Of a DNA stretch of 23,652 nucleotides, positions 1 through 23,652 are shown in pieces. The position numbers were made by a program, and so were the translations under genes. The notes below the pieces were generated by a model. The model did not search any database and was not told where the DNA came from. It saw only the letters and a program-made list of their open reading frames with translations. The stretch spans positions 1 through 23,652 of IMG/VR virus record IMGVR_UViG_3300025585_000169; one strand, 5' to 3'. Numbering within the stretch: the first letter of the stretch is position 1; every line of letters begins with the position of its first letter. Source of the stretch: a virus.

Positions 1-2
1 AG

Positions 3-833
3 CGTGATCTGAATACCACCGATGACGCTGGTTTGGTTGGTCAGAACTTCCGTCCTGACGCTTTTGTGGATGCCCTGCGTAACGCTTCGAGCGTGATGCA
101 AGCTGGTGCCACGATGCTGACTGGTCTGCAAGGCAACGTCAAAATCCCGAAGAAGTCTGCTACTTCGTCCGGCGGTTGGTTTGCTGAAGGCTCTGCTGCC
201 AGCGAGAGCGAGGCTACTTTCACCTCGATCACCATGTCTCCGAAGACTGTTGGCGCATTCACCGATGTGACCCGCAATCTGATGATGCAAGGTTCGCCCG
301 ATGTTGAAAGCCTGATTCGCAATGACTTGGCTGCATCCCTGGCAATCGCCATTGACTTGGGCGCTCTGAGTGGTTCGGGTTCGTCTGGTCAACCGACCGG
401 CATTCGTGCTACCTCTGGCATCAACACCAAAGACTTCGCCGCAACGAACCCCACGTTCGCCGAAATCGTTGGCATGGAAACCGAAGTTGCAGCCGACAAC
501 GCTCTGCGCGGCAATCTGGCTTACATCATCAACGCTGCTATGGCTGGCGCTCTCAAGACTACCGCTAAGGACAGCGGCTCTGGTCTGTTTGTGCTGCAAA
601 ACGGCGAGATGAACGGCTATCGCACCATCGTGTCGAACCAAGCCGCAACCGGCGATGCTTACTTCGGTAACTTTGCCGACCTGCTGATCGGTATGTGGGG
701 CGGTCTGGATATTCTGGTTGACCCCTACACCTCCAGCACCACCGGCACGGTTCGTATCGTTGCAATGCAGTCTGTTGACGTTGCAGTGCGTCACGCTGTG
801 TCGTTCTGCTTGGGTGATGCGGACATCGCCTAA
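3..833 (+). CDS. Major capsid protein, HK97 fold (5' end cut by window)
   Basis: This is the C-terminal 276 residues of the protein that builds the icosahedral shell. The frame is open to base 3, so the true start lies outside the window; the TTG at 33 is not the start. The order of segments fits the HK97-type capsid family: a substrate-like stretch around KIPKKSATSSGGWFAEGS, a central helix with NDLAASLAIAIDLGALSG, the QPTGI segment, and a C-terminal P-domain/A-loop ending VAVRHAVSFCLGDADIA. These are family resemblances read by eye. The stop overlaps the next start as TAATG, so the next gene is probably translationally coupled. Its position directly before neck and tail genes supports the call. 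Confidence 0.88.
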   Translation, partial: RDLNTTDDAGLVGQNFRPDAFVDALRNASSVMQAGATMLTGLQGNVKIPKKSATSSGGWFAEGSAASESEATFTSITMSPKTVGAFTDVTRNLMMQGSPDVESLIRNDLAASLAIAIDLGALSGSGSSGQPTGIRATSGINTKDFAATNPTFAEIVGMETEVAADNALRGNLAYIINAAMAGALKTTAKDSGSGLFVLQNGEMNGYRTIVSNQAATGDAYFGNFADLLIGMWGGLDILVDPYTSSTTGTVRIVAMQSVDVAVRHAVSFCLGDADIA

Positions 834-1096
834 TGCTGACAACTGAGAAATTCTCTGGGGCTAGTGAATCTGGCTCCATGAAAATAGTCTTTCTCAGGGG
901 GACTATGACCAGTCTGGGCAATGCTCGGGCTGGTCATGTCCTTGAGTTGCCAAAGAGCGAGGCTCGCTTGATGATTAAGAACAATCGTGCAAGTGAGTTC
1001 GTAGAGATTGAGGTGGTGGAAGTTGATCGCTCGATTGGGCTTGAGACTTCAACTGAAAAACCTGTCCGTAGAGGACGCCCCAAAAAGGCTGAGTGA
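833..1096 (+). CDS. Small hypothetical protein after capsid gene, basic AT-hook-like tail
   Basis: 87 residues if translation starts at the ATG overlapping the capsid stop (TAATG). An internal ATG at 878 would give a shorter form beginning MKIVFLRG, and that is where the recognisable fold seems to begin. The middle (GHVLELPKSEARLMIKNNRA) resembles small proteins that follow capsid genes in many siphoviruses. The C-terminus is RRGRPKKAE, whose RGRP core matches the AT-hook minor-groove motif. That suggests contact with packaged DNA or a disordered tail, but it is only an inference from a few residues. Its stop overlaps the next start (TGATG). Function unknown; a structural or neck-assembly role is likely from position. 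Confidence 0.72.
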   Translation: MLTTEKFSGASESGSMKIVFLRGTMTSLGNARAGHVLELPKSEARLMIKNNRASEFVEIEVVEVDRSIGLETSTEKPVRRGRPKKAE

Positions 1097-1401
1097 TGGC
1101 TGTCGAAACCGCTGCTGATCGTTTGGTTATGTTGACTGATTTCGGTCAGTCTGTGACCTATACAGTACAAGGTGGATCGCCTGCCACGATAACGGCTATT
1201 TTTGACAACGACTTTTCTGAGATTTCTGCTGGTGGCGATGTTTCTTTTGCCATGCAGCAACCAAGATTGATGTGTCGCACCTCTGATGTTGTTAACTGCA
1301 CAGAGGGTGACACTTTTGTTGTTTCTGGTGTTACTTATTTATCCAGGATCGTTCAAGATGACGGTACTGGTATGACAATGATTGTTCTGGAACGTCAATG
1401 A
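1096..1401 (+). CDS. Head-tail joining / neck protein
   Basis: 101 residues starting at the ATG overlapping the previous stop; the GTG three bases upstream is in frame but less likely. The sequence is mostly beta-rich, with DFGQSVTYTVQGG near the start, a Cys-containing middle and VSGVTYLSRIVQDDGTGMTMIVLERQ at the end. This resembles the small lambda gpFII / Gifsy-2-type head-tail attachment family. Such proteins sit at the portal side of the head and form the surface that receives the tail. It lies between the capsid gene and the tail terminator, where this protein is normally encoded. The exact subfamily cannot be fixed by eye. Confidence 0.6.
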   Translation: MAVETAADRLVMLTDFGQSVTYTVQGGSPATITAIFDNDFSEISAGGDVSFAMQQPRLMCRTSDVVNCTEGDTFVVSGVTYLSRIVQDDGTGMTMIVLERQ

Positions 1402-1841
1402 GTCATTTAAGACAACTTATCAGAAACAACGTAGTTACCACCTTAACTGGGTTAACTACAACTGCCGGACGTATATATCGCTCTAGGATTTATCCTTTGG
1501 AGCAATCAAAACTGCCAGGGCTTTGCATATTCACTCGAAGCGAATCGACCGAATATGTAACGATAAGCCCACCTCGACGTCAGCAAAGAACATTAACTCT
1601 TGCTGTTGAAATATATGCAGCAGGTACATCTAATTTGGATAACACATTAGATACAATATGCAAAGAAGTTGAAGAAGCGCTGTACACTGATTTGACAAGA
1701 GGTGGATACGCTAAAGACACGCAGGTTATTGCATTTGAGGCTGACTTTGATGGCAGCGGAGAGCAACCTGTCGGCGTTGGACGTTTAACGGTTCAGATTT
1801 TGTATTCTGACCGAGAAAATGAAGTTGAAACCGCCGCATAA
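1398..1841 (+). CDS. Tail terminator (gpU-like minor tail protein)
   Basis: 147 residues, starting at an ATG that overlaps the previous stop by four bases (ATGA). The N-terminus (MSHLRQLIRNNVVTTLTGLT) is a helix-plus-turn typical of tail completion proteins. It is followed by LPGLCIFTR, then QRTLTLAVEIYAAG, and a C-terminal strand VGVGRLTVQILY. In the gpU/tail terminator family such a protein caps the tail tube, stops its polymerisation and joins it to the head. Length and position, just before the tail tube gene, fit that role. The assignment is by resemblance, not by an invariant motif. Confidence 0.68.
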   Translation: MSHLRQLIRNNVVTTLTGLTTTAGRIYRSRIYPLEQSKLPGLCIFTRSESTEYVTISPPRRQQRTLTLAVEIYAAGTSNLDNTLDTICKEVEEALYTDLTRGGYAKDTQVIAFEADFDGSGEQPVGVGRLTVQILYSDRENEVETAA

Positions 1842-1874
1842 TGTGGCAAAATTAAACCTTGAAAGGGGTTAAAA

Positions 1875-2267
1875 ATGGCTAACCATACCGGCTCTGAAGG
1901 CACAGTCCACGTTGGCACTTCTGCCATCGCTGAGATTCGTTCGTATTCTGTCAGCGAGACTGCTGACACTATCGAAGATACCTCGATGGGCGACACCAGC
2001 CGCACCTATAAATCGTCTTTGAAGAGCTTTACCGGCTCTGTGGACGTTTATTGGGACGAGACTGATACCACGGGTCAGGGCGCTCTGACTGTTGGCTCTG
2101 AAGTCACGATCAAGTTCTATCCTGAAGGCACGACCAGTGGCGACACCTACTATTCTGGTAGCGCGATTGTGACTGGCTTGACCATCAATGGTTCTTTCGA
2201 TGGCATGGTCGAGGCTTCGATCAATGTTCAGGGTACTGGTGCTTTGACTAAGAGTACCGCATCCTGA
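1875..2267 (+). CDS. Major tail protein (tail tube subunit)
   Basis: 130 residues, preceded by a good ribosome binding site (GAAAGGGG about 6 bases before the ATG), as expected for a highly expressed structural gene. The protein is rich in Gly, Thr and Ser and beta-strand prone. The segments GSEGTVHVG, ADTIEDTSMGDTSRTYK, FTGSVDVYWDETD and a C-terminal SFDGMVEASINVQGTGAL are typical of siphovirus tail tube proteins. Subunits stack as hexameric rings around the tape measure protein. Codon use here is more G/C-rich in third positions than in the flanking minor tail genes, resembling the capsid gene, which fits strong expression. The stop overlaps the next start (TGATG). Confidence 0.85.
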   Translation: MANHTGSEGTVHVGTSAIAEIRSYSVSETADTIEDTSMGDTSRTYKSSLKSFTGSVDVYWDETDTTGQGALTVGSEVTIKFYPEGTTSGDTYYSGSAIVTGLTINGSFDGMVEASINVQGTGALTKSTAS

Positions 2268-2602
2268 TGAAAGCTATTGATCTAGCAAAAAATCATTTCA
2301 AATCGCTCCACGTCAAGAAAATTGAGGTTCCTGAGTGGAGTGATGGCAAAAAGCCTTTTGTCATTTATGTGCAGCCATTTACCTTGAGGGATCAGGGTAA
2401 GCTGCAAATGGCAACCAAGAATAGTAACGAAAGTGAAGTTCTTGCAGAGCTGATTGTGATGAAAGCATTGGACGAAAAAGGTGAGAATCTTTTTACGATT
2501 GATGATAAAGTTGCTCTCAGGACTCAGGTTGATGCTAATGTAATCGCTAGAATTGCTGCGGAGATAATGACTCCGGCGGCATCGGAGATTGAAAAAAACT
2601 AA
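2267..2602 (+). CDS. Tail assembly chaperone, short form (gpG-like)
   Basis: 111 residues, ending in GAA AAA AAC TAA. In long-tailed siphoviruses this gene position, between tail tube and tape measure, encodes a chaperone that coats the tape measure protein and recruits tube subunits; it is absent from the virion. The sequence is helical in its second half (SEVLAELIVMKALDEKGEN, VDANVIARIAAEIM), as expected. The last two sense codons form a -1 slippery heptamer, so a fraction of ribosomes should make the longer form listed next. The start overlaps the tail tube stop as TGATG. Confidence 0.82.
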   Translation: MKAIDLAKNHFKSLHVKKIEVPEWSDGKKPFVIYVQPFTLRDQGKLQMATKNSNESEVLAELIVMKALDEKGENLFTIDDKVALRTQVDANVIARIAAEIMTPAASEIEKN

Positions 2603-2766
2603 CGCAGACTCCTGAACGTCAATTCAAGTTCTATCTTGCTGAAAAGTTGGGTAAAACAGTCCAAGAACTTGAAGACACAATGAGCGTTGAGGAGTTCATA
2701 GAATGGCAAGTATGGACTAAATTGCAAAACGACAGGGCTAAAAATGGCGCAAACAACAGAAGTTAA
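2267..2766 (+). CDS. Tail assembly chaperone, frameshifted long form (gpGT-like), -1 shift near 2599
   Basis: The -1 frame after the slippery site is open from 2599 to a TAA at 2764-2766. It adds 55 residues to give about 166 in total. The extra part reads FKFYLAEKLGKTVQELEDTM, then SVEEFIEWQVWTKLQNDRAK, which looks like the T domain of gpGT-type chaperones. The extension lacks its own plausible start and ribosome site, which argues for fusion rather than a separate gene. In lambda the T domain contacts tail tube subunits while G contacts the tape measure. The extension overlaps the start of the tape measure gene at 2744 by 23 bases. Confidence 0.8.
2593..2599 (+). other. Programmed -1 ribosomal frameshift site (A AAA AAC)
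   Basis: The heptamer A-AAA-AAC is in the correct phase: zero-frame codons AAA AAC followed at once by the TAA stop. It fits the X-XXY-YYZ rule, allowing both tRNAs to re-pair one base back. A stop directly after the site can promote slippage. I did not identify a strong downstream pseudoknot. Confidence 0.8.
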
Positions 2767-5011
2767 ATTTAAGTTGGGTGCGGAAGATCAGACAGCCCAA
2801 GCGTTTAATGCAATTCTTGATCGGCTAGATAGGGTCGATAAATCAGCACAGCAAGTAACTACGAGTTTCTCTGGAATTACTCGTATATTTGCTGGCTTTT
2901 CTTTTTATGCTATCTCAAAACAGCTAGGTTCTCTTGCTGATGAATTCACAAACGTCAGTGCGCGTTTATCTAACGTAACGCTTGACTCTGCGAACTTCGC
3001 AAAAGTCCAGCAAGACCTATTTAAGATTTCGCAAGACAACAGGGTTTCTTTTCAGCAAACCACTGACTTGTATAGTCAATTAGCTCGTGCGACTAGAGAT
3101 TTAAGAGTACCTCAAGCGGAGCTTTTGCGTCTTACCGATGGCATTGGTAAGGCTCTTATTGTTTCTGGTGCTTCTGGTCAATCTGCAAGTGCTGCATTGA
3201 TGCAGTTGGCGCAGGGTTTTTCTGCTGGTGTCTTGAGAGGTCAGGAATTTACCTCTGTTCAAGAACAAACGCCTCGCGTTCTCCAGGCTGTTGCACAAGG
3301 CTTAGGGCTTACGACTGGTCAACTTAAATTGTTGGCTGAAGAAGGCAAGCTCACCACGCAAGTGTTTATTGATGGCTTCAACAAAGGTCTTCCTGGCGTT
3401 GAGGCTGAATTCAAGAAGATGCCCTCTACTATTGGGCAAGCTATCACTCAAGTTGCTAACTCGACATTCATGTTGGTTGGCACGATTGATAAGCTGACTG
3501 GCACAAGCCCAATGATTGCATCTTGGGTTAAATCATTCTCTAACGGAATTGATTTTCTTAATCAAAAGATAGTTGATTTCAAGCCTATCACGCAAGCCAC
3601 TGTTGACATGGTTCAAGCAAAAGATGAGCTTGACAAGTTGCGTGCGATGAAGGGAATTGGTCCTGAGCCTATTCGTCAAATGTATGACGAAAAGATTTTG
3701 CAGGCTGCAAAGAAGTTCGAAGAAGCTAGAGGACGATATTTAAAAGAACGCGCAAGCCAGGGCGAGGATCAAAGTCCTGCTGAAACGGCTCGTTTGCTTA
3801 CCTCTGGCAAGCCTGTAAAAATTGAAACTGAAGAAGAGAAAAAGGCGCGAGAAAAAGTTGCCAAGATGATCGAGGAGCTTCAGGACAAGACAAACGAAAT
3901 CCTTTATGGAAAACAAAAAGTCTTTCTTGATGAGGTCAGAAAACTTGGTGGTGAATCCGCTGTAAAAGCTGCACAAGAGCAATTTGATATTCAAAACGCA
4001 TATCAGGTTGCAAAAGACCGTGCGGCGATGAAGAACAAAGATTACGAAGCTGCTGACAAGGCGTTTCGTGATAACCAATTAGCCGCTCTTGAAGACAAGC
4101 GAAAAGAAGAAGAGAAAAATCAAAAAGCTCAAGATAAAGCAAATAACTATCTTGATGAATTCAAAGCTAATCTTGATGCGGTCAATGATCGTATCGCTTT
4201 GAAGAATGATGGAATCTTCAGAACAAATGAAGAGCTGTTGATTGAGAGTTCTCGTCTTGATTTGTCTGCAAAGCTCTATGAGACTATCCGCAAGGTCAAG
4301 AATCTTGACAATCTCACAGCAGATCAAAAATTGCTTAAAGAGCAAGAATTGACTGATGAGTACAACATTCAACTTGAGCGAATCAAAGAGATTGCAAAAC
4401 AGCGAAAGATTGACCAAGCTGACTTTATGAAGGGCGTTGGCATTGGTATCAAGAAATACCGCGATGAGATTGCCGATGTTTCCAATTTGATGGAAGACAG
4501 TGTTGTTGGCGCTCTAAGGGGTATTGAAGATGCTTTTGTTAAATTTGTAGAGACTGGAAAACTGAGCTTCAAAGGTCTTGCAAACGCAATCATTTCCGAT
4601 CTCATCAGAATCAATGTGCGTCAAAACATAATGACGCCTCTGAGTGCTGCACTTGGTGGTATGTTTGGCACGACATACGGTCAACTGACAACTGGGAGTG
4701 GAGTTGCAAATCAATTTAATCCTGATGTGAACTATCGAGCGATGGGTGGACCTGTGACTGCCGGTCAACCTTATATCGTTGGTGAGCAAGGTCCAGAATT
4801 GTTTATGCCTTCCAGCAGTGGGACAATCATTCCCAATGGTCAGTCTGGAAGCTCTGTTGTTGTTAACCAAACAATCAACGTCACCACTGGCGTACAGCAG
4901 ACGGTTCGCGCAGAGGTGATGAATATGCTTCCGCAAATTGCAAATGCTGCCAAATCCGCAGTGGCAGAGGCTAAACTTCGTGGTGGCTCCTTTGCCGCTG
5001 CAATGAGGTAA
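2744..5011 (+). CDS. Tape measure protein
   Basis: 755 residues, the largest tail protein here. The protein spans the tail lumen and sets tail length; at the commonly used 1.5 angstrom per residue this predicts a tail near 110 nm. Residues about 60-260 match the tape-measure N-terminal domain style (NRVSFQQTTDLYSQLARATR, LMQLAQGFSAGVLRGQEF, EFKKMPSTIGQAITQVANST). Residues about 300-570 are Lys/Glu-rich with long coiled-coil helices. Residues about 580-640 (VVGALRGIEDAFVKFVETGK, then LANAIISDLIRINVRQNI) match the lambda-type tape measure C-terminal domain. A Gly-rich tail with YIVGEQGPELFMPSSSG follows, a sequence seen at the end of many tape measures. The start overlaps the frameshifted chaperone reading frame. 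Confidence 0.92.
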   Translation: MAQTTEVKFKLGAEDQTAQAFNAILDRLDRVDKSAQQVTTSFSGITRIFAGFSFYAISKQLGSLADEFTNVSARLSNVTLDSANFAKVQQDLFKISQDNRVSFQQTTDLYSQLARATRDLRVPQAELLRLTDGIGKALIVSGASGQSASAALMQLAQGFSAGVLRGQEFTSVQEQTPRVLQAVAQGLGLTTGQLKLLAEEGKLTTQVFIDGFNKGLPGVEAEFKKMPSTIGQAITQVANSTFMLVGTIDKLTGTSPMIASWVKSFSNGIDFLNQKIVDFKPITQATVDMVQAKDELDKLRAMKGIGPEPIRQMYDEKILQAAKKFEEARGRYLKERASQGEDQSPAETARLLTSGKPVKIETEEEKKAREKVAKMIEELQDKTNEILYGKQKVFLDEVRKLGGESAVKAAQEQFDIQNAYQVAKDRAAMKNKDYEAADKAFRDNQLAALEDKRKEEEKNQKAQDKANNYLDEFKANLDAVNDRIALKNDGIFRTNEELLIESSRLDLSAKLYETIRKVKNLDNLTADQKLLKEQELTDEYNIQLERIKEIAKQRKIDQADFMKGVGIGIKKYRDEIADVSNLMEDSVVGALRGIEDAFVKFVETGKLSFKGLANAIISDLIRINVRQNIMTPLSAALGGMFGTTYGQLTTGSGVANQFNPDVNYRAMGGPVTAGQPYIVGEQGPELFMPSSSGTIIPNGQSGSSVVVNQTINVTTGVQQTVRAEVMNMLPQIANAAKSAVAEAKLRGGSFAAAMR

Positions 5012-5013
5012 TC

Positions 5014-5631
5014 ATGTCGATAAGTTACCCAGTTTCATTCCCGAATCTCGGGATTAAGAGCATGACAATCCGAGCGAGATCGGTTGTCGGGATTTCTTCT
5101 TCACCCTTCACTTTTCAGCAACAGGTCTACCAACACGCTGGACAAATGTGGGAGGCTGAAATCACCATGCCTCCGATGAAGCGTGAGGACGCCGAACAAC
5201 TTATTGCTTTCATGTTGAAGCTGAATGGAACTTATGGGACATTTACTCTGGGCGATCCACTTAATACTTCTCCTCGCGGCATCGGGACTGGGACTCCTTT
5301 GGTAAACGGAGGTTCTCAGACTGGAAATTCTCTCGTCACGGATGGCTGGACTGCCAACCAGACAGGAATTCTGAAAGCTGGTGACTGGATTCAATTAGGC
5401 TCAGGTTCTACCTCGCGGCTTTACAAGATTCTTTCTGACGCAAACTCAAACGGCTCAGGACAGGCTACGTTCGATATATGGCCAAATCTAAGGTCTAGCC
5501 CTGCGGATAACGCAACGATCACTGTAAGCTCTCCTAAGGGGCTTTGGAGGCTATCCTCCAACGATATGCCCTACACCATTGATGAGGCATCCTTCTACGG
5601 CATCACTTTGGCTTGCATGGAGGCTTTATGA
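5014..5631 (+). CDS. Tail-tip structural protein, probably distal tail type
   Basis: 205 residues, starting two bases after the tape measure stop. The N-terminal part (YPVSFPNLGIKSM, then FTFQQQVYQHAGQMWEAEIT) and the middle LKAGDWIQLGSGSTSRLYKI look like a conserved tail protein found after tape measure genes in many siphoviruses of proteobacteria. The C-terminal segment is a beta domain (DIWPNLRSSPADN). Position suggests the distal tail ring that connects the tube to the hub. I recognise the family but not a named motif, so the precise role is inferred from gene order. Confidence 0.6.
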   Translation: MSISYPVSFPNLGIKSMTIRARSVVGISSSPFTFQQQVYQHAGQMWEAEITMPPMKREDAEQLIAFMLKLNGTYGTFTLGDPLNTSPRGIGTGTPLVNGGSQTGNSLVTDGWTANQTGILKAGDWIQLGSGSTSRLYKILSDANSNGSGQATFDIWPNLRSSPADNATITVSSPKGLWRLSSNDMPYTIDEASFYGITLACMEAL

Positions 5632-6188
5632 GCCGAACCCTGACCACGGGCGTTATCTCTGCGATTGAGAGTTCCCAGGTTCGTCCCTTCTATCTGTATC
5701 AGGGTGAATTTATCTCTGGAACGGTGAGAGCCTGGAACGGAATTGGCGATCTTTCTTGGAACAGTCAAACGTGGGGTGGTCTTGGGTCTTTTTTGAGTTT
5801 TTCTCAGATCGAAGAAACATCGGACGTTAAAGCCGCTGGAATGACTGTGACTCTTAACGGAATGTTAAGCGCGAACATTTCTCTGGCTCTGCAAGACTGC
5901 CGACAAGGATATGACGGGAAAATCTATCTTGGGTTTTTCGACACATCGAATGCGATCATTTCCGATCCGTATCTGATTTTTCATGGTCGATTGGATACTG
6001 TATCGATTGACGAAGGCGCAGAGACTTCGGTGGTCACGCTTAACTATGAATCTCGTTTAATTGATCTTCAGAGGACAAGGGAAATTCGGTACACTGACCA
6101 AGAGCAACAGAGGATGTTTTCTGGTGACTTGGGGCTAGAATTCGTTGCTGATCTTCAGGATAAAACCTTGAACTGGGGCAGAGGATGA
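5628..6188 (+). CDS. Tail-tip / baseplate hub-like protein (DUF2163-like)
   Basis: 186 residues from the ATG at 5628, which overlaps the previous stop (ATGA) and has GGAGG four bases upstream; an in-frame TTG at 5613 is less likely. The order RPFYLYQGEF, RAWNGIGDLSWNSQTWGG, then FSQIEETSDVKAAGMTVTLN resembles the N-terminal part of hub proteins of the gene-transfer-agent type. It is followed by FHGRLDTVSIDEGAETSVVT and YESRLIDLQRTREIRYTDQE. It probably forms part of the ring between distal tail protein and the gpJ-like hub that follows with another ATGA overlap. The family name is from memory of the pattern. Confidence 0.6.
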   Translation: MSRTLTTGVISAIESSQVRPFYLYQGEFISGTVRAWNGIGDLSWNSQTWGGLGSFLSFSQIEETSDVKAAGMTVTLNGMLSANISLALQDCRQGYDGKIYLGFFDTSNAIISDPYLIFHGRLDTVSIDEGAETSVVTLNYESRLIDLQRTREIRYTDQEQQRMFSGDLGLEFVADLQDKTLNWGRG

Positions 6189-8404
6189 GTTTTCTCTCGG
6201 ACATTGTTAAAGTTGCCGCAGTTTATGCCGGAGTAAGCACTGGCGTTGCATGGTTTACAACCGGATTCGCTGGCGCTGGTGCTTTTTTGGGTGCTGCGGC
6301 TGGAACGGCTGGTGCTTTCTTTGCAAGATCATTTACTACCTCTTTGGTTCTCGGTGCGCTATCTCGTACTCTTGCGAAAGACCCTGAAGAAGTTATCACC
6401 TACCAAGACAAGACAGTCACCACAAAACAAGCAATATCTCCGAGAACAGTCATTTATGGTCAAACTCGCGTTGGTGGAACGATTGTTTACATGGAGACAA
6501 CCGAATCGAATAAATATCTTCATTTAGTCATTGCTTTTGCAGGGCATGAGGTTAGCGCATTTGATAACAATGGAACGGATGGCATTGTTTATTTCAATGA
6601 AGAATCTGTTTCTTACAGTTTGAGCACAGGTCTTGTATCGTCCGGTTCTTACTCTGGAAAAGCAAAGGTTCAAGTAAAACTTGGAACTGATAACCAAACA
6701 GTTTTCAGTGACCTTGACTCGGCATCTACTCTGTGGACATCTAACCATCGACTTCGCGGGATTGCTTGTGCATATATCCGGCTTGAGTACGATGCAAACG
6801 TCTATATGAATGGCATTCCGAATATCAGCTTTAAGATCAACGGGAAAAAGGTCTACGATCCTCGAACGGCTACGACTGTTTTTTCTCAGAATCCGGCGCT
6901 GTGCTTGGCTGACTATCTCTGTGACACGCGATATGGTCTTGGCGCTGATTACGCAACAGAGATTGACGAAACCGCGCTAACTGCTGCCGCGAATATCTGT
7001 GACCAGAACATCACTCTTGCCGCTGGTGGAACGGAAAAGCGCTACTCCTTAAACGGAACATTTGACACTTCCGTAGCTCCAGAGACTGTTATCTCAGATA
7101 TGCTTTCCGCAATGTCTGGAAAACTTGTCTTCACAAATGGCAAGTGGACGATTCTCGCCGGCGCATATAACTCGCCCTCTCTGACTTTTGACGAGGATGA
7201 TCTTCGCTCTGGTTTGAAGATTCAATCTCTTGTGTCTCGCAGGGAATTGTTCAATGGCGTTAAGGGAACCTTCACAAGCTCTCTTGATAACTACATTGCA
7301 TCAGATTTCCCACCTGTTATTTCTGACACATACATCGCACAAGACAACGATGAAGAAATAACAAAGAACATTCAACTCCCCTTCACTACATCTCCGTCTA
7401 TGGCTCAGAGGTTGGCGAAGATTGAACTTCTCAAGGCTCGACAACAGATCAGTCTTGTTTTGCCCCTGAAGTTGATTGGACTCAAGGCAAACGTTGGTGA
7501 CGTGATTTATGTGAGAAACACTCGGCTTGGATGGGTTGATAAAACCTTCGAGGTTGTCTCGTCTACTGTTGTTTTTGACAATGACGCCATTGGTGTTGAT
7601 TTGGAATTGAGAGAGACAAACGCAGATATTTATTATTGGAATAGTAGTGAAGAATCTGCCTATGATGCCTCGCCAAATACAAGCCTTCCGAATCCGTTTA
7701 CTGTTGGGTCGGCTACTAACTTTGCCTGGACACAAGACAAATTCTTTATCAACGGTTTAGGGTCACTTTCTTGGACTGCGCCGACTGATTCTTTGATTGC
7801 TTTTTATAAGCTAAGAATTGTCTCAAACGAATATGTTTCTTTCGGTCCTAAAACAGACGCTCAGATCGTTGATATTGATCGAGAAACCGCAGTTTATGGA
7901 ACCTCCTACACAATCACCGACTTGCCTTCGGGGTACTACACTGCTTACCTGACATCGGTGAATCAATTAGGCGTCTCTGGAAGTGCTGTAAGCCTCGCGG
8001 TTTATATCCCACCGCCTCCGATGATTCCGAGGGTGTCTGGTCTTGAACTTGATCTCGGATTAAATGGAGAGGCACATTCTCTTGAGTTCACCGGAAAAGA
8101 TGTCAAACTGAAGTGGCGTCATGCTGCTATCAACTCGTCATTTGAGATCAACGACGAGGAGCCGTATGGCGCTGATTCTGGGTTTCCTGATTGGTATCTC
8201 AAAGACTACCAAGTTGAAGTTTATAACTCCAGCGATGAGTTGTTAAGGCAAGAATTCACCCAGGACAACTCTTATATTTATTCTCTGGAAAAGAACCTAG
8301 AGGATGCAAAAAAACAAGGCGATTCTGTCTATCGCACGTTAAAATTCAAGGTATACGCTAGAGGGCGTCAAAACCAACTTTCTGACCAAGCGGCTATCCT
8401 ATGA
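6185..8404 (+). CDS. gpJ-like central tail hub / host-specificity protein
   Basis: 739 residues. Residues about 5-60 are strongly hydrophobic and Gly/Ala-rich (FTTGFAGAGAFLGAAAGTAG), resembling the gpI/gpK-like membrane-interacting segment fused ahead of hub domains in many phages. The central part (PRTVIYGQTRVGGTIVYMET, RLRGIACAYIRLEYDANVYM, NPALCLADYLCDTRYGLGAD) is the characteristic Phage-tail_3 / gpJ hub region. Residues from about 510 onward are FN3-like strands. The product forms the tail tip, contacts the receptor and probably helps DNA pass the cell envelope. The chain ends SDQAAIL, where related hub proteins normally run straight on into another FN3 segment; that segment is the next gene. 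Confidence 0.85.
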   Translation: MSFLSDIVKVAAVYAGVSTGVAWFTTGFAGAGAFLGAAAGTAGAFFARSFTTSLVLGALSRTLAKDPEEVITYQDKTVTTKQAISPRTVIYGQTRVGGTIVYMETTESNKYLHLVIAFAGHEVSAFDNNGTDGIVYFNEESVSYSLSTGLVSSGSYSGKAKVQVKLGTDNQTVFSDLDSASTLWTSNHRLRGIACAYIRLEYDANVYMNGIPNISFKINGKKVYDPRTATTVFSQNPALCLADYLCDTRYGLGADYATEIDETALTAAANICDQNITLAAGGTEKRYSLNGTFDTSVAPETVISDMLSAMSGKLVFTNGKWTILAGAYNSPSLTFDEDDLRSGLKIQSLVSRRELFNGVKGTFTSSLDNYIASDFPPVISDTYIAQDNDEEITKNIQLPFTTSPSMAQRLAKIELLKARQQISLVLPLKLIGLKANVGDVIYVRNTRLGWVDKTFEVVSSTVVFDNDAIGVDLELRETNADIYYWNSSEESAYDASPNTSLPNPFTVGSATNFAWTQDKFFINGLGSLSWTAPTDSLIAFYKLRIVSNEYVSFGPKTDAQIVDIDRETAVYGTSYTITDLPSGYYTAYLTSVNQLGVSGSAVSLAVYIPPPPMIPRVSGLELDLGLNGEAHSLEFTGKDVKLKWRHAAINSSFEINDEEPYGADSGFPDWYLKDYQVEVYNSSDELLRQEFTQDNSYIYSLEKNLEDAKKQGDSVYRTLKFKVYARGRQNQLSDQAAIL

Positions 8405-9138
8405 GTGTCACTAATCCAGCACCAGTACAGATTGCCAGCGGAGAGTGGGATGTTGAGCCTGGAATCAATAAATTCACAGTCTCAATTCCTACCCGTCCTG
8501 ATGACAATGACTTGGCTGGAATCATTGTTTTAGCCAAAGAGGGAACTGGTCAAACCTTAGCGTATCCTGACGATGTTTTTTATCGAGGTCCGTGGTCTGA
8601 CCTGATAGTCGTAGACACGGATGACGATAATCAAGCTCTGCTACCGAATCAGGCTTATACAGTGGCTGTGGCTGCTTACGATGAGTTTGGGACGGATTCT
8701 CTTAACTTCAGCACCACAAAGAACGTCACGACTGCCAGGGTTGTCACGGCTGACATTGTTGACAATGCTGTTTCAATCGTCAGTAGAAGCAACGCCTCGG
8801 ATTTCAGCAACACGAATCCTACATTCACTTTTACTTACGACATGCCCGAAGATGGTGTCGTGACGTTTATCGCTGTGGTCATTCCTCAAGGGGACGCGAG
8901 CACAACTTCTAACTTTCTTGTTGAGTTTTATGCCGATGGCTCTGGGACTCGGTTTGATTTCCTGAGCAATGATGGATATATCGCGCCAGCGGTTAAGACT
9001 TACACAAATGTCGGCACAAGGGCAAAGGGTACAGGTTACTCGATAGCTGTTGAATGTACCCTGACCAACATGACTGTAAATTCAAGCGGTCAGCGTGGTG
9101 CGCGAGTGGACATGATTTTTATCAGGCGCTTCAAATGA
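8401..9138 (+). CDS. FN3-like tail-tip protein, likely distal part of hub
   Basis: 245 residues, starting at an ATGA overlap with the hub gene. The first about 115 residues (VTNPAPVQIASGEWD, YPDDVFYRGPWSDLIVVDTD, LLPNQAYTVAVAAYDEFGTD) read like a fibronectin type III repeat of the kind found inside gpJ proteins. Residues about 120-245 form a separate beta-rich domain ending GQRGARVDMIFIRRFK that could be a receptor-binding or trimerising tip. It probably assembles on the end of the hub. There is no enzymatic motif. The next gene starts inside its stop (ATGA at 9135). Confidence 0.6.
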   Translation: MSVTNPAPVQIASGEWDVEPGINKFTVSIPTRPDDNDLAGIIVLAKEGTGQTLAYPDDVFYRGPWSDLIVVDTDDDNQALLPNQAYTVAVAAYDEFGTDSLNFSTTKNVTTARVVTADIVDNAVSIVSRSNASDFSNTNPTFTFTYDMPEDGVVTFIAVVIPQGDASTTSNFLVEFYADGSGTRFDFLSNDGYIAPAVKTYTNVGTRAKGTGYSIAVECTLTNMTVNSSGQRGARVDMIFIRRFK

Positions 9139-9530
9139 AGTTCACGACCTACATTAAAAACAAACCAACTGGAACGCATGAATGTCCAGATTGGGAAGTT
9201 AACACTGTCTCTCAAGGGCAGAGTTATGTTGAAGGTCACGCCTTAGAGAATCAATATATTCTGAATGGGCGATTTGTTGATTTTCCTGCAAGACCATCAC
9301 TTAGTCACATTTGGGATTGGGACAGTCTTTCATGGAAAGTTAACCAAGAACTTGCAGAGAATCTTGCGCTGCAAAAAAGAAAAGAGTTATTGTCTGAATC
9401 TGACTGGACTCAATTATCTGATGTCTCAGTTAACAAGACTCTTTGGGCTGAATATCGTCAAAGCCTTCGAGACATCACAAAACAATCAGGTTATCCTTTT
9501 GAGATAATTTGGCCTGAAAAACCGAGGTAA
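9135..9530 (+). CDS. Tail fibre assembly-type protein (Phage_tail_APC-like)
   Basis: 131 residues from the ATG at 9135, which overlaps the previous stop; a longer in-frame reading from 9054 lies wholly inside the upstream gene and is Cys/His-rich, so it was not chosen. The C-terminal half carries the pattern RKELLSESDWTQLSDVSVNK, then WAEYRQSLRDITKQSGYPFE, which is the hallmark of small tail assembly chaperone proteins encoded next to fibre genes. Family members help fold or attach the fibre. It lies directly upstream of the fibre gene, spaced two bases from it. Confidence 0.72.
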   Translation: MKFTTYIKNKPTGTHECPDWEVNTVSQGQSYVEGHALENQYILNGRFVDFPARPSLSHIWDWDSLSWKVNQELAENLALQKRKELLSESDWTQLSDVSVNKTLWAEYRQSLRDITKQSGYPFEIIWPEKPR

Positions 9531-9532
9531 TC

Positions 9533-11710
9533 ATGGCTCAATACAAAACTGGAACTGTCTCCGTTACTAACGGCTCGGCAACTGTCACAGGGTCTGGCAC
9601 TTTGTGGAGTGGCGAGATTGCAGCGGGTGATCTTTTCACAATCGTTGGCGACAACGCATGGTATGAGGTTGCCTCTGTTGGATCGAATACCTCAATCACT
9701 CTTTCTGCGAACTACGCTGGAACAACTGGCTCGGGTAAGTCTTATGCGATTTCCCGTGACTTCACTACTCGCTTGGCTTTGCCTTATCCGCAAAAAGGTG
9801 ACATCGAGACTGCCTCGATTATTAAGAGGGCTTTCGAGCAGATCGACACAGAAACGAACATCGCAACGGCTAATTATTCTGCGACATCAGCTCCCACGGC
9901 TAACGATGATTCAGGGGATGGGTATTCGATTGGATCGTGGTGGGTTAACGTCACATCGGATGAGGCTTATCTGTGTGTGGATGCGACTGTTGGCTCTGCT
10001 GTTTGGACGAAGATCAGCGTAGACGTTCCCAGTGAGATTGTTTCTTTGTTGGCTGGTCAAAGCGTGAGCATGGCATCTCTTACGCTCTCCGGCGGCACAG
10101 CTAACGGTGTACTGTACTTAAACGGCTCTAAAGTTGCTACCAGTGGGTCTGCGCTGACGTTTGATGGTACTAATTTTGCAACGACAGGAAAAATTGGTGC
10201 TGGTGGAAATCCAGGAACATATACGCAAATCTGGAGCACCGGAAATGTCATGGCTGTTGATGGTTCACAGATTGGCTTTTTAGCAAGCTCAAGCGGTGCG
10301 CCAGCGAATTACATGACTGGAAGCAACGCAAGTAATTATCTTGCTTGGATTGCAAACAACTCCGAAGCCATGCGACTGACCAGCATTGGCTTAGGCGTGG
10401 GTACAAGTTCGCCGGGGTACAAGGTTGATGCCACTGTAAGCACAAACGGCGTTAACGGCTACAACGCCTACGGCGCAAACGGTGGCGCAGCCGAGCAAAT
10501 TGGCTACCGTGCAGTAAACGCAAACAACACAGGTCTTTTTGCGGGAGTGAACGGCTTTAATTACTCAGGCAGTTTTGGCACACCAAACGGTGCCGTCATC
10601 ACCAGTATTGGGAACGTGGCTCTAGCGTTTGGAACCAACAACACAGAACGCCTCCGCCTCGACCCCTCCGGCAACCTGGGGCTGGGAGTTACGCCGAGTG
10701 CTTGGGCGGCTTCTGCGCTTGATATTGGAGGATGGTCTTCTTTTGCTCAACGAAACACAAACGGCTGGACACTTGTTGGCGGCAATGTCTATTGGGACGG
10801 CAGCAATTACCGCTACAAAAACAGCTCTACTGCGGCGCTTTATGAACTTCGTGGGCCTACTGGGGTTCATGCTTGGTTCACCGCAGCCTCCGGCACAGCA
10901 GGTGACGCCATAACGTTCACTCAAGCAATGACGCTGGGTTCTGATGGGACGCTTGGTGTTGGAACAACAAGTGCTGTTGCCGCTGACGGAACTTTAGTAG
11001 CCGCCGGTTCTAATGGAACTGGTCAAGGCGCAGCCAACACTGTTGCTCAAATAAACATTTGGGAAACAACATCCGGTAATAAAGCTGGACTTTGGTTTGG
11101 TGCAATGACCAACAGCAATGTTGGAGTTATTGGTTCTCGCACTGCATCAGGCGCTATTGCATTTCAAACATACAACGGAGGATGGGGAGAACGCGCTCGT
11201 ATTGATAGCTCTGGTAACCTGTTAGTGGGGGCTACGAGTTTTTCGTTTGCATCCAACGGAACACAAATTGCTTCAACAGGACGTATTTTTAATACGTCAA
11301 ACACCGATTACAACTTTGAATTATCTGGGTCTAGCAGTGCCAGAATTCGCTTTTACTCATCTGCTGGCGGTAATGGGACTACCGCTGGAAGTATTACTGT
11401 TGATACCACAAATACGCAATACAACACTTCTTCCGACTACCGCCTGAAGAACATCACCGGCCCTATCACCAATTCTGGAGAATACATTGATAGCCTAAAT
11501 CCCGTTGAAGGTACATGGAAGATTGATGGCTCTACGTTTGTTGGCTTGATTGCCCATGAAGTGCAAGAAGTCTCACGCACCAATGTGGCAACAGGTGTTA
11601 AAGATGGTGAGCAAATGCAAGGCATGGATTACTCCAGTGCTGAAATCATTGCAAATCTGATTGCAGAAGTTAAATCCCTCCGCGCCCGTGTGGCATCTCT
11701 CGAATCTTGA
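9533..11710 (+). CDS. Tail fibre with C-terminal self-cleaving S74 chaperone domain
   Basis: 725 residues. Residues 1-80 (YKTGTVSVTNGSATVTGSGT, then AAGDLFTIVGDNAWYEV) form a beta-sandwich attachment domain found at the start of many fibres. The shaft contains repeated short motifs near residues 280 (GLGVGTSSP), 374 (LRLDPSGNLGLGV), 465 (GSDGTLGVGT) and 555 (RIDSSGNLLVGA), as in triple-beta-helix fibres. The end (residues 634-725) is an intramolecular chaperone of endosialidase type: the motif S634-D-Y-R-L-K marks the expected cleavage just before Ser634, and the terminal helix LIAEVKSLRARVASLES is a coiled coil. The family trimerises, folds the fibre and releases itself. The shaft is the likely receptor-binding part. 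Confidence 0.85.
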   Translation: MAQYKTGTVSVTNGSATVTGSGTLWSGEIAAGDLFTIVGDNAWYEVASVGSNTSITLSANYAGTTGSGKSYAISRDFTTRLALPYPQKGDIETASIIKRAFEQIDTETNIATANYSATSAPTANDDSGDGYSIGSWWVNVTSDEAYLCVDATVGSAVWTKISVDVPSEIVSLLAGQSVSMASLTLSGGTANGVLYLNGSKVATSGSALTFDGTNFATTGKIGAGGNPGTYTQIWSTGNVMAVDGSQIGFLASSSGAPANYMTGSNASNYLAWIANNSEAMRLTSIGLGVGTSSPGYKVDATVSTNGVNGYNAYGANGGAAEQIGYRAVNANNTGLFAGVNGFNYSGSFGTPNGAVITSIGNVALAFGTNNTERLRLDPSGNLGLGVTPSAWAASALDIGGWSSFAQRNTNGWTLVGGNVYWDGSNYRYKNSSTAALYELRGPTGVHAWFTAASGTAGDAITFTQAMTLGSDGTLGVGTTSAVAADGTLVAAGSNGTGQGAANTVAQINIWETTSGNKAGLWFGAMTNSNVGVIGSRTASGAIAFQTYNGGWGERARIDSSGNLLVGATSFSFASNGTQIASTGRIFNTSNTDYNFELSGSSSARIRFYSSAGGNGTTAGSITVDTTNTQYNTSSDYRLKNITGPITNSGEYIDSLNPVEGTWKIDGSTFVGLIAHEVQEVSRTNVATGVKDGEQMQGMDYSSAEIIANLIAEVKSLRARVASLES

Positions 11711-11720
11711 AAGGAAAATC

Positions 11721-12008
11721 ATGACTACATTCACTTGGACCGTTAATCCCCTTGAACGCGATATTGCAACAGGCTTTGTTAAGGTCGGGCACTGGAAATG
11801 CGTTGGCACTGACGGAGAATATTCCGACTCTGTTTACTCGACTGCATCGTGGACTGGTGAGCCTACCGTTCCTTATGACCAACTCACCGAAGCTCAAGTT
11901 CTGGCATGGGTTTGGGAATCTGTTGATAAAACCGCAACCGAAGCTGCTGTGCAAGCCAAGATTGATCTTTTGAAGAACCCTGTGACTGCTCAAGGTGTGC
12001 CATGGTAA
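11721..12008 (+). CDS. Small conserved phage protein of unknown function
   Basis: 95 residues from the ATG at 11721, chosen because AAGGA lies at 11710-11715 and because the upstream in-frame extension lies inside the fibre gene. The sequence begins MTTFTWTVNPLERDIATGFV, then VKVGHWKCVGTDG, has a short acidic linker and ends LLKNPVTAQGVPW. This is a small family that I recognise as common in phages of aquatic proteobacteria (DUF7936-type, from memory). It has no catalytic motif, no signal peptide and no membrane segment. Its location between the fibre and the lysis genes is typical. The next gene starts within its last codons. Confidence 0.7.
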   Translation: MTTFTWTVNPLERDIATGFVKVGHWKCVGTDGEYSDSVYSTASWTGEPTVPYDQLTEAQVLAWVWESVDKTATEAAVQAKIDLLKNPVTAQGVPW

Positions 12009-12172
12009 GTAACGTAGAGGCTCGTTTAGACACGCATGAGGCGGTTTGCGCCCATCGTTACGAACAGATCAATGCGCGTTTAAAACGTCTAGAAGGCATC
12101 ATTATCAAAGCCGCAGGGGTAATGCTCTGCGGCATGGCTGGTGTTATCTGGGCGTCTATCTCTAAGGTTTGA
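12002..12172 (+). CDS. 56-aa membrane protein, XhlA/holin-like
   Basis: A short gene. The ATG at 12002 overlaps the end of the previous gene by seven bases. Residues 5-35 form an amphipathic helix with heptad-like spacing (RLDTHEAVCAHRYEQINARL, then KRLEGII), and residues about 36-53 (AAGVMLCGMAGVIWASI) form one membrane segment. A cytoplasmic helix followed by a C-terminal transmembrane helix is the plan of XhlA-type lysis accessory proteins. It is the first gene of the apparent lysis cassette. It could act as holin, antiholin or accessory protein; the sequence cannot decide. Confidence 0.65.
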   Translation: MVSNVEARLDTHEAVCAHRYEQINARLKRLEGIIIKAAGVMLCGMAGVIWASISKV

Positions 12173-12176
12173 ATGA

Positions 12177-12872
12177 GTGGACCCGATAACCCTCATGATG
12201 ATGGCATCCAGTGCGGTGTCAGCAGTCAAGAAGGGTTGTCAACTCTATAAGGACATAAAGAGCGCAGCGGGTGATGTGTCATCAGTCCTTAAAGACATTG
12301 ACAAACAATTCGCCGGAAGAAAAGTCTCCAAGGAGCAAGCTGAAAAGATAGCAGAGAAAAAAGCAGAATTCAGGGAAGCGGCTACAACCGACCCGAATGA
12401 CGTGATCTCTCGAATCGGAAATCAACTTGGGGATTTCTTTGACGCTTTTGACAAGATCGAGCAACTTTTCTATGAAGAAGAAAAACAAGCTCATCAGGTC
12501 TACGAAGGCGAGGATTCAGTCAGCAAGAGAGCACTTCAGAGGGTTTTGATTCGTTCTCGACTACAAATGATGGAGACTGAAATGCGAGAGATTATGATTT
12601 ATCAATCGCCTCCAGAGTTGAAAGATTTGTGGTCAAGATTTGAAGTGATGAGAGCGCAGATCGGTCAGGAACAAAAAAGAGCCTGGGAGAAACTGAGGAT
12701 CGAAAGACAAAAAGAAGCCGCTGAACAAAAGAAAGAGCGAGACTTTTATTGGGGAATTGGAGCATGGCTGATTTGCGGAACAATCGTATGGCTGTACCTA
12801 ATGCTCCTCCTTTGGGCAATCGCTCGACACAGAGAAGGCTCGTTCTCGCTATGGTGGGTAACGTCATCTTGA
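12177..12872 (+). CDS. Conserved phage protein with C-terminal membrane segment
   Basis: 231 residues starting at GTG (12177); an ATG four bases upstream opens only a 25-codon frame. The N-terminus (MDPITLMMMASSAVSAVKKG if GTG is read as Met) resembles hypothetical proteins of podovirus-like and aquatic phages. The middle (residues about 40-190) is charged and helical, with a long Lys/Glu/Gln-rich coiled coil near 165-190. Residues about 192-216 (IGAWLICGTIVWLYLMLLLW) form a strong membrane anchor. Lysis and membrane genes surround it. Possible roles are holin partner or membrane-tethered virion protein; neither is shown by a motif. The next gene begins inside its 3' end. Confidence 0.65.
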   Translation: MDPITLMMMASSAVSAVKKGCQLYKDIKSAAGDVSSVLKDIDKQFAGRKVSKEQAEKIAEKKAEFREAATTDPNDVISRIGNQLGDFFDAFDKIEQLFYEEEKQAHQVYEGEDSVSKRALQRVLIRSRLQMMETEMREIMIYQSPPELKDLWSRFEVMRAQIGQEQKRAWEKLRIERQKEAAEQKKERDFYWGIGAWLICGTIVWLYLMLLLWAIARHREGSFSLWWVTSS

Positions 12873-13012
12873 TGTTTGCTTTGCTGATGTGTTTGACTTT
12901 CGGAGGGTTTCTGTTCATGGACTATAAGATTGAAGAAGCCAGAGCCAAGAAGATGGATAAGAGAGTTGTCGAGTTGCGTAGACAATTTGAAAAAGGATGT
13001 GAGAAGGAATAA
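12764..13012 (+). CDS. Small single-pass membrane protein of lysis region
   Basis: 82 residues from ATG 12764, with GGGG about nine bases upstream; an ATG at 12788 (MAVPNAPPLGN) is an equally possible start. One strong transmembrane segment spans residues about 26-52 (LVLAMVGNVILMFALLMCLT). It is followed by a basic/acidic helix (EEARAKKMDKRVVELRRQFE), giving a plausible N-out/C-in or accessory-holin topology. It overlaps the previous gene by more than 100 bases in another frame. No enzymatic motif is seen. The role in lysis is inferred from context only. Confidence 0.6.
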   Translation: MADLRNNRMAVPNAPPLGNRSTQRRLVLAMVGNVILMFALLMCLTFGGFLFMDYKIEEARAKKMDKRVVELRRQFEKGCEKE

Positions 13013-13013
13013 G

Positions 13014-13226
13014 ATGCAAATATTAGTTTTTTTCCTGATTATTTTTTTGCTTTTTGGCTGCGAAGATCGTTATCGCTATAAGTGCCAAAACCCTGACCAT
13101 TTCCAATCTTTAGAGTGCCAGCGTCCTAAGTGTCTGTTCACTCAGCAGTGCTCAGATTATCTTGTAGCCCCTATCTTGGAGAAGCAAGTTGTACAACAAC
13201 AAAATCAACCGCCTTCTGACAAGTGA
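13014..13226 (+). CDS. Small Cys-rich lipoprotein
   Basis: 70 residues, with AAGGA (13004-13008) upstream of ATG 13014, one base after the previous stop. The N-terminus MQILVFFLIIFLLFGC is a signal sequence with a lipobox-like LFGC; Cys16 would be lipidated. The mature part holds the spaced cysteines YKCQNP, SLECQRPKC and TQQC, and DRYRYKCQNP resembles small phage lipoproteins of unknown function. It is not the Rz1 homologue, which is nested in Rz downstream. It might be an exclusion or envelope protein, or a lysis accessory. Its 3' end overlaps the next gene by 38 bases in another frame. Confidence 0.66.
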   Translation: MQILVFFLIIFLLFGCEDRYRYKCQNPDHFQSLECQRPKCLFTQQCSDYLVAPILEKQVVQQQNQPPSDK

Positions 13227-13671
13227 AGAAATCGAAGTCCGAGTTTGGGCTATCGTTGTCATCATTGTCACCGTGATCCTCGCGGGAATCGTGGGGTTTA
13301 TGCTTTACTCTGTGACGTTCGTTACCCAACCGATCAAGAGCATGGCTCCGATTGACCAAGCCTACACAAAGATGTTGAACGACATTGTTCTGCTCATTGT
13401 GGGTGGTATTGGTGGCGTGATGACCAGAAAAGGCGTCCAGGCTGTGAGTGACAAACTGCACTCTAACCAGACGCCTCCTCCCGCGGTAGCTCCAGCGGTA
13501 ACTCCCGCGGTAAGTTCTTCATTGCCTAACTTCAACTGGATGGGAATCACGAATCCCGCACTAGACGAAGAATGGCGTCCCCCTCCACCTCCCACGACTC
13601 CCCCCGATTACGTTGATCCTGCGAAAGAGGAAATCGCCGTAGAAAGAGCCGCTGCGAGGTCTGAGGCATGA
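13189..13671 (+). CDS. Two-helix membrane protein, holin candidate
   Basis: 160 residues. The start is most likely TTG at 13189 with GGAGAAG (13178-13184) four bases upstream; no in-frame ATG precedes the first membrane helix. Residues 19-45 (VWAIVVIIVTVILAGIVGFM) and about 62-78 (MLNDIVLLIVGGIGGVM) are membrane segments separated by the short conserved QPIKSMAPIDQAYTK. The C-terminal half is Pro-rich and disordered (WRPPPPPTTPPDYVDP). Similar two-helix proteins occur in T7-like and aquatic phages. Position directly before Rz suggests the holin, which makes membrane lesions that free the endolysin. The long Pro-rich tail is unusual for a holin, so this remains a candidate. Confidence 0.66.
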   Translation: MYNNKINRLLTSEEIEVRVWAIVVIIVTVILAGIVGFMLYSVTFVTQPIKSMAPIDQAYTKMLNDIVLLIVGGIGGVMTRKGVQAVSDKLHSNQTPPPAVAPAVTPAVSSSLPNFNWMGITNPALDEEWRPPPPPTTPPDYVDPAKEEIAVERAAARSEA

Positions 13672-14159
13672 AACCTAACCCTTGGCTTATCCTTGCGGTT
13701 TTAATCGCTCTGGGGGCGTTTTATGGCTACGGACACCACAAAGGTTGGACACAGCGCGATCAGGAAATGCAAGTAGAGATCGCCAGGAAAAACAACGAAG
13801 CAAGAAAAACCGAGCAGGAAATGACTCAGAAACTTGCTGAAACTTCTAACGCTTTACAGGAGGCAAACAATGTTGTCACTAAAAAACAAACTGCTCTTGA
13901 CGCTGCTATTCGTGCTGGCAGGGTGCGGCTCCCCGCCCCAAGTTGTGTATCAACCCCCCAAAGTGCCCCCACTCCCGCCGGGAATACAGAAACAAGAAGT
14001 GAACCTGACCGACCGACTAACGAAACTTCTGATGCCGACAGAGCAACCCTCGCAGCCATCGCAGAAATAGTCGCTCAAGGTGACAGGAATACCGCGCAAT
14101 TAAATGCTTGCATCGATGCTTACACGAAGGTTATGGAGAGCATAAATGGTCAACGCTAA
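13668..14159 (+). CDS. Rz: Rz-like inner-membrane spanin
   Basis: 163 residues, with the ATGA overlap at 13668. Residues about 5-27 (WLILAVLIALGAFYGYGHHK) form the single N-terminal membrane anchor. Residues about 30-80 are helical with heptad character (EARKTEQEMTQKLAETSNAL). A Pro-rich link and a C-terminal helix follow. This is the plan of an i-spanin, which spans the periplasm and binds the outer-membrane lipoprotein Rz1 to fuse the two membranes at the end of lysis. The identity is strengthened by the nested lipoprotein gene in a second frame (next entry). Confidence 0.84.
   Translation: MKPNPWLILAVLIALGAFYGYGHHKGWTQRDQEMQVEIARKNNEARKTEQEMTQKLAETSNALQEANNVVTKKQTALDAAIRAGRVRLPAPSCVSTPQSAPTPAGNTETRSEPDRPTNETSDADRATLAAIAEIVAQGDRNTAQLNACIDAYTKVMESINGQR
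13870..14070 (+). CDS. Rz1: Rz1-like outer-membrane spanin lipoprotein, nested in Rz
   Basis: 66 residues, entirely inside Rz in the +1 frame. The start ATG 13870 has a perfect AGGAGG (13858-13863) six bases upstream. The signal sequence MLSLKNKLLLTLLFVLAGC ends in a good lipobox (LAGC), so Cys19 should be lipidated. The mature part is 48 residues and Pro-rich (PPQVVYQPPKVPPLPPG), as in Rz1 proteins. The strong ribosome site inside another coding frame is direct evidence that it is translated. It would pair with the periplasmic end of Rz. Confidence 0.85.
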   Translation: MLSLKNKLLLTLLFVLAGCGSPPQVVYQPPKVPPLPPGIQKQEVNLTDRLTKLLMPTEQPSQPSQK

Positions 14160-14745
14160 TCAACTACAAAGACTCAAAATCGGTCCTGAGTGGGTCGATC
14201 CTTTGAACGAAACATTCGAGCGTTTTGGGATTGTCTCTGCCAGACAACAAGCTGGCTTTATTGGTCAATGTGGACATGAGTGCGGAAACTTCAAAGTGCT
14301 TGAGGAAAATCTAAACTATCGCGCTGCCACTTTGATGAAGCTATGGCCCAAACGCTTCCCTACCCAAGAAATTGCAAATGCTTACGAAAAGAACCCTAAA
14401 AAGATCGCTAATATGGTTTACTCAAACCGCATGGGGAATCGTGACGAATCCTCTGGTGATGGGTATCGCTTTCGTGGTCGCGGGTGTATTCAGCTTACAG
14501 GTCACGCTAACTACTTCCACGCTTCAAAAGCTCTGGGAGTCGATTTTGTTATGGACCCCGATCTTGTCGGAACGCCTAAGTATGCTGCACTGACCGCCGG
14601 ATGGTTCTGGTCAACTCACAAATGCAATGAGTTGGCAGAGGTTCAAGACTGGATTGGTCTAACCAAGAAAATCAACGGAGGCACGATTGGGCTTGCTGAC
14701 CGAATCAAACACATCAACGAAGCGCATGATGTGCTTCAGACGTAA
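14146..14745 (+). CDS. Endolysin, glycoside hydrolase family 19 (chitinase-like lysozyme)
   Basis: 199 residues, starting at ATG 14146 inside the end of Rz, with GGAG eight bases upstream. The catalytic Glu is in GHECGNF (Glu45), with a second acidic position in LEENLNY (Glu54). The substrate-cleft signature GDGYRFRGRGCIQLTGHANY is typical of GH19 endolysins. It cleaves the glycan strands of peptidoglycan in the periplasm. I see no signal peptide or signal-anchor, so it probably needs the holin to escape. The length fits single-domain GH19 endolysins. Its last ten bases overlap the end of a convergent gene. Confidence 0.92.
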   Translation: MVNANQLQRLKIGPEWVDPLNETFERFGIVSARQQAGFIGQCGHECGNFKVLEENLNYRAATLMKLWPKRFPTQEIANAYEKNPKKIANMVYSNRMGNRDESSGDGYRFRGRGCIQLTGHANYFHASKALGVDFVMDPDLVGTPKYAALTAGWFWSTHKCNELAEVQDWIGLTKKINGGTIGLADRIKHINEAHDVLQT

Positions 14746-14915
14746 ACGTCAATCCTAGAACCCAGATTTTTGTAATACTTGTATTCCTCAGTCTGGGTTT
14801 GCTTATCCAACACTTCGGCAACCTTGTTTTGAACAATTTGTTCACGGTTGATTTGCTTCTCTTTGATCTGCACTTGAGAAGGCATCGGGTGAAGGTTTGA
14901 ATAAGCGATTTTCAC
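14736..14915 (-). CDS. 59-aa hypothetical protein, last gene of leftward operon
   Basis: A short open frame, GTG at 14915 to TGA at 14736-14738. The GTG overlaps the stop of the HNH gene as GTGA, suggesting coupled translation. The product is hydrophilic and helical: MKIAYSNLHPMPSQVQIKEK, then QINREQIVQNKVAEVLDKQT, ending GSRIDVYV. A form starting at the ATG at 14885 would lack the first ten residues. Its 3' end overlaps the endolysin gene tail-to-tail by ten bases. I do not recognise the family. Confidence 0.6.
   Translation of the reverse strand: MKIAYSNLHPMPSQVQIKEKQINREQIVQNKVAEVLDKQTQTEEYKYYKNLGSRIDVYV
14759..14799. terminator. Possible weak hairpin between convergent operons
   Basis: AACCCAGA (14759-14766) and TCTGGGTT (14792-14799) are a perfect 8-bp inverted repeat with a 25-base loop that itself contains AATAC/GTATT. 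It sits just past the endolysin stop, where a late-transcript terminator would be useful. There is only a broken T-run on the + side (TTTGCTT), so intrinsic termination would be weak. It lies inside the convergent 59-aa frame and may be coincidental. Confidence 0.3.
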
Positions 14916-15403
14916 ATCAGACCTGCGAACGGATTTTGTAGATTGACCCAGGCTTTTCCAGTCCTGATTCTACACACTACCGACCTATTCACTCCATACT
15001 TCGCAGCGATCACCCTTGAAGGACCTTCTGAGGAACGGATTTCGTCAGCCATTTCCTGCGTTAGTTTGGCGTTTGTGGCTCTCTTGTATATCTGGATTTT
15101 TAAACGCCTTGTAGGGCTTTGTAGAGCCTTCCTGTTGCCTTTTTTCATGTGCTGCTTTGGGTCGTTGTATGTCGTGTGCTCTGGATTAACACAAAGCCCA
15201 TTTTCACACTTGGCGACATAGTACCCGTCCCGCAGTTTTCCTCCAAGAAGCTCGGTAAACAGTCTGCGAACAGCGATCATCTTTCCTGCGTGAAACACAT
15301 AGGGAGTGCCGTTTGCACAATACCCCTGCCACTCCCAACAGTCTCCATCCTCAGTCGTTCTTTCTTTTAGAGTTGTAATCGTGTGAATCTTTTGTTGTTT
15401 CAT
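14912..15403 (-). CDS. HNH-type endonuclease-like protein with C-terminal HTH
   Basis: 163 residues from ATG 15403; a TTG at 15439 would add 12 residues but has no better ribosome site. The segment GDCWEWQGYCANGTPYV, then KCENGLCVNPEHTTYND (Cys66, Cys71, His76), is the zinc-binding HNH pattern seen in phage homing endonucleases and related DNA-binding proteins. Residues about 113-150 (NAKLTQEMADEIRSSEG, then VIAAKYGVNRSVVCRIRTGK) form a helix-turn-helix DNA-recognition unit. Such genes usually act as selfish mobile elements cutting DNA of related phages. It is the second to last gene of the leftward operon, overlapping its neighbours on both sides. Confidence 0.72.
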   Translation of the reverse strand: MKQQKIHTITTLKERTTEDGDCWEWQGYCANGTPYVFHAGKMIAVRRLFTELLGGKLRDGYYVAKCENGLCVNPEHTTYNDPKQHMKKGNRKALQSPTRRLKIQIYKRATNAKLTQEMADEIRSSEGPSRVIAAKYGVNRSVVCRIRTGKAWVNLQNPFAGLM

Positions 15404-15479
15404 ACCAAGCGAATATGTAAAGAATGACGGATAGGGCAATGATTAGCCCTATCACTAAAATTCCGATGATGAGTGCCAA
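15351..15479 (-). CDS. 42-aa single-pass membrane peptide
   Basis: An open frame two bases after the 82-aa gene. TTG at 15479 is the best standard start; an AGGA site is better spaced for an ATT at 15485, so the start is uncertain. Residues 2-26 (ALIIGILVIGLIIALSVILY) form one strong membrane helix, followed by a charged tail (ETTKDSHDYNSKRKND). The frame overlaps the start of the HNH gene by 53 bases. Helix quality and position in the operon support a real gene. Function unknown; a membrane-directed early protein is possible. Confidence 0.5.
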   Translation of the reverse strand: MALIIGILVIGLIIALSVILYIFAWYETTKDSHDYNSKRKND

Positions 15480-15480
15480 G

Positions 15481-15729
15481 TTAATCTTGTAAGTCCTGAA
15501 TCATTTTTTGATGATGATCTGGGACTAACCTTTTAACCTTCAGATAAAGATTGTGGTCAGAATCGAAAGTTATATCGTCCTCACCATCAAAGATGTTTAT
15601 ATCGTAATCGTCAGCTAATCCCACATCAGGATCGCCCGGCTCAAACGTATAAAAAACATCAACAGGACCGTCATCAGTTTCGTACTCAAAACTTCCGGTC
15701 GAGTACCTTAATGCGTCAATGCGTTTCAT
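15481..15729 (-). CDS. Acidic hypothetical protein, 82 aa
   Basis: 82 residues, strongly acidic in the middle (DDYDINIFDGEDDITFDSDH), starting MKRIDALRYSTGSFEYETDD. The start overlaps the upstream stop (ATGA), so it is coupled to the 114-aa gene. The short beta-prone N-terminus and acidic centre resemble DNA-mimic-like or small regulatory phage proteins only in composition. No family recognised. The acidic character is noted because several anti-defence proteins are acidic DNA mimics, but there is no direct support for that here. Confidence 0.65.
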   Translation of the reverse strand: MKRIDALRYSTGSFEYETDDGPVDVFYTFEPGDPDVGLADDYDINIFDGEDDITFDSDHNLYLKVKRLVPDHHQKMIQDLQD

Positions 15730-16070
15730 TTCATGACCTTTCCAATCTCGGCAGCGGCTCTTACGATTGCGCGTCTGGTGGAGGCGTACGGGTCAGTGTC
15801 TTGATCAAATATTTGAATTGCTGTTACTTTCTCTGTTGATGCCCATGCTTCACTTAAGCTGTTGGTGATATGAATGCCTAACTTCACAGCCAGCCGTAGT
15901 GCCTCGCCATCGTCAGTAAGGGGGTTCCATTCAAACCCAGTGAGCATGTTGTGGTTGTCGTAAGGTACATTGAAATACCAACGCTCTTGCTTGAAGTTGT
16001 GGTCGCGTTCCCATCGTCCTTCAATCCCAGCCGCCTTAGCTGCTAGTTCCAGTAGTTCTCTGTCACTCAT
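15726..16070 (-). CDS. Conserved phage hypothetical protein, 114 aa
   Basis: 114 residues from ATG 16070, whose ATGA overlap with the upstream stop decides the start; the GTG nine bases upstream is less likely. The pattern SDRELLELAAKAAGIEG, then FEWNPLTDDGEALRLAVKLG, and near the end STRRAIVRAAAEIGKVMK is one I recognise from phages and prophages of Burkholderiales. No function is known to me. The N-terminal helix plus the C-terminal RRAIVRAAAEIG helix look like a small protein-binding fold. It belongs to a tightly overlapped run with the winged-helix gene. Confidence 0.7.
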   Translation of the reverse strand: MSDRELLELAAKAAGIEGRWERDHNFKQERWYFNVPYDNHNMLTGFEWNPLTDDGEALRLAVKLGIHITNSLSEAWASTEKVTAIQIFDQDTDPYASTRRAIVRAAAEIGKVMK

Positions 16071-16348
16071 ACTGACCACTCCCTCTCGTTACGACCTTTG
16101 GAAGATTTGACAATGTTTCCTGTGAGTTTGACAAGCCCCATCTTCTGAAGCTCTGGAAGACGCCTGGAAACCGCAGAACTCTCCAGATTAAGACGAGAGG
16201 CAATCCCGTCCTTCCCCATTGGTCCGTGAGTTGATAGGCAATCCACAATCATCGCGAAATGCTTTTCTGGTTGGAATTGTTCAGCAGCCTCGAAAGAGGT
16301 GACTGGATCGGTTGATCGTGCGCGTTTAAAAAGGTCAAAAAGTTTCAT
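16067..16348 (-). CDS. Winged-helix DNA-binding protein
   Basis: 93 residues. ATG 16348 was chosen because AGGAG sits seven bases upstream; an in-frame GTG at 16414 would add 22 residues of low-complexity sequence. The N-terminus RARSTDPVTSFEAAEQF is a signature of small phage winged-helix proteins. It is followed by HFAMIVDCLSTHGPMGKDGI, then a recognition helix region SSAVSRRLPELQKMGLVKLT, and a basic wing SSKGRNEREWSV. It probably binds DNA as a regulator of the leftward arm or of replication. It lies after a 116-base gap that contains a direct repeat, so it may have its own promoter. Confidence 0.75.
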   Translation of the reverse strand: MKLFDLFKRARSTDPVTSFEAAEQFQPEKHFAMIVDCLSTHGPMGKDGIASRLNLESSAVSRRLPELQKMGLVKLTGNIVKSSKGRNEREWSV

Positions 16349-16383
16349 TGCTACTCCTAAAGTTTGAGGTACTAGGTCTGCGT

Positions 16384-16415
16384 CTGTGCTTGTCACCATT
16401 ACAGTGCTGGTCACC
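16384..16415. repeat. 14-bp imperfect direct repeat upstream of winged-helix gene
   Basis: CTGTGCTTGTCACC (16384-16397) and CAGTGCTGGTCACC (16402-16415) match at 12 of 14 positions with starts 18 bases apart. They lie in the 116-base gap between the 45-aa gene and the winged-helix gene, 36 bases or more from its start. They could be binding sites for that protein. They could also be chance. Confidence 0.4.
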
Positions 16416-16464
16416 GGCAGCTTTCCCGATAAGGCACAGCATCCGTCCGTTCCCTCAGTTAAGT

Positions 16465-16602
16465 TTACTCTGTTTTTTGTTCTTGTGCAGCTTTTTGTTG
16501 CCCAATTTTTTGAAGCAACAGGAAAGCCCCTGACTTCGTGGGAAGTTCTCCCAAGATGTTCATCAAATACACGATTTCGTTTTCTTCAAGTTCAAGTTTC
16601 AT
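16465..16602 (-). CDS. Small conserved phage protein, 45 aa
   Basis: 45 residues from ATG 16602, with GAGGT five bases upstream; upstream in-frame extension lies inside the ssb gene. The product MKLELEENEIVYLMNILGEL, then PTKSGAFLLLQKIGQQKAAQ, is a two-helix protein that I recognise as a widespread small family in phages and prophages. No function known. It follows ssb by seven bases and so belongs to the recombination unit. The gap after its stop may mark the end of that unit. Confidence 0.7.
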   Translation of the reverse strand: MKLELEENEIVYLMNILGELPTKSGAFLLLQKIGQQKAAQEQKTE

Positions 16603-16609
16603 AGTTACC

Positions 16610-17023
16610 TCAGAACGGGATTTGGTCGTCAATTTTGTCGTCATCTTCAAGCTGTGGCAAGCCTTCATACTTTTCAGGCTTTTCCTTATTTTCTGGACGC
16701 TTCAAGATTGTCATTTCGCTACAAATTATTGAAGTTGAATTGATCTCCACTCCTTTCTTGTTTAGGTACTTTTCATATTTGATCGTTCCCTCGACATAGA
16801 CGAGTGCTCCCTTCTTCATATACTGACCAACAATGTCAGCCAGCTTATCAAAGAAGGTCAGACGATGCCACTCGGTGCTCTCGATCAGATCGCCGTTCTT
16901 GTCTTTCCGGCGCGAGGTGGTGGCTAGGGTTGCGTTTGCAATGGGTTTACCTGCCGCGCTATAACGCACTTCAGGGTCTTGACCGACATTGCCTACTAGA
17001 TGAACTTTACAGACGCTTGCCAT
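16610..17023 (-). CDS. ssb: Single-stranded DNA-binding protein
   Basis: 137 residues from ATG 17023, preceded by AAGGA. The OB-fold is clear: CKVHLVGNVGQDPEVRYSAA, then PIANATLATTSRRKD, ESTEWHRLTFFDKLADIVGQ, YMKKGALVYVEGTIKYEKYL. The C-terminus ends DDQIPF, the acidic tip through which SSB recruits partner enzymes. It coats single-stranded DNA in replication and recombination. The start overlaps the exonuclease gene by 17 bases. With ERF and the exonuclease it forms a complete recombination unit. Confidence 0.94.
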   Translation of the reverse strand: MASVCKVHLVGNVGQDPEVRYSAAGKPIANATLATTSRRKDKNGDLIESTEWHRLTFFDKLADIVGQYMKKGALVYVEGTIKYEKYLNKKGVEINSTSIICSEMTILKRPENKEKPEKYEGLPQLEDDDKIDDQIPF

Positions 17024-17642
17024 TTTTTTCCTTAATCTCATTGAGTTTTTGAATCATATTTTCCAGGTCTTTTAAGAATGTCCTAACCTCATCCTCCATT
17101 TGTTTGATTTTTTCTTCGTCACGATGCAACCTCTTGACGAACAACTGAAGACCCTCTGGTGCTCGATCATCGAAGCAAACGTAATCACACCATTTGCGAC
17201 CAGTACAGCACATTTGCCAAAACATTTGCGCCTGGTGGTCTGGGTCAATCCTGTCGTTCAGAATCGAATCAAGGTGATTGTGAATCTCTTTACACTTGAT
17301 CTCAACGAGACCGTGTTCTCCCACGAGACCATCAGGTGAGCATCCCGAAAACGGAATAGTCGGATGCTCGACCCAAGCGACTTGTTCGACTGAGGTAAGG
17401 TTTTCTGCTTCGTAAGCTGCTCGGGCGATTGGCTCAATTTCTGTTCCTCTTTGCATGGCTTGTGATGTAAAAAACTCGGTTGGCTCACCAGTCATTCGTT
17501 CACAAAGTAACTGAGCCATGTACTTAGCCCTACTTGATGCTGGCGCACCTGACTTTACTTTTGCAAGAAGCTCTGCCATGCGGGAGGCACTCACCTTGCC
17601 TAACCTGAGCAACTTCCATGCTTCACTGCCCTGTTCAATCAT
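17007..17642 (-). CDS. YqaJ-type 5'-3' exonuclease (lambda Exo-like)
   Basis: 211 residues from ATG 17642, with AGGAG nine bases upstream; TTG 17648 is an alternative. The PD-(D/E)XK core is visible: RGTEIEP (Glu68, Glu70), SPDGL with Asp104, and LVEIKC with Glu114 and Lys116. WQMCCTGRKWCDYVCFDDRA is the conserved segment after the active site. The family resects one DNA strand from ends so the annealing protein can load. It overlaps the ERF gene by eight bases, which fits functional pairing. The last about 35 residues are a Lys/Glu-rich helix. Confidence 0.88.
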   Translation of the reverse strand: MIEQGSEAWKLLRLGKVSASRMAELLAKVKSGAPASSRAKYMAQLLCERMTGEPTEFFTSQAMQRGTEIEPIARAAYEAENLTSVEQVAWVEHPTIPFSGCSPDGLVGEHGLVEIKCKEIHNHLDSILNDRIDPDHQAQMFWQMCCTGRKWCDYVCFDDRAPEGLQLFVKRLHRDEEKIKQMEDEVRTFLKDLENMIQKLNEIKEKNGKRL

Positions 17643-18216
17643 TTGCAAGTGCTCCTACCAAAACCTTCTCTTGTTCTGCTGTCAGAGCAAAAGTCTCTCT
17701 CAACTTGTCTGTGGTGTACGCGCCTTCTTTTATCTTCTGGATTGCTTGGGTCAGGCGACTGTTTTCGATTGAAGGTTTCTTTCTGGCGACTTCATGCGTG
17801 TGTGCGTCTGCATCGTTATCACCTTCTGTGGGGATTGCAAACGTCTGAAACGCCATGTATTTATAGGCTGCTGACATGGCTTTGTTGGTTGCCTTGTCTC
17901 CGCTATCCATCGCTTCGCCAAACGTCCTAGCGGTGTGTTTAGAGCCATCCTCTGCGGATACCAGATCAAACTCTGCCTCTACGGTGACATAGAACAAAGC
18001 CCCACCGGATTTCGAGGTACGTTCTTCACAAGTCCTGCCCAACATTCTCGGAACAATCACTAGACCATTCTGAGCCATGATTGAAGACAGGACGTTGTAA
18101 ACAGCGTCAATTCCTCGGAACTTGTATCCAGCGCCTTGTGTGTTTGTTGAGGATTTTGCGATGCCAATTTTGCAGAGTTCTGCTTGGACTGCGTTGATTG
18201 CTTGATAGACTTTCAT
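17635..18216 (-). CDS. erf: ERF-family single-strand annealing protein
   Basis: 193 residues with the extended ribosome site AGGAGTAGTA immediately before the ATG. N-terminal MKVYQAINAVQAELCKIGIA, then YKFRGIDAVYNVLSSIMAQN, and the core SGDKATNKAMSAAYKYMAFQ followed by FAIPTEGDND are characteristic of ERF proteins. The family anneals complementary single strands during phage recombination and genome circularisation. The C-terminal about 40 residues are variable. It is immediately followed by its exonuclease partner and SSB. Confidence 0.92.
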   Translation of the reverse strand: MKVYQAINAVQAELCKIGIAKSSTNTQGAGYKFRGIDAVYNVLSSIMAQNGLVIVPRMLGRTCEERTSKSGGALFYVTVEAEFDLVSAEDGSKHTARTFGEAMDSGDKATNKAMSAAYKYMAFQTFAIPTEGDNDADAHTHEVARKKPSIENSRLTQAIQKIKEGAYTTDKLRETFALTAEQEKVLVGALAND

Positions 18217-18226
18217 TACTACTCCT

Positions 18227-18430
18227 TTAAGTTAAATTATCAATCTGTTTCTTCAATGCCGTGACTTCAGCTTTGTGGTCTTCAGATTGAAATTGCATCA
18301 TAGTACAAATTTCACGGATTTTCTGCTCCAACATTCCTACTCGATAAGCAAGACGATCTTCTGCCTGTCCTTCACGATAGTGAATGTCTGAGGTTTGTTT
18401 AATGCTGTTGATGATGTATTCAGGGTTCAT
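18227..18430 (-). CDS. Coiled-coil hypothetical protein, 67 aa
   Basis: 67 residues, with GGAG eight bases upstream of ATG 18430. It is helical throughout (IKQTSDIHYREGQAEDRLAY, then VGMLEQKIREICTMMQFQSE, HKAEVTALKKQIDNL) with heptad spacing that suggests a dimeric coiled coil. No motif for enzymatic activity. It lies between the microprotein cluster and erf. Similar short coiled-coil proteins precede recombination genes in other phages, but I cannot name the family. Confidence 0.62.
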   Translation of the reverse strand: MNPEYIINSIKQTSDIHYREGQAEDRLAYRVGMLEQKIREICTMMQFQSEDHKAEVTALKKQIDNLT

Positions 18431-18434
18431 TTTT

Positions 18435-18569
18435 TTATCTCCACAAATCTAAACGATCCCAAGTTATATCTAAAGATTGATGTTTGTTGCATTTTTTACA
18501 CTTTCTTTTCATATCAAATAAAGAATAATATATCCATCTGTGCAAACCTATTTTGCATAAGAAATTCAT
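18435..18569 (-). CDS. 44-aa CxxC microprotein
   Basis: A short frame with GGAG before ATG 18569, which overlaps the previous stop by four bases (ATGA). The product MNFLCKIGLHRWIYYSLFDM, then KRKCKKCNKHQSL, contains one early Cys-His pair (C5, H10) and a C-x-x-C knuckle (C24, C27), a possible zinc site. Small phage proteins beginning with a LCKIGLH-like element and a CxxC knuckle are familiar to me, but without a known function. It probably binds nucleic acid or protein. Coupled start and good ribosome site support translation. Confidence 0.62.
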   Translation of the reverse strand: MNFLCKIGLHRWIYYSLFDMKRKCKKCNKHQSLDITWDRLDLWR

Positions 18570-18718
18570 TTTTTCTCCACATAGTTTGCTAATAGCCATT
18601 TGTCACCCAAGGAACGCACAGAACGAACCCAGGCGCGTTGATTGTGGCGATTCTGTTCTCTGGGTATGTAGTCAACATTAAAGAGCCTACGGACTGTTTT
18701 AAGGGCTTGTGTTTTCAT
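18566..18718 (-). CDS. 50-aa conserved microprotein
   Basis: A short frame, ATG 18718 to TGA 18566-18568. The product is MKTQALKTVRRLFNVDYIPR, then EQNRHNQRAWVRSVRSLGDK, WLLANYVEKK. The central NQRAWVRSVRSLGDKWLLA is a pattern I recognise from small proteins of many phages and prophages. It is basic and helical. The start overlaps the stop of the 25-aa gene as TAATG, and its own stop overlaps the next start as ATGA, so this is an unbroken coupled chain. Function unknown. Confidence 0.68.
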   Translation of the reverse strand: MKTQALKTVRRLFNVDYIPREQNRHNQRAWVRSVRSLGDKWLLANYVEKK

Positions 18719-18795
18719 TAGCCTCTCCATGCAAACATGACACCGATGGCGATCATGGAAAGGATTGTGATGATTGCTGAGATTGTTTCTTTCAT
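18718..18795 (-). CDS. 25-aa membrane microprotein, first gene of leftward operon
   Basis: ATG 18795 has AGGAGTAGCAA directly upstream, the same extended site used by erf and other genes here. The product MKETISAIITILSMIAIGVM, then FAWRG, is a single hydrophobic helix with a charged start and end. It ends TAA overlapping the next ATG (TAATG). The strong ribosome site and the overlap make chance unlikely despite its size. It is the first gene after the candidate leftward promoter. A membrane-targeting or leader role is possible; function unknown. Confidence 0.58.
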   Translation of the reverse strand: MKETISAIITILSMIAIGVMFAWRG

Positions 18796-18805
18796 TTGCT
18801 ACTCC

Positions 18806-18909
18806 TTGTTAAAACCTGTTAAGGTCTAGTAATCTTAACGACTTGTTAAGTATCTTGTCTAGTGGTTTTCCCTAATCCCGACTGATTTGTTAAGGTTACA
18901 ATGTTAAGG
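18806..18909. promoter_or_regulatory. Divergent control region with GTTAAGG operator-like repeats
   Basis: Copies of GTTAAG(G) occur at 18818-18824, 18845-18850, 18889-18895 and 18903-18909. There is an inverted copy at 18834-18839 and a degenerate copy (GTTAAAA) at 18808-18814. The copies at 18834-18839 and 18845-18850 form a 17-bp dyad, the size of a lambdoid operator. The two right-hand copies are 14 bases apart and flank a -10-like TACAAT (18897-18902) for rightward transcription. The Cro-like protein encoded at 19238 is the obvious candidate to bind here. Confidence 0.55.
18832..18861 (-). promoter_or_regulatory. Candidate leftward early promoter
   Basis: On the - strand, TAGACA (18861-18856, 5 of 6 bases of the -35 consensus) is followed after 18 bases by TAAGAT (18837-18832, 4 of 6 of the -10 consensus). 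This would start transcription near 18825, about 30 bases before the first ATG at 18795. The dyad CTTAAC-GACTT-GTTAAG (18834-18850) lies inside it, so a bound regulator would block RNA polymerase. Confidence 0.5.
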
Positions 18910-19221
18910 CTGGTCAGAAAAGGGTTAGCGCCTTGTGGCTCAATGTGTCAAATTTCAACCACCACTCTGCTTTATGAGGCTGACCAGCACCAACACGCAT
19001 GGGGATTGGCTGACTTGCACCAGTTCCGAAAGGATAGGGTGGCGGAAACGCCGGGAACGCCCAACAGTCCCCAGCCGTGTTGGTGGCAACGTAGCCATAA
19101 CGGATGACGCTTAGTCTGTGGATTCACGGATGATGCGCCCATCGAGGTCGGGAGCCGACTTTCAAAGGCTGTAACCTTGGGAACCCGTGCGGGACTGGAT
19201 GCATACAGTCTGCCACCAACA
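18909..19221 (+). ncRNA. Putative structured RNA / long leader before Cro-like gene
   Basis: More than 300 bases without a credible protein. Complementary segments read directly: GCTGGTCAG (18909-18917) with CTGACCAGC (18980-18988). ACCAACACG (18989-18997) with CGTGTTGGT (19076-19084), extended inside by TGGGGA/TCCCCA (19000-19005, 19068-19073). GGCG-GAAA-CGCC (19041-19052) with a GNRA loop. GTCGG-GAG-CCGAC (19147-19159). GACTG/CAGTC (19193-19197, 19206-19210). TGTTGGTGGCA (19078-19088) also pairs perfectly with TGCCACCAACA (19211-19221), excluding the second helix. Base composition is richer in G+C than the flanking genes. It resembles no riboswitch or ribozyme that I know. It may be a leader of the cro-like mRNA or a separate small RNA. 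Confidence 0.42.
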
Positions 19222-19237
19222 ACCTTTAAGGAAAACC

Positions 19238-19456
19238 ATGAATTTACAAAAAGCCATTGAAATCGCCGGATCAAAGAGTAAACTGGCGACCCTTCTCGGA
19301 GTGTCTCGCGCTGCTGTTACTCAGTGGGACGAACTTCCTGAGAAGCGTATCAACCAGCTCAAGGAAATCAACGAATGGCAAACCCATTTCAGTGGCGAAC
19401 AGGCGAACAATCCATTGGTGTCGAACTCCAACGTCAGCGAGACAAGTCCACAATGA
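19238..19456 (+). CDS. Cro-like / YdaS-type DNA-binding regulator
   Basis: 72 residues from ATG 19238, with AAGGA (19228-19232) five bases upstream. Residues 1-45 (LQKAIEIAGSKSKLATLLGV, then SRAAVTQWDELPEKRINQLK) contain a compact helix-turn-helix (KLATLLGVSRAAVTQW) as in Cro and YdaS proteins. The C-terminal 25 residues are polar and probably disordered. It is the first protein of the rightward operon, the place of cro in lambdoid phages, so it most likely represses early promoters through the GTTAAGG repeats. No CI-like partner is visible in this window. Confidence 0.8.
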   Translation: MNLQKAIEIAGSKSKLATLLGVSRAAVTQWDELPEKRINQLKEINEWQTHFSGEQANNPLVSNSNVSETSPQ

Positions 19457-19566
19457 CCACGGTTCGCAAGGACGATCAGAATAAAGAAGAAACAATTACC
19501 AAGTTCAGAAAGTCAATCACGATTCTTCCGTCAGTACATCGTTTACCAAGCAAGGCAAAGATATGA
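19453..19566 (+). CDS. 37-aa hypothetical peptide
   Basis: The ATG at 19453 overlaps the regulator stop (ATGA) and the stop overlaps the next start (ATGA). The product MTTVRKDDQNKEETITKFRK, then SITILPSVHRLPSKAKI, is basic and polar with no recognised motif. There is no clear ribosome site; translation would depend on coupling. It may be a real small protein or only a link carrying ribosomes to the next gene. Confidence 0.42.
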   Translation: MTTVRKDDQNKEETITKFRKSITILPSVHRLPSKAKI

Positions 19567-19706
19567 AAAAACTCATCGCGGTTTACCTAACAGTCCTGGC
19601 ATCAACAGCATGGGCTTGCACGACTCACACGGTTGTCTCCGGTGGTCGGATCGTCACTTGTACGACCTGCTGTTACGGAAGTAATTGCACAACCAACTGT
19701 TTTTAA
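19563..19706 (+). CDS. 47-aa secreted Cys-rich peptide
   Basis: A short frame, ATG 19563 to TAA 19704-19706, overlapping the previous stop (ATGA). MKKLIAVYLTVLASTAWAC is a signal sequence with cleavage probably after TAWA (residue 18). The Cys at 19 could alternatively be lipidated, although AWAC is a poor lipobox. The mature part has six cysteines (CTTHTVV, VTCTTCCYGSNCTTNC) in 29 residues, so it probably folds in the periplasm with disulfides. I recall similar small Cys-rich signal-peptide proteins in aquatic phages. An early gene exporting a disulfide-rich peptide may act on the envelope or exclude other phages; that is inference. Confidence 0.62.
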   Translation: MKKLIAVYLTVLASTAWACTTHTVVSGGRIVTCTTCCYGSNCTTNCF

Positions 19707-19719
19707 TATAGAATGTTTT

Positions 19720-19787
19720 GAAACACGGCTAGGTCTGAAGTCATGAGCAGACCGAAAAGGGTTACACCTTCCCCTGCCGATTGTTTC
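19720..19787 (+). ncRNA. Compact three-way-junction RNA element before replication gene
   Basis: In the 111-base gap before the replication gene, GAAACACGGC (19720-19729) pairs with GCCG-AT-TGTTTC (19776-19787; AT is a two-base bulge) to close a domain. Inside are GGTCTG/CAGACC (19732-19737, 19748-19753) and AAGG/CCTT (19757-19760, 19767-19770) or, alternatively, GGG/CCC. This gives two hairpins on one closing stem in 68 bases. It does not match a riboswitch or ribozyme core known to me. Likely roles are antitermination (compare the put sites of HK022 in size and plan, not sequence), RNA processing or control of the downstream gene. Confidence 0.42.
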
Positions 19788-19817
19788 TTCTAAAGGTGGT
19801 AAAAAAGGTGAAATTCA

Positions 19818-20549
19818 ATGCACTACTACAAGAGAAATCTTGGTGACTATGCCAAGAAAGCAGGCCGTCTGACAATGCTTCAGCACGGAGCGTACACGCT
19901 TCTTATAGATTCGTGTTATGACAGAGAAATATTTCCAACACTAGAACAAGCACTTGAATGGACTTGGGCTTCAACTGATGCTGAAGTTGATGCTGTCAAA
20001 TTTGTTCTTAATAGATTCTTTGTGTTAGATAAAGATGGCTGTTATGTGCAAGATAGGATTCTTGAAGAACTTTTGCACTATCACAAAAATGCAGACACAA
20101 ACAAACGAATCGCTGAAGAAAGAGAAGCGAAGCGTAGAGAAAAACGCACGAACCGTGCACAAGTTGTAAACGAAGCGCCACCTAACCATAAACCACTAAC
20201 CATTAACCAAGAACCATTAACCAAGAACCAGATAAAGAAAGCAACTGTCGTTGCAACGCCTGACGGCGTTTCTGAAACAGTTTGGCAAGAGTTTGTTAAC
20301 CATCGAAAATCCAAGAAAGCACAGATCACTCAAACAGTTATTGAAGACATTGCCAAACAAGCAACGATTGCCGGATGGACGCTTGAGGACGCATTAAAGG
20401 AAACGATTGTCAGAAACTGGCAATCATTCAAAGCTGATTGGGTTTCTCAAAAGATGAGCAAGTCAGCACAGACAAATAGCTCGGTTATGCAAGGCTTAAC
20501 ACGGGGACTTATCGGAGGTGGCTCAAATGTCAAGTTACTTGGAAACTGA
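19818..20549 (+). CDS. Replication initiation protein, DUF1376 N-terminus, O-like
   Basis: 243 residues. AAGGTG lies about seven bases before ATG 19818. Residues 1-90 are the DUF1376 domain (MHYYKRNLGDYAKKAGRLTM, then LQHGAYTLLIDSCYDREIFP, RFFVLDKDGCYVQDRILEEL), a winged-helix-type domain common in phage replication proteins. Residues 90-110 are Arg/Lys/Glu-rich. Residues about 120-140 are the repetitive linker NHKPLTINQEPLTKNQ, encoded by tandem DNA repeats. Residues about 150-205 (VWQEFVNHRKSKKAQITQTV, then ALKETIVRNWQSFKADWV) are the conserved C-terminal part. By analogy with lambda O it would bind repeats in its own gene and start replication. Confidence 0.82.
   Translation: MHYYKRNLGDYAKKAGRLTMLQHGAYTLLIDSCYDREIFPTLEQALEWTWASTDAEVDAVKFVLNRFFVLDKDGCYVQDRILEELLHYHKNADTNKRIAEEREAKRREKRTNRAQVVNEAPPNHKPLTINQEPLTKNQIKKATVVATPDGVSETVWQEFVNHRKSKKAQITQTVIEDIAKQATIAGWTLEDALKETIVRNWQSFKADWVSQKMSKSAQTNSSVMQGLTRGLIGGGSNVKLLGN
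20184..20231. repeat. Iteron-like tandem repeats inside the replication gene, candidate origin
   Basis: Two perfect tandem copies of AACCATTAACCAAG (20198-20211 and 20212-20225) are preceded by an 11/14 copy (20184-20197) and followed by a six-base partial copy (20226-20231). About 20 bases downstream are a palindrome CGTTGCAACG (20249-20258) and a hairpin AACGCC-TGAC-GGCGTT (20255-20270). Iterons within the initiator gene, followed by a spacer and an inverted repeat, is the arrangement of the lambda origin. The repeats also encode the linker NHKPLTINQEPLTKNQ. Confidence 0.55.
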
Positions 20550-20931
20550 CTTTTGCAAACCTGATGACGGTCTTGACTACATCTTTGTGATGATGGGTGC
20601 GATCTACGGTGCATCGTTCAACAGGCATTGGGATGGAATGGACTTAGCCATTGTTCGACAAGTCTGGAAAGAAAAGCTCGGTCGCTTCTTAACTTACAAG
20701 CCATCATTGGATTACGCTCTTAACAAACTCAAGGGCGAGTTTCCTCCTAGCGCAATTACCTTTCGAGACTTGTGCAATCTTGGTCCTGAGATACCAATGA
20801 AGCCAGTGGTGATGATTACAAAGCAAAAAACTCAAGCTGAGATTGCAGAGGCTGAAAGACAAAAACAGATTGCTTTAAAAAGTTTGGCAGAGTTGAAAAA
20901 ACATTTTAGGAGTAGTAATGACAAAAACTGA
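20527..20931 (+). CDS. Probable replication accessory protein, 134 aa
   Basis: 134 residues from ATG 20527, with GGAGGT seven bases upstream; GTG 20518 is in frame but lies on that ribosome site. The sequence (YIFVMMGAIYGASFNRHWDG, then AIVRQVWKEKLGRFLTYKPS, LDYALNKLKGEFPPSAITFR) resembles proteins that follow O-like genes in phages of betaproteobacteria. The C-terminal 40 residues are a charged helix (AEIAEAERQKQIALKSLAEL). The position of lambda P suggests a helicase loader, but no AAA+ motif is present, so it may be a different partner. It overlaps the next gene by 14 bases. Confidence 0.62.
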   Translation: MSSYLETDFCKPDDGLDYIFVMMGAIYGASFNRHWDGMDLAIVRQVWKEKLGRFLTYKPSLDYALNKLKGEFPPSAITFRDLCNLGPEIPMKPVVMITKQKTQAEIAEAERQKQIALKSLAELKKHFRSSNDKN

Positions 20932-21136
20932 AGCCCATAACTTACTGGACATGGTGAAAAATGGAATCCTCATCGAAGCCCACCGGATCAGAAAAGCCCT
21001 CATCATCACCGGAGACATTCCCCACATACTTGGAAGACCTAGAAAACAGATTGGTGGAGCATTATGCTCAGATGGCAATCAACCACATCGAACATTCACG
21101 ATACATGGTGAAGATTTTTCAGAAAGACTTTCCTGA
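20918..21136 (+). CDS. Small early protein, 72 aa
   Basis: ATG 20918 is preceded by the extended ribosome site AGGAGTAGTA. The first 35 residues (MTKTEAHNLLDMVKNGILIE, then AHRIRKALIITGDI) match a family of small phage proteins that usually stop soon after the GD motif. Here the frame runs on for about 38 more residues of low-similarity sequence (PRKQIGGALCSDGNQPHRTF), which overlap the next reading frame. The N-terminal part is therefore well supported and the C-terminal part is doubtful. Function unknown. Confidence 0.62.
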   Translation: MTKTEAHNLLDMVKNGILIEAHRIRKALIITGDIPHILGRPRKQIGGALCSDGNQPHRTFTIHGEDFSERLS

Positions 21137-21188
21137 CTTGGGGAAGAAAGTAGCAAAGAGACTAGGAGAACTGAATGAACAAAGATGA
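20961..21188 (+). CDS. Small hypothetical protein overlapping previous gene out of frame
   Basis: The second half of this frame (LENRLVEHYAQMAINHIEHS, then RYMVKIFQKDFPDLGKKVAK) is a helical pattern I recognise from small phage proteins. The first 25 residues are Ser/Pro-rich and lie opposite the well-supported N-terminus of the previous gene. ATG 20961 has no good ribosome site, so a later start (for example TTG/GTG near 21050) is possible. It overlaps the previous gene by up to 176 bases in the +1 frame and the next gene by 14. Function unknown. Confidence 0.5.
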   Translation: MESSSKPTGSEKPSSSPETFPTYLEDLENRLVEHYAQMAINHIEHSRYMVKIFQKDFPDLGKKVAKRLGELNEQR

Positions 21189-21501
21189 CATTATCCGCAT
21201 GGCGCGAGAGGCTGGAGCTATGCCCGTAGTGGAATTAGCTGGATGTTGGATCACTTACGATGAGCCGCTTCAACGCTTTGCCGCCCTTGTCGCCGCCGCT
21301 GAACGTGAGGAAATTTATGAATTAGTTATGTTTGAGCCATTAAAACAAGATGCTGATTTGTTAATGCCAGAAAGTGAAGTTGAAGAAAATCCATTTGATG
21401 ATTATTTCAAAAGTGCTGAATTCAGAAATTCAATAAACAATGCAGTAAAAGCCACGCTTTTTACCATTTGTAGTGAAATAAAAAAAAGGGGACAAGCATG
21501 A
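21175..21501 (+). CDS. Conserved small phage protein, 108 aa
   Basis: 108 residues, with AGGAG six bases before ATG 21175. The N-terminal half (MNKDDIIRMAREAGAMP, then EPLQRFAALVAAAEREE) is very common in phages of aquatic bacteria: two helices with the pair FAALVAAAERE. The second half is acidic and helical (ESEVEENPFDDYFKSAEFRN). I know of no assigned function. The stop overlaps the next start (ATGA). Confidence 0.72.
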   Translation: MNKDDIIRMAREAGAMPVVELAGCWITYDEPLQRFAALVAAAEREEIYELVMFEPLKQDADLLMPESEVEENPFDDYFKSAEFRNSINNAVKATLFTICSEIKKRGQA

Positions 21502-21692
21502 CTCCACAAGACGTAGTCAAAACCTTAATCATGGTTGGTTGGAAGCAAATCGAAATATCCAGAGCCATTGGGTTAGCGCAACCAAACATAAGCCGCATTG
21601 CCGCAGGTTCACAAGAGTGTGGCTGGAGAACCATGGATGCTTTGCGTGAACTGTTAAACCAAGTTCCACCAAGAGCAAGGAAAAACCAATGA
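21498..21692 (+). CDS. XRE-like helix-turn-helix protein, 64 aa
   Basis: 64 residues. MTPQDVVKTLIMVGWKQIEI, then SRAIGLAQPNISRIAAGSQE, is a five-helix XRE-type core with the recognition turn QIEISRAIGLAQPNISRI. The remaining helix MDALRELLNQVP ends it. Such minimal helix-turn-helix proteins regulate early genes or act as antitoxin-like DNA binders. It is coupled to both neighbours by ATGA overlaps. Its target is unknown. Confidence 0.75.
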   Translation: MTPQDVVKTLIMVGWKQIEISRAIGLAQPNISRIAAGSQECGWRTMDALRELLNQVPPRARKNQ

Positions 21693-21973
21693 GATACGCA
21701 GCAAGGGTTGACGCTAATCAGGATCAGATCGTGTCAGCACTCCGAGCCGCTGGCGCTTATGTCTGGATCATTGGTCTACCTGTTGACCTTTTAGTAGGGT
21801 ACAAAGGTAAAACAATCTTAGTTGAGATTAAAAATGGCTCTAGGAAGCGTTTAACCAAGCTACAAGCAGACTTTTTCGAAAGTTGGACTGGAGGTACGTT
21901 GCTTAGGGTAAATGACGCTGAAGGCGCTTTAAGAGCATTAAGGATGATAGATGGCTTCCTTCAAACTGCATAA
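21689..21973 (+). CDS. Small PD-(D/E)XK nuclease (VRR-NUC / Holliday resolvase-like)
   Basis: 94 residues. The active-site pattern is visible: GLPVDLLVGYKGK with Asp33, then ILVEIKNGSRKRLTKLQ with Glu46 and Lys48. The DANQDQIVSALRAAGAYVW start is the typical first helix of this nuclease fold. Family members cut branched or damaged DNA. It sits next to NinB, supporting a role in recombination or DNA processing for packaging. It starts at an ATGA overlap and ends 23 bases inside ninB. Confidence 0.76.
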   Translation: MRYAARVDANQDQIVSALRAAGAYVWIIGLPVDLLVGYKGKTILVEIKNGSRKRLTKLQADFFESWTGGTLLRVNDAEGALRALRMIDGFLQTA

Positions 21974-22361
21974 CTACCAACAAGCATTCCAGCTAATTGA
22001 CGATTTACGCCCAAGAATAAAAGCTAGATTGCAAGCTGGAAATGTGTTAACCTTAACAATCACAGAGGACAATAGAAGCCTTGACCAGAACGCAATGTTT
22101 CACGCTCTCATTGGGCAGATAGCTAAACAAGCGCAGCACATGGGGGCTCATTGGGATTCTGAGACATGGAAGCGATTGCTCTGCCATGAGTGGGCAAAAG
22201 AGACTGGTAGACAAGCTGGAAAACTGGTGGCAAGTCTTGACGGAAAGGACATTGTTCAACTGGGAATCCAAACAAGGAAGTTTAGTAAGCAAGAAGCAAG
22301 CGAATTCACAGAGTGGGTTTTAGCTTGGGGATCACAAAACGGAATCACTTTCAAGGAGTAG
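21951..22361 (+). CDS. ninB: NinB-like recombination protein
   Basis: 136 residues, with AAGGA before ATG 21951. KLHNYQQAFQLIDDLRPRIK, then RSLDQNAMFHALIGQIAKQA, and WKRLLCHEWAKETGR followed by RKFSKQEASEFTEWVLAWGS are the conserved parts of NinB (Orf of lambda). In lambda this protein helps load recombination proteins on single-stranded DNA. The length fits the family. Its stop lies within the extended ribosome site of the next gene (AAGGAGTAGTAA). Confidence 0.9.
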   Translation: MASFKLHNYQQAFQLIDDLRPRIKARLQAGNVLTLTITEDNRSLDQNAMFHALIGQIAKQAQHMGAHWDSETWKRLLCHEWAKETGRQAGKLVASLDGKDIVQLGIQTRKFSKQEASEFTEWVLAWGSQNGITFKE

Positions 22362-22364
22362 TAA

Positions 22365-22841
22365 ATGAGCATAGAAGCAATGATGGATGTATTGCGATAT
22401 GTACCAGAAACTGGAGAATTTTGGTGGACTGACAAAGCCCCAAAAAAAGTTGCTGGCAAGTTGGCAAACGCAAAAGATCGGCTTGGTTATGTTTGCCTCA
22501 AGATTAGCGGCAAAATGCATAAGGCGCATCGTTTGGCTTGGGCTTTTGTTCATGGCAAATTCCCAGATCATGACATTGACCATATCAATGGCAACCCATC
22601 TGACAACAGAATTTCCAATCTCCGATTGGTGAGTCATAGCGTTAATTTGCAAAACCAACGTAAGGCAAGAGCAGACAGCGCAACAGGTGTTTTGGGTGTT
22701 CGCAAAAATGGATCAGGCTATCGCGCAGAGATTCGTGTTGGTGGCAAACGCATCAATCTTGGCACATACCCAACAACAGAATTGGCTCACATCGCTTATG
22801 TTGACGCCAAGCGAAAACACCATGAAGGATGCACGTTATGA
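22365..22841 (+). CDS. HNH homing endonuclease with AP2-type DNA-binding domain
   Basis: 158 residues. The N-terminal part has the NUMOD-like opening RYVPETGEFWWTDKAPKKVA. The HNH core is HDIDHINGNPSDNRISNLRL (residues about 69-88) with the invariant D-H and N residues. Residues about 107-150 (TGVLGVRKNGSGYRAEIRVG, then LGTYPTTELAHIAYVDAKR) are an AP2-like beta-sheet DNA-binding domain. Free-standing homing endonucleases of this type spread by cutting relatives that lack them. It lies between ninB and another early gene, without visible disruption of either. Confidence 0.88.
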   Translation: MSIEAMMDVLRYVPETGEFWWTDKAPKKVAGKLANAKDRLGYVCLKISGKMHKAHRLAWAFVHGKFPDHDIDHINGNPSDNRISNLRLVSHSVNLQNQRKARADSATGVLGVRKNGSGYRAEIRVGGKRINLGTYPTTELAHIAYVDAKRKHHEGCTL

Positions 22842-23356
22842 ACACATTGATTGAAGCAGCACGACAGGCGCTGGCAGCATTGGAATACGAGGCAGGCAAA
22901 GGAAATGACAATGCCTATGAAAAAGAGCGTGTCGCACTACGCAAAGCCATAGCCAACGAAGCACTTAACAGGATGGCAGAGAACGCCAGAGAACTTGGGC
23001 TGGACTATGAACCTGTGCAGGCTGAGAAGCAGGAGCCGGTGGAAATGCCTACAATAAAATTTTCGCAAGTGGCGGATGGTATTGAGGTCGGATACGACTT
23101 GTTTGGCGGCGTTGACATTCGACTTGGCGGCGAGTTTGTTTATGTCCACATCAATTACAACTACAAATATACCGACAACGCAACGCGAACACATCTCGCA
23201 AACAGTATTGTTGAATTGCTTACCAACAAACCACAGCATGAATGGGTTAGCTTGACACTAGATGAAATCTGGGAAATCTGCAAAAAACACGATCCTTTGC
23301 AAATAACAGCATACGCAAGAGCGATTGAGAAAGCCTTGAAAGAAAAAAATACATGA
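22838..23356 (+). CDS. Hypothetical phage protein, 172 aa
   Basis: 172 residues from ATG 22838 (ATGA overlap); an in-frame extension at 22829 adds three residues. Residues 1-55 are helical with LIEAARQALAALEYEAG and acidic/basic alternation. The middle (EVGYDLFGGVDIRLGGEFVY, then VHINYNYKYTD) is beta-rich. The C-terminal WVSLTLDEIWEICKKHDP, then AYARAIEKALKEKN, is a short motif that ends many phage early proteins. The mixture suggests a modular protein. No function known. Confidence 0.65.
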   Translation: MNTLIEAARQALAALEYEAGKGNDNAYEKERVALRKAIANEALNRMAENARELGLDYEPVQAEKQEPVEMPTIKFSQVADGIEVGYDLFGGVDIRLGGEFVYVHINYNYKYTDNATRTHLANSIVELLTNKPQHEWVSLTLDEIWEICKKHDPLQITAYARAIEKALKEKNT

Positions 23357-23601
23357 GACACGACATTGACTACAAGAAAGTTCACTGCAAGGTTGGCGAC
23401 AATGTTCCAGTCTACCCATTCAAGGGCGAGCCATTTATAGGATCGGTTCAAAAAGTTAAGATAAATACTTATGGAAGAGTGAGCTACGTCATTGGTCACA
23501 GAGAGGTGTTTGCCGAAGAATTGTTGCCTGCGGTTGGTCAGCCAAAGTTAAAAATGAGAATCTCCAATGAGTGCTCACAAAATCCTGTCCAACAAGGCTG
23601 A
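23353..23601 (+). CDS. Hypothetical protein, 82 aa
   Basis: 82 residues, starting at ATGA overlap 23353. VGDNVPVYPFKGEPFIGSVQ, then KVKINTYGRVSYVIGHREVF, looks like a small beta-barrel, comparable in plan to SH3-like or KOW-like domains. No named family. The stop is followed by the 3' neighbour whose start lies 35 bases inside this gene. Confidence 0.58.
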   Translation: MRHDIDYKKVHCKVGDNVPVYPFKGEPFIGSVQKVKINTYGRVSYVIGHREVFAEELLPAVGQPKLKMRISNECSQNPVQQG

Positions 23602-23652
23602 AAGACGCCTGCAATGGTGGAAGCCAGAGGACGGTGCTTGGATTGATATTGT
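23567..23652 (+). CDS. Partial hypothetical gene at right edge
   Basis: A frame from ATG 23567 runs open to the window end. The first 28 residues are MSAHKILSNKAERRLQWWKP, then EDGAWIDI. It overlaps the previous gene by 35 bases in another frame. The start is plausible but there is no strong ribosome site, and too little is present to assign a function. Confidence 0.4.
   Translation, partial: MSAHKILSNKAERRLQWWKPEDGAWIDI

Follow-up and report, generated by a model that had tools for sequence, protein, structure and literature searches.

The RNA encoded at 18909-19221 of the window, the 23,652-nt stretch of IMG/VR virus record IMGVR_UViG_3300025585_000169 that was analysed here, is most likely composed of three tandem tRNA-shaped, non-decoding domains (18909-18989, 19001-19073 and 19079-19221), and in every one the closing stem is of the tRNA-acceptor type, with an unpaired A after it. 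The second and third domains, designated A and B, represent a family in which two tRNA-type stems stay almost unchanged around interiors that are swapped. This is most likely a large phage RNA family that has previously gone unlisted. No Rfam family corresponded to it, and our literature search, in which subscription journals were thinly covered, returned no paper on such elements.

A structured RNA upstream of the cro-like gene

The plus strand of 18909-19240 folds to -126.4 kcal/mol (z = -2.93), and none of 100 shuffled sequences equalled or bettered this value, whereas the minus strand reached a z of only -0.58 against its shuffles. The structured RNA that the initial annotation had read from the letters is therefore real, and the pairings and coordinates it listed for this stretch were all exact when checked against the sequence. 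Folded separately, the domains gave z values of -1.8 (18909-18989), -3.3 (19001-19073) and -3.6 (19079-19221), with -5.7 for domain 2 together with its flanks (18990-19085). The absence of a credible protein was also borne out: open reading frames cross 18909-19221 mechanically and are unconserved among relatives, and homologue lengths differ by 1 to >200 nt with no regard for frame. No Rfam family reached its gathering threshold in the window, and none appeared for 18909-19221 even at E<=5, in agreement with the earlier view that the RNA matches no familiar riboswitch or ribozyme.

The -10-like box from which the 5’ end had been predicted was confirmed, as was the lack of a -35 match for this promoter in the window, and a 5’ end at 18909 is plausible (Table 1). 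Immediately upstream (18805-18908), repeated GTTAAG/CTTAAC half-sites surround the divergent promoters and are probably repressor operators. The relative L053 has a different early promoter (2761-2789, TTGACT-17-TAAGAT), the -10 of which again ends just 5’ of domain 1.

In the window phage, the unpaired A of domain 1 (18989) is followed by CCA (18990-18992). The leader that separates domains 1 and 2 contains ACGCAT, which is almost invariant among copies, and a U precedes the first G of domain 2 in 197/200.

Table 1. Features of the window RNA and its flanks.
Feature	Position	Strand	Description
-10-like box TACAAT	18897..18902	+	From sequence; predicted transcription start at ~18908-18909, the first base of domain 1
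Domain 1 (family B1)	18909..18989	+	9-bp acceptor-type stem, GCTGGTCAG (18909-18917) complementary to CTGACCAGC (18980-18988); unpaired A 18989
Domain 1 arms	18922-18932 and 18965-18978	+	Loop-loop contact of AGC 18927-18929 with GCT 18969-18971
Domain 2 leader, CCAACACGCAT	18990..19000	+	ACG pairs with CGT 19076-19078
Domain 2 (A), 73 nt	19001..19073	+	Stem GGGGATTG 19001-19008/CAGTCCCC 19065-19072; unpaired A 19073
Domain 2 interior (payload)	19009-19064	+	Contains two GNRA loops
Spacer GCCGT, domain 2 to domain 3	19074..19078	+	GCCGT in 194/200 copies of a set whose selection required CCGT
Domain 3 (B)	19079..19221	+	Stem GTTGGTG(GC)/(GC)CACCAAC, GTTGGTGGC (19079-19087) complementary to GCCACCAAC (19212-19220); unpaired A 19221
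Domain 3 interior	19088-19211	+	Large and branched; part of domain 3
Shine-Dalgarno AAGGA of the cro-like gene	19228..19232	+	Just beyond domain 3; retained in empty-site relatives
cro-like gene, 72 aa	19238..19456	+	Same gene 3’ of both empty and filled sites

A family of elements in uncultured phages

The stems of domains 2 and 3, each with its unpaired A (GGGGATTG..CAGTCCCC-A and GTTGGTG..CACCAAC-A), recur almost unchanged in over 100 IMG/VR contigs, which represent at least 33 groups of phages. Exact matches to a left-arm 20-mer (18991-19010) were found in 39 other IMG/VR contigs, all 39 of which had the right arm, CAGTCCCCAGCCGTGTTG, within 160 nt; when the start of domain 3 (the B stem) was used to pick contigs, domain 2 was present upstream in 40 of 42. 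Selecting copies by their arms imposes part of the observed arm conservation, a bias from which these two tests (39/39 and 40/42) are exempt. As the sole query, the right arm retrieved more than 119 IMG/VR stretches. Shared proteins placed the first 148 carrier contigs in 33 groups, and the downstream neighbours of the elements in these contigs belonged to 51 gene families. A-B units are tandemly repeated in other phages.

Both arms occurred in only one of 50,697 named phage records. An 18-mer gave four exact matches in bacterial and archaeal species-representative genomes, all without the right arm, and we rejected these as chance. Therefore, within the data searched, the family is one of uncultured phages. 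Close DNA relatives among the named phage records were Manatee Spring assemblies only, and host searches with the terminase and tape-measure proteins returned only distant relatives with mixed hosts.

Between co-directional genes, 71 copies lay in the sense orientation and 10 in antisense, as counted from crude gene calls, and copies were also found at operon starts (48) and ends (28). Elements often stand just 5’ of an HTH gene similar to that for the terminase small subunit (27 of the 132 that have a same-strand downstream gene); this is seen in the terminase region of many carriers, L006, L064 and L090 among them. In the window, the cro-like gene is followed at 19564-19706 by a small, cysteine-rich, secreted-looking peptide (MKKLIAVYLTVLASTAWACTTHTVV..CTTCCYGSNCTTNCF), and small ORFs resembling it also adjoin the elements in L091 and L130.

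The frame of the elements is related to tRNA

In some copies the frame has the identity of a tRNA. Matches to Rfam RF00005 in L116, L136, L129 and L130 begin exactly at the G of GTTGGTG and end on the A after the 3’ strand. A further 16 RF00005 matches start at GTTGGTG; they come from a set chosen for its D-arm start and include several near-identical copies. ARAGORN, run blind, called GGGGATTG..CAGTCCCCA of L100 as a tRNA without a proper anticodon, the call ending exactly at CCCC-A. A canonical T arm lies beside the 3’ stem strand in 5/161 B copies and 5/154 A copies, compared with 0.02 and 0.06, respectively, in shuffled sets. The genomic surroundings also include tRNAs: ARAGORN made a tRNA call within 400 nt of 19/181 elements (10.5%, one of the 19 being the L100 element itself), always on the same strand, as against 1.7% of random positions. 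Real phage tRNAs adjoin the elements in L011, L103 and L258, with CCA common to both.

Of the features of RF00005, the 7-bp acceptor stem and unpaired discriminator base are present in domains 2 and 3 and in their relatives. The D arm and the T arm with its TTCRA loop are absent from the window and present in a minority of relatives, and relaxing the threshold to E<=5 still yielded no match of the window domains to the Rfam tRNA model. A 7-nt decoding anticodon loop is lacking even in the best tRNA-like copies (the loop is 10 nt in L116, and the region is expanded to 141 nt in L130). Since the anticodon arm has been replaced or expanded, no copy examined appears capable of decoding; in most copies, the window’s included, the D and T arms are replaced as well. 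Unlike tRNAs, the copies have neither an anticodon nor a conserved CCA: no CCA is encoded after the stems, the A of domain A being followed by GCC and that of domain B mostly by ACC or ACT. The ACG/CGU leader-trailer pairing around domain A is likewise unlike that of an ordinary pre-tRNA.

Covariation supports the stems and some interiors

The compensatory changes that the initial annotation had looked to homologues to provide were found. Family B1, to which domain 1 belongs, has 50 copies. Their closing stems are of many kinds and include those of A and B. Across the 41 distinct sequences of the family, 93% of cells were paired and 15 of 20 pairs had changed on both sides; double-change cells numbered 124, compared with 34 when shuffled and 9-32 with slid partners (0/500). 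The contact between the arm loops switches in step between AGC/GCU and GGC/GCC in 42/42, and resembles the elbow formed by the D-loop and T-loop of tRNA. Positions 6 and 7 of the B stem covary (132 and 129 of 161 copies paired, versus 120 and 100 when shuffled; 0/1000), and compensated variants of the A stem occur, though rarely (GAAGACTG/CAGTCTTC and GGGTATTG/CAGTACCC, for example). Within the interiors, a hairpin and a pseudoknot covary in one seven-member A family. Shuffling as done by the counting tool leaves relatedness in place; in view of the slid controls and of the number of independent pair types, relatedness is an unlikely cause of the covariation signal.

The A interiors of L006, L013, L010, L019, L026, L027 and L164 form a payload family with the pattern GTACACGA-six bases-CGTGG, in which the loop varies yet remains palindromic (CTGCAG, GGCGCC, GATATC, CTATAG, GACGTC), as in kissing-loop dimers. 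Palindromic kissing loops were rejected as a general rule, as they were found in 17 payloads versus 11 in shuffles.

Interiors are exchanged within constant stems

The window locus, identified by the same cro-like gene, was found in 18 related contigs, some of them near-identical, which between them have several different interiors. Seven of these alleles are empty (3-4 nt insert), three contain A only, and eight, including the window, contain both A and B. Clustering all copies by sequence yielded 96 families of A interiors and 103 of B interiors in mixed pairings, such that a single A interior can sit beside up to six B families. The A interior of the window recurs solely in L166, where it accompanies another B; this is too few for covariation. 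A 17-mer search with the domain 3 interior of the window found no relative.

Two exclusive helices are neighbouring stems

According to the initial annotation, 19078-19084 can pair either with 18989-18995 or with 19215-19221, giving the RNA two exclusive states. Both helices can indeed form exactly in the window, where CACCAACACG (18988-18997) is complementary to CGTGTTGGTG (19076-19085). The bases GTT serve twice, at the outer end of the A leader/trailer helix and within the B stem. In 85/200 copies, however, the leader (AAG, TAC or ATC) cannot pair fully with GTT and the longer upstream helix is impossible, and 80 of these 85 retain GTT. As GTT is kept where the leader cannot pair, its conserved partner is the B stem, and the switch is not conserved. 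The two helices are adjacent stems, one from each of two domains, with three bases in common.

A second conserved RNA in the window

Another conserved phage RNA, which has no relation to the tRNA-like domains, lies at ~19721-19810 and has no Rfam gathering match in the window. A -10-like box, present in 55 of the 60 full copies, is followed by GAAACACGGCTAGGTCTGAAGTCATGAGCAGACCGAAAAG-hairpin-CCTGCCG..GTTTC..AAGGNG, and a 16-mer from this RNA occurs in 103 IMG/VR stretches. Changes within one stem base pair are coordinated across the 60 full copies (A/CT 34, G/CC 15, C/CG 11), and a loop pairs with the downstream stretch in 50 of them, compared with 12 when the tails were shuffled.

Discussion

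The nearest designed analogue of these elements is the synthetic tRNA scaffold of Ponchon and Dardel, which expresses RNAs in E. coli (PMC3753655). Common to both are an acceptor stem, D and T arms (in some phage copies) and a foreign RNA in place of the anticodon arm; the phage elements differ in being natural and tandem, with two fixed acceptor types and with D and T arms mostly replaced. GOLLD and ROOL are large structured phage RNAs that are often near phage tRNAs, and GOLLD sometimes contains tRNAs (PMC12286853). Our elements are likewise structured phage RNAs near tRNAs, but they consist of separate domains of 70-150 nt, in which constant stems enclose variable interiors, rather than of one large fold; no GOLLD or ROOL covariance model matched in the window, and RF00005 alone matched across 52 carrier loci. 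The stable RNAs C and D of phage T4 are non-tRNA stable RNAs in a tRNA cluster, and thus resemble the elements as non-tRNA RNAs encoded with phage tRNAs; to our knowledge they are single loci and non-modular. As in tmRNA, a tRNA-like acceptor domain bears another structured RNA, with no match to Rfam tmRNA families or to ARAGORN tmRNA. The BOX elements of Streptococcus pneumoniae are modular intergenic sequences with alternative internal modules that form RNA stems. The phage elements are similarly modular and intergenic, with alternative interiors; unlike the bacterial BOX elements, they are phage-borne, tRNA-framed and sense-oriented.

Starting from the family and its stems, their covariation, the sense orientation, the polymorphism and the module swapping described above, we propose that the elements are probably natural tRNA scaffolds with swappable payloads, arranged in the window as tandem tRNA-like, non-decoding domains at the 5’ end of an early transcript. 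A near-invariant acceptor stem with its unpaired A, accompanied in some copies by D and T arms, would frame an interchangeable interior that replaces the anticodon region. Scaffolds A and B, in that order, would move together as one cassette. Phages would gain, lose and re-assort this cassette, presumably through recombination inside the conserved stems. Host tRNA-processing enzymes may recognise the frame, and RNase P would cleave on the 3’ side of the conserved U that precedes each stem; the frequency of this U is consistent with such processing. The acceptor-type stem may also invite 3’ end enzymes. Processing would release stable small RNAs from the mRNA and keep the cro ribosome site (19228-19232) accessible. 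The interiors could then have a function in trans: they might, for instance, be decoys for host RNA-binding or defence proteins, or inhibit such proteins. Roles of this kind in host conflicts would fit the variability of the interiors. More tentatively, phages might share a recombining library of structured RNA effectors, probably anti-host or anti-defence, carried on two universal tRNA-type scaffolds.

A rather unlikely alternative is that the elements punctuate operons, the folds serving as mRNA processing sites or protective caps, and the interiors mattering only as stable folds. tRNAs punctuate mitochondrial transcripts, and sense intergenic copies at the starts, middles and ends of operons would suit such a role, as would the start of domain 1 at the expected transcript start, with its stem closing the 5’ end, and the ribosome site just beyond domain 3. 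Punctuation alone, however, leaves unexplained the many separately conserved, covarying interiors that recur in unrelated phages.

We consider it very unlikely that the element is a selfish or recombination DNA element (a MITE, an integron attC-like site or a REP-like hairpin) whose structure acts as single-stranded DNA. Presence/absence polymorphism, module shuffling and the inverted-repeat ends of A-only alleles are as such an element would have them, but the strong bias of the copies towards the transcribed sense orientation, covariation in which G-U pairs are tolerated and loop-loop contacts take part, and tRNA cloverleaves within the same frame all argue for RNA. Target-site duplications were not seen in alignments of empty and filled sites, and an unsystematic look among the recurrent neighbour genes revealed no dedicated transposase. 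The integron attC R’/R’’ core is GTTRRRY, from which GTTGGTG departs when judged by eye.

Least probable of all is the cis-acting leader envisaged in the initial annotation, switching translation of the cro-like gene between two exclusive states: it has in its favour that the RNA is flanked by a divergent promoter and the ribosome site of cro, and that the two helices can form in the window, but the same elements precede 51 gene families and stand at operon ends, the cro-like gene of close relatives has the element empty or with very different interiors, the longer helix cannot form in many relatives that keep GTT, and the pattern expected of a riboswitch or leader, with alternative helices conserved ahead of a single type of gene, was not found. 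Nor did evidence emerge for an antitermination RNA resembling HK022 put, a pair of stem-loops that acts on RNA polymerase; Rfam gave the stretch no hit of any kind. What stands of the earlier reading is a long, unnamed structured RNA in the plus direction rather than a cro-specific switch, and of its three hypotheses a phage small RNA comes nearest to the tRNA scaffolds that we favour.

If these are indeed natural tRNA scaffolds, phages used the tRNA-scaffold trick ahead of biotechnologists. A large, unannotated phage RNA family would be defined that is retrievable with two sequence anchors, and ~100 natural structured RNA parts would be available for testing against host systems. A single locus, with its empty, half-filled and full alleles, would show the modular evolution of RNA domains. 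An effector library of this kind, if true, would be the RNA counterpart of anti-defence gene islands.
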